NCBI GenBank assembly: GCA_002840155.1
Contig: PGZH01000010.1
Coordinates: 1 to 64,000, forward strand
Length of the DNA: 64,000 nucleotides
Reading direction: 5' to 3'
Source of the DNA: Gammaproteobacteria bacterium HGW-Gammaproteobacteria-13
GTDB lineage: Bacteria; Pseudomonadota; Gammaproteobacteria; Pseudomonadales; Pseudomonadaceae
The notes under the pieces: generated by a model
The model's database searches: none
Seen by the model: the letters and a program-made list of their open reading frames with translations, nothing else
What the model was told of the DNA's origin: nothing
Program-made: the position numbers and the translations under genes
Part shown: positions 1-64,000 of the stretch, in pieces
Position numbering within the stretch: the stretch's first letter is position 1
Layout: every line of letters begins with the position of its first letter

Positions 1-45
1 GGCCAGCGAGTAATCACGCTGTGTTCGCTTTACACCTTGCTCCAT
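1..45 (-). CDS. IS3-family transposase OrfA, N-terminal fragment
   Basis: Only 15 codons are visible, reading MEQGVKRTQRDYSLA from an ATG at 43-45 on the minus strand. A GGAG ribosome-binding site sits six bases upstream. The KRTQRDYSLA string is what I recall from the N-terminus of helix-turn-helix OrfA proteins of IS3-type elements, which bind the element ends and are frameshift-fused to the DDE catalytic OrfB. The gene continues past the left edge. Identity rests on one short motif, so it could be a remnant rather than an active copy. Confidence 0.55.
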   Translation of the reverse strand, partial: MEQGVKRTQRDYSLA

Positions 46-108
46 CTGGATCTCCGGAAATTCGGGATGGGAGGTGTAAACCTTATTCAGGACGGGACAC
101 GGGCTACA
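1..108 (-). mobile_element. End of an IS3-type insertion sequence (truncated by window)
   Basis: The minus strand carries the first codons of a transposase-like protein just inside this edge. The sequence ahead of that start resembles an IS3-family terminus: read on the minus strand from about 108 it begins TGTAGCCCGTGTCCCG, and IS3 elements start with TG. I place the outer end near 108 for that reason only. The other end, the terminal repeats and the target duplication lie outside the window, so the boundary is a guess. Confidence 0.45.
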
Positions 109-154
109 AAAAGGCATGACCAGCACTCGGCAAACCGAACGCTGCACTTCAAAC

Positions 155-181
155 AAAAAGGCTCCCGAAGGAGCCTTTTTT
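155..181. terminator. Bidirectional intrinsic terminator after etfD
   Basis: A six-base-pair stem GGCTCC/GGAGCC with a CGAA tetraloop (160-175) has an A-run on the left and a T-run on the right. It can therefore stop transcription in both directions. It lies directly after the etfD stop codon. Confidence 0.85.
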
Positions 182-186
182 GCGTC

Positions 187-1851
187 TTACATATTGGGGT
201 AGTTAGGCCCGCCGGTGCCTTCAGGGGCCACCCAGTTGATGTTCTGGGCCGGGTCCTTGATGTCACAGGTTTTGCAGTGCACGCAGTTCTGCGCGTTGAT
301 CTGGAACTTCTGCTCGCCATCTTCCTTGGTGACGATTTCGTAAACGCCGGCCGGGCAGTAGCGCTGCGCCGGTTCGTCGTACATGGGCAGGTTCTTGCTC
401 AGCGGAATGCTCGGGTCGGTGAGCTTCAGGTGGCAGGGTTGTTCCTCTTCATGGTTGGTGTTGGAGAGGAATACCGAGCTGAGCTTGTCGAAGCTGAGTT
501 TGCCGTCGGGTTTCGGGTAGCTGATCTTCGGTGCGTCTGCTGCCGGCTTCAGGCAGGCGTAATCCGGCTTGGTGTCGTGCAGGGTAAAGGGCAGTTTGCC
601 GCCGAAGATGTTCTGATCCAGCCAGTTGAAGCCTGCACCCATCAATGGACCGAACTTGTGCATCGCTGGGGCGAAGTTACGGGTGCGGAATAGTTCGTCG
701 TACAGCCAGCTGGCTTTGAAGGCATCGACGTAACCGGTCAGTTGATCGCCGCCTTCTTTACCAGCAAACAGTGCATCAGCCACGGCTTCAGCAGCCAGCA
801 TGCCGGACTTCATGGCGGTGTGGCTGCCCTTGATCTTGGCCACGTTCATGGTGCCGAGGTCGCAACCGATCAGGGCGCCGCCGTTGAACACCATCTTCGG
901 CAGCGAGTTGATACCGCCTTTGGCCAGTGCGCGAGCACCGTAAGCCACGCGCTTGCCGCCTTCCAGATACTGGGCGATCACCGGATGGTGTTTGTAGCGC
1001 TGGAACTCATCGAACGGCGACAGGTGCGGGTTGCTGTACGACAGGTCGACGATTAGGCCGACTACTACCTGGTTGTTTTCCAGGTGATAGAGGAAGGAGC
1101 CGCCGGTGTTTTCTTTGGCGACAATATCCAGCGGCCAGCCGGCGGTGTGCACCACCAGGCCTTGCTCGTGCTTGGCTGGGTCGATGTCCCAGATTTCCTT
1201 GATGCCGATGCCGTAATGCTGGGCATCGGCTTCGGAGTCGAGGTTGAATTTCTTGATCAGCTGCTTGCCGATATGGCCACGGCAGCCTTCGGCGAACAGA
1301 GTGTATTTTGCACGCAGTTCCATGCCTGGGGTGTAGTAGCCCTCTTTCGGGTGGCCTTCGCGGTCAACACCCAGATCACCAGTGAGAATGCCGTAGACCG
1401 CGCCTTCTTCGTTGATCAACGCTTCCTGAGCGGCGAAGCCTGGGTAGATTTCTACGCCGAGGTTTTCCGCTTGCTGCGCCAGCCAGCGGCACAGGTTGCC
1501 CAGGGAAATGATGTAGTTGCCATGGTTGTGCATGGTCTTGGGCACGAAGAAGTCCGGAACCTTGGTGGCCTTCTCGGCATTGCTGAGCACGTAGATGTCA
1601 TCGCGCTTGACCGGAGTGTTCAGCGGCGCGCCGAGCTCTTTCCAGTCAGGGAACAGTTCATTCAATGCGCGCGGCTCGAACACCGCGCCGGAAAGAATGT
1701 GCGCGCCGACTTCGGAGCCTTTTTCGACCACGCAGACGCTGATTTCTTTGCCGGCTTCGGCGGCTTTCTGCTTCAGTCGGCAGGCGGCGGACAAACCAGC
1801 AGGGCCGGCGCCGACGATGACGACGTCGAATTCCATAAATTCGCGTTCCAC
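187..1851 (-). CDS. etfD: Electron-transfer flavoprotein-ubiquinone oxidoreductase
   Basis: Inner-membrane-associated flavo-iron-sulfur enzyme that passes electrons from reduced ETF to ubiquinone, linking acyl-CoA dehydrogenases to respiration. An N-terminal FAD dinucleotide motif (VIVGAGPAGLSAA) is clear. The C-terminus has the 4Fe-4S cysteine cluster (RYCPAG, then CVHCKTC). The 554 residues match the family. I choose the GTG at 1849-1851 because an AGGAGA box lies six bases upstream; the TTG two codons earlier would sit directly against that box. The gene is divergent from etfBA, its electron donor, and shares a 320-base promoter region with it. Confidence 0.95.
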   Translation of the reverse strand: MEREFMEFDVVIVGAGPAGLSAACRLKQKAAEAGKEISVCVVEKGSEVGAHILSGAVFEPRALNELFPDWKELGAPLNTPVKRDDIYVLSNAEKATKVPDFFVPKTMHNHGNYIISLGNLCRWLAQQAENLGVEIYPGFAAQEALINEEGAVYGILTGDLGVDREGHPKEGYYTPGMELRAKYTLFAEGCRGHIGKQLIKKFNLDSEADAQHYGIGIKEIWDIDPAKHEQGLVVHTAGWPLDIVAKENTGGSFLYHLENNQVVVGLIVDLSYSNPHLSPFDEFQRYKHHPVIAQYLEGGKRVAYGARALAKGGINSLPKMVFNGGALIGCDLGTMNVAKIKGSHTAMKSGMLAAEAVADALFAGKEGGDQLTGYVDAFKASWLYDELFRTRNFAPAMHKFGPLMGAGFNWLDQNIFGGKLPFTLHDTKPDYACLKPAADAPKISYPKPDGKLSFDKLSSVFLSNTNHEEEQPCHLKLTDPSIPLSKNLPMYDEPAQRYCPAGVYEIVTKEDGEQKFQINAQNCVHCKTCDIKDPAQNINWVAPEGTGGPNYPNM

Positions 1852-2171
1852 AGGCAATCTCCTACTCAGGGCTCTCTAATTTTATTTGGCGATCGAGCTC
1901 GTTCCATGAGCGATGCTGGCGCATTATATCCAGACCCTTCGGATGGGCCAATACAAACGTTTGTTTGAATTTTCTGTAGGGCTGTTAGAATCTTACTACA
2001 TCGCTGACGATTGGCCGGTTCGTTGTATTGACCAGTCTAGGTCGTGCGGTCAAGATACGGGCGGTTTTGTGTCTGCCGTTATTGGTCGACTCCCGGTTCC
2101 GGCCGGTCTGCAGTTCCCGCCATGTTCGCTTCTGGCGACATTCTTATTCACCGGAGAGTAACGAGGAATCC
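1852..2171. promoter_or_regulatory. Divergent etfD / etfBA promoter region
   Basis: This 320-base gene-free stretch must hold both promoters. The clearest signal is the palindrome ACAAACGTTTGT at 1953-1964. A plausible etfB -10 element, TAGAAT, lies at 1986-1991, with poorly matching -35 candidates overlapping the palindrome's right side. A TGGATATAATGC stretch on the minus strand (about 1920-1932) contains a good -10 (TATAAT) for etfD. I see no small gene or terminator here. Confidence 0.55.
1953..1964. promoter_or_regulatory. PsrA-type operator
   Basis: A perfect 12-base palindrome with the core CAAACGTTTG. PsrA, the fatty-acid-responsive TetR-type regulator of pseudomonads, recognises CAAAC...GTTTG motifs, and the etf genes belong to the fatty-acid oxidation machinery it controls. 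The site overlaps the likely -35 region of etfB, which would suit repression. The match is by eye only. Confidence 0.6.
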
Positions 2172-2921
2172 ATGAAGGTTCTTGTAGCTGTCAAACGAGT
2201 GGTCGACTACAACGTCAAAGTTCGCGTCAAAGCGGACAACAGCGGCGTTGATCTTGCCAACGTCAAGATGTCGATGAACCCTTTCTGCGAAATCGCCGTG
2301 GAAGAAGCTGTACGCCTGAAAGAGAAAGGCGTGGCGAGCGAGATCGTTGTTGTAACCATCGGCCCGGCCACTGCTCAAGAGCAGCTGCGTACCGCGCTGG
2401 CGCTGGGTGCTGACCGTGCCATTCTGGTTGAGTCGGCCGACGAGCTGAACTCTCTGGCTGTGGCCAAACTGCTCAAAGCAGTGGTCGATAAAGAACAGCC
2501 GCAGCTGATCATCATGGGCAAGCAGGCCATCGACAGCGACAACAACCAGACTGGCCAGATGCTCGGCGCCCTGACCGGTTTCGGCCAAGGCACCTTCGCT
2601 TCCAAGGTTGAAGTGGCTGGCGACAAGGTCAACGTAACCCGCGAAATCGACGGCGGTCTGCAGACCGTTGCGTTGAACCTGCCGGCTATCGTGACCACCG
2701 ACCTGCGCCTCAACGAGCCGCGCTACGCGTCGCTGCCGAACATCATGAAGGCCAAGAAGAAGCCGCTGGAAACTGTTACCCCGGCTGATCTGGGCGTTTC
2801 CACCGCATCCACCGTGAAAACCCTGAAAGTCGAAGCGCCTGCTACCCGCAGCGCTGGCATCAAGGTCAAGTCCGTGGCTGAACTGGTCGAGAAATTGAAG
2901 AACGAGGCGAAGGTAATCTAA
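2172..2921 (+). CDS. etfB: Electron-transfer flavoprotein beta subunit
   Basis: The small, AMP-binding subunit of the soluble ETF heterodimer that collects electrons from acyl-CoA dehydrogenases (for example AtuD and FadE in this window). It is 249 residues, the normal length, starting [17 protein letters not shown]. The characteristic stretch [16 protein letters not shown] is present near residues 112-127. I prefer the ATG at 2172 over longer in-frame starts because GAGG lies about seven bases upstream and because it reproduces the family N-terminus. The stop codon directly abuts the start of etfA, so the two are translated together. Confidence 0.97.
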
Positions 2922-3851
2922 ATGACTATCCTGGTTATCGCTGAACACACCAATGCCGCCCTGGCTCCTGCCACGCTGAACACTGTTGCAGCTGCTGCGA
3001 AGATCGGTGGCGACATCCACGTTCTGGTTGCAGGTTCCGCTTGCGGCGCTGCTGCCGAAGCTGCTGGCAAAATTGCTGGCGTGGCCAAGGTACTGGTTGC
3101 TGACAACGCCGCTTTCGCGCACCAGCTGCCAGAAAACGTCGCGCCGCTGGTTGCCGAACTGGGCAAGGGCTACAGCCACATCCTGGCTGCTGCTACCAGC
3201 AATGGTAAGAATATCCTGCCGCGCGTTGCCGCTGCGCTGGACGTTGATCAGATCTCGGAAATCATCGCTGTAGAAAGCGCTGACACCTTCAAGCGTCCGA
3301 TCTACGCCGGTAACGCCATCGCCACCGTGCAATCCTCCGCAGCCGTTAAAGTCATCACCGTGCGTAGCACTGGTTTTGATCCCGTTGCTGCTGAAGGTGG
3401 TTCTGCTGCCGTTGAAGCAGTGGGCGGCGCAGCTGACGCTGGCAAATCGGCTTTCGTCGGTGAAGAACTGGCCAAGTCCGATCGTCCTGAACTGACCGCT
3501 GCCAAGATCGTCGTTTCCGGCGGCCGTGGCATGCAGAACGGTGACAACTTCAAGCACCTGTATGCTCTGGCCGACAAGCTGGGCGCTGCTGTAGGTGCTT
3601 CGCGCGCGGCAGTCGACGCAGGCTTCGTACCCAACGATATGCAGGTCGGTCAGACCGGCAAGATCGTTGCGCCACAGCTGTACATCGCCGTCGGTATCTC
3701 CGGCGCGATCCAGCACCTGGCCGGCATGAAAGACTCCAAGGTGATCGTTGCGATCAACAAGGACGAAGAAGCGCCGATCTTCCAGGTAGCCGATTACGGT
3801 CTGGTAGCTGATCTGTTCGAAGCAGTACCTGAGCTGGAGAAACTGGTTTAA
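2922..3851 (+). CDS. etfA: Electron-transfer flavoprotein alpha subunit
   Basis: The FAD-binding subunit of ETF. The C-terminal half has the family signature: [10 protein letters not shown], then [11 protein letters not shown], then [20 protein letters not shown], which cradles the FAD. Length is 309 residues, as expected. The ATG follows the etfB stop with no spacer, so equal synthesis of the two subunits is likely. A strong terminator follows. The protein is exceptionally Ala/Val rich in its first domain, which is usual for pseudomonad EtfA. Confidence 0.97.
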
Positions 3852-3870
3852 GCCGGTTTTCCTAGTGCAG

Positions 3871-3900
3871 AAAAAACCCGCTCACTGAGCGGGTTTTTTA
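3871..3900. terminator. Intrinsic terminator between etfA and plaF
   Basis: The stem CCCGCTC/GAGCGGG (3877-3893, loop ACT) is flanked by six As on the left and six Ts on the right. It can end both the etfBA transcript and the convergent lipase transcript. Confidence 0.92.
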
Positions 3901-3917
3901 TTGCCTACATTTTGGTG

Positions 3918-4847
3918 CTAATCCACCAATGTTTGGAGAAAGGCCCGGTAGTGCTGTGCGGTCAGTTCCGCCCGCTCAATCATTGGTGCATGACCGGTAT
4001 CCGCCAGGATAACCACGCTGGGCTTGCGCAGCAGGGGCTGCATGACCTCGACGCTGGATACGTGCAGCGCCCGATCTTCTGCGCCCCAGATGATCAGCGT
4101 GGGTGCCTGGATCTTCGGCAGCTCAGGCTCCAGCGGGATATAGCGTTCGATCAAATGGGCAAATACCTGGTCGTAGTGTGCGCTATTGGCGATGGCCTGC
4201 TCGGCGAAATAGCCCTTGAGCGATTCCGTCAGGTAAGGCGGCTGCACGAAGATAAAGTCGAGCAGGCGCTGAAAATCCTCGGGGCTCTTCACCACCAGCG
4301 GATTGGGTTCGCCGCGCTGCAGCCGTTGCATCAGCTCGCTAGGCTGCGGTGGCGTGATGCCGGCGTTGTCGAGTAGTGCCAGAGACAGCGTTCTGTGTGG
4401 ATAGCGCGCGGCATATAGCGCACTGATATGCCCGCCCATGGAGTTGCCGATCAGGTGCAGCTGCTCGATTGCCAGTGCATCAATCACGCTGGCCAGGCGC
4501 TCGGTCTGGGTGCCTACATCGTAACTGCCGGCCGGTTTGTCGCTGGCGCCGAAGCCTGGCAGGTCGAGGGTTATAACCCGGTAATCCTGGCTGAGATGCC
4601 GGGCGAAACGCAGCCAGTTGTCCTTGTTGGCGGCAAAGCCATGCACCATCAGGATGGTTTGTGCGCTGCTTGGGCCGCCCTCGTAGTAATGAATGCTAAG
4701 ATCGCCCACGCTGATCTGTTTGAGACTCAGCCCGGCGCGCTGTCGCTCTACCAACTGTATGCTCGTCAACAGAGCCGCGGGCGACAGGTAGAGCAGGGCA
4801 GCGCTGCTAGCGAGCAGTAGCATTAAGGCTGCGATCAGTTTTTTCAT
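3918..4847 (-). CDS. plaF: Membrane-anchored alpha/beta hydrolase, PlaF-type phospholipase A
   Basis: 309 residues with one N-terminal hydrophobic helix (about 5-28) followed by an alpha/beta-hydrolase fold. The nucleophile elbow GNSMGGH puts the catalytic serine at 136. Asp258 (GAED) and His286 (DTGHAP) complete the triad. These positions match those known for P. aeruginosa PlaF (PA2949; Ser137, Asp258, His286), an inner-membrane phospholipase A1/lysophospholipase that remodels membrane glycerophospholipids. Position next to etfA supports the orthology. In P. aeruginosa fabV lies between them; here there is no gene between. A generic lipase/esterase is the alternative. Confidence 0.85.
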   Translation of the reverse strand: MKKLIAALMLLLASSAALLYLSPAALLTSIQLVERQRAGLSLKQISVGDLSIHYYEGGPSSAQTILMVHGFAANKDNWLRFARHLSQDYRVITLDLPGFGASDKPAGSYDVGTQTERLASVIDALAIEQLHLIGNSMGGHISALYAARYPHRTLSLALLDNAGITPPQPSELMQRLQRGEPNPLVVKSPEDFQRLLDFIFVQPPYLTESLKGYFAEQAIANSAHYDQVFAHLIERYIPLEPELPKIQAPTLIIWGAEDRALHVSSVEVMQPLLRKPSVVILADTGHAPMIERAELTAQHYRAFLQTLVD

Positions 4848-4958
4848 GGTTAGTCTTTATCGCGAATTCGTATGGATGCGTATTAAGCTAGCATGATCCA
4901 GAAGTCTCCCGATGTGTGGCCGCAGACGCCCATCCAAGGTTAAGTCGAGAAGTCGCCA

Positions 4959-5786
4959 ATGCTTGAGCGTGGTTTTTATAGGTCGTTTCTCTTGCTGTTC
5001 GCAGCGCTGCTGATGCCGGCTTTAGCCGTTGCCGCAGGCAAATGCGAGCGCCTGGTGGCGACTGGTAATCCGGAGTACCCGCCATACCTCTGGCGTGACC
5101 CGCAGAATCCTCAACAACTGATCGGCGCCAATGCCGACCTGCTGCAGCACCTGGCCAAAGAGCTGGGCGTGGTGGTGGACATCATCTATACAGGGCCCTG
5201 GTCACGGGCACAGGATGAAGTCAGAACCGGCCGCGTCGACCTGATTGCCGGTGCCTTCCTGACCCTGCCGCGCCTGGAGGTGATGGATTACGTGCATCCG
5301 GCGTTTTTCTACACGCCAAGTGTGGTGTGGGTGCATCGTGGTGCCGAGTTCCCCTACGCCGGCTGGGATGACCTGCGCAATCGAACCGGTGACACCTTGG
5401 TCAACAACAGTTTTGGTCAGGCCTTTGATGACTACGCTAAGAGCAACCTGACTTTGGAAGGCGTTGCCAGTCTGACCCAGGCCTTCCAGAAACTCCTGCT
5501 GGGGCGTACCGACTATGTACTTTACGAGCGTTATCCGGGGCAGGCTTTGGCCGATAGCCTGGGCATGCAGGACGATCTGCTGGTGCTCGATCCACCGATC
5601 TCCAGCGAAGGTTTGTACCTGACGTTGTCGCATAACTCGGCCTGCAACGATGCGTGGCTGCGCGGCATGCTGGCGAAGAAAATGAACGAGGCAGTCGCCA
5701 GCGGTTTGCCGGACGTCTTGCTGCAGCGCAATCTGCAGCGCTGGAAAGATCAACAGCTCACACCCAGCGGTGATGCTGAACAGTAG
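4959..5786 (+). CDS. Periplasmic solute-binding protein, family 3 (SBP_bac_3)
   Basis: 275 residues with a signal peptide (residues 1-26, hydrophobic run LLLFAALLMPALAVA before AAG). The amino-acid-binding-protein fold follows: the start of the binding domain reads RLVATGNPEYPPYLW, and GRVDLIAGAFLTLPRLEVMDY is typical of family 3. No ABC permease or ATPase gene is nearby, so it is an orphan receptor and may sense rather than import. It is followed after nine bases by two lipoprotein genes on the same strand, so the three likely form an envelope operon. Ligand unknown. Confidence 0.8.
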   Translation: MLERGFYRSFLLLFAALLMPALAVAAGKCERLVATGNPEYPPYLWRDPQNPQQLIGANADLLQHLAKELGVVVDIIYTGPWSRAQDEVRTGRVDLIAGAFLTLPRLEVMDYVHPAFFYTPSVVWVHRGAEFPYAGWDDLRNRTGDTLVNNSFGQAFDDYAKSNLTLEGVASLTQAFQKLLLGRTDYVLYERYPGQALADSLGMQDDLLVLDPPISSEGLYLTLSHNSACNDAWLRGMLAKKMNEAVASGLPDVLLQRNLQRWKDQQLTPSGDAEQ

Positions 5787-5795
5787 GGAAATTCT

Positions 5796-6152
5796 GTGAT
5801 TTATCGACGTATCTGTGCGGCCTTGCTGCCGCTCATGCTCAGCGCCTGTGCATCCGACCCCGCGCCCAATGAGCAGCTGCGCTTGACCGAACAGGCGCTT
5901 AGCCAGGCCAAGGCGCTGGGTATTTCTGCCGAGCAATCGGCCTCGCTGCGCCTGGCTGAGGAAAAACTCGCTTTAGCGCAAACGGCCATGCAGGACGAGG
6001 ACTACAAGCAGGCGCGGGTGTATGCCGAGCAGGCCGAGCTGGATGCACGGCTGGCTGAAGCCGAGCACCTGACCGAGAAAAGCCAGCAGCAACTGGCCGA
6101 GCTGAGCAACGCCATCAATCGCTTGCGTAAACAGCTGGGAGGCTTGCAATGA
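5796..6152 (+). CDS. DUF4398-type lipoprotein
   Basis: 118 residues. The signal peptide ends in a lipobox (LMLSAC, lipidated Cys18). The rest is a charged, heptad-patterned alpha-helical domain rich in Ala, Glu, Gln and Leu (QALSQAKALG, EDYKQARVYAEQAELDARLAEAE) typical of DUF4398 proteins. The start is a GTG with AGGGA six bases upstream. Its stop overlaps the next start as ATGA, so it is translationally coupled to an OmpA-like lipoprotein. An outer-membrane/periplasmic structural role is likely; the function is not known. Confidence 0.8.
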   Translation: MIYRRICAALLPLMLSACASDPAPNEQLRLTEQALSQAKALGISAEQSASLRLAEEKLALAQTAMQDEDYKQARVYAEQAELDARLAEAEHLTEKSQQQLAELSNAINRLRKQLGGLQ

Positions 6153-6961
6153 AGCATGCTCAGCTCAGCCTGTTGGCGATGTTCGCGGCTGTATTGTTGA
6201 CCGGTTGCGCTTCATCGCACAGCTCCAGCGACCAGGCGCTGCAGGGTGCGCATGCCGCCTTCCAGCAGGTCAAGGAAGATGGCGATGTGTTGCGTAGCGC
6301 GCCCAAAGACCTGATTCGCGCAGGCGAATCGCTGGCCAAGGCTGATCGCCTGTCGAGCTACTGGGGCAGCGCCGCTGATGTCAGCCACTATGCCTATCTC
6401 AGCCAGCAGTACAGTGCGATTGCCGGGCAGAAGAGCGCGCTCAATCTGAACCAGGAGCGCGCGGTCAAACTTGAGCTGGAGCGCCAGCGCCTGCAGTTGG
6501 CCTTGCGTGAGGCCAAGTTGCTCAGTGTGCAGGATCAGAGCAACTGGCTCGAAGAGCAGATGGTCAGCCTGGCCACCATCCAGAGCGAGCGCGGCCTGGT
6601 GATGACCTTGGGCGATGTGCTGTTCGATGCCGGCCACAGCGACCTCAAGGCTTCAGCCAACCGCACGGTGCTGAAATTGGTGCAGTTCCTTCAGCTCAAC
6701 CCACGGCGCATCGTGCGGATCGAGGGCTATACCGACAGCCGTGGCGATGCCCAGGAAAACCTCGAACTGTCTCGCGCCCGTGCCCAGGCGGTTGCCGATG
6801 TACTGGTCGATTTGGGCATCGATGGCAAACGCATCGAAGTGCAGGGCCATGGCGAGAGCTTCCCGGTAACCGAAAATGCCTCGGCCAAAGGCCGGGCACA
6901 GAATCGTCGGGTAGAGATCGTATTCTCCGATGAGCAAGGTAACCTCGGCTCGTCGCGTTAA
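6149..6961 (+). CDS. OmpA-family peptidoglycan-binding lipoprotein with DUF4398 N-domain
   Basis: 270 residues. Lipobox LLTGC puts the lipidated cysteine at 20. Residues about 25-150 form a long helical segment resembling the partner gene's domain. Residues about 150-262 are an OmpA C-terminal domain with the peptidoglycan-contact signature (EGYTDSRGDAQENLELSRARAQAVADVL, and NRRVEIVF at the end). It probably tethers the outer membrane to the cell wall. It overlaps the preceding lipoprotein gene by four bases and is closed by a strong terminator. Confidence 0.88.
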   Translation: MKHAQLSLLAMFAAVLLTGCASSHSSSDQALQGAHAAFQQVKEDGDVLRSAPKDLIRAGESLAKADRLSSYWGSAADVSHYAYLSQQYSAIAGQKSALNLNQERAVKLELERQRLQLALREAKLLSVQDQSNWLEEQMVSLATIQSERGLVMTLGDVLFDAGHSDLKASANRTVLKLVQFLQLNPRRIVRIEGYTDSRGDAQENLELSRARAQAVADVLVDLGIDGKRIEVQGHGESFPVTENASAKGRAQNRRVEIVFSDEQGNLGSSR

Positions 6962-6974
6962 ATCTGGCGCCGTT

Positions 6975-7003
6975 AAAAAGCCCCGTTTTGCCGGGGCTTT
7001 TTA
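6975..7003. terminator. Intrinsic terminator after the OmpA-like gene
   Basis: Stem GCCCCG/CGGGGC (6980-6997, loop TTTTGC) preceded by five As and followed by TTTTTAT. Confidence 0.9.
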
Positions 7004-7079
7004 TTGCCTGTCATTCAGATCGGCGCAGCCTGCGGGCAGTCGCTAGGCATCGCCGAACAGTCCATACACCTGTTAATTG

Positions 7080-7173
7080 AACCGCTACAGTCCTGGCGGG
7101 TTGGCACTGTATCGCCCACAATTCAGTGAGCTGTACCGGTGCAATTGTAAAAGCCCGGTTTACTGTTACGGTT
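7080..7173. promoter_or_regulatory. Repeated CTGTA-CGGT motifs upstream of the MocR gene
   Basis: Four related motifs occur in under 100 bases. AACCGCTACAGT at 7080-7091 is inverted. The direct copies are CACTGTATCG at 7105-7114, GCTGTACCGGT at 7130-7140 and ACTGTTACGGTT at 7162-7173. MocR-type regulators usually bind repeated sites upstream of themselves, so this is a candidate autoregulatory region; the binding claim is inference. The last copy ends 21 bases before the start codon. Confidence 0.5.
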
Positions 7174-7194
7174 CAGTCAAGCAGGAACGCGGTC

Positions 7195-8634
7195 ATGACC
7201 AATCTGTTGCTTTATCAGCGTATTGCCCAGCAACTGGCGGAAGACATCCGCCGCGGCGTTTACCAGCCCGGTGAGCGTGTGCCTTCGGTGCGCAAGATGA
7301 GTGCGCAGCTTAGCGTCAGTCACGCGACTGTTCTGCAGGCCTACGCCAACCTGGAAGACCAAGGCCTGATTCGCGCGCGCCCGCAGTCTGGCTTCTACGT
7401 GCACCAGACCCCGGCGCTGACTGCGCCAACCCCGGATATCGCTCGCGTTGAGCGCCCTGGCCTGGTGACGCGCAGCAGCATTATCAATCAGGTGCTCACC
7501 GAGTCGCGCCGCGAGGGTGTGTTTCCTCTCGGCGCAGCAGTTCCGCATGTGGATTACCTGCCGGTGCGCGCGTTGCACCAGCAACTGGCCAAGGTCACCC
7601 GTTTTCACAGTGCGCGGGCCTTCAGCTATATGTTCAGCCCGGGTTTTGAGCCGCTGCGGCGCCAAGTGGCGATCCGCATGCGCGATGCCGGCGTGGTGGT
7701 CGACCCGACTGAAGTAGTGATCACCCACGGCTGCGTGGATGCCCTGCAAATGAGCCTGCGGGTGCTGACCAAACCGGGCGATCTGATCGCCGCCGAGTCG
7801 CCGACCTATTACGGCCTGCTGCAACTGGCGGATCTGCTTGGCCTTAAAGTCATCGAAATTCCCAGCGACCCGACCACTGGCATCAGCCTGGAAGCCCTGC
7901 AACTGGCGGCCAACCAATGGCCGATCAAAGCCCTGGTATTGACCGCGCGGTTGAGCAATCCGCTGGGCGGCACCATTCCCGAAGAGCGTCAGCGCCAGTT
8001 GCTGCGTCTGGCCGGTGATTACGATATTCAGATCATCGAAGACGATATCTACGGCGAACTGATGTTCGAGCAGGGCCCGACCAAGGCACTCAAATCCCAT
8101 GACCGTGAAGGGTGGGTGGTGTATTGCTCAAGTTTCTCCAAGACCCTGTCGCCAGGAGTGCGTATCGGCTGGATCGTCGCTGGCAAGTATCAGGATGAAA
8201 TTCAGCGTCTGCAGACCTTCAGCACCCACTCGGCGTGCAGCGTGACGCAGATGGCGGTAGCGGCGTATCTGGAGAACGGCGGTTACGACCGCCACCTGCG
8301 CTTTATCCGCCAGGAGTACCGCAAGAACCTCAGCGCCTTCCAGCTGGCGGTGCAGCAGTACTTCCCCGAGGGCACGCAGATGAGTCGGCCCAAGGGCGGC
8401 TTTATTCTTTGGGTCAGCCTGCCCGCGCGGGTCAATACCAAGGACCTGCACGTACGCGCGCTGCAGCAGGGCATCAGCATCGCGCCAGGGCTCATCTTCA
8501 GTAATACCGAGCAGTTCAACCACTGCATCCGCCTGAACTGCGGCATCCCGTGGAACCGCGAAGCTGAGCGTGCGCTGATGACCTTGGGCATGCTGGCCGG
8601 GCAGCTGTGCCAGGAAGGGATAAGTAATTTCTGA
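7195..8634 (+). CDS. MocR-family transcriptional regulator (GntR domain + aminotransferase-like domain)
   Basis: 479 residues. Residues 5-75 are a GntR winged helix (GVYQPGERVPSVRKMSAQLSVSH is the recognition region). Residues about 110-470 are a type I PLP aminotransferase fold with the PLP lysine in SSFSKTLSPG and the arginine-containing motif RIGW after it. Such proteins sense PLP or amino-group ligands and do not usually transaminate. I chose the ATG at 7195 because AGGAA lies eight bases upstream. Synteny resembles PA2897, next to sbrI. It is followed, on the same strand, by a VWA gene with its own candidate promoter. Confidence 0.9.
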   Translation: MTNLLLYQRIAQQLAEDIRRGVYQPGERVPSVRKMSAQLSVSHATVLQAYANLEDQGLIRARPQSGFYVHQTPALTAPTPDIARVERPGLVTRSSIINQVLTESRREGVFPLGAAVPHVDYLPVRALHQQLAKVTRFHSARAFSYMFSPGFEPLRRQVAIRMRDAGVVVDPTEVVITHGCVDALQMSLRVLTKPGDLIAAESPTYYGLLQLADLLGLKVIEIPSDPTTGISLEALQLAANQWPIKALVLTARLSNPLGGTIPEERQRQLLRLAGDYDIQIIEDDIYGELMFEQGPTKALKSHDREGWVVYCSSFSKTLSPGVRIGWIVAGKYQDEIQRLQTFSTHSACSVTQMAVAAYLENGGYDRHLRFIRQEYRKNLSAFQLAVQQYFPEGTQMSRPKGGFILWVSLPARVNTKDLHVRALQQGISIAPGLIFSNTEQFNHCIRLNCGIPWNREAERALMTLGMLAGQLCQEGISNF

Positions 8635-8641
8635 CGTGGCT

Positions 8642-8670
8642 TAACCCGAGTCGGATAAGGGCTGCGTCTA
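8642..8670 (+). promoter_or_regulatory. Candidate ECF-sigma promoter for the VWA-sigma-anti-sigma operon
   Basis: TAACCC (8642-8647) and CGTCTA (8665-8670) are separated by 17 bases. This resembles the AAC ... CGTC architecture of ECF-sigma promoters and suggests autoregulation by the sigma factor encoded two genes downstream. An eight-base inverted repeat CTGAGCGA/TCGCTCAG (8672-8679 and 8693-8700) follows, its right arm running into the ribosome-binding site. No experimental support. Confidence 0.4.
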
Positions 8671-8710
8671 CCTGAGCGAATGGTTTGTTCGATCGCTCAG
8701 GAGATACCCC

Positions 8711-10456
8711 ATGTCTGCTTACCCCGTATTGCTTACCCGTCCTCTGCTTGCCGGTTTTGCCGCAGGCGTATTGATCAGCCTTGGTGCGTGCAGCGCCGCC
8801 AACCCTGACGCGCCGACCACCGAGGCTGGCAGCCCGCAGCTGAGCGATCAAGCCCATAAGCGTGAACGTGCCGAATTGCATGAACAGCTGGCCGCTGCAC
8901 CCGCTGAACTGCAACGCAAAAGCCAGGTGGCGGGCGGCGCCGTGATGCCCAGCGTGGCCTATGCGCCGATGCCGATGTCGGTACAGGCCGATGCCTTGCC
9001 GCCGGGCTATCGTGACGAGAACCGCGAGCAGTATCAGAAACTGGCGGGCAACCCGGTGCATGCCGTGGCCGAGACGCCGGTGTCGACCTTTAGCATCGAT
9101 GTGGACACCGGCAGCTACGCCAATGTGCGGCGTTTCCTCAATGGTGGGCAATTGCCGCCGCAGGATGCGGTGCGTCTGGAGGAGCTGGTCAATTACTTCC
9201 CTTATGCCTATCCGCTGCCCAAGAGCGATGTGCCGTTTGGCGTGCACACTGAACTGGCGGCCACGCCGTGGAACCCCGAAAGCCGCCTGCTGCGTATCGC
9301 CATCAAGGCTTCGGACCTACGCGTAGACGAGCTGCCGCCAGCCAATCTGGTGTTTCTGGTGGATGTCTCCGGCTCGATGGACCGCCGCGAAGGGCTGCCC
9401 ATGGTGCAGAGCACCTTGAAGCTGCTGGTCGAGCAGTTGCGTGCTCAGGACAAGGTGTCGCTGGTGGTGTATGCCGGCTCATCCAGCGTGGTGCTGGAGC
9501 CAACATCCGGCAGCGAGAAAGCCAAGATCCGCGCGGCCATCGATCAGCTGACGGCGGGCGGTTCAACGGCGGGCGAGTCGGGCATTCAGCTGGCCTATCA
9601 GCAGGCGCAGCAGGGCTTTATCGACGGCGGGATCAACCGCATCCTGTTGGCCACCGATGGCGACTTCAACGTCGGCATCAGTGATTTCGAAACGCTCAAA
9701 CAGCTGGCCGCCGACAAGCGCAAAACCGGCGTCTACCTGACTACCCTGGGCTTTGGCACCGATAACTACAACGAGCAGTTGATGGAGCAGCTGGCCGATG
9801 CGGGCGACGGTAACTATGCCTATATCGACAACCTGCGCGAGGCGCGCAAGGTGCTGGTTGATCAGCTCAGTTCGACCCTGGCGACGGTCGCCAGCGATGT
9901 GAAGATCCAGGTCGAGTTCAACCCGGCCGAGGTCAGCGAGTACCGCCTGCTGGGCTATGAGAACCGTGCGCTGAAGCGTGAGGACTTCAGTAACGACAAG
10001 GTCGATGCCGGTGAAATTGGAGCAGGCCATACCGTAACCGCGCTGTATGAAGTGGTGCCGGTGGGCGGCAAGGGTTGGCTGGAACCGCTGCGCTATCAGA
10101 CTGCGAAAACTGACAGCAAGACAGGCGAGCTGGCCTGGCTACGTATCCGCTACAAGGCGCCAGGGCATAACGTCAGCAAGCTGCTGGAACAACCGATTCA
10201 AACCGCCGATACGCGTGCTATCAGCCAGGCCAGCGAAGACCTGCGCTTTGCCGCCGCCGTGGCTGCGTTTGCTCAGCAGCTTAAAGGCGATACCTACACC
10301 GGGCGCTTCAGTCTGGCTGACAGCGCCGAGCTGGCGCGTGCTGCTAAGGGCGATGACCGCTTCGGCCTGCGTGGTGAGTTCGTACAGCTGGTGGAACTGG
10401 CGCAGAGTCTGCAAACTGCGACGAACCGTTCAACTACCGCACGAGTACAGCAGTGA
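8711..10456 (+). CDS. VWA-domain lipoprotein (YfbK-like)
   Basis: 581 residues. The lipobox ISLGAC puts the lipidated cysteine at 27. Residues about 115-210 resemble the N-terminal domain of YfbK-type proteins (STFSIDVDTGSYANVRRFL). A von Willebrand A domain follows with an intact metal site (LVDVSGSMDRR, then TDGDFNVG). The C-terminal third resembles DUF3520. Such proteins are periplasmic protein-binding modules anchored in the envelope. Its TGA overlaps the GTG of the sigma-factor gene by four bases, strongly linking it to envelope-stress signalling here. Confidence 0.87.
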   Translation: MSAYPVLLTRPLLAGFAAGVLISLGACSAANPDAPTTEAGSPQLSDQAHKRERAELHEQLAAAPAELQRKSQVAGGAVMPSVAYAPMPMSVQADALPPGYRDENREQYQKLAGNPVHAVAETPVSTFSIDVDTGSYANVRRFLNGGQLPPQDAVRLEELVNYFPYAYPLPKSDVPFGVHTELAATPWNPESRLLRIAIKASDLRVDELPPANLVFLVDVSGSMDRREGLPMVQSTLKLLVEQLRAQDKVSLVVYAGSSSVVLEPTSGSEKAKIRAAIDQLTAGGSTAGESGIQLAYQQAQQGFIDGGINRILLATDGDFNVGISDFETLKQLAADKRKTGVYLTTLGFGTDNYNEQLMEQLADAGDGNYAYIDNLREARKVLVDQLSSTLATVASDVKIQVEFNPAEVSEYRLLGYENRALKREDFSNDKVDAGEIGAGHTVTALYEVVPVGGKGWLEPLRYQTAKTDSKTGELAWLRIRYKAPGHNVSKLLEQPIQTADTRAISQASEDLRFAAAVAAFAQQLKGDTYTGRFSLADSAELARAAKGDDRFGLRGEFVQLVELAQSLQTATNRSTTARVQQ

Positions 10457-11034
10457 ATCGACCCCTCACGGATGACGACGCCGCCTTGTTGCGGCGTTAC
10501 CGCCGCGGTGACGCGGCGGCTTTCGCCGAGTTGTACCAGCGCCACCGGCTCGGCCTGTTTCGCTTTCTGCTCGGCCTGTGTGGCGACCACGCCCTGGCCG
10601 AGGAGGTGTTTCAGGACACCTGGATGAGCCTGATCCGCAGCCAGAGCGAACAGCGCGATAGCGTGCTGTTCAAAACCTGGCTGTACCAGATCGGCCGCAA
10701 CCGGTTGATCGACACCTGGCGCAAGCATGGTCGGCACCAGGCGGGGCATGCTGAGTACGATGAACAGCAGCATGCCCCGCACGACCCGCAGCCCGGTCCC
10801 GAGCAACAGCTCAGCCTGAGCCGTGATCAGCAGCGTTTAGAGGCCGCCCTGGCCGATTTACCGGCAGAGCAGCGCGAAGTGTTTCTGCTGCGCGCCCATG
10901 GCGACCTGGAGCTGGCCGAGATCGCCGAGCTGACCCAGATACCCACAGAAACGGTGAAAAGCCGTTTGCGCTATGCCCTGCAGAAGTTACGTCGGCTGCT
11001 GGCTGACCCGGCCGCCGAGGAGTTGTCCGTATGA
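10453..11034 (+). CDS. sbrI: ECF RNA polymerase sigma factor (SbrI-like)
   Basis: 193 residues with sigma-70 region 2 at about 15-80 (GDAAAFAELYQRHRLGLFRF, EEVFQDTWMSLI) and region 4 at about 135-188 (LPAEQREVFLLRAHGDLELAEIAE, then TVKSRLRYALQKLR). It starts with GTG overlapping the upstream stop and overlaps the next gene by ATGA, giving a three-gene coupled unit. Position beside a MocR gene and the atu cluster matches P. aeruginosa SbrI (PA2896), which with SbrR affects swarming and biofilm. The orthology is by synteny and family, not alignment. Confidence 0.87.
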   Translation: MNRPLTDDDAALLRRYRRGDAAAFAELYQRHRLGLFRFLLGLCGDHALAEEVFQDTWMSLIRSQSEQRDSVLFKTWLYQIGRNRLIDTWRKHGRHQAGHAEYDEQQHAPHDPQPGPEQQLSLSRDQQRLEAALADLPAEQREVFLLRAHGDLELAEIAELTQIPTETVKSRLRYALQKLRRLLADPAAEELSV

Positions 11035-11789
11035 ACCACGATCAACATAGGCTCGATGAGCAGGAACGGCAGATGCTTGAGCATTTCCGCCAGCACAGCA
11101 GCGGTGAACCCAGCGCGCAGCTGGATGCACAGATTCTCGCGGCAGCCAGCGCCGCCGTGCGTAGCGCGGCCACAACCGAGACCAAGCCGGGGTTGAGCGC
11201 GCGTCTGCACCGCTGGCTGTTTGGCGCTGGTGGCCGGCAACGCTGGTCGGTGGCATTGGCTGGAGTCGCTTGCCTGGGGATTGGGGTAAGCCTGACCTGG
11301 CGCACCTTCGAGCAGGCTCCCGATGCCTTTGATGCCGTGCCCAGTGGTGCGCCGATGGCGCCGGCTGCGGCGAGGATGGCCCCGCAATCTGCATCGATGC
11401 CCGCGCCGCTGGCGGAATCCGCGGCGATTAGTAATGAGGCAGAACGCTCACGGGCCGCACAGCCTGCACCGGTGATCCAGGGCTACAGCGCCGATGCCGC
11501 CAAGGCCGAGAAGAAGCTCTCTGTGGGTGCGTCCAATCAGCTGCTGCGTGAAGAGGTGGCGGCCGATGCGTTGCACGACGCCGTGCCTGCCGTGTCAGCC
11601 CCTGAAAAAGCGGCAGAAGCCGCAGGCATTCAGGCCGAACAGCAGCTGCACAGCGAGTTGCAACGCTTGCTCAAGCTGCGCCGCGATGGCTGGACGGATG
11701 AGGCCGATGCCTTGCTGTTGCAACTGATGCGTGAGCACCCGGAGCTGGATATCGACGCACAGCTGCAGCTACTGCAGCAGGGTGAATAA
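11031..11789 (+). CDS. sbrR: Anti-sigma factor, single-pass membrane protein (SbrR-like)
   Basis: 252 residues. A cytoplasmic N-terminal helical region (residues 1-60, LDEQERQMLEHFRQHSSGEPSAQLDAQIL) resembles the sigma-binding part of anti-sigma factors. One hydrophobic segment at about 68-85 (WSVALAGVACLGIGVSL) follows, then a low-complexity Ala/Pro-rich periplasmic stretch and a charged helical tail. It presumably sequesters the sigma factor whose gene it overlaps. No zinc-binding HxxxCxxC motif is visible, so it is not a ZAS-type anti-sigma. Sensing mechanism unknown. Confidence 0.8.
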   Translation: MNHDQHRLDEQERQMLEHFRQHSSGEPSAQLDAQILAAASAAVRSAATTETKPGLSARLHRWLFGAGGRQRWSVALAGVACLGIGVSLTWRTFEQAPDAFDAVPSGAPMAPAAARMAPQSASMPAPLAESAAISNEAERSRAAQPAPVIQGYSADAAKAEKKLSVGASNQLLREEVAADALHDAVPAVSAPEKAAEAAGIQAEQQLHSELQRLLKLRRDGWTDEADALLLQLMREHPELDIDAQLQLLQQGE

Positions 11790-11950
11790 GACGACATAGG
11801 TCAGTCGCTGGTGGCCATCGATCCCGGTGGCTGTTGGCTGATCCTTAGGCTAGAGCGCCGCGTTGTAACCTGCCGTACCGATTGCGTGCTTGCCAGAGTA
11901 CGGGGCAGAGGCCAGCATAGCGGCTTGTGTCACTGCCTTTGTACCTGCCC

Positions 11951-12439
11951 ATGTTGCCTATTCGAAACCTCGCGCTGCTGTTGACTGTCTTGTCACTGGC
12001 TGCTTGCGAGCAAAGCACCAACCCTCCTGCCAAGCCCAAAGCTGAAACCGTCAAGGTGCAACCGGCACCAGCCGCAGCGCCCAGTAAAGCGGCCAAGACC
12101 GAGCCGGCGCCCGTCGTAAATAAGCCCAGCGCTGTTGAAAGCAAACCTGTGCCAGAGGCTCAAGCCAAGCCGAAACCTGCTGTGGTTGCGCGTAAGGCCG
12201 AACCCGCAGAGCCGAAAGCACCGCTGGATCTGAGCCTGCATACCAATGTGTTTGATCCCCTGCAGCCGGCGGCACCGCTCAGCGACCTGTCGGTCCCGTT
12301 ATTGCCGCCTATGTTTGGCGATAAGGACAAGACTGAGGGGCCCTTCCAGCTCAATGGCAAGCTGATCACCAATGAGCGCGGCGATGACTACTGGGAGTCG
12401 GTCGAGGGTGCGCAGCTGCAGTTCGAGTTCAAGCAATAG
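11951..12439 (+). CDS. Small Pro/Ala/Lys-rich lipoprotein
   Basis: 162 residues from the ATG at 11951, which gives a compact lipoprotein signal ending LSLAAC (Cys19). A GTG eight codons earlier is possible but would lengthen the signal. Residues 25-100 are a Pro/Ala/Lys spacer, as in proteins that cross the periplasm. A short conserved-looking tail (LPPMFGDKDK, then GPFQLNGKLITNERGDDYWESVEGAQ) resembles a small folded domain. I do not recognise a function. It lies between sbrR and the convergent atuH and lacks a good ribosome-binding site. Confidence 0.65.
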   Translation: MLPIRNLALLLTVLSLAACEQSTNPPAKPKAETVKVQPAPAAAPSKAAKTEPAPVVNKPSAVESKPVPEAQAKPKPAVVARKAEPAEPKAPLDLSLHTNVFDPLQPAAPLSDLSVPLLPPMFGDKDKTEGPFQLNGKLITNERGDDYWESVEGAQLQFEFKQ

Positions 12440-12473
12440 CAGGCAGCGTGAATAGCCCGCCCGCTGCCGGCAA

Positions 12474-14300
12474 TCAGAAGCGGTAGGCTTGCTCGCCGAT
12501 GGCGGCGAACAGCGTCTGATCCAGTGGGGTAAAGCACTGTTCGCCCGGCAGGCGCACCCACAGCGGCTCCTGCACGGCTGCCGGGTTGTAGGCGGCTTGC
12601 TTGAGGTCAGTCTTCTTGTATTTGAACGTGCCGGTGGTTTCCACCTCGCCGAGCAGGCGGATAAACAGCGGCGCGGCGTACACCGGCAACTCGGCATCCA
12701 GGTGCGCGGCGAGGGCGACGCTGTCCAGTTGCTGGCCTTCACTCAGACGCAGCGCAGCCATGCCACAGCGGCCATTGGTGCCGGGGATTTCCACGCCATA
12801 GACCACCGCATCCTCGACGCCGGGGAAGGCTCCCAGCACGTTCTCTACCTCGGTGGTGGAGACGTTTTCGCCTTTCCAGCGAAAGGTATCGCCCAGGCGG
12901 TCGACAAACTGCGCGTGCTTGCAGCCGATATCGCGCATCAAATCGCCGGTGTTGAACCAGGCATCCCCCTTCTTGAACACATTGCGCAGGATCGCCGCCT
13001 CGCTTTTGGCCGGGTCGGTGTAACCGTCGAATGGCCACTTGGCGCTGATTTCGCTGATCAGCAAACCCGGCTCGCCTTTGTCTGCTTTCTGCAGAAAACC
13101 CTTGGTGGTGCGCATCGCGCAGTCGTTCTCCAGGTCGTAGCGCACGATGGCGTAGGTGGCGGGGGAGAAGCCCACGGTATTGTCGAAGTTGAACACGTTG
13201 GTAAAGCCGATATTGCCTTCGCTGGAGGCATAGAACTCGGTGATCTGCTCGACGCCGAAGCGTGCCTTGAACTCGGTCCAGATCGAGGGGCGCAGGCCGT
13301 TGCCGATCATGCAGCGCAGGCTGTTGTTTTTCTCAGTCGGAGTTTCTGGCTGGTTAAGCAGGTAGCGGCACAGCTCACCGATATAGCCGAAGCAGGTCGC
13401 CTGATAGCGCTGCACATCAGGCCAGAAGGCGCTGGCGGAGAACTTGCGCCGTAGGGCGATGGCCGCACCACCGGCCAGGGCGGCGCTCCAGCACACGGTG
13501 ACGGCGTTGTTGTGGTAGCAGGGCAGCGTCAGGTAGAGCACGTCCTGGTTGTTCAGGGTCAGCCCGGAATGGCCGAAGCCGCCGTAGGCCTTGATCCACT
13601 TGCCGTGACTCATGATCGAGGCTTTGGGCAGGCCGGTAGTGCCGGAGGTGTAGATCAGGAAACAAGGGTCCTTCATCTGCACCTTGGCGCTGTCGGGCGG
13701 GTTATCGCTGGCCTGTCTGCGCGCCAGTTGCATCAGATTGGTCCAGCCGTTGGGGGCCTGGCCAGCGTCCTGTAGGCAATCCTGATCGGACACCCAGTAA
13801 CGCGGCGTCTGCGGGTTATCGAGCTGCTCGGCGACCTCGTTGAAGGCGGCGAGCAGTTCTTCACCGATCAGCATAAAACCCGGTTTCACCAGATTCAGGC
13901 TGTGCGCCAGCACCTTGCCGCGCTGGGTGGTGTTGACCAGCGCGCCGACTGCGCCGAGCTTGCTTAACGCCGCGAGGATCGCCAGCAACTCCAGGCGGTT
14001 TTCCAGCATCACCGCCACCACGCTGCCATGGCGCACCCCTTCAGCCTTGAAGGCCCAGGCCAGGCGATTGGCCCAGGCATTGAACTGGGCATAGCTAAGG
14101 CTGCGCGACTCATCCAGCAACGCCGGCCGGTCGGGATGCTGCTGCACAGTGCGCTCCAGCGCCCAGGCCAGCGACAGGTTCTTCTCGCGATTGCGGATGC
14201 CTGCGTAATACAGGCCGCGCAACATACGCGGCACACGCGGCAGGTGCTGAGGTAGACGGGCAAGGAAACGCAGCGGGGAAATCAGATCGGTCTGGCTCAT
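12474..14300 (-). CDS. atuH: Acyl-CoA synthetase of acyclic terpene catabolism
   Basis: 608 residues of the very-long-chain acyl-CoA synthetase/FATP branch of ANL enzymes. The AMP-binding P-loop LIYTSGTTGLPKA lies near residue 215. The FATP-type motif DRLGDTFRWKGENVSTTEVE is near residue 460. It probably activates citronellic/geranic acid to the CoA ester, the entry to the Atu pathway. The ATG at 14300 gives the family N-terminus. In P. aeruginosa atuH directly follows atuG; here an oppositely oriented VOC gene separates them, so atuH probably needs its own promoter. Confidence 0.85.
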   Translation of the reverse strand: MSQTDLISPLRFLARLPQHLPRVPRMLRGLYYAGIRNREKNLSLAWALERTVQQHPDRPALLDESRSLSYAQFNAWANRLAWAFKAEGVRHGSVVAVMLENRLELLAILAALSKLGAVGALVNTTQRGKVLAHSLNLVKPGFMLIGEELLAAFNEVAEQLDNPQTPRYWVSDQDCLQDAGQAPNGWTNLMQLARRQASDNPPDSAKVQMKDPCFLIYTSGTTGLPKASIMSHGKWIKAYGGFGHSGLTLNNQDVLYLTLPCYHNNAVTVCWSAALAGGAAIALRRKFSASAFWPDVQRYQATCFGYIGELCRYLLNQPETPTEKNNSLRCMIGNGLRPSIWTEFKARFGVEQITEFYASSEGNIGFTNVFNFDNTVGFSPATYAIVRYDLENDCAMRTTKGFLQKADKGEPGLLISEISAKWPFDGYTDPAKSEAAILRNVFKKGDAWFNTGDLMRDIGCKHAQFVDRLGDTFRWKGENVSTTEVENVLGAFPGVEDAVVYGVEIPGTNGRCGMAALRLSEGQQLDSVALAAHLDAELPVYAAPLFIRLLGEVETTGTFKYKKTDLKQAAYNPAAVQEPLWVRLPGEQCFTPLDQTLFAAIGEQAYRF

Positions 14301-14497
14301 GGCTCTCGCGCTTATGGTTGTTATGCGGGGGCGAAGGTCAACTCTAGTCGCCCGCATGCACACCTGCCATGGCTCTGACGCAAGCCTGGCCGGGCAGATC
14401 GGCAAATAGCGCGGCGCCTGTGTATTGCCAGCGAGCCCAGGGCTGTGGCATTAGCTCGGCATGCCGGCGCGATTGCGCGCTCAACCTGGAGGGTGGA

Positions 14498-14872
14498 ATG
14501 AATCTGAACCAAATCACCGTGGCGGTCAGCGATGTGCCGCGCTCAATCCGCTTTTATCAGGGCCTGGGCCTGCAACTGATTGTCGAGAGCCTGCCGGACT
14601 ATGCAAGGTTCTGCTGCCCGGATGGCCAGGCGAGCTTTTCCCTAAGCAAGGTTGCCCAGGTGCCGGCGAGCCAGACGTTGATCTACTTCGAATGCGCTGA
14701 GCTGGATCAGACCGTCGCGCGCCTGCAGGCCCAGGGCATCGAGTTCAGCATGCTGCCGACCGACCAGCCCTGGCTGTGGCGCGAAGCCTATCTGCAAGAC
14801 CCGGATGGTAATCCGCTGTGTTTGTATCACGCCGGCGAAAACCGTCTGAATCCGCCTTGGCGGCTTAAGTAA
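14498..14872 (+). CDS. VOC (glyoxalase/bleomycin-resistance) superfamily protein
   Basis: 124 residues with one VOC module made of two beta-alpha-beta-beta-beta units: NQITVAVSDVPRSIRFYQGLGL at the start and LQDPDGNPLCLYH at the end. The first metal-ligand histidine usual in glyoxalase I is replaced (TVAVSD). Glu remains in LIYFECAE and in the terminal region only polar residues are seen, so metal binding is doubtful. A strong GGAGGG site lies seven bases before the ATG. It is transcribed against the atu genes around it and looks like an insertion into the cluster. Confidence 0.82.
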   Translation: MNLNQITVAVSDVPRSIRFYQGLGLQLIVESLPDYARFCCPDGQASFSLSKVAQVPASQTLIYFECAELDQTVARLQAQGIEFSMLPTDQPWLWREAYLQDPDGNPLCLYHAGENRLNPPWRLK

Positions 14873-14936
14873 GGCGCTTAATGCTCTGCGCCCATGCCCG
14901 CTCTAAGGTGAGCGGGCGTTGGTATGGCCTGCCGGT

Positions 14937-15755
14937 TTAGTCGACAAACAGATCGTTCATCAGTTTTCCGGTTGGGTCATAGCGGTACTGCTCGAAGTCG
15001 TTCTGGCCCTGCTCACGCAGGATTTCCTCGTCGATCAGCAGGCGCCCGCTGATGCTGCGTTCGCTGCTGGACAGGATGGCGTGGGCGGCATCGGCCATGA
15101 TCGCCGGCAGGCGTGCGGCCTTCATCACCGCCAGGCCGCCTGCCTCGAACTCAATGGCGGCGGTGGCGATCACCGTCTTCGGCCACAGCGAGTTGACGCT
15201 GATGCCGTACTTCTTGAATTCCTCATGCATACCTAAGGTCAGCATGCTCATACCGTACTTGGTGGTGGTGTAGGGGCCGTAGTTGGCGAACCACTTGGGG
15301 TCGAGGTTAAGCGGCGGCGACAGGCTGAGAATATGGCCCTTACTCTGCTTAAGGTAGGGCAACGCGGCCTGGCTGCAGACCATCACCGCGCGGGTGTTGA
15401 TCTGGAACATCAGGTCGAAGCGCTTGGGTTCGAGCTTTTCCACACCGACCAGCTTTATCGCCCCTGCGTTATTGATCAGCGCGTCGATGCCGCCGAAGTG
15501 TTCGGCCGCCTGGGCCATGGCGACTTTTACCGCGCTCTCGTCACGCACATCGACTTGCAGGGCCAGGGCCTTGCCGCCGACTTCCTCGACCTCTGCGGCC
15601 ACCGAGTGGATGGTGCCGGGCAGCTTGGCATGAGGCTCGGCGCTTTTCGCCGCAATCACGATGTTGGCCCCCTCACGCGCGGCGCGCAGGGCGATTTCAC
15701 GGCCGATGCCGCGGCTGGCTCCGGTGATAAACAGGGTTTTGCCTTGCAATGACAT
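14937..15755 (-). CDS. atuG: SDR-family oxidoreductase AtuG
   Basis: 272 residues. The cofactor motif TGASRGIG and the NNAG motif are intact. The catalytic set is present as a serine in ILSLSPP and tyrosine/lysine in YTTTK. Overall it resembles HSDL2-type dehydrogenases (KSAEPHAKLPGTI is typical). In the atu pathway it is thought to act on an alcohol or hydroxyacyl intermediate of citronellol/geraniol degradation; the exact step is not established. It is the seventh gene of the cluster and lies 39 bases downstream of atuF. Confidence 0.87.
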   Translation of the reverse strand: MSLQGKTLFITGASRGIGREIALRAAREGANIVIAAKSAEPHAKLPGTIHSVAAEVEEVGGKALALQVDVRDESAVKVAMAQAAEHFGGIDALINNAGAIKLVGVEKLEPKRFDLMFQINTRAVMVCSQAALPYLKQSKGHILSLSPPLNLDPKWFANYGPYTTTKYGMSMLTLGMHEEFKKYGISVNSLWPKTVIATAAIEFEAGGLAVMKAARLPAIMADAAHAILSSSERSISGRLLIDEEILREQGQNDFEQYRYDPTGKLMNDLFVD

Positions 15756-15794
15756 ATGCGTGCTCCGTGTCTTGTTGTTATAGGGGCGAGGGCA

Positions 15795-17783
15795 TCAGGC
15801 TTCGCTGGCTTCGATTTCCACCAGCAACTGGCGATTCTTCACCTGATCGCCGCGGCTGACGCCAATCCGCCGTACCACACCGTCGATGCTGGCCTTGAGC
15901 AGGTGTTCCATCTTCATCGCTTCCAGCACCACCAGCAGCTGGCCCTTGCTGACGCTGGCGCCTTCCTCGACCAATACCTCGACAATCGCCCCATCCATCG
16001 GTGCCTTGACGCTGCCCGAGCCGGCGCCGGCAGCGCTGCTGACCGGCTGGTGGGTGATATCAGTCAGATGCAGATTGCCGTTATGGCCATACAGCCAGAG
16101 GTTTTCGCCAGCCAGGTGATAGGCCAGGCGTTGGCGAATGCCATCCAGCTCCAGGGTGGCCCAGCGGCCGTCGCTGGCCAGCAGCTTAAGGCTGACCTGC
16201 TGTTCGCCAATGGTGGCCAGCAGGCTGGGCTGTGGGCCGTCGCCCAGCACTTGCAGTTCCACGGTAAATGCCTGTTCGCCCTGCTTGAGCAGAAAGCGCC
16301 ATGGCGCGCTGCCGGCGTTACGCCAGCCGGAGAGGCCCGGTTGGTGCGCGCGGGCATTGGCCGATTGCTGGAACAGCAGGGCGGCTGCGGCGGCCAGTTC
16401 GCTGGCTTTTGGCGGCTGCGGGCTTAGGCTCGGGTCGCTGGCGAAATGCTCGGCGATAAACGCGGTAGTGGCATTGCCGGCAGCAAACTCGGGGTGGCTG
16501 AGCAGGTTGGCGAGAAAGCGCTGGTTGCCGTTGACGCCGAGCAGCACGCAATCCTCAACCGCACGCACCAGCTTGCGCCGCGCTTCTTCGCGGGTGGCGC
16601 CATAGGCGATGACTTTGGCCAGCATCGGGTCGTAGAACGGCGTGATGGCCTGGCCTTCGACCAGGCCGTGGTCTATGCGAATGCCGTCGCGCAGCGCCGG
16701 CTCCCAACGCAGGGCGGTGCCGGTTTGCGGCAGGAAATTCTGCGCGGCGTCTTCGGCGTACAGGCGCACTTCCATGGCGTGGCCGGTGAGGCGGATCTCG
16801 TCCTGCTTAAGCGGCAGCGGCTGGCCCTCGGCGACGCGAATCTGCCAGGCGACCAGGTCCTGGCCGGTGATCAGTTCGGTGACCGGATGCTCCACCTGTA
16901 GACGGGTGTTCATTTCCAGAAAGAAGAACTCGCCGCTCTGATCGAGCAGGAACTCCACGGTGCCTGCGCCGACGTAGTTCACCGATGCTGCCGCTTTCAC
17001 CGCAGCCTCGCCCATGGCTTGACGCAGCTCAGGCGTCATTACCGGGCAGGGCGCTTCCTCGACCACCTTCTGGTGGCGGCGTTGCACTGAGCAGTCGCGC
17101 TCGCCGAGATAAACGATGCTGCCGTGCTGGTCGCCAAACACCTGGATTTCCACATGGCGTGGCTGAATTACCGCACGTTCGAGAATCAGTTCGCCGGAGC
17201 CGAAGGCATTCTGCGCCTCCGAGCGGGCGGTGCGAATCTGCGCCAGCAGCTCGCTGGATTCGTGTACCAGACGCATGCCACGACCGCCGCCACCGGCACT
17301 GGCCTTGATCATTAGCGGGTAGCCAATACGCTCGGCTTCACGGCTCAGGGTCTCGTCGTCCTGGGCTGCGCCTTCATAGCCGGGAATACACGGCACGCCG
17401 GCTTCGAGCATGGCGATCTTCGACAGGCGCTTGCTGCCCATCAGGTGGATGGCTTCCACGGTTGGGCCGATAAACACGATGCCGGCGGCCTCACAGGCGC
17501 GGGCGAACTCGGCATTTTCCGAGAGAAAGCCGTAGCCGGGATGGATCGCGTCGGCCCCGGTTTTCTGCGCTGCCTTGATAATGTTGTCGATGACGAGATA
17601 GGACTGGTTGACCTGGGCCGGGCCGATGCACACGGCTTCATCGGCTTCCTGCACATGGCGTGCGCCAGCGTCGGCTTCTGAGTAGACGGCCACGGTGCGG
17701 TAGCCGAGGTCCTGGGCGGTGCGCATCACCCGGCAGGCGATTTCCCCGCGGTTGGCGATCAGGATTTTGTTAAAGGCGGGCAT
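15795..17783 (-). CDS. atuF: Geranyl-CoA carboxylase alpha subunit (biotin carboxylase + BCCP)
   Basis: 662 residues. Residues 1-450 are biotin carboxylase with the ATP-grasp glycine loop (KASAGGGGRGMRLV) and EMNTRLQVEHPVTE. The C-terminus is a biotinyl domain with the AMKM motif, whose biotin-accepting lysine is residue 624. With AtuC it carboxylates geranyl-CoA to isohexenylglutaconyl-CoA. Methylcrotonyl-CoA carboxylase (LiuD) is the close alternative, but the cluster decides the assignment. A REPIN and a half repeat fill the 120 bases between this gene and atuE. Confidence 0.92.
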   Translation of the reverse strand: MPAFNKILIANRGEIACRVMRTAQDLGYRTVAVYSEADAGARHVQEADEAVCIGPAQVNQSYLVIDNIIKAAQKTGADAIHPGYGFLSENAEFARACEAAGIVFIGPTVEAIHLMGSKRLSKIAMLEAGVPCIPGYEGAAQDDETLSREAERIGYPLMIKASAGGGGRGMRLVHESSELLAQIRTARSEAQNAFGSGELILERAVIQPRHVEIQVFGDQHGSIVYLGERDCSVQRRHQKVVEEAPCPVMTPELRQAMGEAAVKAAASVNYVGAGTVEFLLDQSGEFFFLEMNTRLQVEHPVTELITGQDLVAWQIRVAEGQPLPLKQDEIRLTGHAMEVRLYAEDAAQNFLPQTGTALRWEPALRDGIRIDHGLVEGQAITPFYDPMLAKVIAYGATREEARRKLVRAVEDCVLLGVNGNQRFLANLLSHPEFAAGNATTAFIAEHFASDPSLSPQPPKASELAAAAALLFQQSANARAHQPGLSGWRNAGSAPWRFLLKQGEQAFTVELQVLGDGPQPSLLATIGEQQVSLKLLASDGRWATLELDGIRQRLAYHLAGENLWLYGHNGNLHLTDITHQPVSSAAGAGSGSVKAPMDGAIVEVLVEEGASVSKGQLLVVLEAMKMEHLLKASIDGVVRRIGVSRGDQVKNRQLLVEIEASEA

Positions 17784-17806
17784 CTTCGTGCTCCTGTGGG
17801 GCGATC

Positions 17807-17827
17807 CCCGGATTACATCCGGGCTAC
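17807..17827. repeat. Half copy of the ATCCGGGCTAC repeat
   Basis: CCCGGATTACATCCGGGCTAC matches, except for its last base, the right arm of the palindrome at 31869-31929. Here it stands alone, in front of atuF on the operon's coding strand. Confidence 0.75.
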
Positions 17828-17843
17828 GGTGTTCTTGCGTACG

Positions 17844-17900
17844 TGTGAGGGGCTTTAGCCGCGAAAAGCGATACCAGTCGCGGCTAAAGCCCCTCCCACA
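17844..17900. repeat. REPIN-type palindrome between atuF and atuE
   Basis: Arms at 17844-17864 and 17878-17900 are inverse copies built around AGGGGCTTTAGCCGCGA, the sort of sequence found in pseudomonad REP elements. The right arm has two extra Gs. It lies inside the atu operon and may stabilise or terminate part of the transcript. Confidence 0.85.
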
Positions 17901-17903
17901 GGG

Positions 17904-18704
17904 TTATTCAGCGGCCCACTTGGGCGCGCGTTTCTGTACAAACGCCATGGTGCCTTCGATGCCTTCGGCGCCAGTAACGGCAGCGGCGAACTGCTCGGCG
18001 GCGCGGTCCAGGAGTGGGCCGAGGGCTTCGTGTTCGGCGGCCAGCAGCAGGGCCTTGGTCTGGGCATTGGCCTGCGGTGCGCATTGGCGTACCTGGCTGA
18101 GTATTTGTTGCAAGCGCACGTTGAGGTGTTCGCTGTCGACCTCACTGAAATGCACCAGACCAAGGCGTTCGGCTTCGCTGCCGTTAAAGCGGGCGGCGGT
18201 TAGGGCCAGGCGGCGGGTCTGGGTCAGGCCGATACGCTTGACCACGAAAGGGGCTATTTGCGCTGGCAGAATGCCCAAGGTGGTTTCCGGCAGGCCGAAC
18301 TTGGCGTCCTGCTGGCAGATGGCGATATCCGATACGCAGGCCAGGCCGAAGCCGCCGCCCAGCACGGCGCCTTCGAGCACGGCGATCAGCACCTGTGGCG
18401 TGTTCTGCGCTTCTTCCAGCAAGCTGCCGAAGGCGCGGTTAAGGCTGCGGTAGGCGTCGCCACCAGCTGCACGAGCACCGGCCATATCCTTGATATCGCC
18501 ACCGGCGCAGAAGTGCCCGCCGGCGCCGCGCAGGACGACGGCGCGTACGCTCAGATCATTACGCAGGCTTTCCAGCACAGCGCGCAGCTCCGTGACCATG
18601 GCCAGGCTCATGGCGTTGCGGCTGTCCGGGCGGTTAAGGGTGACGTGCAGCACGCCGGCATCGAGGCTTAGCAGCAGGGTTTCGCAGTTCGGTAGGTCGG
18701 CCAT
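17904..18704 (-). CDS. atuE: Isohexenylglutaconyl-CoA hydratase
   Basis: 266 residues of the crotonase superfamily. Oxyanion-hole regions are visible: GAGGHFCAGGDIKDM near residue 60 and EGAVLGGGFGLACVSDIAI near residue 110, with the acid/base glutamate in GLPETTLGILP. It hydrates the AtuCF product to 3-hydroxy-3-isohexenylglutaryl-CoA, which is then cleaved by a lyase encoded elsewhere (LiuE in P. aeruginosa). Its start is 201 bases after atuD, a gap filled by two repeat elements, so its expression may be uncoupled from atuABCD. Confidence 0.9.
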   Translation of the reverse strand: MADLPNCETLLLSLDAGVLHVTLNRPDSRNAMSLAMVTELRAVLESLRNDLSVRAVVLRGAGGHFCAGGDIKDMAGARAAGGDAYRSLNRAFGSLLEEAQNTPQVLIAVLEGAVLGGGFGLACVSDIAICQQDAKFGLPETTLGILPAQIAPFVVKRIGLTQTRRLALTAARFNGSEAERLGLVHFSEVDSEHLNVRLQQILSQVRQCAPQANAQTKALLLAAEHEALGPLLDRAAEQFAAAVTGAEGIEGTMAFVQKRAPKWAAE

Positions 18705-18741
18705 GGCAGGCTCCTTGATGTATGCGCAAGGGGAAGGTGGC

Positions 18742-18815
18742 CGTAGGGTGGGTCACGTTTTATCGACCCACCGAGCGGTGCCACGGTGGACGTAAAAAGC
18801 GACGTCCACCCTACG
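18742..18815. repeat. GTAGGGTGG palindromic element
   Basis: Outer arms CGTAGGGTGG (18742-18751) and CCACCCTACG (18806-18815) enclose two smaller hairpins (GGGTCACG...CGACCC and GGTGGACGT...ACGTCCACC). The fold would be three-armed. The ends resemble the GTAGGATGGGT arms of the element at 52312. It lies between atuE and atuD. Confidence 0.8.
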
Positions 18816-18837
18816 TTTTTCCGTTCTTAGCCCTTCT

Positions 18838-18914
18838 TTATGGCCCGCCATCCCTGGCGGCCACCCTTCGGGCCGTCGCTACGCGACGTTAAAAATAGCT
18901 CCCGGCTATTTTTT
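18838..18914. repeat. Multi-hairpin repeat, copy A (atuD-atuE gap)
   Basis: Four consecutive stem-loops: CGCCA/TGGCG with loop TCCC; CCC/GGG with loop TTC; CGTCGC/GCGACG with loop TAC (18874-18888); and AAAAATAGC/GCTATTTTT with loop TCCCG (18891-18913). The last resembles an intrinsic terminator in both directions. Its right arm includes the atuD stop codon (18906-18908). Related copies are at 46771, 46840 and 47341. Confidence 0.85.
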
Positions 18915-20063
18915 CTTCCCCGGCAGAATGCCCATCAGCTTGCAGATAATGCCCAGCATGATTTCGTCGGCACCGCCGCCGATGCTCACCAGGCGCACGT
19001 CGCGGTAGGCGCGAGCCACCGGGTTTTCCCACATGTAGCCCATGCCGCCCCAGTACTGCAGGCAGCTGTCGGTGACTTCACGGCCGAGGCGGCCGGCCTT
19101 GAGCTTGGCCATCGAGGCAAGGTTGGTCACGTCGCGGCCGCGCACGTATTGCTCGGTGGCCTGATAAACCAGGGCGCGCAGGCACTCGACTTCGGTCTGC
19201 AGCTCGGCCATGCGGAAGTGGATAACCTGGTTGTCGATCAGCGCATTGCCGAAGGTCTTGCGCTCCTTGCAGTAGTCGATGGTGGCGTTGATGCAGTGCT
19301 CCAGGCCCTTGATCATGTTGGCCGCACCGAACAGGCGCTCTTCTTGGAACTGCAGCATCTGCATCATAAAACCGGCGCCTTCGTGGCCGATGCGGTAGCG
19401 CTGCGGCACGCGCACGTTGTCGAAGAACACCTGGGCGGTCTCCGAGCTGCGCATGCCGAGTTTGTCCAGGTGCGGGCTGACCGAAATGCCTGGAGTGTTC
19501 ATCGGCACCATGATCAGCGACTTGTTGACGTGCGGCTTGTCGTCCGAGGTATTGGCCAGCAGGCAGATAAAGTCGGCGCTTGGGGAGTTGGTGATCCACA
19601 TCTTGCTGCCGTTGATCACATAGTCGCTGCCGTCTTTCTTGGCGGTGGTTTTCAGCCCGGCCACATCGGAGCCGGCACCCACTTCGGATACGCCGATACA
19701 GCCGACCATCTCGCCAGTAATCGCCGGCTTGAGGAACTCTTCGCGCAGCTCATCAGAGCCGAAGCGCGCCAGGGCCGGGGTGCACATATCGGTCTGCACG
19801 CCGATGGACATCGGAATGCCACCGCAGATGATGGTGCCGAACTCTTCGGCGGCGACGATCGAGTAGCTGTAGTCCAGGCCCATGCCGCCGAATTTTTCCG
19901 GCTTGGAGATGCCCAGCAGGCCGAGGTCGCCGGCTTTCTTGAAAATATCGTGGATCGGGAAGCGGCCGTCCTTTTCCCACTGCTCGACGTGCGGGTTGAT
20001 TTCCTTATCGACAAAGTTACGGACCGTGCGGCGCAGCTCTTCGTGTTCTTGGGTGAAGATCAT
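18906..20063 (-). CDS. atuD: Citronellyl-CoA dehydrogenase
   Basis: 385 residues of the acyl-CoA dehydrogenase family. Flavin and substrate motifs are visible: GCIGVSEVGAGSD near residue 125, WITNSPSAD near residue 155, and QYWGGMGYMWENP near residue 340 with the candidate catalytic glutamate at 346. It oxidises citronellyl-CoA to geranyl-CoA, passing electrons to ETF (etfBA is also in this window). The gene is 18 bases downstream of atuC. Its last codons (GKKK, stop) lie inside the hairpin repeat. Confidence 0.92.
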   Translation of the reverse strand: MIFTQEHEELRRTVRNFVDKEINPHVEQWEKDGRFPIHDIFKKAGDLGLLGISKPEKFGGMGLDYSYSIVAAEEFGTIICGGIPMSIGVQTDMCTPALARFGSDELREEFLKPAITGEMVGCIGVSEVGAGSDVAGLKTTAKKDGSDYVINGSKMWITNSPSADFICLLANTSDDKPHVNKSLIMVPMNTPGISVSPHLDKLGMRSSETAQVFFDNVRVPQRYRIGHEGAGFMMQMLQFQEERLFGAANMIKGLEHCINATIDYCKERKTFGNALIDNQVIHFRMAELQTEVECLRALVYQATEQYVRGRDVTNLASMAKLKAGRLGREVTDSCLQYWGGMGYMWENPVARAYRDVRLVSIGGGADEIMLGIICKLMGILPGKKK

Positions 20064-20081
20064 TTCTTGTTCTCCGAAGGG

Positions 20082-21698
20082 TTACAGGCGGGCTACGCCG
20101 AAAGTGGTGGTTTTAAGCGGGCGAACAGCGGCTTCGGCACAGATATCCAGCAGGTAGCCGAGCAGCTTGCGCGTATCGCGTGGGTCGATCAGGCCGTCGT
20201 CCCACAGGCTGGCGGTGCCGTAGAGCGCGGTGGACTGGCTGTCGAGTTTCTGCGCGGTAACGGTCTCCAGCATATCGAGCATCTTCGGGTCGGCTTCTTT
20301 GCCTTCCTTCAGGTGTTTTTCCTCGGTGACGATACGCAGCACCTTGCCGGCCTGCGCGCCGCCCATCACCGCGGTTTTGCTGTTGGGCCAGGCGAAGATA
20401 AAGCGCGGGTCGAGGCCACGGCCGCACATGGCGTAGTTGCCGGCGCCATAGGAGCCGCCGACGACGATGGTCAGTTTCGGCACCGTGGCGTTGGCCACTG
20501 CCTGGATCATCTTCGAGCCGTGCTTGATCACGCCGAGCTGTTCCGACTCTGTGCCGACCATAAAACCGGTGGTGTTGTGGAAGAACAGGATCGGCGTGTT
20601 GCTCTGCTCGCACAGCTGGATAAATTGCGCCGCCTTGGCCGCGCCTTGCGGGGTGATCGGACCGTTGTTGCCGATAAAGCCGCAGGGCTGGCCTTCGATC
20701 TGCAAGTGGCCGCAGACGGTCTGGTTGTCGAACTCGTTCTTGAAATCGAGAAAGGCCGAGCCGTCGGCGATGCGGGCGATGATCTCGCGCACGTCGTAGG
20801 GCTTTTTGGCATCAGCCGGCACCAGGCCGAGCAGCTCTTCGACCGGATACAGCGGCTCGCTGTAGGCCTTGGCTGGGCGCGCCGGTAGTTGCGCGTTCCA
20901 CGGCAGCATGGCGAGGATTTCCCGGGCGATGCGCACACCGTCGGCGTCATTCTCGGCCAGGTACTCGGCGGTGCCCGCGACCTGGGCGTGCATCTCGGCG
21001 CCACCCAGTTGTTCATCGGTGGCGATTTCGCCGGTGGCGGCTTTCAGCAAGGGGGGACCTGCGAGAAACATCTTGGCCTTACCGCGCACCACCACCACAT
21101 AGTCCGATAGCCCCGGCTGATAAGCGCCGCCGGCGGTGCTGGAGCCGTGCACCACGGTGATCTGCGGCAGGCCCATGGCCGACATGCGCGCCTGGTTGGC
21201 AAAGCCGCGCGCGCCTTCGACAAATATGTCGGCGGCGTAGTTGAGGTTGGCGCCGCCGCTTTCGGTCAGGGCCACCACCGGCAGTTTGTTCTCGAAGGCG
21301 ATCTGCTGCAGGCGCAGGGTTTTCTTCAAGCCGGTCGGGGAGATGGTGCCGCCCTTGATCGCGCTGTTGCTGGCAGTGACCAGGCAGCGCACCCCGGCGA
21401 TATAGCCAATACCGGAAATAATCCCGCCGCCGGCCTGGGTGCCGTCTTTGTCGTCGTGCAGCTTGTAGCCGGCCAGCGACGACAGTTCGAGAAACGGCGC
21501 GCCGGGGTCGAGCAACAGGTTCAGGCGCTCACGCGGCAGCAACTGGCCGCGCTTTTCAAATTTCGCTTTGGCCTCGGCAGCCTTGTTCAGGCAGTTCTGT
21601 TCGATCTGGCGAAAGCTGTCGACGGCAGTGAGCATGGCTTCGCGGTTCTTGGCGAAGTCCTCGCCATGCACGTCAATTTCGGAGTGGATAACCGGCAT
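20082..21698 (-). CDS. atuC: Geranyl-CoA carboxylase beta subunit (carboxyltransferase)
   Basis: 538 residues with the two crotonase-like carboxyltransferase domains. Motifs include LTESGGANLNYAADIF and HGSSTAGGAYQPGLSDYVVVV in the N-half. The C-half has FFHNTTGFMVGTESEQLGVIKHGSKM and GSYGAGNYAMCGRGLDPRF. It pairs with AtuF. The ATG at 21698 has AGGAG six bases upstream; longer in-frame starts would run into atuB. It follows atuB after four bases. LiuB (methylcrotonyl-CoA carboxylase beta) is the close paralogue, excluded by context. Confidence 0.93.
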   Translation of the reverse strand: MPVIHSEIDVHGEDFAKNREAMLTAVDSFRQIEQNCLNKAAEAKAKFEKRGQLLPRERLNLLLDPGAPFLELSSLAGYKLHDDKDGTQAGGGIISGIGYIAGVRCLVTASNSAIKGGTISPTGLKKTLRLQQIAFENKLPVVALTESGGANLNYAADIFVEGARGFANQARMSAMGLPQITVVHGSSTAGGAYQPGLSDYVVVVRGKAKMFLAGPPLLKAATGEIATDEQLGGAEMHAQVAGTAEYLAENDADGVRIAREILAMLPWNAQLPARPAKAYSEPLYPVEELLGLVPADAKKPYDVREIIARIADGSAFLDFKNEFDNQTVCGHLQIEGQPCGFIGNNGPITPQGAAKAAQFIQLCEQSNTPILFFHNTTGFMVGTESEQLGVIKHGSKMIQAVANATVPKLTIVVGGSYGAGNYAMCGRGLDPRFIFAWPNSKTAVMGGAQAGKVLRIVTEEKHLKEGKEADPKMLDMLETVTAQKLDSQSTALYGTASLWDDGLIDPRDTRKLLGYLLDICAEAAVRPLKTTTFGVARL

Positions 21699-21702
21699 GG
21701 CG

Positions 21703-22572
21703 TTACTCCTCGCCCTTGAGTACGTCAGGCACGTAGGCCCGATGGAAGCCGTTATAGGTTTCGCTGTTCTTCGCCTTGCCCAGGGTCCAGGCGCGGGTGC
21801 CCTGGCTCGCCGCGCCGTCGATGCGGATGGTATTGCCGCTGATAAAATTGGCGCCTGGCGTGAGCAGGAAGACGATGGCCGCAGCCACTTCCGATTCGCT
21901 GCCAATGCGTTGCAGCGGCACGTGATCCTTGAGCGAGCGGATCATGTTCTTCATCGACTCGGGGTAGGTGTCCATGCCGCTGGAGGCGATCCAACCCGGC
22001 GCCACGGCGTTGACCCGCACCCCGGCGTGGCCCCACTCGTAGGCGGCAGTCTTGGTGAAGTTCTCCATCCCCGCACGTGCGGCACCGGAGTGGCCCATGC
22101 CCGGCATGCCGCCCCACATGTCGGCGAGCATATTGACGATGCTGCCGCCGTGCTTGCTCATGCTCTGCAGAAAGACTTCCTTGGCGATCAGAAAACCGCC
22201 CACCAGGTTGGTGCGAACCACGGTCTCGAAGCCTTTCTGGTTGATGCCGATCAGCGGCGCGGGGAACTGGCCGCCGGCATTATTGACCAGGTGATGGATC
22301 TGCCCGCGCTCGGCAACCACGGTTTTGACCATGGCCTTAACTGCCTCTTCGTCACGGATGTCGCAGACCTGAAAGCTGGCGCTGCCGTCGTCTTCGATGA
22401 TCTCGCCGCAGGTGGCTTCAAGCTTTTCCAGCTTGCGCCCGACCAGCACCACATGGGCACCCAGGTGCGCCAGTTCATGGGCAGTGCAACGGCCGATGCC
22501 GCTGCCGCCGCCGGTGACCATGATGGTCTGGCCGCTAAACAGGCCGGGTTTAAACACCGAGTCGTAGCTCAT
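21703..22572 (-). CDS. atuB: SDR-family protein AtuB, enoyl-CoA reductase-like
   Basis: 289 residues. The NADP loop TGGGSGIG and NNAG (residues 97-100) are present, but the usual catalytic YxxxK is replaced by Ser162-GAA-Arg166 (HSGAARAG). That pattern, together with TKTAAYEW and RVNAVAPG, resembles peroxisomal trans-2-enoyl-CoA reductase and dienoyl-CoA reductases rather than alcohol dehydrogenases. I infer an acyl-CoA-level reduction or isomerisation in terpene breakdown; the step is not established. It lies two bases after atuA and four before atuC. Confidence 0.88.
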   Translation of the reverse strand: MSYDSVFKPGLFSGQTIMVTGGGSGIGRCTAHELAHLGAHVVLVGRKLEKLEATCGEIIEDDGSASFQVCDIRDEEAVKAMVKTVVAERGQIHHLVNNAGGQFPAPLIGINQKGFETVVRTNLVGGFLIAKEVFLQSMSKHGGSIVNMLADMWGGMPGMGHSGAARAGMENFTKTAAYEWGHAGVRVNAVAPGWIASSGMDTYPESMKNMIRSLKDHVPLQRIGSESEVAAAIVFLLTPGANFISGNTIRIDGAASQGTRAWTLGKAKNSETYNGFHRAYVPDVLKGEE

Positions 22573-22574
22573 TG

Positions 22575-24374
22575 TTATTGTCCTTGTTCGAGGCTAACGG
22601 CCAGCGCCTTGGGCACCGGTATCGGGAATTCCAGCAACTGTTGGGCGAAGGCCTTGCCTTGCGGATCGATGCGCAGGGAGGCGACGCCGCCGCCGCCCAG
22701 GGCGTTTTCCAGCAAAAAATTCAGGCTATGGCTGCCCGGCAGATACCAGCGGCTGACCTTGCCGGTTTGCCCATCCAACGCGTGCTGCATCCATTCGGCC
22801 ACGGCACCCTCGCTCAGCGCAGCGGCGATCCAGGCCAAGTACTCGGGCTTTCTGGCCATTACACCGATATTGCTGTGGTTGCCCTTGTCGCCGGAGCGGG
22901 CCACGGCCAGCTTGATCAGCGGCACTGTGCTGTCGGCCTGTTCAGGTGGCAGTGGGGCGCTGGTGTCGGCGGCGATCTGTGCGCTATCCAGCACCGCAAT
23001 TTGCGGCAGTGCGACTGGGGTGCGTACGCCGTTCAGTTCCACTTCGAGTACACAGGCGCTTTTGTCGGCGAGAAAGCTGAACAGGCGGATCACCGGGTAA
23101 ACCGTAGGGCGACCACCAACGATGCCGGTCAGACCCGGTGCCATTCCGGTCGCCGCCTGGGCGATTTCGCGGGAGAACAAAATCAAGGCTTCTTTCTTGG
23201 CATGGCGCACGGCGATCTTGATCACGATCTCGCGGGTGTCACTGCGCTGGCCACGCGGGCCGTAGGTAGCTTCGCTGCCCAGGAGTTCGATGCTGACTTC
23301 CTTGTAAGGCCCCCAGCCGCGCTCGGCGAACATTTCTTCGGTCTTACTGATGATCGCCTGGCTGACCCGCTGGGCTTTCTTTACCGCATCGATACCAGCC
23401 ATCAGGCAGCTCGCCGTGCAGCGGAAACCGTCCGGGTAGGTGGCGCTGACTTTGTATTGAGCAGTTGGCGGCAGGCCGCGCGCGCCTTTCAGCTCCACAC
23501 GATTTTCGCCGACCTGGGTCAGTTGCACCTGGGTGAAATCGCAGAGCACATCGGGCAGGTAATAGGCCCGTGGATCGCCGATTTCATAGAGCATCTGCTC
23601 GCCCACGGTAAAAGGCGTGACCAAGCCGCCGGAACCATCCGGCTTGGCCACGACAAAACTGCCGTCGGCCGCCACTTCCACCACTGGGAAGCCAATGTGT
23701 TCGTAGTCCGGCACGCTTTCCCAGTCAGTGAAGTTGCCGCCGGTGCACTGCGCGCCGCATTCGATGATATGCCCGGCCAGCGCGGCCTGAGCAAGCTGGT
23801 CGTAGTCGCTCCAGCTCCAGCCGAATTCATGCACCAGGGCGGCGCTGACCACGGCGCTGTCGACCACGCGGCCGGTGATGACGATATCTGCGCCGAGCTT
23901 CAATGCTTCGACGATGCCCGGCGCACCCAGGTAGGCGTTGACCGACACGCAGAACGGCGGCAGTGGGGCGCCGCTGAACATCTCGACTGTGCCGGCCTTG
24001 GCCAGCTCGCCGAGCTTGGGTTGCAGGTTATCGCCGTGCAGCACGGCAATCTTCAGATTGACCCCGGCTTGCTCACAGGCCGCAGCCAAGGCGGCAGCAC
24101 AGGCGCTGGGGTTAACCCCGCCGGCGTTGCTGATCACGCGGGTTTTCTTCTGGGCTATATCCTGCAGCAGCGGCGCGAGAGTCTCCACAAAGTCGGTGGC
24201 GTAGCCGGCGTCGGGCTTCTTCATCCGCGCGCCGGCCATGATCGACATGGTCACTTCGGCCAGGTAGTCGAAAACCAGGTAATCCAGTTCGGTGCCTTTT
24301 ACCAGCTGGGCGGCGGCGGTGCTGGTATCGCCCCAGAAGGCGGAAGCGCAGCCGATGCGTACGGTTTTAGTCAT
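22575..24374 (-). CDS. atuA: Acyclic terpene utilisation protein AtuA
   Basis: 599 residues. Residues about 1-450 are the DUF1446/AtuA domain ([33 protein letters not shown] at the start, [16 protein letters not shown] near 95). Residues about 480-590 are the ferredoxin-fold AtuA C-terminal domain ([25 protein letters not shown]). Biochemical function is unknown, although the gene is diagnostic for the pathway. It is first in the operon, divergent from atuR, with two operator sites in the shared promoter. The ATG at 24374 gives the family N-terminus. Confidence 0.92.
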
Positions 24375-24417
24375 TGGAAGAGGTCCGCAACACATGAATA
24401 AGGTGAATTGAAGGCTA

Positions 24418-24433
24418 CCAAGCAAGCGCTTGG
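24418..24433. promoter_or_regulatory. AtuR operator 1
   Basis: CCAAGCAAGCGCTTGG, with the inner palindrome CAAGCGCTTG. It is the exact reverse complement of operator 2. AtuR of P. aeruginosa is known to repress the atu genes by binding two inverted-repeat sites in the atuA-atuR intergenic region. This site lies just upstream of the candidate atuR -35 and in the atuA leader. Confidence 0.88.
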
Positions 24434-24463
24434 TTGAAAAGCCCTAGAGCGAATCTTTCTAAC
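24434..24463 (+). promoter_or_regulatory. Candidate atuR promoter
   Basis: TTGAAA at 24434-24439 and TCTAAC at 24458-24463 are 18 bases apart. The pair sits exactly between the two operators, so repressor bound at both would block it. The -10 match is moderate. Confidence 0.4.
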
Positions 24464-24474
24464 CGAAAGTGTGG

Positions 24475-24490
24475 CCAAGCGCTTGCTTGG
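24475..24490. promoter_or_regulatory. AtuR operator 2
   Basis: CCAAGCGCTTGCTTGG, the exact reverse complement of operator 1, 57 bases away centre to centre. The mirror-image arrangement suits control of the two divergent transcripts. Confidence 0.88.
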
Positions 24491-24616
24491 GTGGCTGGCG
24501 CAGCATAAATTTCACTAATAACGACAAGCACTTGGGTAAACCAGCTGAGAACCAGCGTGCAATTGCACATTGGGCCGCTTGGCCCGAGGCATAAAGAGAG
24601 TTGGAGAGTACTTAGC

Positions 24617-25240
24617 GTGGATGATCAACAAGCGCAGGCGGTGATGCAGCAACTGGTGGCCAGCGGGCAGATCACCGACCCGGACAGCGCGCGCGGCAAG
24701 CTGCTGCAAACCGCCGCGCACCTGTTTCGCAGCAAGGGTTATGAGCGCACCACAGTGCGCGATCTGGCCAGCGCCGTGGGCATTCAGTCCGGCAGCATCT
24801 TTCATCACTTCAAGAGCAAGGACGAAATCCTGCGTTCGGTGATGGAGGAGACCATTCGCTACAACACCGCGCTGATGCAGGCCTCTCTGGCCGAAGCCAG
24901 CGACCTGCGCGGCCGCGTGCTGGCACTGATTCGCTGCGAATTGCAGTCGATCATGGGCGGCACGGGTGAGGCCATGGCGGTGCTGGTGTACGAGTGGCGT
25001 TCGCTGTCGGAGCCAGGCCGCGAATTTATCCTGGAGCTGCGCGATAACTACGAACAGCTTTGGCTGCAGGTGCTGGGTGAGGCCAAGGCGGCCGGCTACT
25101 TCAAGGCTGACCCGTTTATTTTGCGTCGCCTGCTGACTGGCGCGTTGAGCTGGACCACCACCTGGTTCCGCCCAGAAGGGCCGATGACCCTCGACCAGTT
25201 GGCTGAGGAGGCGCTGTCGCTGGTGCTCAAGGACGCTTGA
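24617..25240 (+). CDS. atuR: TetR-family repressor of the atu genes
   Basis: 207 residues from a GTG with GGAGAG eight bases upstream; a longer form from 24557 is less likely. The helix-turn-helix is at about 25-70 (ARGKLLQTAAHLFRSKGYERTTVRDLASAVGIQSGSIFHHFKSK). The C-terminal ligand domain matches TetR_C-type fatty-acyl regulators. It is divergent from atuA with two operators between, as for P. aeruginosa AtuR, whose inducer is thought to be a terpene-derived acid or CoA ester. Confidence 0.9.
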   Translation: MDDQQAQAVMQQLVASGQITDPDSARGKLLQTAAHLFRSKGYERTTVRDLASAVGIQSGSIFHHFKSKDEILRSVMEETIRYNTALMQASLAEASDLRGRVLALIRCELQSIMGGTGEAMAVLVYEWRSLSEPGREFILELRDNYEQLWLQVLGEAKAAGYFKADPFILRRLLTGALSWTTTWFRPEGPMTLDQLAEEALSLVLKDA

Positions 25241-25350
25241 GGAAATTCAGCTACGCTAGGGTGGCACATTGATAGTATTTTGGCGCCAACGGATTGCATG
25301 CGTTTCAGGTCACGGAAGAAGTCGCTGCGTTTTGTTCTGAGGTTCGCCGT

Positions 25351-26136
25351 TTGGCCACGCTGTTACGAGGTTTACTGCTCGGCTTGCTGTTTTCTGTGGT
25401 GTGCGTTGCACAGGCCGCGGAAGAGGTGCGAGTGGGGGCCTATCATTTCCCGCCCTATGTGATTAAACCGGAAAGCGAGCGCCCTGGTGGCCTGTTGCCG
25501 GAACTGCTGCAGGCGCTTAATCAGCTGCAAAGCGACTACCGTTTTACCCTGGTCGCGACCTCGACGATGCGCCGCTATCGCGATCTGCAAAGCGGCCGTT
25601 TCGACCTGATCCTGTTTGAATCCCCAGCCTGGGGCTGGCAGGACACCGCACATGCTGCGCTGGATCTGCATATCGAAGATGCTGAAGTCTATGTCGCACG
25701 CCTGCAGCCCGGGCGTGATCAGCGCTATTTCGACTCGCTCGAAGACAAACGCATGGCCCTGTACAGCGGTTATCACTACGGCTTTGCCGGGTTCAACTCG
25801 GATAAACAGTTTCTCAGCGATACATTCAACGCGGTGCTGACCTACTCCCATGACAGCAACCTGGTCATGCTGCTGCGCGGCCGGGCTGATGTGGCAGTAG
25901 TTACGCGTTCTTATCTGCGCGCCTACCAGCAGCGCTATCCGGAGCAGAGCAGTGCCTTGCTGGTGTCTCAGCGCGTCGATCAGGTTTACCAGCATCAGGC
26001 GCTGTTCCGCCCGGAGTCGACCATGCAGCCGCAGGCGTTTGCCGAGCTGCTTAAACAACTCAATCGCGACAAGCAGCTGGATAAGTTGCTGGGGCGTTAT
26101 CACCTGCGTGACGCATCGGTGCTAATAAATGACTGA
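25351..26136 (+). CDS. Orphan periplasmic solute-binding protein (first of a tandem pair)
   Basis: 261 residues from a TTG with GAGG eight bases upstream. This start gives a clean signal peptide (LLRGLLLGLLFSVVCVAQAA); a TTG 19 codons earlier would add a charged extension. The mature protein has the family 3 fold (VRVGAYHFPPYVIKPE, then SGRFDLILFESPAWGWQDT). It is clearly paralogous to the next gene: FPPYV, ALNQ.Q.DYRF, GWGWQD, GRDQ.YFDSL and GYHY are shared in order. No permease or ATPase is nearby, so a sensory role is possible. Ligand unknown. Confidence 0.75.
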   Translation: MATLLRGLLLGLLFSVVCVAQAAEEVRVGAYHFPPYVIKPESERPGGLLPELLQALNQLQSDYRFTLVATSTMRRYRDLQSGRFDLILFESPAWGWQDTAHAALDLHIEDAEVYVARLQPGRDQRYFDSLEDKRMALYSGYHYGFAGFNSDKQFLSDTFNAVLTYSHDSNLVMLLRGRADVAVVTRSYLRAYQQRYPEQSSALLVSQRVDQVYQHQALFRPESTMQPQAFAELLKQLNRDKQLDKLLGRYHLRDASVLIND

Positions 26137-26207
26137 AAATGCTCTGTTCGGTCAGATTTGCCTGAGTTAGGCTGCAGTTACTCGAAAAATAGGGAAGTTG
26201 GCGGCAA

Positions 26208-27029
26208 ATGGGGCTCTTCAAACGTGGGGTAAGCAGGTTTTTCGGCATGGGCCTGGCGTTGCTGCTGGCCGGGCCACTTATGGCTGCGCAGGACGTGCGC
26301 GTGGCTGCTGTGTATTTCCCGCCCTATGTGTTCAAACCTGAACAGGCCCAGCCTACCGGTTTGCTCGATGAGTTGGTGGCGGCGCTGAACCAGGCCCAGA
26401 CGGATTACCGCTTTGTAATGGTGCCGACCGCAGTTAAACGGCGTTTTCGTGACCTCGAACAACAGCGCATTGACCTGGCGATTTTCGAGAATCCCGGTTG
26501 GGGCTGGCAGGACGTTCCGCATGTGGCCCTGGATATGGGCCTGGAAGACTCCGAAGTATTTGTCGCCCGCGCTGAGCCGGGCCGCGATCAGGGTTATTTC
26601 GACTCGCTCAAAGACAAGCGTCTGGCGCTCTACCACGGCTATCACTATGCCTTTGCCAGTTTTAATCCTGAGCCGAATCACCTGATCAAGACCTTCAACG
26701 CCACCTTGACCCATTCCCACGAAAGCAACCTGCTGATGGTGTTGCACCAGCGGGCGGAAATCGCCTTGGTAACGCGCTCCTATATCGGCGATTTTCTCGA
26801 ACGCAACCGGCAATACGCTGGACAGTTGCTGATTTCTGAACGCGCCGATCAGCGCTATCGCCATCACGTGCTGTTGCGTCCGCAAGCGCCGATCACGCCT
26901 GAGCAATTTATGGCGCTGTATGAGCCGCTGCGCAGTAACGGCCAGCTGGAGAAGATTTTCAGCCGCTATCAGGTCGCCGTTATCCCACGCGTAACGGATA
27001 GCTCAATAGCAACAGGTGCAGCACATTGA
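26208..27029 (+). CDS. Orphan periplasmic solute-binding protein (second of the tandem pair)
   Basis: 273 residues. The signal peptide covers about 1-26 (FFGMGLALLLAGPLMAA). The mature N-terminus, AQDVRVAAVYFPPYVFKPE, aligns with that of the preceding gene, and the similarity continues through the whole chain (ENPGWGWQDVPHVALDMGLEDSEVFVARAEPGRDQGYFDSL). It probably arose by tandem duplication. The 3' end overlaps the convergent CPBP gene by 50 bases. No transporter partner is nearby. Confidence 0.8.
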   Translation: MGLFKRGVSRFFGMGLALLLAGPLMAAQDVRVAAVYFPPYVFKPEQAQPTGLLDELVAALNQAQTDYRFVMVPTAVKRRFRDLEQQRIDLAIFENPGWGWQDVPHVALDMGLEDSEVFVARAEPGRDQGYFDSLKDKRLALYHGYHYAFASFNPEPNHLIKTFNATLTHSHESNLLMVLHQRAEIALVTRSYIGDFLERNRQYAGQLLISERADQRYRHHVLLRPQAPITPEQFMALYEPLRSNGQLEKIFSRYQVAVIPRVTDSSIATGAAH

Positions 27030-27738
27030 CCGCGCCATGCAGGGCGATGGCCAGGCTGAGCCGCCCGCTAAGGTGAAAGATCAGCCCATAGCCCAGGCCG
27101 GCGACGCCTGCGACCACGGCAAATAACGGACTGAACGGCAGATGCACGGCGGCGAACAGCAGCGCCGTCAGGCCAATCCCCGCCCAGGTGCCAAGCCAGC
27201 TGACCAGGCGGCTTTGCAGCAAACCGCGAAACAGCAGTTCCTCGGCCAGCACGGCCACTCCCAGATTGACCGCCAACCACAGCCACAATTGCTCGGGCCA
27301 TTTCGGCTGCCAGCCAACCAGGCCCAGCGCCAATGCCAGCAGCGGTACACCGAGCAGAGTCAGTGCGGTCGTTAGCCAGACGCTGGTTGAAAGCGCTTTG
27401 CTCGGCGCTTTTTGCCCCAGCCACCAGGCCAGCAGCGTGACGCCGACCAGCAGCTTGTCCCAGGACAAACGCAGGGCGTAAGGCGCCGCATCGGCACTGA
27501 GTTGCCGCGGTGGCCACAGTGGGGTGGCGCTAAAGCCTGGGATGAGGTGCGCGGCGAAGGCGATGCAGGCCAGCAGGCTCAGCCCAGTCCACAGCGCACT
27601 GGGCAGGTATTTGTCGGCATACAGCAGTAATGCGCAGAGCGCGGCCCCGGCGGCCAGCCCCGGCAGCTGGATATAACCCAGGGCAAACCCGCTGGCCAGG
27701 CACAGGGCTGGCAGCAGCAGGCGCAGATGCAATGGCAT
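26980..27738 (-). CDS. CPBP-family intramembrane metalloprotease homologue
   Basis: 252 residues, very hydrophobic, with about seven or eight membrane segments. The CPBP (CAAX protease/Abi) motifs are intact: Glu166-Glu167 and Arg171 in AEELLFRG, and His199 in FAAVHLPF. These residues bind metal in Rce1-type proteases. Bacterial members process peptides or confer immunity to bacteriocins; nothing nearby fixes the substrate. The ATG at 27738 has AAGGA eight bases upstream. Its 3' end overlaps the convergent binding-protein gene, and it follows the DUF2897 gene on the same strand. Confidence 0.85.
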   Translation of the reverse strand: MPLHLRLLLPALCLASGFALGYIQLPGLAAGAALCALLLYADKYLPSALWTGLSLLACIAFAAHLIPGFSATPLWPPRQLSADAAPYALRLSWDKLLVGVTLLAWWLGQKAPSKALSTSVWLTTALTLLGVPLLALALGLVGWQPKWPEQLWLWLAVNLGVAVLAEELLFRGLLQSRLVSWLGTWAGIGLTALLFAAVHLPFSPLFAVVAGVAGLGYGLIFHLSGRLSLAIALHGAVNVLHLLLLSYPLRVG

Positions 27739-27760
27739 GCGTCGTCCTTGTGGTTCGCGG

Positions 27761-27928
27761 TTAAGGCTCGCGGGCGTCCTTGGCTTCTTGCTCAAGCTGG
27801 CGTTGGCGAATCTTCGCCAGCTGTTCCTCGCTTAGTGGCAGCGGTTTGGCCGTGCGCAGCAGTACCATCAGGCCACCCACGATGGAGCCCAGCACCAGAA
27901 GCATCAGCAGCCAGATATACCAGGTCAT
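27761..27928 (-). CDS. DUF2897-type single-pass membrane peptide
   Basis: 55 residues: one transmembrane helix (WYIWLLMLLVLGSIVGGLMVLL, split here by no charge) followed by a charged tail (KPLPLSEEQLAKIRQRQLEQEAKD). This matches the DUF2897 pattern of gamma-proteobacteria; function unknown. AAGGA lies about eight bases upstream of the ATG. A much longer in-frame reading extends upstream but overlaps the histidine-kinase gene and is not credible. It is probably co-transcribed with the CPBP gene 22 bases downstream. Confidence 0.8.
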   Translation of the reverse strand: MTWYIWLLMLLVLGSIVGGLMVLLRTAKPLPLSEEQLAKIRQRQLEQEAKDAREP

Positions 27929-28112
27929 AACACCATCCTTGCAGGGTTGAGCCGCCACCATAGCCTGCGGCGGCCGGCAATTAAACGGCAACAGCGTACC
28001 GCCGTGGAGCGCGCGGCGCTCTGTTGCGGGGCAAATGACTGTGATGACTGTCACATGGCAGCAACTTGGCGCTGGTTGAATGGCGGCTTTCCAACGCACA
28101 GGGAGTTTGCCC

Positions 28113-29417
28113 ATGACCACTGCCAGCGCGCTTACGCGCTTGCTCAAGCCGGTTACGCCGTTGGCTGCGGACATGAGCATCGCCGATGTAGCAGATCGTC
28201 TGCTGACGCCGGAGCACAAAGCCTTTCTCTCGCTGCCAATTGTTGATAACGCTGGCAGGCCATTGGGCCTGGTCAGCCGCAGCACCTTGCAGGACATCTT
28301 TATGCAGCGCTTCGGCCGCGACCTGCGCGGACGCCATGCGGTGCAGGAGGTAATGAATCCGGCGCCGCTGGTGGTCAGCCTGGAGACCAGCCTGGAGGAT
28401 GCGGCCAAGCAGATTACCGGGCAGCTGCAATACCCGATCACCGAGGACTTTATCCTGGTCGACGACCAGGGCCTGTATCGCGGCCTGGGCACCGTGCTCG
28501 ATCTGCTCAAGGCCATGGAGGCGCGCATCGCCCAGCGCAATCTGGTGCTGCGCAAGGCGCTGGTGGAACTCAAGGAGTCGCAGACTCAGCTGGTGCAGTC
28601 AGAAAAAATGGCCTCGCTTGGGCAGATGGTCGCCGGCGTCGCCCACGAACTGAACACGCCGCTGGGCTATGTGAAAAACAACGTACAACTGTTGCGTGAA
28701 CTGAGTGCGCCGCTGTTCGAACTGGCCGAGGCGCAGGCTGTGCTGGGCGACTGCCTGAACGATCCAACCTGCGATGAAGCGCGCCTGGCCATGGCCCTGG
28801 ACACTGCCGCCGAGGCGCGCGTCAAGGCTGCGCCGGAACTGCTGGTGGACGACTTTACCCAGCTGTTCAGCGACACCCTGTACGGCCTGGAGCAGATTGC
28901 CGAACTGGTGGTCGGGCTGAAGGATTTCGCCCGCCTGGACCGCGCCATGAGCGAGGAGGTCGACCTTAATGAGTGCATCCGCAGCGCCCTGGTGATTGCC
29001 CGCAACGGCATCAAAGACAAGGCCGAAACCATCCTGCAGCTCGGCGAGTTGCCGCGCATTCCCTGCGCGCCGTCGCAGATCAACCAGGTGCTGCTCAACC
29101 TGCTCAACAACGCCGCCCAGGCCATTGATGGCTTCGGTCAGATTCTGGTGAAAACCTGGGCCGATGACAGCGCCGTGTTTGTTTCCGTGCAGGACTCCGG
29201 GCGCGGCATGCCCGCTGAGGTGCTGGCGCGCATCTTTGATCCGTTTTTCACCACCAAACCGGTAGGCCAGGGCACTGGGCTGGGGCTGTCGATCAGCTAC
29301 AAGATCATCCAGGACCACGGTGGGCAGATTCGCGCGGCGTCCGAGCCTGGGCGCGGTACACGCTTTCTGATCCGCCTGCCGCGCCCGCAGGCGCTGCCAC
29401 TACAACGGAGTGCCTGA
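28113..29417 (+). CDS. Sensor histidine kinase with N-terminal CBS-like domain
   Basis: 434 residues, no membrane segments, so a cytoplasmic sensor. Residues about 5-135 look like a CBS pair (SLPIVDNAGRPLGLVSRSTL, then VQEVMNPAPLVVSLETSLEDAAK). A coiled linker leads to the phosphoacceptor His178 (VAGVAHELNTPLGY). The ATPase has its N-box (NQVLLNLLNNAAQAI), G1 (DSGRGMP) and G2 (GQGTGLGLSI). AGGGAG precedes the ATG at 28113. It forms an operon with the response regulator one base downstream. Synteny suggests PA2882. Confidence 0.9.
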   Translation: MTTASALTRLLKPVTPLAADMSIADVADRLLTPEHKAFLSLPIVDNAGRPLGLVSRSTLQDIFMQRFGRDLRGRHAVQEVMNPAPLVVSLETSLEDAAKQITGQLQYPITEDFILVDDQGLYRGLGTVLDLLKAMEARIAQRNLVLRKALVELKESQTQLVQSEKMASLGQMVAGVAHELNTPLGYVKNNVQLLRELSAPLFELAEAQAVLGDCLNDPTCDEARLAMALDTAAEARVKAAPELLVDDFTQLFSDTLYGLEQIAELVVGLKDFARLDRAMSEEVDLNECIRSALVIARNGIKDKAETILQLGELPRIPCAPSQINQVLLNLLNNAAQAIDGFGQILVKTWADDSAVFVSVQDSGRGMPAEVLARIFDPFFTTKPVGQGTGLGLSISYKIIQDHGGQIRAASEPGRGTRFLIRLPRPQALPLQRSA

Positions 29418-29418
29418 T

Positions 29419-30330
29419 ATGAGCGAGCCGATTCGTATTCTGTTTGTCGACGACGAAGAGCGCATCCTGCGCAGCCTGGCCCTGCAGTTTCGCCGTGAAT
29501 ATGAGGTGCTGACCGAGAGCGACCCGCGTCGCGCCTTGGAACGCCTGAAAAGCGAGAATGTGCAAATAATCGTCAGCGACCAGCGCATGCCGCAGATGAG
29601 CGGCGCCGAACTGCTGGCCCAGGCGCGTGAGATTGCTCCCGATACCCTGCGCATTCTGCTGACCGGCTACAGCGATCTGGATGCCGCCGTGGAGGCGCTC
29701 AACAGCGGTGGCATCTTCCGTTACCTGACCAAGCCCTGGGACCAGCAGGAAATGGCCTTCACCCTGCGCCAGGCGGCGCAGATTGCCGCACGCCAGTTGC
29801 AAGCGCCGAAAGTCTCGGCAGCCATACCGCAGGCGGCGCTCAATGTACTGCTCTTGGATGAGGATGCGCCGACCCTGGCTGTGGTGGCCGAGTTCTGTGT
29901 GGCTGGCGGCCATCGCTTACTGCGCGCGTCATCGCTGAGTGAGGCCGTGGCGCTGCTGAACAGCCAGCCGATTGATCTGCTGGTCAGTGACCTGCAAGTG
30001 GCAGGCGAAGACACCGCGCCGCTGTTGAAAAGCCTGGCCCAGGCCCATCCGCGGTTACTGAGCCTGGTGGTGACGCCGTTCTGCGATACCCAGGCGCTGC
30101 TCAAGCTGATCAACGAGGCGCAGATTTTCCGCTATCTGCCTAAACCGATTCGGCGCGGTCTGTTCGATAAGGGCTTGCTGGCAGCGGCCGAGCAGGCGCA
30201 GATCTGGCGTGCGCAGCCGGCGCAGGTGGTCACCCGCCTGGCGCAGCAGCCGCGTGAAGAGCGGGATCGGGAGAAGGTTGGCAGTTTGCTCGGCATGCTC
30301 GGGCGTTTGCGTGAACGCCTGATTGCCTGA
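29419..30330 (+). CDS. Response regulator with tandem receiver domains
   Basis: 303 residues. Receiver 1 spans about 6-120 with acidic pair DDEE, phosphoacceptor Asp54 and lysine in LTKPWD. Receiver 2 spans about 140-260 with LLDEDA, Asp191 and LPKP. It is less conserved but retains the key residues. The C-terminal tail is helical. There is no DNA-binding or enzymatic domain, so output is by protein contact. The ATG at 29419 follows the kinase stop by one base. Synteny suggests PA2881. Confidence 0.88.
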   Translation: MSEPIRILFVDDEERILRSLALQFRREYEVLTESDPRRALERLKSENVQIIVSDQRMPQMSGAELLAQAREIAPDTLRILLTGYSDLDAAVEALNSGGIFRYLTKPWDQQEMAFTLRQAAQIAARQLQAPKVSAAIPQAALNVLLLDEDAPTLAVVAEFCVAGGHRLLRASSLSEAVALLNSQPIDLLVSDLQVAGEDTAPLLKSLAQAHPRLLSLVVTPFCDTQALLKLINEAQIFRYLPKPIRRGLFDKGLLAAAEQAQIWRAQPAQVVTRLAQQPREERDREKVGSLLGMLGRLRERLIA

Positions 30331-30345
30331 TTGGACCAGAGATTG

Positions 30346-30407
30346 TTCGCGGGCATGGCCCGCTCCTACAACCGCTGTAAGGCGTAGGAGCGGGCCATGC
30401 CCGCGAA
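30346..30407. repeat. REPIN palindrome after the two-component pair
   Basis: Perfect 24-base inverted arms (30346-30369 and 30384-30407) with a 14-base loop. The arm contains GTAGGAGCGGGCCATGCC, close to the classical pseudomonad REP sequence. It sits between convergent genes and may end both transcripts. Confidence 0.92.
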
Positions 30408-30417
30408 ACAACAGTCG

Positions 30418-31782
<1,365 letters not shown>

Positions 31783-31868
31783 TCAATTTAGGCGGACGGG
31801 CATGGTAACCGATAAGCCATCGCCGGCAAGCCGATAGGCGCGATAGAGCCGCTGCATGGTTCAGCTTT

Positions 31869-31929
31869 TGTAGTCCGGATGTAATCCGGGGGCTGCTGGC
31901 TTCTGTTCCCGGATTACATCCGGGCTACA
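31869..31929. repeat. Palindrome of the ATCCGGGCTAC family
   Basis: Two 22-base arms (31869-31890 and 31908-31929) match with a single mismatch, around GGATGTAATCCGGG. A lone copy of the right arm is at 17807. It lies between the amidohydrolase stop and the DAHP synthase start; its last bases touch the coding region boundary. Confidence 0.85.
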
Positions 31930-31930
31930 T

Positions 31931-33721
31931 TCAGGCGGTGGCTGGTTTTAAGTCCAGCACCTTCGCTGTGCGTGGCAATACGTCACGCCCAGGCAGAAAG
32001 CGGCCAAAGCCTGGCTGCTTGCCCAGCGCCTCAGGGAACTCGCTGCCGCGGCGATAGGCAATACGGCCGTTGATCAGGGTGGCATCCACTGCCGCGTCAT
32101 TGCGTTTGACCACGCGCTCCAGGCCGAGCACTTCCATCGGCGCTTCATGCATCTCGTCCAGCTCATCGGTCAGCCCGGCCGGGTTGACGATCACCACATC
32201 GGCGCGGTCGCCAACGCGGATAGTGCCGGCGTCAACGCCGATAAAATCCGCCAGCTCGCCAGTCAGGCGGTGGATGGCGCGGCCCATGTCCATAAACGGC
32301 GTGCCGGCCAGTTCGGCGTCACGCACGTATTTAAGAAAGCGCAGCGGGAAGTTGTACTGGGCGATGGAGCGCAGGTGTGCGCCGGAGTCGGCGAAGCCCG
32401 GCTGGGTCCAGGGGCTGGCCAGCAGCTTGTGCATCACCGCCTCGCGCTGGTTGCCGTAGCAGGTGGTCCACTTCAGCGCTTCGCGGTACTGGCAGGCCAA
32501 TTCGAAGTAGGCGTCCACCGGGTCCAGGCCGCAGGCGGCGCCAAGTTGCTTGAAGTTCTTGCCGATCATGCTGGCGTCCGGGCATTCGCTTACCCAGCAA
32601 TCGGAGAAGTCGCGGTGCCACAAACCTTTGGTCAGCACGGCCTTGACCTGCTTCTTGAACAGGGCGCGGAACTCCGGCTCCAGCACCTTGGCGTACAGCT
32701 CGTCTGGGTCCTTGATATTGCGCAGGATTTCGCCTGCACCGAACTCCTCGAAGGCGTTCACGTTGAGCCCTTCCAGGCGCAGGGTGAAGGGCGCCGGCAG
32801 GGTTTGCCAGCGGAAGTGACCACGCAGCACGCGGTTGGCCAGCCAGCCGGAGAGGCGGGTGAAGTAATGCAGCAGCGGCTGCGACTTCAAGTCCAGGGCG
32901 GTGAGCATCGAGCACTTCAGAGGTTTGCGCAGCCAGCCGTGGGCCTGATACAGGAAGGCGAATACGTTGACCTTGGTCACCGCGTCCGGCGCACCCTGCA
33001 GCACTGCGCCACGCCCGCGCAGCACGGCGAACAGGCGCGAGAACTCGGTCCAGCTGGCGAAGGTCGAGGGCAGCGGGCTGGACCAGGCGCGGTCGCCGTC
33101 CATCTTGTCGAGCTTGGTGGTCATTACCGACAGGCCGATGCAGCCGGCATCCAGCGCCTCTTCCAGCAGCTGTTCCATGCGCGCCAGTTCGGCTTCCGTC
33201 GGTTTGACCTTGCTGGTTGCGCGCTCCAGACCGAGCACCGCCACACGCAGTTCGGAGTGGCCAAGGAAGGAGCTGACATTCGGCCCCAGCGGCTGTTGAT
33301 CGTAGAACGCGCGGTAGCCGGCGGCGTCGCGCCAGGTCTTCTTCTCCTGCAGGATCGGCAGCACGTATTCACGCGGCACCGCCTCGACGCGGGTGAACAG
33401 GTCCGAGCAGTCCTCGGCATCGGCCAGCACCATGCTGATCGAGCAGGAACCGATGGTTACGCTGGTGACGCCATGACGCACTGATTCTTTCAATGCGGGC
33501 GCAGCGATCACTTCGGCGTCGTAGTGCGAGTGGATTTCCAGAAAGCCCGGCGTCACCCACTTGCCGGCGGCATCCAGCACCTCGGGGCAGCCGCTTTCAT
33601 CCAGGGGGCTGAGGCTCAGCACATCGATGCGTCCGTCCTTGATGCCGATATGCCGCAGCTGCCCTGGCTGGTTGCTGCCGTCAAAGTACAGGCCGTTCTT
33701 GATGATGATGTCGTGGCTCAT
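31931..33721 (-). CDS. Amidohydrolase of the N-acyl-D-amino-acid deacylase group
   Basis: 596 residues, about 100 longer than typical D-aminoacylases. The metal-binding pair His64/His66 is in EIHSHYD. Cys93 in GVTSVTIGSCSIS corresponds to the family's metal-bridging cysteine. FLGHSELRVAVLG matches the VGHGxLR motif and DSGAHLRSIAQYNFPLRF holds the late aspartate. It should hydrolyse an amide or cyclic amide; the substrate is not evident. It is the last gene of a five-gene operon and its ATG overlaps the TauE stop by four bases. Confidence 0.85.
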   Translation of the reverse strand: MSHDIIIKNGLYFDGSNQPGQLRHIGIKDGRIDVLSLSPLDESGCPEVLDAAGKWVTPGFLEIHSHYDAEVIAAPALKESVRHGVTSVTIGSCSISMVLADAEDCSDLFTRVEAVPREYVLPILQEKKTWRDAAGYRAFYDQQPLGPNVSSFLGHSELRVAVLGLERATSKVKPTEAELARMEQLLEEALDAGCIGLSVMTTKLDKMDGDRAWSSPLPSTFASWTEFSRLFAVLRGRGAVLQGAPDAVTKVNVFAFLYQAHGWLRKPLKCSMLTALDLKSQPLLHYFTRLSGWLANRVLRGHFRWQTLPAPFTLRLEGLNVNAFEEFGAGEILRNIKDPDELYAKVLEPEFRALFKKQVKAVLTKGLWHRDFSDCWVSECPDASMIGKNFKQLGAACGLDPVDAYFELACQYREALKWTTCYGNQREAVMHKLLASPWTQPGFADSGAHLRSIAQYNFPLRFLKYVRDAELAGTPFMDMGRAIHRLTGELADFIGVDAGTIRVGDRADVVIVNPAGLTDELDEMHEAPMEVLGLERVVKRNDAAVDATLINGRIAYRRGSEFPEALGKQPGFGRFLPGRDVLPRTAKVLDLKPATA

Positions 33722-34458
33722 AGCAGACTCCAGGGCGCAAGCAGCAGGCCGCCGGTGACCAGCAGCAACAGGTAGATGGCAATGCGGAAATGCTGTTCGT
33801 TGAAGCGCTGGTGCAGGCGCTCACCCAGCCACACGCCGACCAGCAGCAATGGCGCGTAACTGGCGACTTGCGGCAGTGCGGGCAGCAGGCGGCCGTCGAG
33901 CAGAAAGGCCACCGTTAGCAGGCTGTTGAGGGTGAACCACACTGTGACCAGGGTGGCGCGCAGGCGCGCCTTGTCCAGCTGGGTACCGGCCAGGGCGAAT
34001 ACCAACAGCGGCCCGCCGGAGGCAAACAGGCCGTGACTGACGCCAGCACACAGGCTGAGCAGGCGGCTAAGCCACATGGGCCGCACGGGCTGCACGGCCG
34101 CATGACGCAGGCGCCACAGCTCGCGGGCAGCGAACCACAGCACCAACGCGCCAAACAGGCGCTTGGCCAGGGCTGCGTCGAGAAAGGGCAGCAGGGCATA
34201 GCCGATCAGCGTGCCCGCGACCATGCCAGGCAGGATCATGCCCAGCAGCAGGCGGCGGTCGATCATCTGCCGATGCCGCCAGACCAGGTAGCCGGTCATG
34301 CAGATATTCAGCGGCACCAGCACTGGCAGTAGCTGATCAATGGGCAGCAGCAGGGCGCCCAGTGACAGGGCAATCACGATGCTGCCGAAACCGGTGATCG
34401 CCTCCAGGGTGTACGCCAGCAGGATAAAACCGGCGAGGGTCAGCCAGATAAGCTCCAT
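33718..34458 (-). CDS. TauE/SafE-family permease
   Basis: 246 residues with about eight hydrophobic segments. The family repeat appears as GFGSIVIALSLGALLLP near the N-terminus and GVSHGLFASGGPLLVFALAGTQLDK mid-protein. Members export sulfite, sulfoacetate or similar organic anions. The ATG at 34458 overlaps the upstream SDR stop by one base (TGATG) and its own stop overlaps the amidohydrolase start. In this operon it probably exports a product or an anion released during catabolism; that is inference. Confidence 0.85.
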   Translation of the reverse strand: MELIWLTLAGFILLAYTLEAITGFGSIVIALSLGALLLPIDQLLPVLVPLNICMTGYLVWRHRQMIDRRLLLGMILPGMVAGTLIGYALLPFLDAALAKRLFGALVLWFAARELWRLRHAAVQPVRPMWLSRLLSLCAGVSHGLFASGGPLLVFALAGTQLDKARLRATLVTVWFTLNSLLTVAFLLDGRLLPALPQVASYAPLLLVGVWLGERLHQRFNEQHFRIAIYLLLLVTGGLLLAPWSLL

Positions 34459-35240
34459 CAGCCCATCTCCCCGGCGAAGCGCGCGCTCATCTTGCGGTAG
34501 TAAAAATTTGGGGCGACGCGCCAGAGCAGGCTGGCCAGCCAGCTGCCACGGTCGGGAAACAACCGTTCGCGGCCTTGCTGCTGCGCTTGGAGAATCTGCG
34601 CGGCCATCCAGTCGGCGCCGCGTACCTGGCCAACGGTCGAGCGGCCGTGTTGCGCCTGCTTGCCGTCGCCGCCGAGGGCGTTCTGTTCGATGGGCGTGTC
34701 GAGAAAGCTTGGGTACACCAGCAGCATCTTGATGCCGTCGCGGGCGGCCTCGGCGCGCAACACCTCGAAGAACTGGCCGAGGGCGCTTTTCGCCGCGCAA
34801 TAGCCGGCACGGCCGAGCACCGGCATCCAGCCGGCCATGGAGCCGATGGCGATGATCTGCCCACGGCTCTGGCGCAGCAGCGGCAGGGCGCTGAGGGTCA
34901 GTTCCACGGGGGCCTGGTAATCGACGGCCATGACCTTACGAAAAACCGCTGGATCGGTCTGGCAGGTAGGCGAGCGATGGGTGATGCCGGCGTTGTTGAT
35001 CAGCACATCCAGGCCGCCGAAGCGTTCGCTGCAGATTTGCAGCAATTGTTGATGCAGGTGCGGGTCGGTGATATCGCCGGCCAGGCCGATTACCCGCTCG
35101 GCGCCCAGTTCATTCACGCGCGCGGTCAGGCTGTCTGCATTGATATCGGTGAGTAGCAGGTTGCAGCCTTGGCCGTGATAGGCGCGCGCAAGCTGCCAGC
35201 CGAGGCCGCTGGCGGCCCCGGTGATCAAGATGGTGGGCAT
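34458..35240 (-). CDS. SDR-family NAD(P)-dependent oxidoreductase
   Basis: 260 residues with TGAASGLG (residues 7-14), NNAG, the catalytic serine in AIGSMAGW and tyrosine/lysine in YCAAK. It is a canonical, probably active enzyme. It is coupled by single-base overlap to the genes on both sides (TAATG upstream, TGATG downstream). Paired with a flavin monooxygenase two genes upstream, it may oxidise or reduce the alcohol/ketone in the same substrate, an arrangement known from other FMO-SDR operons. Confidence 0.87.
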   Translation of the reverse strand: MPTILITGAASGLGWQLARAYHGQGCNLLLTDINADSLTARVNELGAERVIGLAGDITDPHLHQQLLQICSERFGGLDVLINNAGITHRSPTCQTDPAVFRKVMAVDYQAPVELTLSALPLLRQSRGQIIAIGSMAGWMPVLGRAGYCAAKSALGQFFEVLRAEAARDGIKMLLVYPSFLDTPIEQNALGGDGKQAQHGRSTVGQVRGADWMAAQILQAQQQGRERLFPDRGSWLASLLWRVAPNFYYRKMSARFAGEMG

Positions 35241-36175
35241 TATTTTTCTCCAGCGCTGGCCAGGGCCGCAGGTGTCAGCGGCAGGCTTGCGGGTGGTCGA
35301 CGGGACCAGATAAAGGCCAGCGTCAGGCCGCTGACCAGGTGCCAGCAGCCCCAGAACGCGGCGATCAGCAGCATGCCGCTGGCCTGGGGGAAGAAGGTGA
35401 AGATGATCACCAGGCCCAGGGCCGAGTTCTGGATACCGACTTCCAGGGTGATCGCTCGACGATCCGCTGCCGGCAGCCCGGACAGTCGCGCGCACCAGTA
35501 ACCCACCGACAACGCCAGGGCGTTGTGCGCCACCACCAGCCAGAAGAACAGATGAAAATGGGCGATAAACTGGTCGAAGTTGCGGCTGAAGGCCAGGGTG
35601 ACGAAGGCCAGCATCACCAGCAGGGCAAAGATGCGCAGCGGCTTTTCCACCTTGAGTGACAGGCCAGGAAAACGCCGGCCAACCCACATGCCGACAATCA
35701 GCGGCAGGCCGAGTACCAGCAGCACCAACAGCAGCAGGCTGACCGGGTCCATGGCGATCTGCGTCAGCAGTGGTCGGGTCAGCGGGTTAAGCCAGGCGTA
35801 AAAGCCGAAGTTCAGCGGCGTCAGCACGCTGGCCGCAAGGCTGGATACCGCCGTCATGCTCACCGATACCGCGACGTTGCCACGGGCCATCCAGGTCATG
35901 ATGTTGGAGAAGCTGCCGCCGGGGCAGGCCGCCACCAGCATCATGCCGAGGGCCAGCATAGGGTCGACCCGAAATGCCCAGCAGGCCAGGCAGGTCAGCG
36001 CCGGCAGCAGAACAAACTGCGCCAGCATGCCGATCAGCGGCGCCTTGGGTTCGCGGGCGATGCGTTTGAAGTCGTCCAGGCGCAGGTCCAGCGAGACGCC
36101 GAACATCATCACCGCGAGGATGATGTTGATCAGCACCAGGCTGCTGGGGTCGAACTGGATATTCACCGGCTCCAT
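35240..36175 (-). CDS. Bile acid:sodium symporter (BASS) family transporter
   Basis: 311 residues, about nine or ten transmembrane helices. Typical motifs include GMMLVAACPGGSFSNIMTWMARGNVAVSVSMTA (near 85-115) and EVGIQNSALGLVI (near 250), corresponding to the crossing helices that bind sodium and organic anions. The ATG at 36175 overlaps the FMO stop as TGATG and has AAGGAAG upstream; a GTG one codon earlier is possible. It probably imports the substrate of this operon, most likely an organic anion. Confidence 0.87.
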   Translation of the reverse strand: MEPVNIQFDPSSLVLINIILAVMMFGVSLDLRLDDFKRIAREPKAPLIGMLAQFVLLPALTCLACWAFRVDPMLALGMMLVAACPGGSFSNIMTWMARGNVAVSVSMTAVSSLAASVLTPLNFGFYAWLNPLTRPLLTQIAMDPVSLLLLVLLVLGLPLIVGMWVGRRFPGLSLKVEKPLRIFALLVMLAFVTLAFSRNFDQFIAHFHLFFWLVVAHNALALSVGYWCARLSGLPAADRRAITLEVGIQNSALGLVIIFTFFPQASGMLLIAAFWGCWHLVSGLTLAFIWSRRPPASLPLTPAALASAGEK

Positions 36176-37515
36176 CACAGGCTTCCTTCAGCAGTGCGGC
36201 TGGCGACAGCGGGCAGCGCCGCCAGGCCGGCGCGCAGGCTGTTGCTGTGCTGCGCGATGCTTTGACGATAGCTGTCCTTGTGCACGTAGTAGGCCATGCG
36301 CTCCAGTTGCAGGTACTGGTAGCCGCCGTCCAGGCGCATGCTTGCCCGTTCGCGCTTGAGCGCCTGGAAGTCCTTGGCCGCCTGGCTGCCAGCCTGCAGG
36401 CCCTTGATATACAGCGCCACCAGCTCGGCCTGCTCGTCGCGGCCCTGCCAGCCGAGGCCCGAGGCTTCGACCATGCCCAACATAAACAGGTCGTCATACT
36501 CGGGGTGGAACACGTTGAGGTACAGCTGCGGCGCACCGGCGTTGCTCGGCCAGTTGAGGTGCGCGCGGTCGATAAAGGGGTAGTCGAGCTTGTAGCCGGT
36601 GCCTTGCAGAATCAGGTCGTACTCGGCCTGTTCGCCATCGCTGAAGGTCACTTGCAGGCCATCGACCTTGGCCACATCGCGGCGCGCCTGGATATCGCCG
36701 TGGCCGAGGTAATGCAGCACTAGGGAGTTCATCACTGGGTGCGATTCGTAGAGTTTGTAGTCCGGGTCGGGAAGGCCGTATTGCGACGGCTTGCCGACCA
36801 GTGCGCGCACCAGCAGGCCATCGAGGAATTGCTTGAACGGGCGCGGCAGCTTGATCGCACCGCCGAGGGTGTCGGTCGGTCGGCCCAGGGTGAATTTGGG
36901 CAGGAAGTAATAGCCACGGCGTACTGACAGGTCCACTGAGGCGGCGCGGTGTACGGCGTCCACGGCGATATCGCAAGCCGAGTTGCCGCAGCCGATCACC
37001 AGCACGCGCTTGCCGTCGAACACTGCCGCCGAGCGGTAGTCGCTGGAGTGCATCAGCTCGCCCGTAAACGCGCCGGGCAGCGCAGGCTGATTGGGCGTGT
37101 GCAGGGTGCCGTTGGCCATCAGTACGCCGTCGACCAGCCATTCACGCTGCACACCGTTCTGCTCGCTGATCAGTTTCCAGCCTTTATCCAGGCGCTGGAT
37201 TGCCACCACACGGGTATTGAACTGGTAATGCGCGTACAGGCCGAAGTGCTCGGCGTAGTCGCGGAAATAGCGGCGCATTTCACTGTGATGTGGGTAAGGC
37301 GCAACCTCGTCGCGCATCGGGAATTCGCTGAACTGGGTGGTGCCCTTGGAGGAAATCAGGTGCGCCGAGTCGTACATGGTGCTGTGCGGATTATCGATGT
37401 CCCACAGGCCGCCGACATCCGCGTGCAGTTCGAAACCGACAAAGTCGATGCCGTGCTTGTGCAGTTGACGTGCTGTACACAGCCCCATGGGGCCGGCACC
37501 GATAATGGCGTACAT
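36175..37515 (-). CDS. Flavin-containing monooxygenase (FMO)
   Basis: 446 residues. Two Rossmann motifs are visible: GAGPMGLCTARQL at residues 6-18 for FAD and VIGCGNSACDIAVD near residue 170 for NADPH. Between them is the fingerprint FTGELMHSSDY, matching FxGxxxHxxxY/F of FMOs rather than the W-containing Baeyer-Villiger variant. It likely oxygenates a soft nucleophile (N or S) or a ketone. It is the first gene of the five-gene operon; its promoter must lie in the 163 bases shared with the divergent gene at 37679. Confidence 0.9.
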   Translation of the reverse strand: MYAIIGAGPMGLCTARQLHKHGIDFVGFELHADVGGLWDIDNPHSTMYDSAHLISSKGTTQFSEFPMRDEVAPYPHHSEMRRYFRDYAEHFGLYAHYQFNTRVVAIQRLDKGWKLISEQNGVQREWLVDGVLMANGTLHTPNQPALPGAFTGELMHSSDYRSAAVFDGKRVLVIGCGNSACDIAVDAVHRAASVDLSVRRGYYFLPKFTLGRPTDTLGGAIKLPRPFKQFLDGLLVRALVGKPSQYGLPDPDYKLYESHPVMNSLVLHYLGHGDIQARRDVAKVDGLQVTFSDGEQAEYDLILQGTGYKLDYPFIDRAHLNWPSNAGAPQLYLNVFHPEYDDLFMLGMVEASGLGWQGRDEQAELVALYIKGLQAGSQAAKDFQALKRERASMRLDGGYQYLQLERMAYYVHKDSYRQSIAQHSNSLRAGLAALPAVASRTAEGSL

Positions 37516-37678
37516 GGCAAACCTCGATATTTGTTTTTATTGTTGTAGCCGCATAACGACGAACTCGGCGCTCCCGACTGCGGCAAATTATCGCGTGACC
37601 AGGGGAGGGTGCCTCAATGACAATTAGCGCCTTTCCTCTGGCCGAAATGGTCGGGGATGTCACGGTGGAGAGTGGTGG

Positions 37679-38452
37679 ATGCCAGGTTTACCCCCGGTTG
37701 GGCAGATGCCGGACCCGCTGTTGATCGCCGAAGTGCACGATGCCTTCGGGGTGATCCAGGTAGTCGAAATGGGCGCTTACCGCTTTCTCGAATTCGGCGA
37801 GGCGATTGAGCAGAGCTGCGTGTATATGCCGGACCCCAGCTGGCTGGAGTACGACTACACCCGCGCCATGCTGCTTGGCGCGCTGTGCCATGAACATCCA
37901 GAAAGCGCGCTGTTTCTCGGCCTCGGTGCCGGCAACCTGACCCAGGCCTGCCTGCGCTTTCTGCCGCTGGAAGATGTCGAAGTGATCGAGCTGCGCGCCG
38001 ATGTGCCGCGCTTGGCCATGGAGCATATGGGCCTGGTCGATGACCCGCGCCTGACCATCCGCATCGGCGATGCCCTGGAGCTGCTGGAAAGCGCGGAAAA
38101 AACCGACCTGCTGTTTGTCGACCTGTATACCGATCACGGCCCGGCGACTGGGCATCTGGCCTGGCGCTTTCTGGAAAACTGCCAGAAGCAGCTCAACCCC
38201 GGCGGCTGGCTGATTATCAACCAATGGGCCGGCAACGACGGCAAGCCGCTGGGCGCGCCGTTGCTGCGCGGGCTCTACCATCGGCATTACTGGGAGTGTC
38301 CGGTGAAGGAGGGCAACGTGGTGTTGCTGGTGCCGGCTGATCTGGAGCAGGAAATCGACGTTGCCGAACTGCGCCGCCGTAATGAGCTACTGGCGCCGCA
38401 GTTCGGTTATTCGCTGGAATCGTTGATTAAGGCAGTGCGGCCGGCGACCTGA
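37679..38452 (+). CDS. Spermidine-synthase-fold protein
   Basis: 257 residues with a class I methyltransferase-like Rossmann fold: LFLGLGAGNLTQACL (residues about 78-92), VEVIELRADV, then DLLFVDLYTDHGPA. It is shorter than true spermidine synthase, and the DAE/DE catalytic motifs for putrescine are not obvious, so polyamine activity is doubtful. It is divergent from the FMO operon. Pseudomonads commonly carry such uncharacterised homologues near this locus. Confidence 0.75.
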   Translation: MPGLPPVGQMPDPLLIAEVHDAFGVIQVVEMGAYRFLEFGEAIEQSCVYMPDPSWLEYDYTRAMLLGALCHEHPESALFLGLGAGNLTQACLRFLPLEDVEVIELRADVPRLAMEHMGLVDDPRLTIRIGDALELLESAEKTDLLFVDLYTDHGPATGHLAWRFLENCQKQLNPGGWLIINQWAGNDGKPLGAPLLRGLYHRHYWECPVKEGNVVLLVPADLEQEIDVAELRRRNELLAPQFGYSLESLIKAVRPAT

Positions 38453-38474
38453 TCAAGTCGCCGGGTGATCAAAC

Positions 38475-39266
38475 TCAGCGTCCTTTAAAGTTGCCTGGCC
38501 GGCGTTCCAGCATGGCTTTGACACCCTCCTTGGCATCTTCACTGGCCATCAGGCGGGTCACGGTTGGATGCAGGCTGGCGGCTGCGGCTGCCGGGCCTTC
38601 GACCACAGCCTGGCGCGCCGAAGCCAGAGTCGCTTGCACGCCCAGTGGCGCCTGTGCGGCAATGCGTTCGGCGAGCCACAGCGCCTTGGGCAGTAACTCT
38701 TCGCTGGCCACCACCTCCTGGATAAAGCCCAGGCGATAGGCTTCGTGAGCATCGAACTCATCGCCGGTCAGCAGCCAGCGCATGGCGTTGCCCCAGCCGG
38801 CGGTTTGGTGCATGCGCAAGGTGGCGCCGCCAAACGGGAAGATCCCGCGTTGCACTTCCATCTGGGCGAAGCGGGTATTGCTGGCGCACAGGTTGATGTC
38901 CGAGGCCAGCATCAGCTCGATACCGATGGTGTAGCAGTAGCCTTGCGCGGCGACGATCACCGGTTTGCTCACCCGTGGCCCGCCAAATACGCCCCAGGGG
39001 TCGCAGCCGCCTTCAGGAATCTTCCAGCCGGCGGCAAACTGCGCCGCCACATTGGCCAGGTCCAGCCCGGCGGTGAAGTGTTCGCCATGGGCAAATACCA
39101 GCGCCACCCGCGCTTCGCTGTCGCGCTCGAACTCGCCGTAGGCCAGGCACATGTCGTCGAGCATGGGCATATCGAAGGCGTTGCGTTTGCTCGCTCGGTC
39201 CAGGCCGATCAACATGATCTGGCCGCGTTTTTCACGGCTGACGCGGCCGCTGGTGCTTTGGGTCAT
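38475..39266 (-). CDS. Enoyl-CoA hydratase/isomerase family protein
   Basis: 263 residues of the crotonase superfamily: HGEHFTAGLDLANVA near residue 55 and AAQGYCYTIGIELMLASDI near residue 105 form the oxyanion hole. The usual catalytic-glutamate segment reads MEVQRGIFPFGGAT. Crotonase members of this type accept varied acyl-CoAs; the substrate is not evident. Position next to deaD matches PA2841. It is convergent with the spermidine-synthase-like gene, 22 bases away, with no clear terminator between. Confidence 0.87.
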   Translation of the reverse strand: MTQSTSGRVSREKRGQIMLIGLDRASKRNAFDMPMLDDMCLAYGEFERDSEARVALVFAHGEHFTAGLDLANVAAQFAAGWKIPEGGCDPWGVFGGPRVSKPVIVAAQGYCYTIGIELMLASDINLCASNTRFAQMEVQRGIFPFGGATLRMHQTAGWGNAMRWLLTGDEFDAHEAYRLGFIQEVVASEELLPKALWLAERIAAQAPLGVQATLASARQAVVEGPAAAAASLHPTVTRLMASEDAKEGVKAMLERRPGNFKGR

Positions 39267-39631
39267 GGCGGGGAGTCCTTGTGCGCAGGTTAGTAAACTG
39301 GGGCGTGAAGCCGTTACAGCATGGCAGCTGCAGGCTATCAGAGGATGACCATTTGGCGTGCCATATGCTCTATTTCAGGAAAAACCAGTACATTTGGCCA
39401 GGTTTTCCGGTATAGTGCGCGCCGGTCAATTCTTGGCCACGTTCAGGTAGTACAACTCGCCCGAAGGTTTACTTTGGCAGTTAGTCCGTTTTGCGGACTA
39501 TCCTTGACGATTCATTTATCACACGTTTTCGCAAATCCCCGCCGACATGGCTGCCAGGGTGACTCTCGGGTCTTACACGGCATGCGCAGCTTTGGAACAT
39601 GGGTCTTTGCGGATGCACTAGAGGCAGACCC
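39267..39631 (+). promoter_or_regulatory. deaD promoter and long 5' leader
   Basis: 365 bases without a gene. A likely -10 (TATAGT) lies near 39411 with a weak -35, placing the start of transcription around 39420 and giving an untranslated leader of about 210 bases. The leader includes a small stem-loop AGTCCG/CGGACT (39482-39498) and ends in a start-codon hairpin. Long regulated leaders are known for cold-induced deaD/csdA in E. coli. I see no riboswitch that I can name. Confidence 0.6.
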
Positions 39632-39634
39632 ATG
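39598..39634 (+). promoter_or_regulatory. Start-codon-sequestering hairpin of deaD
   Basis: CATGGGTCT (39598-39606) is perfectly complementary to AGACCCATG (39626-39634). The right arm contains the entire deaD start codon, and the 19-base loop holds the AGAGG ribosome-binding site. The left arm also contains an in-frame ATG. Folding would hide the start, so an opener (temperature, helicase, sRNA or ribosome) may control translation. Confidence 0.65.
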
Positions 39635-41314
39635 ACCCAGGAAACCGGCGGCTTCGCCGCTCTCGATCTACATCCCAATGTTCTCGCTGCTGTAATTGCC
39701 ACTGGCTATGAAGAGCCTTCGGCTATTCAGATTCAAGCGATTCCAGTCATCCTCGCCGGCCACGACATGATCGGCCAGGCGCAGACCGGTACCGGTAAAA
39801 CCGCTGCCTTCGCCCTGCCAATCCTCAGCCGCATCGACCCGGCCAAGCGTCAGCCACAAGCGCTGATCCTGGCGCCGACCCGCGAGCTGGCGCTGCAGGT
39901 TGCCACTGCTTTTGAAACCTACGCCAAGCAAATGCCGGGCGTCAGTGTTATCGCCGTTTACGGCGGCGCGCCAATGGGCCCGCAGCTCAAGGCCATCCGC
40001 AATGGCGCACAGATTGTTGTGGCCACTCCAGGTCGTCTGGTTGACCACCTGCGTCGCGACGAGAAAGTCCTGTCGACCATTCAGCACCTGGTCCTCGACG
40101 AAGCCGACGAAATGCTCAAGCTGGGCTTTATGGATGACCTCGAAGTCATCTTCAAAGCCATGCCGGAAAGCCGTCAGAGCGTGCTGTTCTCCGCCACTCT
40201 GCCGCACTCGATCCGTGCCATCGCCGAAAAACACCTGCGTGACCCCAAGCACGTCAAGATCGAAACCAAGACCCAGACCGTAACTGCCATCGAGCAGGTG
40301 CATCTGATGGTTCACGCCGACCAGAAGCACGCCGCCGTACTGCGTCTGCTGGAAGTCGAAGAGTTCGACGCGCTGATCGGTTTCGTTCGTACCAAGCAAG
40401 CCACCCTGGATCTGGCCGCCGCGTTGGAAGCCAAGGGCTACAAGGCCGCTGCACTGAACGGTGACATCGCACAGAACCAGCGTGAGCGCGTGATCGACTC
40501 GCTGAAAGATGGTCGTCTGGACATCGTGATCGCCACCGACGTTGCCGCTCGCGGCCTCGACGTACCGCGCATCACCCACGTGATGAACGTGGACATGCCC
40601 TACGATCCGGAATCCTACGTACACCGTATCGGCCGTACTGGCCGTGCCGGGCGTACCGGTCGCGCCCTGCTGCTGGTGACTCCGCGTGAGCGCCGCATGC
40701 TGCAAGTGATCGAGCGTGTCACCGGGCAGAAGGTTGGCGAAGTCAAACTGCCAGACGCCAAGCAGGTGCTGGACGCACGCATCAAGAAACTCACCAACAG
40801 CCTGGCTCCGCTGGTTGCTGATGCCGAAGCCAGCCACGGTGAGCTGCTTGATCGTCTGACTGCCGACATCGGTTGCAGCCCGCGTGCCCTGGCCGCAGCC
40901 CTGCTGCGCAAGGCCACCAATGGCCAAGCGCTGACCCTGGCTGAAGTTGAGCGTGACCAGCCGCTGGTACCAAACAGCAGTGGCCCACGTGAGCGTAGCG
41001 AGCGCGGTGACCGTCCTGAGCGTCCTGATCGCGAAGGCAGCCGTGAGCGTCGTGCGCCAGTGCCATTGGCCGAAGGCCGTGCCCGTTGCCGTACCGCCCT
41101 GGGCGCTCGCGACGGTATCGCCGCGAAGAACCTGCTCGGCGCGATCCTCAACGAAGGCGGCCTGGTCCGCGAAGCCATCGGCCGCATCCAGGTGCGCGAA
41201 AGCTTCAGCCTGGTCGAGCTGCCGGAAGAAGGCCTCGAGCGTCTGCTGACCAAGCTGAAAGACACCCGCGTCGGTGGCAAGCCACTGAAGCTGCGTCGTT
41301 ATCGCGAAGATTGA
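39632..41314 (+). CDS. deaD: DEAD-box ATP-dependent RNA helicase DeaD/CsdA
   Basis: 560 residues. Q motif (GYEEPSAIQIQAIP), Walker A (AQTGTGKT), DEAD box (DEADEM), SAT (FSATLP) and motif VI (HRIGRTGRAGRTG) are all present in the first 370 residues. A DbpA-like RNA-binding domain ends the protein (ALGARDGIAAKNLLGAILNEGG ... LKLRRYRED), linked by an Arg/Asp/Glu-rich stretch. It unwinds structured RNA in ribosome assembly and mRNA decay, especially in the cold. I take the ATG at 39632 because AGAGG precedes it; an in-frame ATG lies 11 codons upstream. Confidence 0.95.
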   Translation: MTQETGGFAALDLHPNVLAAVIATGYEEPSAIQIQAIPVILAGHDMIGQAQTGTGKTAAFALPILSRIDPAKRQPQALILAPTRELALQVATAFETYAKQMPGVSVIAVYGGAPMGPQLKAIRNGAQIVVATPGRLVDHLRRDEKVLSTIQHLVLDEADEMLKLGFMDDLEVIFKAMPESRQSVLFSATLPHSIRAIAEKHLRDPKHVKIETKTQTVTAIEQVHLMVHADQKHAAVLRLLEVEEFDALIGFVRTKQATLDLAAALEAKGYKAAALNGDIAQNQRERVIDSLKDGRLDIVIATDVAARGLDVPRITHVMNVDMPYDPESYVHRIGRTGRAGRTGRALLLVTPRERRMLQVIERVTGQKVGEVKLPDAKQVLDARIKKLTNSLAPLVADAEASHGELLDRLTADIGCSPRALAAALLRKATNGQALTLAEVERDQPLVPNSSGPRERSERGDRPERPDREGSRERRAPVPLAEGRARCRTALGARDGIAAKNLLGAILNEGGLVREAIGRIQVRESFSLVELPEEGLERLLTKLKDTRVGGKPLKLRRYRED

Positions 41315-41327
41315 TTTTTCGCTGAAT

Positions 41328-41360
41328 AAAGGAGCCCCGCCTAGTGCGGGGCTTTTTTTA
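41328..41360 (+). terminator. Intrinsic terminator after deaD
   Basis: Stem GCCCCGC/GCGGGGC (41334-41352, loop CTAGT) followed by seven Ts. It can also serve the convergent dioxygenase gene. Confidence 0.9.
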
Positions 41361-41386
41361 TTCCTGCTGTTTGTCGGGCGTATGGC

Positions 41387-42157
41387 TTAAGTGAAACTGT
41401 AGATATCCATCCCCAGTGCGCCAAGGGTAAAGCCGCTGTGTTCGACCTTGAATTGCCCGCCAGCGGCCTCGGCGAAGAACAGTGGCAGCAGGTGTTCGTC
41501 GCTGGGGTGGTTGCGCACCGCAAAGGGCGCTTGTCGGCGGTAGTCCTGCAGAGCGGCGTGATCCTGCTCGGTTAGTTTCTCCACGATCCAGTCGCGAAAG
41601 GCTTGTGCCCAGGGCTCGATGACATCCGGGCCCGCGTGCCAGTCCAGTTCGCCAAGGTTATGGGTGATGCTGCCGGAGCCAATCAATAGCACGCCTTGCG
41701 TGCGCAAGCTAGCCAGGACTTGGCCGACCTGGCGTTGTAACGCCGGGCCTTGCTGGCTAGGCAGGGAGACCTGCACCACGGGAATATCGGCTTGTGGGTA
41801 CATCAGCGTCAGAGGCACCCAAGCGCCGTGATCCAGCGGCCGTTCGGCGTCGAGCTGCGCTGGCAGGTTGGCGGCGGCCAGCAGTTGGATTATTTCCGCC
41901 GCCAGGGTTGGGTTGCCGGGCGCCGGGTATTGCACTTGATAGAGCTCGGCAGGAAAACCGCCAAAGTCATGCCAGGTTTGCGGTTGTGCCGCGCTGCCTA
42001 CCCGCAGTTCGCGGCTTTCCCAGTGCGCCGAAACCAGCACAATCGCGCGCGGCTTGGGCAGTTGGTTGGCCAGGCGGGCGAGGGCTGGACCGCTGGCGCC
42101 GGGTTGCAGGGCCAGCATGGGTGAGCCGTGGGAGATAAACAGGCTGGGCAGTGGCAT
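41387..42157 (-). CDS. LigB-superfamily extradiol dioxygenase (DODA/YgiD type)
   Basis: 256 residues. Histidines expected to bind the metal are in FISHGSPMLAL (residue 10), VSAHWESRE (about 46) and a late NHPSDEHLLPLFFA. The overall pattern (GAWVPLTLMYPQADIPVVQVSLP, then GSGSITHNLGEL) matches bacterial 4,5-DOPA-type dioxygenases such as E. coli YgiD, which cleave catechols next to the ring hydroxyls. Physiological substrate unknown. It is monocistronic, with a large palindrome just upstream of its start. Confidence 0.87.
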   Translation of the reverse strand: MPLPSLFISHGSPMLALQPGASGPALARLANQLPKPRAIVLVSAHWESRELRVGSAAQPQTWHDFGGFPAELYQVQYPAPGNPTLAAEIIQLLAAANLPAQLDAERPLDHGAWVPLTLMYPQADIPVVQVSLPSQQGPALQRQVGQVLASLRTQGVLLIGSGSITHNLGELDWHAGPDVIEPWAQAFRDWIVEKLTEQDHAALQDYRRQAPFAVRNHPSDEHLLPLFFAEAAGGQFKVEHSGFTLGALGMDIYSFT

Positions 42158-42470
42158 AACTAACTCCTGAGAGCCTGCTTACGATCTGCTGCGCGTCGGC
42201 CCTGCTGCGTTAAAAACAGGCTCGGAATGCTCATGTACAAAAGTACACTCCGCTTCCTCGCATGTTTTTGCCTTGCATGACTCTAGCTCGCAAGATCGTA
42301 AACAGACTCTTAATCGATTTCCTGCATCTTCTATCAACCAATCTGTGCATAAAAGCGCAAAAGCTAAGGTGTTTTGATCGCTTTAATAGATGGGTTTGTG
42401 TGGGCGAATCCCTTGGCCTTATTAGCTGTGTTGCGGCACGATCCTCAGCGGAATCTTTATAGGAGGCGAT
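42158..42470. other. Gene-free stretch upstream of tpm
   Basis: 313 bases between the divergent dioxygenase and tpm genes. It is mostly the palindromic repeat at 42171-42310. The remaining 160 bases include the tpm promoter region and the ribosome-binding site TAGGAGG just before the ATG. No open reading frame here looks coding. Confidence 0.7.
42171..42310. repeat. Long imperfect palindrome of about 140 bases
   Basis: The outer arms start GAGCCTGCTTACGATCT and, on the opposite strand, GAGTCTGTTTACGATCT. The similarity continues inward through AAAAACA and ends at an apex GTACAAAAGTAC. The size, symmetry and intergenic position fit a MITE-like or dispersed repeat. I recall similar intergenic sequences in other pseudomonads but cannot name the family. 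Confidence 0.8.
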
Positions 42471-43127
42471 ATGCACGCAGAATTCTGGCAGGCGCGTTGG
42501 GCGCGCAGTGAAATCGGCTTTCATCTGCCTGAGGTCAATCCCTATCTGCAGCAGTACTGGCCGGCGCTGGGTTTACCGGAAGGTACGCGGGTGCTGGTGC
42601 CGCTGTGTGGCAAGAGTCTGGACCTGGCCTGGTTGGCGGGGCAGGGCTATCAGGTGGTGGGTGTCGAGCTGGCGCAGCGTGCGGTGGAGGACTTCTTCGC
42701 TGAGCATAAGCTGCAGCCGGTGGTCAGCGAAGTGGGTGCTTTCAGGCTGTATCGGGCGGGCGCCGTGGAGATCTACTGCGGTGATTTCTTTGCCCTGACG
42801 GCTCAGCAGCTTGCCGGTTGCACCGCGCTGTATGACCGCGCGGCGCTGATTGCATTGCCGCCAGAGATGCGCGCTCGTTATGTGGCTCATTTGACGCAGA
42901 TTCTACCCAGCGGCAGTCAGGGCTTACTGGTGAGCCTGGACTATGATCAGGCGCAAATGGACGGGCCGCCCTTCGCTGTGGCGGATGACGAGGTGCAGCG
43001 GCTGTTTGCGCCCGATTGGCAGTTAGAAGAGCTGGCGTGCGGTGATGTGCTGGGTGACAACTGGAAGTTCCTCAAGCGCGGCCTTGAGCGCCTGGATGAG
43101 CGGGTCTATCGCTTGCGTAAGGCCTGA
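42471..43127 (+). CDS. tpm: Thiopurine S-methyltransferase
   Basis: 218 residues, starting [26 protein letters not shown], the bacterial TPMT signature. SAM-binding motifs follow ([20 protein letters not shown], then [14 protein letters not shown]). The family methylates thiopurines and, in pseudomonads, selenium and tellurium compounds, giving tellurite resistance and volatile selenium. TAGGAGG is about six bases upstream of the ATG. Synteny with htpX matches PA2832/PA2830; the carboxypeptidase gene found between them in P. aeruginosa is absent. Confidence 0.95.
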
Positions 43128-43138
43128 AGCCGGAAAAG

Positions 43139-43166
43139 AAAAAGGCGGCCCGTGGGCCGCCTTTTG
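43139..43166. terminator. Bidirectional terminator between tpm and htpX
   Basis: Stem AAAGGCGGCCC/GGGCCGCCTTT (43141-43164) with a two-base gap at the apex, A-rich on the left and T-rich on the right. Confidence 0.88.
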
Positions 43167-43180
43167 CGTTGCTGCTGAGC

Positions 43181-44053
43181 TTAGCCGCGCTGACGCAGGG
43201 CTTCGATACGCACTTCCAGTGGTGGGTGGGTCATCAGCAGGCCAGCCAGGCCGCCCTTCAGGCCGCCGTTGATGCCGAAGGCGGTCAGGCTGTTAGGCAT
43301 GGTGACCGGCACTTCCTGTTCGGCGCGCAGGCGCTGCAGGGCGGCGATCATTGCACCAGTACCGGCCAGGCGGGCGCCGGCTTCGTCGGCCTTGAATTCG
43401 CGCTTACGCGAGAACCACATAACGATGATGCTGGCCAGGATACCGAGTACAAGCTCGGCGAAGATGGTCGCGACGAAGTAGCCGATGCCCGGGCCGTCTT
43501 CGTTTTTCAGAATCACCTTGTCGACGAAGTTGCCGAAGATTCGCGCGAAGAACATCACGAATGTGTTCACTACGCCCTGGATCAGCGCCAGGGTGACCAT
43601 GTCACCGTTGGCGACGTGGCCGATTTCGTGGGCCAGTACGGCGCGTACTTCGTCGGGCGAGAAACGCTCCAGCAGGCCCTGGCTGACCGCTACCAGGGCG
43701 TCGTTCTTGTTCCAGCCAGTGGCGAAGGCGTTGGACTCATAGGCCGGGAAGATACCCACTTCTGGCATCTTGATCCCGGCTTCGCGGGACAGTTCTTCCA
43801 CGGTCTGCAGCAGCCACTGCTCGTGACGGGTGCGCGGCTGGGTGATGATTTCGGTCTTGGTGCTCATCTTCGCCATCCACTTGGACAGGAACAGTGAGAC
43901 CAGCGAACCGGCGAAGCCGAACACGGCGCAGAAAACCAGCAGGCTGCCATAGTTCTGGCCGGTAAAGCGGTCGACCCCGAGCAACTTCAGGGTGATGCTG
44001 GCGATGATCAACACCGCAACGTTGGTGGCCAGGAACAGCATAATGCGCATCAT
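43181..44053 (-). CDS. htpX: Membrane zinc metalloprotease HtpX
   Basis: 290 residues with two N-terminal transmembrane helices (about 4-22 and 34-56), the zinc motif HEIGH at 142-146 and two more helices at about 155-175 and 190-210. The third ligand is expected in the glutamate of [10 protein letters not shown]. It degrades misfolded inner-membrane proteins with FtsH. The ATG at 44053 gives the conserved MMRI start; GAGGAG is 12 bases upstream, a rather long spacing. A palindrome lies in the probable leader. Confidence 0.95.
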
Positions 44054-44088
44054 GGTGTATTGAGACTCCTCACGGGAAACATCTATCA

Positions 44089-44136
44089 GGCCGCTGAAAA
44101 CCCTGTTTTGGCTGCTTCGCCTGGTTTTCAACGGCC
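44089..44136. repeat. Palindrome in the htpX leader
   Basis: GGCCGCTGAAAACC and its near-perfect inverse GGTTTTCAACGGCC flank a 20-base loop. It stands 35 bases upstream of the htpX start and could be a dispersed repeat or an mRNA leader structure. Confidence 0.7.
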
Positions 44137-44197
44137 ACTATTGGTTATGACGGCTATATAAGGGCGCACCCCCAGGCACTTCAACCTGGCGACTATT

Positions 44198-44650
44198 TCA
44201 AACTATGTCGCTTGCGCCGTTCAGGTTGGATTCGAACAGCAGGCGGGTAAGGCGCGCGACGCGTTCGCCATGGCGCTGGCCCAGTGCTTCGCGCAGCTGA
44301 AAAGCCAGAGTGGCATGCACGCGGCGTACGCTGGGTGGCAAGGCATCACCCTCGCGCAGGGCATGGGGTACGCCGCGAGTCAGGCGTAGAAAGCCTTTTT
44401 CGCTGAGTACGGCTTGATCCAGGGCGTCGTAACCGATGGTGGAGTCGAAGCGGATATAGCCTTCCTCGGCCAGCCACAGCAGGGCACCGAGGCAGCTTTG
44501 ATGGCGTGGCGTGGGCAGGCCGAATTCGTCGGGCTCTTCGCGGCCGATCAGGTCTTCGACATACAGCGCTGATTTACTCGGAAACGCCTGGTACAGGGTC
44601 AGCATGCCGGCGGCGGCATCCTTGTAGAAGTCGTCGATCTGCAGGTCCAT
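44198..44650 (-). CDS. Conserved hypothetical protein
   Basis: 150 residues, soluble, no signal peptide or membrane segment. The sequence looks like a small all-helical fold with a winged-helix flavour (GALLWLAEEGYIRFDSTIGYDALDQAVLSEKGFLRL), but I recognise no named family. The start overlaps the preceding SDR stop by one base (TGATG), so it is co-translated with that gene. It probably corresponds to the hypothetical gene between alaA and htpX in P. aeruginosa. Confidence 0.7.
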   Translation of the reverse strand: MDLQIDDFYKDAAAGMLTLYQAFPSKSALYVEDLIGREEPDEFGLPTPRHQSCLGALLWLAEEGYIRFDSTIGYDALDQAVLSEKGFLRLTRGVPHALREGDALPPSVRRVHATLAFQLREALGQRHGERVARLTRLLFESNLNGASDIV

Positions 44651-45393
44651 CAGAATTTGCCAATCATTGAGGTTGGAAGGTAAGGCAGCACGCGGCCCAG
44701 CAGTGCCCAGGGCCAGCCAGGCACGTAGGCGCTGACACGGCGTTTGTCGATGTGCTTGGCGATCAGCGCCGCGCCGCGTTCTACGTCAATCAGGAAGGGC
44801 CGGCTGGCCATATCGCTGTTCAGTGGCGTGTCGATAAAGCCCGGTAGCAGCAGAGTGGTGTCGATGTTCTTACCTAGCAGTTCGGCGCGGGTGGCTTCCA
44901 TATAGCTGATCAGGCCGGCCTTGCTCGCCGAATAGGCCGCCGTATGTGGCAGGCCGCGTTTGCCGGCGACTGAGGCGACGGCAACCAGATGGCCGTGGCC
45001 TTGTTGGCGAAACAGCGCACAGGCGGCATCCAGGCAGGCAATTGCGCCTATCAGATTGGTTTCCACGGTCAGTCGGGCGCGCTTGAAGTGGCCACCGCCG
45101 GCTTTACCGGTCAGGGCGATGCCTGCGTTGGCGATAATCCCGTCCAGCCCGCCGAGGGCATTAGCGGCCAGACCCACGGCATCCTGGCAAGCGTCGTAGT
45201 CGGTCACATCCAGCGGCAGCACCACTACCTTGCGCTGAAAGCGCGCCTGCAGCTCGGCAGCCAGCAGATGCAGGCTGTCTTCTCGGCGTGCGGCCAGCGC
45301 CAGGTCGTAACCCTTGGCCGCCAACTCACGGGCCAGGGCGGCGCCGATGCCAGAACTGGCCCCGGTCAGCAGATAGCGTTTGCCCTGGCTCAT
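44650..45393 (-). CDS. SDR-family oxidoreductase
   Basis: 247 residues with TGASSGIG (residues 9-16), a NAG motif written as IIANAGIA, the catalytic serine in VASVAGKRG and tyrosine/lysine in YSASK. The C-terminus (YVPGWPWALLGRVLPYLPTSMIGKF) is hydrophobic and resembles membrane-associated SDRs that act on lipid-like substrates. It lies 12 bases downstream of alaA and overlaps the next gene by one base, so the three form an operon. Substrate unknown. Confidence 0.87.
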   Translation of the reverse strand: MSQGKRYLLTGASSGIGAALARELAAKGYDLALAARREDSLHLLAAELQARFQRKVVVLPLDVTDYDACQDAVGLAANALGGLDGIIANAGIALTGKAGGGHFKRARLTVETNLIGAIACLDAACALFRQQGHGHLVAVASVAGKRGLPHTAAYSASKAGLISYMEATRAELLGKNIDTTLLLPGFIDTPLNSDMASRPFLIDVERGAALIAKHIDKRRVSAYVPGWPWALLGRVLPYLPTSMIGKF

Positions 45394-45405
45394 GGCTTGC
45401 TCCGA

Positions 45406-46617
45406 TTACTGTTGGTAAGTCTTGAGGAAGCTGCCGATACGGCCGATGGCCATTTCCAGCTCATCCACCCGCGGCAAGGTGACCACGCGGAAGTGATCCG
45501 GCCACGGCCAGTTGAAGGCGGTGCCCTGAACGATCAGCAGTTTTTCCGAAAGCAGCAGATCCAGAACGAATTTCTCGTCGTTATGAATCGGACAGACTTT
45601 CGGGTCAATCTTCGGGAAAGCATACAGTGCGCCCATCGGCTTGACGCAGCTGACCCCGGGGATGTCGTTGAGCAGCTCCCAGGTACGGTTGCGCTGCTCC
45701 AGCAGGCGGCCTTGTGGCAGCACCAGGTCGTTGATGCTCTGGTAGCCGCCCAGCGCGGTTTGGATCGCATGCTGGCTCGGTACGTTGGCGCACAAACGCA
45801 TATTGGCCAGGATGTCGATGCCTTCGATATAGCTCTGCGCTCGGTGCTTGGGCCCGGAAATCGCTACCCAGCCGGAGCGGAAACCCGCCACGCGGTAGGA
45901 CTTCGACAGGCCGTTGAAGGTCAGGCAGAGCACGTCAGGAGCCAGGGATGCGGTGCAGATATGCACGGCATCGTCGTAGAGGATCTTGTCGTAGATTTCG
46001 TCGGAGAACAGCACCAGGTTGTGCTGACGCGCCAGTTCGACGATATCCAGCAGCACTTCTTTGGAATACACCGCGCCGGTGGGGTTATTCGGGTTGATCA
46101 GCACCAGGGCCTTGGTGTTCGGCGTGATTTTGGCGCGCATGTCGGCGATATCAGGGAACCAGCCGGCCTGCTCATCGCACAGGTAATGCACCGGTTTGCC
46201 GCCAGCCAGTGCTACGGAAGCGGTCCACAGCGGATAATCGGGTGCCGGGATCAACACTTCATCGCCGTTATTGAGCAGCGCCTGCATGGCCATCACGATC
46301 AGCTCGGACACGCCGTTGCCGAGGTAGATATCCTCGATGCCAACGCCTTCCACCTGCTTCTGCTGGTAGTACTGCATCACCGCCTTGCGCGCGCTGAACA
46401 GGCCCTTGGAGTCGCTGTAGCCCTGGGCGGTTGGCAGATTGCGGATTACGTCCTGGAGAATTTCCTCAGGTGCTTCGAAACCGAACGGTGCCGGGTTGCC
46501 GATGTTCAGCTTGAGGATGCGATGGCCTTCCTCTTCCAGGCGTTTGGCGTGCTTGAGCACCGGCCCGCGAATGTCGTAGCAGACGTTGGCGAGCTTGTTC
46601 GATTTGCTGAACTGCAT
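45406..46617 (-). CDS. alaA: Glutamate-pyruvate aminotransferase AlaA
   Basis: 403 residues, type I PLP aminotransferase. Recognisable features are NIGNPAPFGFEAPEEI at the start, NNPTGAVYS near 170, and the PLP lysine in FNGLSKSYRVAGFRSGW near 240. This matches E. coli AlaA, which makes alanine from pyruvate and glutamate. Synteny matches PA2828. It is the first gene of a probable three-gene operon and diverges from msrB. Confidence 0.92.
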   Translation of the reverse strand: MQFSKSNKLANVCYDIRGPVLKHAKRLEEEGHRILKLNIGNPAPFGFEAPEEILQDVIRNLPTAQGYSDSKGLFSARKAVMQYYQQKQVEGVGIEDIYLGNGVSELIVMAMQALLNNGDEVLIPAPDYPLWTASVALAGGKPVHYLCDEQAGWFPDIADMRAKITPNTKALVLINPNNPTGAVYSKEVLLDIVELARQHNLVLFSDEIYDKILYDDAVHICTASLAPDVLCLTFNGLSKSYRVAGFRSGWVAISGPKHRAQSYIEGIDILANMRLCANVPSQHAIQTALGGYQSINDLVLPQGRLLEQRNRTWELLNDIPGVSCVKPMGALYAFPKIDPKVCPIHNDEKFVLDLLLSEKLLIVQGTAFNWPWPDHFRVVTLPRVDELEMAIGRIGSFLKTYQQ

Positions 46618-46619
46618 GT

Positions 46620-46769
46620 AAATGATCCCGAATGGTGGAGCGCCGCTGAATTACCCTGCAAAAAGACGCGATCTGACGAGCCTTGGCAGGTTGTAACGCC
46701 GGTGACAGACTGGGGTCGAATGATACGTGGCAGCCCGACCTTGGCAAAGGTACTGGTCGGGCTTTTTTG
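46620..46769 (+). ncRNA. Candidate small RNA or attenuated leader upstream of msrB
   Basis: A strong intrinsic terminator, AGCCCGACC/GGTCGGGCT (46732-46740 and 46755-46763) plus six Ts, stands on the plus strand with no plus-strand gene before it. The nearest upstream gene, alaA, runs the other way. Something must be transcribed up to this point: either a small RNA or the msrB leader, attenuated. The 5' end is a guess, no clear promoter is visible, and the extent overlaps the alaA promoter region. Confidence 0.4.
46732..46769 (+). terminator. Intrinsic terminator without an upstream gene
   Basis: Nine-base-pair GC-rich stem, 14-base loop (TTGGCAAAGGTACT) and a TTTTTTGT tail. It is 140 bases before the msrB start. 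Confidence 0.85.
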
Positions 46770-46770
46770 T

Positions 46771-46836
46771 GCTCAGCACATCCATGTGCTTCACCCCTTC
46801 GGGGCTTGCGCGCAAAAACGCTCCCGGCGTTTTTGT
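46771..46836 (+). repeat. Multi-hairpin repeat, copy B1 (msrB leader)
   Basis: Order and loops match copies A and C, but the stems differ: AGCACA/TGTGCT with loop TCCA (46775-46790); CCCC/GGGG with loop TTC; the self-complementary TTGCGCGCAA; and CAAAAACGC/GCGTTTTTG with loop TCCCG (46813-46835). Confidence 0.75.
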
Positions 46837-46839
46837 GGT

Positions 46840-46888
46840 GTGCCATCCATCGCTGCGCGACGTTAAAAATCGCTCCCGGCGATTTTTT
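46840..46888 (+). repeat. Multi-hairpin repeat, copy B2, truncated (msrB leader)
   Basis: Follows B1 directly. It has half of the first hairpin (TGCCATCC), skips the middle, then TCGC/GCGA with loop TGC and AAAAATCGC/GCGATTTTT with loop TCCCG (46865-46887). Its T-tract ends seven bases before the msrB ribosome-binding site, so it lies in the msrB mRNA. Confidence 0.8.
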
Positions 46889-46908
46889 CACATAGAGGAG
46901 ACTTGCCT

Positions 46909-47304
46909 GTGGACAAGCTGGAAAAACCCCTGGAAGCCTGGCGCGAAGAGCTTTCTGAGGAGCAGTTTCACGTCTGCCGCCTGGGCGGCACCGAGCGCGC
47001 CTTTACCGGGCAGTATCACGACAGCAAGGTGCCGGGTATTTACCACTGCGCCTGCTGCCAGGCCGAGTTGTTCGACTCGGACGCCAAGTACGACTCCGGC
47101 AGCGGCTGGCCCAGTTACTTCCAGCCGGTCAGCAGCGAAGCCATCACCAGCCTGGATGACTTCAATCACGGCATGCACCGCATCGAAGTCAAATGCGCCA
47201 AGTGCGATGCTCACCTGGGGCATGTGTTCCCCGATGGGCCAGCGCCGACGGGTCTGCGTTATTGCATCAACTCGGCATCGCTCAAGCTGGTGCCGAAGGC
47301 TTAA
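46909..47304 (+). CDS. msrB: Peptide methionine-R-sulfoxide reductase MsrB
   Basis: 131 residues. Zinc is bound by two CxxC pairs (CACCQ near residue 46 and CAKCDAH near residue 95). The catalytic cysteine is in [11 protein letters not shown] near the C-terminus. It repairs methionine-R-sulfoxide in oxidised proteins using thioredoxin. The GTG at 46909 is eight bases from GAGGAG, whereas the TTG at 46903 is only two bases away, so GTG is preferred. It is followed by gpx and ospR, an oxidative-defence cluster, and flanked by hairpin repeats on both sides. Confidence 0.95.
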
Positions 47305-47314
47305 TGTCAGAGCA

Positions 47315-47340
47315 AAGGCCTGCTATCAGCAGGCCTTATT
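47315..47340 (+). terminator. Terminator after msrB
   Basis: Stem AAGGCCTGC/GCAGGCCTT (47315-47337) with loop TATCA, then ATTTTAT. The T-tract is interrupted, so strength is uncertain; the hairpin repeat behind it may add to termination. Confidence 0.7.
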
Positions 47341-47417
47341 TTATGGCCTGCCATCCCTGGCGGCCCCCTTTGGGCCGTCACTGCGTGACGTTAAAAATTG
47401 CTCCCGGCAATTTTTTC
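47341..47417 (+). repeat. Multi-hairpin repeat, copy C (msrB-gpx gap)
   Basis: Nearly identical in plan to copy A. The CGTCAC/GTGACG stem (47376-47390, loop TGC) and AAAAATTGC/GCAATTTTT stem (47393-47415, loop TCCCG) carry compensated base changes relative to A. It ends five bases before the gpx operator. Confidence 0.87.
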
Positions 47418-47421
47418 TCCT

Positions 47422-47447
47422 CAATTAAATTGCATACAATTTAATTG
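47422..47447. promoter_or_regulatory. OspR/OhrR-type operator at the gpx promoter
   Basis: Two perfect 11-base arms, CAATTAAATTG and CAATTTAATTG, separated by CATA. AT-rich palindromes of this type are bound by thiol-based MarR regulators of the OhrR group. The regulator gene ospR lies just downstream of gpx, and in P. aeruginosa OspR represses the gpx gene. The site covers the -35 element. Confidence 0.85.
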
Positions 47448-47458
47448 CTCGCTATCTT
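47430..47458 (+). promoter_or_regulatory. gpx-ospR promoter
   Basis: TTGCAT (47430-47435) and TATCTT (47453-47458) are exactly 17 bases apart, with the -35 inside the operator. Confidence 0.6.
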
Positions 47459-47489
47459 GCGTCCATTCCCACTTATCAGGATGACCAGC

Positions 47490-47975
47490 ATGAGCAACGC
47501 ACTCTTCGATATTCCGGTTACCACCATCAAGGGCGAGCAGAAGACCCTGGCCGATTTCGGCGGCAAGGCGGTGCTGGTGGTCAACACCGCCAGCAAGTGC
47601 GGCTTTACCCCGCAGTACAAGGGTCTGGAAAACGTCTGGCAACAGTACAAGGACCAGGGCCTGGTGGTGTTGGGCTTCCCCTGCAACCAGTTTGGCAAGC
47701 AGGAGCCGGGCGATGAGGGTGCGATCAGCGAGTTCTGCGAGCTGAACTTCGGCGTGAGCTTCCCGCTGTTCAAGAAGGTCGATGTGAACGGCAGCGATGC
47801 CCACCCGCTGTTCGTCAACCTGAAGAAGAGTGCGCCAGGCCTGCTCGGCAGCCAGGGCATCAAATGGAACTTCACCAAGTTTCTGCTCAGTGCCGACGGC
47901 ACGGTGATCAAGCGTTTTGCCCCGACCACCAAGCCTGAAGACCTGACTGCAGAGATCGAAGCGCTGCTGAAATGA
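47490..47975 (+). CDS. gpx: Glutathione peroxidase-family thiol peroxidase
   Basis: 161 residues. The peroxidatic residue is a cysteine in NTASKCGFTPQY (residue about 36), with the partner motifs GFPCNQFGKQEPG and WNFTKFLL completing the active site. It is a non-selenium enzyme and probably uses thioredoxin. I start at the ATG at 47490 because it gives the family N-terminus; an in-frame ATG three codons upstream sits too close to the AGGA box. It overlaps ospR by four bases and has the operator in its promoter. Confidence 0.94.
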   Translation: MSNALFDIPVTTIKGEQKTLADFGGKAVLVVNTASKCGFTPQYKGLENVWQQYKDQGLVVLGFPCNQFGKQEPGDEGAISEFCELNFGVSFPLFKKVDVNGSDAHPLFVNLKKSAPGLLGSQGIKWNFTKFLLSADGTVIKRFAPTTKPEDLTAEIEALLK

Positions 47976-48445
47976 CCCAAGCCAGTCTGCACGCGGATGA
48001 CGGGCTGCAGCTGGACAACCAGCTGTGCTTCAAACTCTATGCTGCTTCACGGGCGGTGATCCGCGCTTACAAGCCGATGCTCGATCAGCTCGGCCTGACC
48101 TACCCGCAGTACTTGGCCATGCTGGTGCTGTGGGAGTGGCAGCAACAACCGCCGGCCTTGCCGACGGTTAAGGCCCTGGGTGAGCGCTTGCTGCTGGATT
48201 CCGGCACGCTGACCCCACTGCTCAAGCGCCTGGAGCTGCAAGGCTTGTTGCAGCGCAAGCGTTCGGCCAGTGATGAGCGAGAGGTGCACCTGGCGTTGAC
48301 CCCGGCCGGCTGCGCCTTGCGTGAGCAGGTGTTGCCGCTGAAAAGCCAGCTGCTGTGCGAGCGCGGGATTGATCTCGATCAGGTTGCCGCGTTGCGCAGC
48401 CAGGTCGGTGTGCTGCTTGATCAGTTTATGGTGCTTAACCACTGA
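47972..48445 (+). CDS. ospR: MarR-family oxidative-stress regulator OspR
   Basis: 157 residues with a MarR winged helix-turn-helix (about 60-110: [23 protein letters not shown], then [13 protein letters not shown]). Cys19 and Cys129 fall five residues before the positions of the two redox-sensing cysteines known in P. aeruginosa OspR (Cys24 and Cys134), so the sensing pair is conserved; a further Cys114 is present. It is translationally coupled to gpx by ATGA and presumably represses it via the 47422 palindrome. Its last 25 bases overlap the convergent sagS gene. Confidence 0.92.
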
Positions 48446-50733
48446 TCGAGCAGGGCCGCCAGCTCATCTTTGCGGAAGGGCTTGGCCAGGTAGTCATCCA
48501 TCCCCGCTGCGCGGCAGCGCTCGCGCTCATCGGATAGCGCGTTGGCCGTCAGGGCGATGATCGGCAGCTCGGCGAATTCGGCTTTCTGGCGAATCCGTCG
48601 GGTGGTTTCATAGCCATCCATGACCGGCATATTGCAGTCCATCAGGATCAGATCGACGGCTTGGGTCTCCAGCAGGGTCAGGGCTTCGCCGCCGTGATTG
48701 GCCAGCAGCACCTCGCAGCCGAGCTTGCCCAGCATCCCTTTGGCCACCAGCTGATTGACCGGGTTGTCCTCCACCAGCAGGACGCGCGCCTGGCGGTTGC
48801 GTTGCGGCTCGCTGTGCTGCTCGGCGGCATGCGCTTCATCCTGGCCCAGGGTGCGGCGCAAGGCCTGCAGCAGGGCTTGGCGTGACAGCGGCCGAGCCAG
48901 TTGTTCGATAGGCGAAAGTTTCTCCACCTGCTCGCTGCTGAGAAAGTTGCCGTAGGCGCTGACCAGCAGAATCGGCAGGCTGGAAAGCGTACGCAGCTCA
49001 TTTAAGCGTTGCGGGCAATCGCTTATCAGCAGGTCGGCATCAAGCGTGCCCAGCGCGGCGTCGGCGTCCAGGTGTTGATACTGCAGGCCCCAGCTCGGCA
49101 GCAGGCTTGCTAGCTGTTCGCTGAGCCCGGAGCTTGCTGGGCTGAGCCCGATGATGCGTCCGTGCAACAAGGGCAGCTGCTTAGCGTTGGTCTGGCCGGG
49201 CAGCGGCAGGTCGACGCAGAAGGTGCTGCCGAAACCTTCCCGTGTCTCCAGGCTCAGTTGGCCGTGCATGGCTTCGCAGAGGCGGCGCGTTAGGGCCAGG
49301 CCCAGGCCGGTGCCACCAAATTGCCGGGTGATGCCAACCCCAGCCTGGGCAAATGGATGGAAGATTCGCGCCTGGGCGTCTTCGGCAATGCCGATGCCGG
49401 TATCACGCACGATGATCCTGACGCCGCCGGCCTGGGCACTGACGCTGATATCGACGCGGCCAAAGCGGGTGAATTTCAAAGCGTTGGACAGCAGGTTGCT
49501 GACAATCTGCCTGACCCGCGTCGGGTCGCCGAGCAGCTGGTTCGGTAGTTGTGGGTCAATCAGGCTGGTCAGTTCGACGCCGGGTGCGGCGTTTTGCGAC
49601 AGCAGGTTGGCTGTGTCTTCGACCATGCTGCCGAGGTCGAAGGGGATCTGCTCCAGCTCCAACTGTCCGGCCTCGAATTTCGACAGGTCGAGAATGTCGT
49701 TAAGCAGCTCGACCAGCACCTTGCCGGAGTCGTGGGCAATCGACAGCTGTTGGCGCTGTTCGTTATTCAGCGGCCCGTCCAGCGACAGCGCGAGCATGCC
49801 CAGCAGACCGTTGAGCGGGGTGCGAATCTCGTGGCTCATATTGGCCAGAAAGGCTGAACGCGCTTGGGCCATGTCCAGCGCTGTGCGTTTGGCCTGCTCC
49901 AGCTCACGGTTGGAGTCGAGCAGGCGGCTGTTGGCGGCCTCTAGTTGCTCGGTGCGCGCCGAGACCATGTCTTCCAGCTCGGCCAGGTAGCGGGTCAGGC
50001 GGGCTTCGGCTTGCTGGCGCTGCTCGATCTCGCTGGCGATGCTGCTCAGTTGGCGGTTGGTCACATCGACCAGCACTCCGATCTCGTCGCGCTCATGGTT
50101 GGGCGGGTAGGGCAGCTTGGCGTTGTTGGGGCTGCGCAGGTCACGTTCGCTGAGGGCGCGGATAAAGCCGGTGAGCGGCTTGGTCAGCATGAAATAGAAC
50201 ATCACCAGCAGAATCAGCGACAGCAGCAAACTGCGGGCGAAGCCGGTGAGCAGGGTCAGCAGCGAGCGATTGAGAAAGTGGTTGCCAAAGGCATAGGTGT
50301 CGACTTCCAGGCTCAGCTTGCCGAGCGCTTCGCTGGGTGAGTGGCTGACGAACAGCGCGGTTTCGAAGTGCCGGCGTTTGCCGAACATAAAGTCGCTGAG
50401 TACCCGGTAGCGACTTTCCAGAGCCGGGCGGCTGACGCTGGCCAGGGTCAGCTGGTTGTTGTCGATGATCTGTGCGCTGATCACCGCTGGTGAACGCAGC
50501 AGGCCGAGCACCAGTTCCTGGGCCAGCTCGGCGTCGATGTTATAGGCGATGCGCGCAGCCGGGTTGTGGCTGATTTCCATCAGCGCGTTAATCTCGCGGT
50601 TGATGGAGGCATCTTCGCTGGCATAATCGATGCCCACTTGAATAAAGCTAAGCGCCGTGCCGAGGATAAAGGCTACCAATACGGTCAAGCCGGCCTGTTT
50701 GAATGACAGGCGTTGGGTTAGCGCTATATCCAT
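48421..50733 (-). CDS. sagS: Hybrid sensor histidine kinase SagS
   Basis: 770 residues. Two membrane helices (about 15-35 and 160-183) flank a periplasmic sensor region. A HAMP-like linker and coiled coil (about 185-290) follow, then the phosphoacceptor His301 in [12 protein letters not shown], an ATPase domain ([24 protein letters not shown]) and a C-terminal receiver with Asp699. The length and synteny match P. aeruginosa SagS (PA2824), which controls attached growth and biofilm tolerance through HptB and BfiSR. The ATG at 50733 is preferred over an upstream TTG. Its 3' end overlaps ospR. Confidence 0.92.
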
Positions 50734-50832
50734 ATGGGCCGGTTGTTCTCGTGTTGAATCGCCTGCCAAGCATAGCCCATCTGTTTTGCCGGACGGCAGT
50801 GGTAGAACGGCCTGAAAACCCTGGAGTGTGTT

Positions 50833-51726
50833 GTGGATTCGCGTTTAAGTGATTTTTTGTTGCGCGCCGAGGCTGTATTGGCGCGTCTGGAGCCATTACT
50901 GCCGGCCCAGCGCCTGGTTATCGACTGGCAGCAGAGCCTGGCGGCCCGTTGGCAGCGTGATGGTCGCAGTGGCTTTTTGGCGCCGCTGCAGGTCAGTCTG
51001 GATGTAAATCTGGACGATCTGATCGGCGTGGATCGTCAGCGTGCCCAGTTGGCGCGCAATACCCAGCAGTTTATCCAGGGCCTGCCGTCCAACCATGCGC
51101 TGCTCTGGGGCGCGCGTGGTACGGGTAAATCATCGCTGGTGCGGGCACTGCTGGCCGAGCATGCGGCGGCGGGGCTGCGTCTGATCGAGATTGAGCGTGA
51201 TCATCTGGCCGATCTGCCGCGTATCGTCGAACAGCTAAGCGAGCTACCGCAGCGTTTTGTGTTGTTCTGCGATGACCTATCGTTCGAGGCCGGCGAGGGC
51301 GATTACCGCATGCTGAAAACCGTGCTGGATGGTTCCCTGGAGCGTGCGCCGGACAATGTGTTGCTGTATGCCACCTCCAACCGTCGCCATCTGTTGCCAG
51401 AAAAACAGAGCGACAACGAAAGCTGGCAGCGGGTGGATGGCGAGCTGCACCCCAATGAGGCGGTAGAAGACAAGGTCGCGCTATCCGATCGTTTCGGCCT
51501 GTGGCTGTCGTTCTATCCATTCACCCAGGAACACTTCCTCGACGTGGTCCGACACTGGGTCGAGGTGCATGCCGCGCAGGCTGGTTTGGCTTGGCAATGG
51601 CATGACGAGCTGGAAAAAGCCGCCATACGCTGGGCCTTGGGCCGCGGTAACCGTAACGGCCGCTGCGCCTATCAATTCGCCCGTGACTGGGTGGGCCTGC
51701 AATTACTGAGTAAGCACGATGATTGA
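50833..51726 (+). CDS. DUF815-type AAA+ ATPase
   Basis: 297 residues. Walker [12 protein letters not shown] is near residue 94, Walker [10 protein letters not shown] near 138, and the family stretch [20 protein letters not shown] near 220. The DUF815/YraN-neighbour ATPases are uncharacterised, DnaA/IstB-like in fold. The gene starts with GTG, with GGAG eight bases upstream, and overlaps the next gene by eight bases. It diverges from sagS. Confidence 0.85.
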
Positions 51727-52201
51727 TCTACAACAAAGCGGGAAGGGGCTCGACGGTTACCCCTTGCTGGTGGCGCAATTGCAGGCGCTGCTGGCGGGCG
51801 AGCGCGACTTTATTGCCAATGCGGCGCAGTTTTCGGCATTTCTGTTTCAGGAGTTGAGCGACCTGAACTGGGCAGGTTTCTACCTGGCCCGTGGCGAGGA
51901 GCTGGTACTTGGGCCTTTCCAGGGCAAAGTGGCCTGCGTGCGGATTCCTTTCGGTCGCGGCGTGTGCGGCGCGGCGGCGGCCACCGGGCAGACTCGGCGA
52001 GTTGAAGATGTGCATGCCTTTGCCGGGCATATCGCCTGCGACAGTGCCTCCAATAGTGAACTGGTGGTGCCGCTGTTCAAGGGCGGCCGCTTGCTTGGTG
52101 TGCTGGATCTCGACAGTCCGTCACTGGCGCGCTTTAGCGCGGCGGATCAGGTTGGTATCGAGCGGCTGGTCGAGGTGTTTGTCGAACTGACCGATTGCTG
52201 A
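51719..52201 (+). CDS. msrC: Free methionine-R-sulfoxide reductase (GAF domain)
   Basis: 160 residues forming a single GAF domain. The cysteines of this family are present: ACVRIPFGRGVCGAAA provides two and GHIACDSASNSELVVPL the third. It reduces free (not protein-bound) Met-R-sulfoxide, complementing the MsrB encoded 4.5 kb upstream. It overlaps the ATPase gene by eight bases, so the pair is co-translated; a functional link between them is not known. Confidence 0.9.
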   Translation: MIDLQQSGKGLDGYPLLVAQLQALLAGERDFIANAAQFSAFLFQELSDLNWAGFYLARGEELVLGPFQGKVACVRIPFGRGVCGAAAATGQTRRVEDVHAFAGHIACDSASNSELVVPLFKGGRLLGVLDLDSPSLARFSAADQVGIERLVEVFVELTDC

Positions 52202-52255
52202 GTCAGCCTTCAAGGCCAAGCAAAAAATCCGAAATCGCGGTAATGCTGTTCACAT

Positions 52256-52300
52256 AAGAAAAATGCCGCTTCTCCCGTGCCAGGGAAGCGGCATTTTTTT
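52256..52300. terminator. Intrinsic terminator after the free-Met-R-sulfoxide reductase gene
   Basis: Twelve-base-pair stem AAATGCCGCTTC/GAAGCGGCATTT (52261-52272 and 52285-52296) followed by Ts. The left side is also A-rich. Confidence 0.88.
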
Positions 52301-52311
52301 GTGTTAAAGGA

Positions 52312-52367
52312 CCGTAGGATGGGTGCTAACCCATCAATTGGCTGATGGGTTAGCACCCATCCTACGG
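52312..52367. repeat. Perfect 25-base-arm palindrome
   Basis: Arms 52312-52336 and 52343-52367 are exact inverses around the six-base loop ATTGGC. The arm begins CCGTAGGATGGGTGC. The GTAGGRTGGGT ends relate it to the element at 18742. It lies directly behind a terminator and before the convergent GST gene. Confidence 0.92.
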
Positions 52368-52482
52368 CCTGAACCACTGCCCAAGACTTCAAGCCCCGCC
52401 TCAGTGGGTCGGAAAACGGCTCCACTTAAGTGAGCAGCCTTGCGGCAATCGCCGGGTTGTTTGTTGGGTGGTTAGCGATTGC

Positions 52483-53145
52483 TCAGGCCTTGGCTGCCAT
52501 CTTGGCGAGCATCTTCAGCTCGCCTGGCAATACGCCCTGCACCGAGTCGCGCGCGGTGATTCGCGCATAGTGCGCACTCAGGTTAGGCCAGCGCTGCGCA
52601 TCCAGTTGCTCGTCGCCGTGCTGCATATTGATCAGCTGACAGGCCAGGGCCAGGTCGGCCAGGGTCAGGCTATCGCCGACCAGGTATTCAGCTGAACCGA
52701 GGGTCTGTTCCAGGTAGTCGAAATGCGCGGGCAGCTTTTCCTGCAGAGCTTTCTGTACGACTGCTTCGTCGCAACTCTGGCCCATGCTGGGTTTTAGTGC
52801 GCGGTTGCGAAACACGCTAAAGGTGCACAGTGGAGCCAGCTCATAGTCGGCATATTTCTCCAGCCAGCGCACCTGTGCGCGTTGTTCGGCGTTCTGGCCC
52901 AGCAGGCTAGGGCGATCTGGATGCTTGTCGTCCAGGTACTGGCAGATCACGCTGGAGTCGGCGAGGGTGAAATCGCCATCCTTCATGGCCGGAATACGCC
53001 CGAGTGGGCTTAGCTCGCGGTACCAGGCTGGCTGGCCGAACGGCAGGATGATTTCCAGCTGGTAGTCGAGGTTCTTTTCAGCCAGAAACAGACGGACTTT
53101 ACGGACGAAGGGCGACAGCGGGGCACCGTATACGGTCAGGCTCAT
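52483..53145 (-). CDS. Glutathione S-transferase family protein
   Basis: 220 residues from the ATG at 53145 (MSLTVYGAPLSPFVRKVRLFLAEK). The N-terminal thioredoxin fold carries the usual serine active-site region SPFVRK and the glutathione-contact ADSSVICQYLDDK. The C-terminal helical domain has GDSLTLADLALACQL. A GTG three codons earlier is a possible start. It resembles PA2821 by position. Substrate unknown; probably detoxification. Confidence 0.87.
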   Translation of the reverse strand: MSLTVYGAPLSPFVRKVRLFLAEKNLDYQLEIILPFGQPAWYRELSPLGRIPAMKDGDFTLADSSVICQYLDDKHPDRPSLLGQNAEQRAQVRWLEKYADYELAPLCTFSVFRNRALKPSMGQSCDEAVVQKALQEKLPAHFDYLEQTLGSAEYLVGDSLTLADLALACQLINMQHGDEQLDAQRWPNLSAHYARITARDSVQGVLPGELKMLAKMAAKA

Positions 53146-53196
53146 GTGCGGCACTCGTGGGCAGGGCGGTAGCGCGCAAGCTGCGCGCTGGAGGGG

Positions 53197-53967
53197 TTAG
53201 TCGTAGATGTTCTTCTTCTTCCATTCGTCATCGCCGCCGAGAGACTCCAGGCCGGCATCCAGTTCGCTGGCTTGATCAGTGGTCGGCTTGTTGCTTTCCA
53301 GAACCATGGCATTGGCGCGCGCCAGTTGTTCTTCGAATTTCTTCAGGGCGTTCTGGTACGGCGCTGGATCAGGTTGTTTGCGCAGGTACTGCACGCCGCG
53401 CTCGAATGCCAGGCGTGCCTGGCCTGGCTGGTTTTGCTGCAGGGCCTGTTGGCCTAGGTTGCCGAAAAACTCGATATGCACCTGGGTCAGCATATGGCGC
53501 ACTTCTTTCAGCCAATGCTTGGCCTCGTTGGTCGGGATAATCCCGTCTTTGGCGCAGCGGGTCAGCTGGCCGTGGAGGTTTTCCAGCTGGAAGCGTACTT
53601 CCTTGGCCTTGGCTTCATTGAGGATGGGTTGCGGCGGGTTGTTTACGGCAATCGACTCGCCCTGGGCGATCAGTTTGCGCAGCTCTTCAATGCGCGCCTT
53701 GAGGGCGTTATTGCCCTTGTCCAGCGGCAGCATGCGTTCACTGAAGTGCAACTGCAGGCGGCTGAGCATCAGCTTCAGTGCTGGCGTCATCAGTTGGCCG
53801 GGGAGGGCTTCGGCGAGATCGGTGCAGCGGCGCAGGCGATCATTAAGGTCGGCCTTGATGCGCGCCTTCTCCAGTTTGTTGTTCTCGACCATATGATTGA
53901 TGTAGGCAATGGCGATCAAAACGACGATGCCAGAAACAATCAATATGGTAATCACGAGTGGGGACAT
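53197..53967 (-). CDS. Membrane-anchored coiled-coil protein of unknown function
   Basis: 256 residues. One N-terminal transmembrane helix (residues 4-24, VITILIVSGIVVLIAIAYI) is followed by a long, charged, mostly helical cytoplasmic part with a TPR-like segment near 170-200 (GNLGQQALQQNQPGQARLAFERGVQYL). I recognise no domain of known function. The position matches PA2820. It is separated by 51 bases from the GST gene on the same strand and could be co-transcribed with it. Confidence 0.75.
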   Translation of the reverse strand: MSPLVITILIVSGIVVLIAIAYINHMVENNKLEKARIKADLNDRLRRCTDLAEALPGQLMTPALKLMLSRLQLHFSERMLPLDKGNNALKARIEELRKLIAQGESIAVNNPPQPILNEAKAKEVRFQLENLHGQLTRCAKDGIIPTNEAKHWLKEVRHMLTQVHIEFFGNLGQQALQQNQPGQARLAFERGVQYLRKQPDPAPYQNALKKFEEQLARANAMVLESNKPTTDQASELDAGLESLGGDDEWKKKNIYD

Positions 53968-54087
53968 GGGTGCAGCCTCTCGATCACCGGTTTTTCGTCC
54001 GAGTGTAGTGCCTTAGCCGGGAGGCTGATAGGGCTGCCTCACATTCGGAGCTGAAGTCTTTGATTTATAAAAATTTTTACACAGAGG

Positions 54088-54116
54088 TTGACGGGCCTTG
54101 CAAGGCTCCATAGAAT
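54088..54116 (+). promoter_or_regulatory. Promoter of the tRNA cluster
   Basis: TTGACG and TAGAAT are separated by exactly 17 bases and followed by a GC-rich discriminator (GCGCGCC). This fits a strong, stringently controlled stable-RNA promoter. It lies 75 bases before the first tRNA. Confidence 0.85.
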
Positions 54117-54191
54117 GCGCGCCACTTCGTAGCGCAATGCCTCACGGCAAAACGTGTAGAAGCCGGATAGAAGTTGTAGTTTCCGGGCTGC

Positions 54192-54267
54192 GTCCCCTTC
54201 GTCTAGTGGCCTAGGACACCGCCCTTTCACGGCGGTAACAGGGGTTCGAGTCCCCTAGGGGACGCCA
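54192..54267 (+). tRNA. tRNA-Glu (TTC), copy 1
   Basis: 76 bases with the CCA end encoded. Acceptor GTCCCCT pairs with AGGGGAC. The anticodon loop CTTTCAC gives TTC, and the T-loop is GGTTCGAGTCC. It is identical to copy 2 at 54425. Confidence 0.97.
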
Positions 54268-54305
54268 CTTCTTAATGAAGTGTGCTGCAAAAAACCAAGT
54301 TGTAT

Positions 54306-54381
<76 letters not shown>

Positions 54382-54424
54382 AATTCAGGTGATCTGCTCA
54401 AGCAGGTGGCCGACAAGCTCCAAG

Positions 54425-54500
54425 GTCCCCTTCGTCTAGTGGCCTAGGACACCGCCCTTTCACGGCGGTAACAGGGGTTCGAGTCCCCTAGGGGACGCCA
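54425..54500 (+). tRNA. tRNA-Glu (TTC), copy 2
   Basis: Same 76-base sequence as copy 1. It follows tRNA-Gly copy 1 after 43 bases. Confidence 0.97.
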
Positions 54501-54522
54501 TTTTTGTTGTACCAAGTTGTAT

Positions 54523-54598
<76 letters not shown>

Positions 54599-54600
54599 AA

Positions 54601-54637
54601 TAAAAAAAAACGCCGCTCACTGAGCGGCGTTTTTGTT
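54601..54637. terminator. Terminator of the tRNA operon
   Basis: Stem CGCCGCTC/GAGCGGCG (54611-54629) preceded by a run of nine As and followed by TTTTTGTTT. Confidence 0.92.
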
Positions 54638-54657
54638 TCTGCTGTTTTTATTGCCTA

Positions 54658-54700
54658 CAAAAAAAGCCCGCCGGTTATGCCGTGCGGGCTTTTTTGTTTC
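54658..54700. terminator. Second terminator, for the convergent hypothetical gene
   Basis: Stem AGCCCGC/GCGGGCT (54665-54671 and 54684-54690) with A-tract left and T-tract right. Confidence 0.85.
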
Positions 54701-54710
54701 TGGCTGAGGT

Positions 54711-55121
54711 TTAGTGTGTGCCGCCCTGAGCGGGCATGGTCAGCAGCTGCTTTTCCTGATTCCAGTCGAAGGGTTCGTCGTTTTCTTCGGCGTAGAAGCG
54801 GCGTTCTTCGAGGGTTTGGTACATTTCGATTTCTTCGTCCGGCATAAAGTGCAGGCAGTCACCGCCGAAGAACCACAGCAGGTCGCGCGGCACCAGGTGG
54901 GCGATTTGCGGGTAACGCTGGAAGATCTGGCTGATCAGGTCCTGGCCCAGGTAGAGGCTGGCTTCCGGATCGCTCGGCAGGTCGCTGAGCAGCTCGTCGT
55001 AGCGCTCCAGGTACATGGCGTGGCTGTCATCGAGAATCTGCTCGGCTTCGCCCAGGGCGACCAGGATGGTGCGCAGGTGCTGCAGCAGGGCGAGGTGATG
55101 GTCGATGTGGGTGTTGGCCAT
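54711..55121 (-). CDS. Conserved hypothetical protein (PA2816/PA2817-like)
   Basis: 136 residues, acidic, soluble, mostly helical at the start (MANTHIDHHLALLQHLRTILVALGEAEQILDDSHAMYLERY) with a Trp/Phe-rich centre (LVPRDLLWFFGGDCLHFMPDEEIEMY). The protein appears confined to pseudomonads and relatives and has no function I know of. It lies 66 bases downstream of fadE on the same strand, so it may be co-expressed with the acyl-CoA dehydrogenase. The match to the PA number is from locus position. Confidence 0.7.
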   Translation of the reverse strand: MANTHIDHHLALLQHLRTILVALGEAEQILDDSHAMYLERYDELLSDLPSDPEASLYLGQDLISQIFQRYPQIAHLVPRDLLWFFGGDCLHFMPDEEIEMYQTLEERRFYAEENDEPFDWNQEKQLLTMPAQGGTH

Positions 55122-55187
55122 GGGGCAATCCTGTAGGTAAAACGGGCGCGCAAGTATAAGGCTCGCGTCGCCCGCTGTCCTGTCTGC

Positions 55188-57635
55188 TTAACGCACCTTG
55201 CCGGAGCCTAGGGTCAGTTCCTCCTTGGCGAAGTCATCGACATCAATGACTACCCGACGCGCCGCTTCGGCCTGATGCAGGCTGTGCGCCTCTTCCGGAT
55301 TGAGAACCCCAGCAGCCAGCGCGGCATCGATCAGGCTTTGCCCTGGTAGTTCCTGGACCTGGCCGGCTTTGACGGCCTTGTGCAGTTTTTTCTGCAAGCC
55401 TTGTACGTCCTGCAGCAGGTTCATCGCGTATTGCAGGGCACCCACCGGGTCTTGTTCGGCTTGCGGGCGGTAGCAGCCTTCGAGCAGCTCCTCCAGCGCC
55501 GGGTCACCGCTGTTGCGACCGATAATACCGGCCACTTCGGCGTCCAGTTCATCGCTTGGGCCTTTGTGGCGGCGGCCCAGCGGCAATACCAGCAGGCGTA
55601 GGGCGCAGCCGAGCAGTTTGCTGGGGAAGTTGCTGAGCAGCTCTTCCAGCGCCTGTTCGGCCTTGCCCAGGCTTTCTTCCACGGCCCAGCGCAGCATGGG
55701 TTGCGAGTGCTCTGGGTAGCCGAGGTCGTGGTAGCGCTTGAGCGCCGCCGAGGCCAGGTACAGGTGGCTGAGCACGTCACCCAGGCGCGCGGACAGGCGT
55801 TCGCGGCGTTTCAGTTCGCCGCCGAGCAGCATCATGCTGGTGTCAGCAAGCAGGGCGAAAGAAGCTGCCAGCCGGTTGAGGGCGCGGAAATACGGGCGGC
55901 TGATACGGTCGCCCGGCACCTGGCTGAAGACGCCAAAGCCGAGACTGAGCAGCAGGCTGCTGGCGGCGTTGCTGACGGCAAAGCCGATATGTTGCAGCAG
56001 CAGTTCATCGAACTCCTGCAGTGCCTGGTCTTGGTCTTCGCGGCCGGCCAGGGCCATTTCCTTGAGCACATAGGGGTGGCAGCGAATCGCGCCCTGACCA
56101 AAGATCATCAGGTTGCGCGAGAGGATATTAGCCCCCTCCACAGTGATAAAAATCGGCGCACCTTGCCAGGAACGGGCCAGGTAGTTGTTCGGGCCCATAA
56201 CGATGCCCTTGCCGCCGTGCACGTCCATGGCGTGGCTGATGCATTCGCGGCCACGTTCGGTCAGGTGGTATTTGAGGATGGCCGAGAGCACTGAGGGTTT
56301 CTCGCCCAGATCCACCGCGTTGGCGGTGAGGATGCGTGCGCTGTCCATCAGCCAGGCGTTGCCGCCGATGCGGGCCAGGGCTTCCTGAATGCCTTCGAAG
56401 GCGGACAGCGGCACGTTGAACTGCTCGCGGACCTGGCTGTACTGGCCGGTGGTCAGGCTGGTGAACTTGGCCGCGCCGGTGCCGACTGCCGGCAGGGAGA
56501 TCGAGCGGCCCACGGACAGGCAGTTCATCAGCATCATCCAGCCCTTGCCGAGCATCTCCTGGCCGCCGATCAGGTAGTCCAGCGGGATAAACACATCCTT
56601 GCCGGAGTTGGGGCCATTCATAAAGGCGGCGCCGAGCGGCAGGTGGCGGCGGCCGATTTCTACGCCGGGTGTTTCGGTGGGCACCAGGGCCAGGCTGATG
56701 CCGAGGTCTTCCTCTTCACCCAGCAGGTGCTCGGGATCGTACGCCTTGAAGGCCAGGCCGAGCAGGGTGGCGACCGGGCCGAGGGTGATGTAGCGCTTTT
56801 CCCAGTTCAGGCGCAGACCGATCACTTCCTCGCCTTGCCACTGGCCTTTGCAGATGATCCCGGTGTCCGGCATGGCGCCGGCGTCGGAGCCGGCCAGGGG
56901 GCCGGTGAGGGCGAAGCAGGGGATGTCTTCACCGCGCGCCAGGCGCGGCAGGTAATGGTCACGCTGGGCGTCGGTGCCGTAGTGCAGCAGCAGTTCGGCC
57001 GGGCCGAGAGAGTTGGGCACCATCACGGTGGAGGCCAGGTCGCCGGAGCGGGTCGCCAGCTTCATCGCCACCTGGGAGTGGGCATAGGCGGAAAAGCCCT
57101 TGCCGCCGTATTGCTTGGGGATGATCAGGGCGAAGAAGCCATGACTCTTGATATGTGCCCAGGCCTCGGCAGGCAGGTCCATCTGCTGGCCGATCTGCCA
57201 GTCGCTGACCATGGCGCACAGCGCCTCTGTCGGGCCGTCGATAAACGCCTGTTCTTCTTCGGTGAGCTGCGCCTTGGGGTAGGCGAGCAGGGTGTCCCAA
57301 TCCGGGCGGCCGCTGAACAACTCGCCATCCCACCATACCGTACCGGCTTCGATGGCATCACGTTCGGTGGCCGACATCGGCGGCAGCACGCGCTTGAACC
57401 AGGCAAACAGCGGCGCGGTGAACAGGCTGCGGCGTTGCTCTGGCAGTAGCAGAGGCAAGGCCACTGCTAGCAGGAGCAACCAGAACAGGCCCATCAGCCA
57501 GACTGGTGCATGGCTGAATACGCCCATCAGAATCAGAAAGCCGGCCACTATGCCTAGGGCGGGCAGGGGAGCCGTGCGCCGATGGGCGAGAAAGGCCATG
57601 CCGAACAGCAGGGCGAGTAACCAGAGAGCGAGCAT
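55188..57635 (-). CDS. fadE: Acyl-CoA dehydrogenase FadE
   Basis: 815 residues, almost exactly the length of E. coli FadE and twice a typical acyl-CoA dehydrogenase. Two N-terminal membrane helices (about 1-55, LALWLLALLFGMAFL) are followed by the dehydrogenase core (FALTGPLAGSDAGAMPDTG near 240, AMDVHGGKGIVMGPNNYLARSWQG near 480) and the FadE-specific C-terminal domain. It catalyses the first step of fatty-acid beta-oxidation, delivering electrons to ETF. It resembles PA2815. There is no obvious PsrA box in its promoter. Confidence 0.95.
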   Translation of the reverse strand: MLALWLLALLFGMAFLAHRRTAPLPALGIVAGFLILMGVFSHAPVWLMGLFWLLLLAVALPLLLPEQRRSLFTAPLFAWFKRVLPPMSATERDAIEAGTVWWDGELFSGRPDWDTLLAYPKAQLTEEEQAFIDGPTEALCAMVSDWQIGQQMDLPAEAWAHIKSHGFFALIIPKQYGGKGFSAYAHSQVAMKLATRSGDLASTVMVPNSLGPAELLLHYGTDAQRDHYLPRLARGEDIPCFALTGPLAGSDAGAMPDTGIICKGQWQGEEVIGLRLNWEKRYITLGPVATLLGLAFKAYDPEHLLGEEEDLGISLALVPTETPGVEIGRRHLPLGAAFMNGPNSGKDVFIPLDYLIGGQEMLGKGWMMLMNCLSVGRSISLPAVGTGAAKFTSLTTGQYSQVREQFNVPLSAFEGIQEALARIGGNAWLMDSARILTANAVDLGEKPSVLSAILKYHLTERGRECISHAMDVHGGKGIVMGPNNYLARSWQGAPIFITVEGANILSRNLMIFGQGAIRCHPYVLKEMALAGREDQDQALQEFDELLLQHIGFAVSNAASSLLLSLGFGVFSQVPGDRISRPYFRALNRLAASFALLADTSMMLLGGELKRRERLSARLGDVLSHLYLASAALKRYHDLGYPEHSQPMLRWAVEESLGKAEQALEELLSNFPSKLLGCALRLLVLPLGRRHKGPSDELDAEVAGIIGRNSGDPALEELLEGCYRPQAEQDPVGALQYAMNLLQDVQGLQKKLHKAVKAGQVQELPGQSLIDAALAAGVLNPEEAHSLHQAEAARRVVIDVDDFAKEELTLGSGKVR

Positions 57636-57788
57636 GCAGAATCCTCCATGATGACAATGCGTTTTTTACGCACCATCACGAGCGTAGTCGTCATTGATGG
57701 CGACAAGAGCGGTGAGCTTGGCTGAATCGTCGTGACATTGGCTGGACTCGCGTCGCTAGACTGGTTTCTCAGCCATGGAGAAACCTTG

Positions 57789-58448
57789 ATGCGTGAATAC
57801 CTCGAGCCCGGCCGCTTCATCGATAGTGACCACCCAGCGCTGGTGGAGTTCGCAGAAAAGTTTCGCGGGGCCAGCCGTGACCCGCGTCAGCAGGCGATCA
57901 ATCTGTACTACGCGGTGCGCGATCAGATTCGCTACAACCCCTATGTGTTCAGTCGCGACGCCGACACCTTGAAAGCCAGCCATGCATTGCTGGCGGGGGA
58001 GAGTTACTGCGTGCCCAAAGCCACTTTGCTCGCCGCCTGCGCCCGCCATTGCGGCATCCCAGCGCGCATCGGCCTGGCCGATGTACGCAACCACCTGGCC
58101 ACTCCACGGCTGCTGGAAATGCTGCGCAGTGAAGTGTTCGCCATGCATGGCTACACCGAGTTGTACCTTGAGGGCCGCTGGGTCAAGGCCACGCCGGCGT
58201 TCAACCTGGCGTTGTGCCGGGTATTCAAGGTGGCCCCGCTGGAGTTCGATGGCCTGAGCGACAGCGTATTCCACCCGTTCAACCAGCAGGGCGAGCGTTA
58301 TATGGAGTACCTGCACGACCACGGCCAGTTTGCCGATGTGCCGGAGCAGCTGTTCTTCGGTCATCTGGCCGCTTGCTACCCGCATCTGTTTACCGAGGAT
58401 GCGCTATCGATCAGTGGCGACTTCGCCGCCGAGGTCGTGCCCGGCTGA
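57789..58448 (+). CDS. Transglutaminase-like cysteine peptidase-fold protein
   Basis: 219 residues of the transglutaminase-like superfamily. The catalytic Cys is in GESYCVPKATLLAACARHCGIPAR, the His in MHGYTELYLEGRWVKATPAFN, and an Asp in the same segment region is less clear. Such proteins hydrolyse or ligate peptides; the biological role is unknown. The ATG at 57789 has GGAGA eight bases upstream. It diverges from fadE with about 150 bases between. Confidence 0.83.
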   Translation: MREYLEPGRFIDSDHPALVEFAEKFRGASRDPRQQAINLYYAVRDQIRYNPYVFSRDADTLKASHALLAGESYCVPKATLLAACARHCGIPARIGLADVRNHLATPRLLEMLRSEVFAMHGYTELYLEGRWVKATPAFNLALCRVFKVAPLEFDGLSDSVFHPFNQQGERYMEYLHDHGQFADVPEQLFFGHLAACYPHLFTEDALSISGDFAAEVVPG

Positions 58449-58658
58449 TGTATCGACAGGGCTGATAAGCACCATCGGAAACTGCCGGGTTTAATCTGCG
58501 CCGGGCGCTGGTAGGCTGCTGCCCAGCCGTGGGGGCGGCAGTTGTGCGCAAAGATACTGTGGTGGCGATGTTCCAGGCGCTAGACTTGGGCCACTTCGCG
58601 CTGCGTGGCGCAGCCCCCTCTCGAATTTATTTTTCTCTGATCAGGTGTGCGCATTTTT

Positions 58659-59591
58659 ATGAGTACCGCTCTGTCCATTCGCCAGTTGACCAAGACCTAT
58701 GGCAACGGCTTCCAGGCGCTGCATGGCATCGACCTGGACGTGGCTGAAGGCGATTTTTTCGCTTTGCTCGGCCCCAACGGTGCTGGTAAATCCACCACCA
58801 TCGGCATTCTTTCCACCCTGGTGACTAAAAGTAGCGGCACGGTCAATGTGTTCGGTCACGACCTGGACAAACAGCCCTCGGCGCTCAAGCGCTGCCTGGG
58901 TGTGGTGCCGCAGGAGTTCAACTTCAATCAGTTCGAGAAGGCCTTCGACATCGTCGTGACCCAGGCCGGTTACTACGGTATCCCAGCGAAAATCGCCAAG
59001 GAGCGCGCCGAGCAGTACCTCAACCAGCTCGGCCTGTGGGGCAAGCACAACGTGCCGTCGCGCGAGCTGTCCGGCGGCATGAAGCGCCGCCTGATGATTG
59101 CCCGCGCGCTGGTGCATCAGCCGCGTTTGTTGATTCTCGATGAGCCGACTGCTGGGGTTGATATTGAACTGCGCCGCTCGATGTGGAGCTTTCTCACCGA
59201 GCTCAACCAGCAGGGCATCACCATCATCCTGACCACCCACTACCTGGAAGAAGCCGAACAGCTGTGTCGCAATATCGGCATCATCGACCACGGGCGGATT
59301 GTCGAGAACACCAGCATGAAGGACCTGCTGAAGAAGTTGCATGTGGAGACCTTCCTGCTTGACCTCAAGGAGTCGCTGCTGGTTGCGCCGCAGTTGATTG
59401 GCTACCCGGCACAGTTGCTCGACGGGCATACCCTGGAAGTGCAGGTGGACAAGGCTCAGGGCATTACCGAGCTGTTCCGTCAGCTGGCTCTGCAGAATGT
59501 CGAGGTGCTCAGCTTGCGCAATAAAACCAACCGCCTGGAGGAGCTGTTCGTCTCCCTGGTCGAGAAGAATCTGGCGAAGGTGGCGGTATGA
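58659..59591 (+). CDS. ABC exporter ATP-binding protein
   Basis: 310 residues. Walker A GPNGAGKSTT (near 42), Q-loop VVPQEFNFNQFEK, signature LSGGMKRR and Walker B LLILDEPTAGVD are intact, then the switch histidine in TTHYLEEAE. The C-terminal 80 residues are the extension typical of ABC-2 drug/lipid exporters. It pairs with the permease gene that it overlaps by ATGA. The pair resembles PA2812-PA2811 (YadG/YadH-type). The ATG at 58659 is preferred although the AGGT box is rather distant. Confidence 0.92.
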   Translation: MSTALSIRQLTKTYGNGFQALHGIDLDVAEGDFFALLGPNGAGKSTTIGILSTLVTKSSGTVNVFGHDLDKQPSALKRCLGVVPQEFNFNQFEKAFDIVVTQAGYYGIPAKIAKERAEQYLNQLGLWGKHNVPSRELSGGMKRRLMIARALVHQPRLLILDEPTAGVDIELRRSMWSFLTELNQQGITIILTTHYLEEAEQLCRNIGIIDHGRIVENTSMKDLLKKLHVETFLLDLKESLLVAPQLIGYPAQLLDGHTLEVQVDKAQGITELFRQLALQNVEVLSLRNKTNRLEELFVSLVEKNLAKVAV

Positions 59592-60382
59592 GCACGGCTT
59601 ATCTGAACTCCGAATTCACCGCCAACATGGTGGCGCTGCGCACCATTGTTTATCGCGAAATCCGCCGCTTTACCCGCATCTGGCCGCAGACCCTGCTGCC
59701 GCCGGCGATCACCATGGTTCTGTACTTCGTGATCTTCGGCAACCTGATCGGTAGTCAGATCGGCGACATGGGTGGCTTCACTTATATGGAGTACATCGTG
59801 CCGGGGCTGATCATGATGTCGGTGATCACCAACTCCTACGGCAACGTGGTGTCGAGTTTCTTCGGCAGCAAGTTCCAGCGCTCCATCGAGGAACTGATGG
59901 TCTCGCCGGTGTCGCCGCATATCATCCTCACCGGCTATGTGGTCGGCGGTGTGCTGCGCGGCCTGGCGGTGGGTTTTATCGTCACCTTGTTGTCGCTGTT
60001 CTTCACCAAGCTGCAGGTGCATCACCTCGGCGTGACCGTGTTGGTGGTGTTGCTGACCGCGACCATCTTCTCCCTGGGCGGTTTTATCAACGCCGTGTTC
60101 GCACGCAACTTCGATGATATTTCGATCATCCCGACCTTTGTGCTGACGCCGCTGACGTACCTGGGCGGGGTGTTCTATTCGATCACCTTGCTGCCGCAGT
60201 TCTGGCAAACGGTGTCCTTGGCCAACCCGGTGCTGCATATGGTCAATGCCTTTCGCTACGGCATTCTTGGGGTTTCCGATATCCGTATCGGCGTGGCCAT
60301 TGGCTTTATGCTGGTCGCCACCGCCGTGCTGTATGGCGTGTGCATTCGTCTGCTGGTCAGCGGCCGTGGGATGCGTCAGTAG
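59588..60382 (+). CDS. ABC-2 type permease
   Basis: 264 residues with six transmembrane helices and the ABC-2 signature region (SIEELMVSPVSPHIILTGYVVGGVLRG, then PLTYLGGVFYSITLLPQFWQ). Homodimer partner of the overlapping ATPase gene, together forming an exporter similar to E. coli YadGH. The substrate is unknown. Confidence 0.92.
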   Translation: MSTAYLNSEFTANMVALRTIVYREIRRFTRIWPQTLLPPAITMVLYFVIFGNLIGSQIGDMGGFTYMEYIVPGLIMMSVITNSYGNVVSSFFGSKFQRSIEELMVSPVSPHIILTGYVVGGVLRGLAVGFIVTLLSLFFTKLQVHHLGVTVLVVLLTATIFSLGGFINAVFARNFDDISIIPTFVLTPLTYLGGVFYSITLLPQFWQTVSLANPVLHMVNAFRYGILGVSDIRIGVAIGFMLVATAVLYGVCIRLLVSGRGMRQ

Positions 60383-60471
60383 CCATTGCTAATACCGGGA
60401 AACATTTTTAACGGCTGATCTGCGCGGCCCGGCCGTTAGACTCAGCCTCTACAAAGAATTAGGGGTTGTAT

Positions 60472-61503
60472 ATGTTTGCCCGCGCACCTGCTCTTCTCGG
60501 TACAGTTTTCTGGCTGTGTTCGCTTGCCAGCGTGCAAGCGCAGGCCAATGAAGGGCCGCTGGTTGAGGTGGTCAAGGTCGAACGAAGCCTGGTGCGCGAT
60601 GAACTGGTGACCTTTGGTTCGCTGCGCCCTGACGAGTCGGTGATGATCCGTCCGGAAATCGCTGGTCGGATAGCGCAGCTGCATTTTCGCGAAGGCCAGC
60701 GCGTCGAAGCCGGTGCACTGCTGGTAAGCCTGGATGATTCGATTACCCGCGCCGAACTGGCGCAGGCGCGGGCCAACCTGAACCTCGCGGAAAAGAACTT
60801 CGAACGCGCGCAGATGCTGTTCAAGCGCGGTGCCAGTAATGCCCAGGCGCTGGATGAAGCCAGTGCCCAGCAGCAGGCCTCGCGAGCCAGCCTGGCGTTG
60901 TCCCAGGCACGCCTGGACAAGACTCGCATCCTCGCCCCCTACGACGGCGTGCTGGGCTTGCGCGCAGTCAGCCCCGGTGATTACCTCAGCGAAGGCCAGG
61001 ACATCGTCAACCTGGAAGTGCTCGACCCGCTCAAGGTGGATTTCCGCATTCCACAAAAAGCCGTCAGCCAGATCCGCCTCAAGCAGGTGATCGAAATCAG
61101 CCTGGATGCTTATCCGGGTGAGCGTTTTACCGGCGAGATTTTTGCCATCAATCCGCGTCTGGACGAAGCCGGGCGCAGCCAGGCGATTCGTGCACACATC
61201 AGCAACAGCGATGGCCGCCTGAGCCCAGGGCAGTTCGTGCGGGTTTCGGTGATTCTCGCCGAGCGGCCGAATGCCCTGGTGATTCCAGAAGAAGCCATCA
61301 TGCCGGTGGGCGAGCAATTGCTGGTCAACCTGGTGGTTGATGGCAAGGTCGAATTGCGCGAGGTCAAGCTGGGTAAGCGCCTGGCTGGCAAAGTCGAAGT
61401 GCTGGAAGGCCTGCAGGGTGATGAAACCCTGATCAGCGCCGGTTGGCAGAAGGTACGTGCCGGCGCGCCAGTACGTACCAAGGTGGTGGAGCAAACGCCA
61501 TGA
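60472..61503 (+). CDS. RND efflux periplasmic adaptor (membrane fusion protein)
   Basis: 343 residues. An N-terminal signal (LLGTVFWLCSLASVQAQA) is followed by the barrel-sandwich hybrid domain split by a short coiled-coil hairpin (ITRAELAQARANLNLAEKNFERAQ ... SRASLALSQARLDKTRILAPYDGVLG). The beta-barrel and membrane-proximal domains complete it. No lipobox cysteine is present. AGGGG lies six bases before the ATG. It overlaps the pump gene by ATGA. Not syntenic with the PA2811 region of P. aeruginosa, so this operon is an insertion or relocation. Confidence 0.92.
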   Translation: MFARAPALLGTVFWLCSLASVQAQANEGPLVEVVKVERSLVRDELVTFGSLRPDESVMIRPEIAGRIAQLHFREGQRVEAGALLVSLDDSITRAELAQARANLNLAEKNFERAQMLFKRGASNAQALDEASAQQQASRASLALSQARLDKTRILAPYDGVLGLRAVSPGDYLSEGQDIVNLEVLDPLKVDFRIPQKAVSQIRLKQVIEISLDAYPGERFTGEIFAINPRLDEAGRSQAIRAHISNSDGRLSPGQFVRVSVILAERPNALVIPEEAIMPVGEQLLVNLVVDGKVELREVKLGKRLAGKVEVLEGLQGDETLISAGWQKVRAGAPVRTKVVEQTP

Positions 61504-64000
61504 CCCTGTCGGATATCTGCATCCGCCGGCCGGTATTTGCCACCGTTCTGTCGTTGATTGTGGTGCTGCTCGGTTTGATGGCCTATGACCGTCTGGCTGT
61601 GCGCGAGTACCCGAATATCGATGTGCCGATTGTCACGGTTAACGTCACCTACCCGGGCGCCAGCCCGGAGATCATGGAGTCGCAGGTCGCTCAGCCGATT
61701 GAGGATGTGCTGTCGGGCATCGACGGTCTGGATTTCGTCAGCTCCATCAGTCGCTCGGAAAACACCCAGATCACTGCGCAGTTCCGCCTGGGCAGCAACT
61801 CCGATGAAGCCGCCAACGATGTGCGCGACCGTCTGGGTCGCGTGCGTGGTCTGCTGCCGGATGAAATTGCCGAGCCCATCGTGCAGAAGGTTGAAGCCGA
61901 CGCCCAGCCGGTGATCTGGATCGCCTTCTACAGCGAACGCTACAGCGCCATGGAGATCACCGATGTGCTGGAGCGGGTGATCAAGGATCGCCTGCAGACC
62001 ATCCCCGGCGTCTCCGAAGTGCAGATTCGCGGCGCGCGCACCTTTGCCATGCGCATCTGGCTGGACCCGGAAAAGCTCGCCGCGCACAACCTTACCGTGC
62101 AGGACGTGGAAGACGCCCTGCGCCGGCAGAACGTCGAGATTCCGGCCGGGCGTATCGAATCGCAGCAGCGCGAATTCACCGTGCTCTCGGAAACCGACAT
62201 GAACACCCCGGAGCAGTTTAATCAGCTGATCCTCGATGACTCACGCGGTTATCTGCTGCGCCTGGCCGATGTCGGTTATGCCGAAATCGGCGCTGCGGAT
62301 GAGCGCAGCATCGTGCGCTACAAGGGCCAGCCGGCGGTATCGATGGGCATGATCAAGCAGGCCACCGCCAACCCGCTGGATATTTCCGACGGCCTGGCTG
62401 AGGCCATGCCTGATGTGCGCGCGCTGCTGCCGGAAGGCATGGAAATGGCGGTAGCCAACGACAACTCGCTGTTTATCCGCGAGTCGATCGACAACGTGTT
62501 TATCACCATTTGGGAAGCGGTGGGGCTGGTCATCCTGATCATCTTTATCTTCCTGCGCTCACTGCGCGCCACCATTATTCCGCTGGTGACCATCCCGGTG
62601 TCGCTGATCGGTGCGTTTGCCCTGATGTCTTTGATGGGCTTCACCATCAACACCCTGACCCTGCTGGCCATGGTGCTGGCCATCGGCCTGGTGGTGGACG
62701 ATGCCATCGTCATGCTGGAGAACATCCACCGGCATATCGAAGAGGGCATGCAGCCGCTACAGGCGGCGCTCAAGGGCAGCCGCGAGATTGCCTTTGCGGT
62801 GATCGCCATGACCCTGACCCTGGCTGCCGTATTTGCGCCCATCGGCTTTATGCAGGGCACTACGGGAAAACTGTTTACCGAGTTCGCCTGGACCCTGGCC
62901 GGCGCGGTGCTGGTGTCCGGTTTTGTTGCCCTGACCCTGACGCCGATGATGTGCGCGCTGTTGCTCAAGCCGCATCAGACCGGCGAGCGGCACAACCGCC
63001 TGTACAACCTGATCGAAGATTTTCTCAATGGTCTGACCTACAGCTACAAGCACTTGCTGGCCAAGGCGCTGAGTGCCTGGGTGCTGGTGGTGGGCGTGCT
63101 GTTGCTCACCGTGGTGGCCTGTGTGCTGCTGTTCTCCGGGCTGAAATCCGAGCTGGCACCGACCGAAGACACCGGCACCATTATCGGTGTGTTCAACGGC
63201 CCGGACGGCGCCACTATCAATTACACCGGGCGTTACGCTCGCGAGATTGAGGCGGCCTACGCCAGCATCCCCGAGACTAACCGCTATATGGTCATCGCCG
63301 GCTTCCCTACGGTGGCTCAGGGCATTTCCTTTATGAAGCTGGAAGACTGGGCCGACCGCTCGCGCAGCCAGTTCGAGATTCGCAACGAGTTGTTGCCCAA
63401 GCTGCAGGATATTGCCGGAGTGCGCGCTTTCCCGGTCAACCGGCCGCCGCTCGGGCAGAGCGCGCGTAACCAGCCGGTGAACTTCGTGATTCGCTCGTCC
63501 ATGGAGTACGCCGAGCTGCAGGTCTATGTCGACGAGTTGCTCAACGCGCTGCGTGATTATCCGGGGCTGGAAAGCCTGGACAGCGACCTCAAGCTCAACG
63601 CGCCGCAGCTGAAAGTCGCGGTCAACCGTGAGCAGGCGGTGGCGGTGGGCACTGATGTGGCGACTATTGGCCGCAGCCTGGAAAGCCTGTTCGGCAGCCG
63701 TCAGGTCACGCGCTTTAAGCAGAACGGCGAGCAGTACGACGTGCTGGTGCAGTTGCAGGGTGTGGACCGCAGCAACCCGCAGGATCTCGATCGCGTCTAT
63801 GTGCGAGGCCGCGATGAGAGCATGGTGCAGCTGTCCAACCTGATCGAGGTGCGCGAAACCGTGGCGCCGCGCGAGCTTAACCACTTCAACCAGCTGCGCG
63901 CGGTGACGGTAAGCGCCAACGTCGGCTCCGGCTACACCCTGGGCGAAGCCCTGGCGCATCTGGAAAATACCGCGCGAACGGTGTTCCCGGCGGAGACCCA
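61500..64000 (+). CDS. RND efflux pump, HAE1 family, N-terminal 833 codons
   Basis: The reading frame is open from the ATG at 61500 to the right edge; normal length is about 1020-1050 residues, so roughly 200 codons are missing. The N-terminus MTLSDICIRRPVFATVLSLIVV is the first transmembrane helix. GLVVDDAIVMLENIHRH near residue 400 is helix 4 with the two proton-relay aspartates. It exports drugs or other hydrophobics with the adaptor and an outer-membrane channel; no channel gene is seen, so it may use TolC/OprM-type partners. Whether it matches MexN or another pump cannot be settled here. Confidence 0.93.
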   Translation, partial: MTLSDICIRRPVFATVLSLIVVLLGLMAYDRLAVREYPNIDVPIVTVNVTYPGASPEIMESQVAQPIEDVLSGIDGLDFVSSISRSENTQITAQFRLGSNSDEAANDVRDRLGRVRGLLPDEIAEPIVQKVEADAQPVIWIAFYSERYSAMEITDVLERVIKDRLQTIPGVSEVQIRGARTFAMRIWLDPEKLAAHNLTVQDVEDALRRQNVEIPAGRIESQQREFTVLSETDMNTPEQFNQLILDDSRGYLLRLADVGYAEIGAADERSIVRYKGQPAVSMGMIKQATANPLDISDGLAEAMPDVRALLPEGMEMAVANDNSLFIRESIDNVFITIWEAVGLVILIIFIFLRSLRATIIPLVTIPVSLIGAFALMSLMGFTINTLTLLAMVLAIGLVVDDAIVMLENIHRHIEEGMQPLQAALKGSREIAFAVIAMTLTLAAVFAPIGFMQGTTGKLFTEFAWTLAGAVLVSGFVALTLTPMMCALLLKPHQTGERHNRLYNLIEDFLNGLTYSYKHLLAKALSAWVLVVGVLLLTVVACVLLFSGLKSELAPTEDTGTIIGVFNGPDGATINYTGRYAREIEAAYASIPETNRYMVIAGFPTVAQGISFMKLEDWADRSRSQFEIRNELLPKLQDIAGVRAFPVNRPPLGQSARNQPVNFVIRSSMEYAELQVYVDELLNALRDYPGLESLDSDLKLNAPQLKVAVNREQAVAVGTDVATIGRSLESLFGSRQVTRFKQNGEQYDVLVQLQGVDRSNPQDLDRVYVRGRDESMVQLSNLIEVRETVAPRELNHFNQLRAVTVSANVGSGYTLGEALAHLENTARTVFPAET

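Follow-up and report, generated by a model that had tools for sequence, protein, structure and literature searches.

The window, i.e., the whole 64-kb stretch of DNA that was analysed, carries four related short repeats, all of them situated on the plus strand (Table 1), the sequence-only reading having placed them on the same strand. One lies between an enoyl-CoA hydratase and an acyl-CoA dehydrogenase gene and, judged from the ORF ends, is antisense to both; the others are associated with msrB, where the order in the leader is native terminator, subtype II element, and truncated type I element. Of the four copies originally counted, two are complete and one is truncated, while 46769-46834 turned out to be a relative belonging to a second subtype. 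The proposed location of one copy inside an atu operon is plausible, its neighbours being a hydratase and a dehydrogenase gene beside carboxylase-type subunits; the hydratase scored 177 bits with the gamma-carboxygeranoyl-CoA hydratase model (cut-off 426).

Architecture of the Element and Its Copies

Reading and folding of the two complete copies revealed four consecutive hairpins, H1 to H4, which define the type I element. H1 (GGCCNGCCA-TCCC-TGGCGGCC) carries TCC in its loop and is followed by H2 (CCC-NNN-GGG), H3 (CGTCGC-NNN-GCGACG, with CGTCAC/GTGACG in the copy 47343-47416), and H4 (AAAAATNGC-TCCCG-GCNATTTTT). The element begins with ATGGCC and ends with GGCNATTTTTT, and its G+C content ranges from 0.44 to 0.65 (119 matches). 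Three motifs are nearly constant, TCC in the loop of H1, CCC/GGG in the stem of H2, and CTCCCG in H4. The folds of the complete copies exceed dinucleotide shuffles in stability by 4.1 and 3.2 standard deviations; for the truncated copy alone the difference is 1.6 standard deviations, and 16 of 200 shuffles fold at least equally well.

Contrary to the sequence-only reading, the order of stem-loops is not the same in all copies. In case of 46835-46888, an internal deletion took the 3' arm of H1 and the entire H2, leaving H3 and H4 intact, and 46769-46834 lacks H3 and consists of a TCC-loop hairpin, a CCCCTTCGGGG hairpin, and the terminal hairpin AAAAACGC-TCCCG-GCGTTTTT. The latter copy is weakly scored by both covariance models described below (R1, E 5.5e-5; R2, 39.3 bits, E 9e-6) and was not reported by the covariance model search limited to the window.

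Table 1. Elements, terminators, and flanking genes in the window (CM, covariance model).
Feature	Position	Strand	Remarks
Enoyl-CoA hydratase gene	17904-18704	-	One flank of the copy 18840-18914
Complete type I element	18840-18914	+	75 nt, H1-H2-H3-H4; CM match 18835-18914, 104.8 bits, E 4.9e-23
Acyl-CoA dehydrogenase gene	18906-20063	-	Other flank; stop codon within the copy 18840-18914
Native terminator hairpin and T-run, msrB leader	46733-46768	+	GCCCGACC...GGTCGGGCTTTTTT
Subtype II element	46769-46834	+	66 nt, without H3
Truncated type I element	46835-46888	+	CM match 46830-46888, 52.6 bits, E 9.4e-11
Native msrB terminator	47315-47337	+	Terminator scan
Complete type I element	47343-47416	+	74 nt, directly behind the msrB terminator; CM match 47338-47416, 94.9 bits, E 1.1e-20

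The element is open in one frame with 25 residues per unit, and its reverse frame extends a neighbouring ORF (loci L163, 15-680, and L255, 1345-2382). No significant Pfam or NCBIfam match was obtained for a tandem ORF through the element, and such frames probably give rise to annotated proteins that are spurious or too long.

Distribution and Covariation of the Repeat Family

Within the window, short patterns of the element show no excess: GCTCCCGGC was found 4 times with 1.9 expected, a number reached by 9 of 100 shuffles, and TGCCATCCCTGGC with two mismatches was found 3 times compared to 4.0 expected. What carries the case is therefore the longer structure, together with the count over the whole genome. 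In the window's own genome, 21 matches to the core pattern GCTCCCGGCNNTTTT were found, compared to 0 for its reversed control, and 4 of these 21 matches represent subtype II. Two covariance models were used, R1, built from 18 copies that all derive from the window's own genome, and R2, built from 90 matches in loci of several genera. With R1, 57 places were identified in this genome at E<=1e-4 and 61 at E<=0.1.

Beyond this genome, the copy number is patchy. In the genus, 31 of 199 sampled genomes had an R1 match under stricter filters and at E<=0.01. For G027, a member of the same genus, nothing better than E 0.59 was obtained. With R2 at E<=1e-4, matches were observed in 131 of 369 genomes and 106 of 272 genera of the class, and in 70 of 398 genomes of the phylum (own genome included at all three levels). 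The H3-H4 core pattern was found in at least 109 stretches of genome contigs. Among the matches listed, its carriers are Pseudomonas (and Stutzerimonas), Alcanivorax/Alloalcanivorax, Marinobacter, and MAGs, and furthermore Brenneria, Samsonia, Pectobacterium, Klebsiella, Kluyvera, and Citrobacter; a single record labelled Chryseobacterium may be mislabelled or contaminated. For 26 of 29 loci of the class, the element is present in the printed stretch; all 26 contain the CCC-loop-GGG and C/T-TCC motif by pattern, and, except for L321 and L323, TCC in the H1 loop is recognisable by eye (24 of 26).

Viral contigs contained 0 stretches for three element patterns, and the sole match in a phage collection proved to be a piece of Salmonella chromosome. 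On plasmids, the Pseudomonas form was not found, and the enterobacterial form occurs in 16 records, three of which are small (5.4, 6.5, and 9.1 kb). In Rfam 15, nothing exceeded the gathering threshold at the window elements or in eight related loci; a permissive search of 46700-47500 produced overlaps far below threshold with RF02902 (19.8/39.8 bits), RF02144 (19/56 bits), and RF02069 (15.1/40 bits). No description of the element was found in the open-access literature searched, and six literal element strings of 18-27 bases had no match in open-access papers. Neither Rfam nor the open-access papers searched thus provided the counter-argument named in the sequence-only reading, a match to an already known REP or terminator family.

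The paired changes quoted in that reading are present in the sequence. Among the 18 copies of the own genome, 8 of 26 proposed pairs are changed on both sides, a number that none of 500 shuffles attained, and when the structure is shifted by 1-3 columns, 0 or 1 such pairs result; the number of further pair types, 16 compared to 15.2 in shuffles, shows no excess. For a phylogenetically informed test, 216 full-length copies were reduced to 155 by dropping near-identical ones and aligned by MAFFT without structure information. The test re-implements the idea of R-scape and is not R-scape itself (G-test with APC, Fitch-based null, FastTree tree). Restricted to the 26 pairs of the structure drawn from the 18 own copies, with 200 simulations, it identified 4 of 26 pairs at E<=0.05 (6-20, 57-69, 58-68, and 59-67) and one more at 0.06, and 11 of the 26 top-scoring column pairs belong to the structure. 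Pair 58-68 of the terminal stem, for example, reads TA in 54, CG in 42, GC in 40, and AT in 8 of the 155 copies. With all 2628 column pairs and 20 simulations, one pair is clearly significant (58-68, E 0) and a second stands at 0.05 (57-69); 59-67 gave 0.5, and 1-51, which lies outside the structure, 0.2. Being almost invariant, the outer A-T pairs of H4 are uninformative, and most other pairs are too conserved to argue either way. Pairing is thus kept while stem bases change, in agreement with the earlier claim, although covariation among paralogues could also result from template switching inside palindromes.

Insertion Sites, Empty Sites, and Arrays

The two native terminators of Table 1 are presumably the insertion targets of the copies behind them. 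Comparison of msrB comprised 29 other loci, from 53 other genomes with a match. In the leader, the element is absent in 28 of 29 other loci, with a decayed copy in L198, and the position behind msrB is occupied in 0 of 27 other readable loci (both rechecked with R2). The leader T-run itself (at least 5 T following G/C) was recognised in 29 of 30 loci, the exception being L207. In four carriers (L084, L096, L114, and L130), a longer type I copy is located directly behind the same leader terminator, which suggests that subtype II entered between the terminator and a type I element. Similarly, 18 of 19 other genus loci are empty at the atu-like site, including L229 of G014, which has the neighbouring repeat doublet; in L228 an apparent short 3' remnant was noticed by eye, without an R2 score.

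Junctions were compared for 204 copies, non-redundant by upstream flank, of which 43 directly follow another element. A T precedes the element at position -2 in 199, at -3 in 191, and at -4 in 182 of the 204 copies. A loose terminator test was positive in 112 of 204 copies, compared to a shuffle mean of 68 and to 604 of 1500 control T-runs; since its control was too high, it was replaced by a strict one. By the latter, a hairpin with T-run is situated directly upstream of 44 of the 161 single copies, compared to 0.72 on average over 50 shuffles (maximum 4) and, for other T-runs taken from the same loci, to 146 of 3511 T4 and 89 of 1243 T5+ runs.

In more distantly related genomes, the element splits other sequences. 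A tRNA T-arm split as GGGATT|element|TCGAACC was found, using one strict pattern, in 8 of 29 class, 4 of 25 phylum, and 0 of 29 genus loci, and more T-arm insertions were noted in the class loci by eye than by this pattern. In G963, 11 of 11 fetched copies lie inside ACTTTTG...CAAAAGT palindromes; no uninterrupted palindrome of this kind was found in the same stretches. Target-site duplication is not required at the atu-like, tRNA, or 5S sites; in general, T-runs in the flank and at the element end could mask a few duplicated T. No inverted match between the element ends, i.e., no terminal inverted repeat, was recognised by eye. Tandem copies spaced 75 nt occur at several places and could also stem from duplication instead of insertion. 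Four H4-type hairpins in a row, 75-76 nt apart, were observed as a longer tandem array in Brenneria alni (G225, genome of locus L149; contig C2, 29270-29514).

In E. coli, a copy antisense to the rRNA is located downstream of the 5S gene in all 4 records opened. It lies between the two rrn terminators, as seen by sequence in 3 records and by a model match at the same place in the fourth; in rrnB of MG1655 (4171838-4171915, between T1 and T2) R1 gives E 3.4e-17. Matches are present in 3914 of 5426 E. coli genomes with a median of 2 places per genome, 7889 of 7917 places are chromosomal, and in 3941 of 3942 records the best place has an identity of 95% or more. In locus L193, the element is flanked by sequence matching the 3' end of 5S DNA (left TTTGATGCCTGGCAGTT, right CCTACTC, 7 nt), and the E. 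coli arrangement GGCAGTT[element]CCTACTC looks as if the element had split a partial copy of 5S. Segments of rrnB T1-T2 are common in laboratory expression plasmids. In the open-access literature searched, no work describing the rrn T1-T2 spacer as a mobile repeat was found.

Proposed Mobilisation and Alternative Explanations

The sequence-only reading took the paired changes to suggest that the structure is selected and not just that of a decayed transposon. A mobile element is instead indicated by the empty sites, the tandem arrays, the defined junctions, and the patchy copy number, and the pairing can persist if, as we infer, mobilisation needs the fold. On the basis of the compared sequences, the element is quite probably a non-autonomous mobile element of approximately 75 bp with four hairpins, and its fold would be kept mainly for mobilisation. 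The 5' end adjoins T-rich sequence, which in Pseudomonas is a T-run, often behind a terminator hairpin, and elsewhere is ATT or GTT within tRNA T-arms and 5S DNA. As the 3' end is again a hairpin with a T-run or TTTG, each insertion would recreate a target-like site, and arrays of head-to-tail copies are observed, with a period of close to 75 bp. The folded strand would be recognised by an enzyme provided in trans, by way of TCC in the H1 loop, CCC/GGG in H2, and CTCCCG in H4, with the other stem bases free to drift in pairs, and termination at H4 would be at most a side effect. Among 1716 crude ORFs from flanks of approximately 0.5-8 kb, visual inspection of the 25 most recurrent families, based on locus lists and first residues, revealed neither a transposase nor a reverse transcriptase nor a parent autonomous element with the same ends; these families seem to represent orthologous loci, common gene families, or ORFs crossing the element.

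With respect to the enzyme, a single-stranded DNA element moved by an HUH/Y1 transposase of the IS200/IS605 or RAYT type, with a T-rich target and subterminal hairpins, would agree with the dispensable target duplication, with hairpins near both ends and a similar short motif at both junctions, and with the two Y1 transposase genes of the own genome. We nevertheless consider it unlikely, given that the Y1 gene examined is RAYT-like and flanked by its own, different repeats, read as ordinary REPs, and that the element carries no GTAG tag. Its orientation relative to replication is ambiguous as well: in six complete genomes, 49 of 80 copies are co-directional at E<=1e-3 (p 0.03 against even odds), but this lies within a 60% gene bias (p 0.46), and at E<=1e-6, 38 copies are co-directional and 29 opposed (p 0.16). 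An apparent bias in G014 alone (11 versus 3 on the replication strand at E<=1e-6) is less marked over the six genomes, and lagging-strand transposition, though possible, is not supported. RNA-templated, SINE-like spread, in which a short transcript with a U-run primes reverse transcription at terminator T-runs, would explain why Pseudomonas copies mostly end with TTTTTT, are joined to T-runs, and have a fixed orientation to them. Many distant members, however, have TTTG(T) at their end and adjoin ATT or GTT, and the lack of a reverse transcriptase among the recurrent neighbour families judged by eye likewise makes this route very improbable.

A role in transcription was weighed against mobility, since the final T-rich stem had been taken for a terminator. 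This is doubtful, as the T-run pairs with an A-run and the G-C core comprises 2-3 pairs, so that the G-C rich stem and unpaired T-run of a canonical intrinsic terminator are not found in H4. A simple scan of 46600-47500 reported one terminator-like site (1.0 expected), the native one at 47315-47337, and passed over H4, but since it also missed the native terminator 46733-46768, it is weak evidence on H4. From its predicted pairing, H4 would be a poor canonical terminator, with weak or bidirectional termination being possible. Gene orientation, based on crude ORF calls, was classified for 145 of 226 copies, leaving out 69 inside predicted ORFs and 12 at their edges, and is near random (the four arrangements comprise 42, 37, 37, and 29 copies), so that no shared role as a cis-acting RNA is supported. 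Together with the position of the msrB leader copies behind a native terminator and one antisense copy, this leaves a general terminator or leader RNA role unsupported. Selection of the element as a (bidirectional) terminator or insulator that is spread by recombination, with stems covarying for termination, would fit the A-run and T-run of H4, the terminators upstream of single copies, the E. coli member between T1 and T2, and a mild excess of convergent gaps (26% versus 18% in the control) with a deficit of divergent ones (20% versus 29%). It appears rather improbable, however, because a terminator is often already present upstream, H1-H3 would be superfluous, and many distant members end with TTTG without a T-run, in addition to the paired T-run and the near-random orientation. 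CsrA/RsmA sites present a GGA motif in a hairpin loop, and on the reverse strand the loops of H1 and H4 carry GGA in positions that are nearly constant, so that a decoy or target for an RNA-binding regulator is conceivable. As the GGA strand is sense to the rRNA at rrn but antisense at msrB, and no common transcript is evident from the gene orientation, hardly any weight is given to this explanation.

The element looks like a large family of tiny mobile elements whose closest described analogue is the pneumococcal SPRITE, from which it is set apart by its described features. In PMC3049150, SPRITE is described as one 18-bp duplex with a U-rich tract, 28% G+C, present in pneumococcus and S. mitis; common to both are a short interspersed repeat, a terminator-like hairpin, AAAA/TTTT ends, an excess between convergent genes, and the lack of a known matching IS. 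In contrast to SPRITE as portrayed there, the element has four short hairpins, a G+C content of 0.44-0.65, a phylum-wide occurrence, and observed empty sites. With the REP sequences of the GTAG and CGTC super-families, for which PMC3733652 gives one stem of 5-13 bp, an unpaired tag, and mostly head-to-head pairs, it shares palindromic intergenic repeats in Pseudomonas and enterobacteria and a variable copy number. It differs from this description by four stems, head-to-tail arrays, the T-run junction, and the absence of an unpaired tag; in the alignment of 18 own copies, CGTC is paired inside H3. According to the review PMC10969869, MITEs (e.g., RUP, BOX, Correia, and QMITE) are likewise small, non-autonomous, structured, and intergenic. 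Unlike MITEs so characterised, the element is without terminal inverted repeats, a proven target-site duplication, or a parent IS that was found.

The rrn T1-T2 spacer member is peculiar in being fixed beside rRNA genes in reverse orientation. Group IIC introns insert beside hairpin and T-run terminators, and integron cassette arrays grow at a 3' hairpin site (attC). By analogy, the element may be likened to the former for its terminator-side insertion and to the latter for arrays at a 3' hairpin, but its 75 nt are too short for a ribozyme, and integrase core sites were not recognised in it by eye. A stem-loop survey (PMC2267715) set aside clusters within rRNA precursors, which may be one reason why the element was missed in E. 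coli; in the passages of PMC1590033 consulted, nothing on the element was found.

Regarding the wider family, we lean slightly towards a superfamily of mobile elements of 65-80 bp with three to four hairpins that extends through the Pseudomonadota, joins T-rich positions within or next to a hairpin (terminators, tRNA T-arms, 5S DNA, and palindromes), and includes the E. coli rrn T1-T2 spacer. If true, a class of tiny mobile elements, widespread but hidden at terminators and rRNA/tRNA borders, has escaped notice, and the structured rrn T1-T2 sequence gains an origin. Compensatory changes may then arise under selection on a mobile hairpin and not on a gene-regulatory RNA, and which enzyme moves the element, on single-stranded DNA or on RNA, becomes the question.

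Further features of the window are mentioned as separate observations. The msrB leader 46700-46768 (GGTGACAGACTGG...ATACGTG, followed by the hairpin and T-run) is recognisable in most of the 29 other Pseudomonas loci and is a candidate attenuator or leader RNA of msrB. A repeat doublet at 18742-18816 adjoins the copy at 18840; among the matches listed, this stretch occurs in the genus genomes G001, G008, G012, G013, G014, G027, and G028, and it is probably an ordinary REP-like pair. At 54192-54601, two tRNA genes are duplicated as a pair, with copies that are 99-100% identical.
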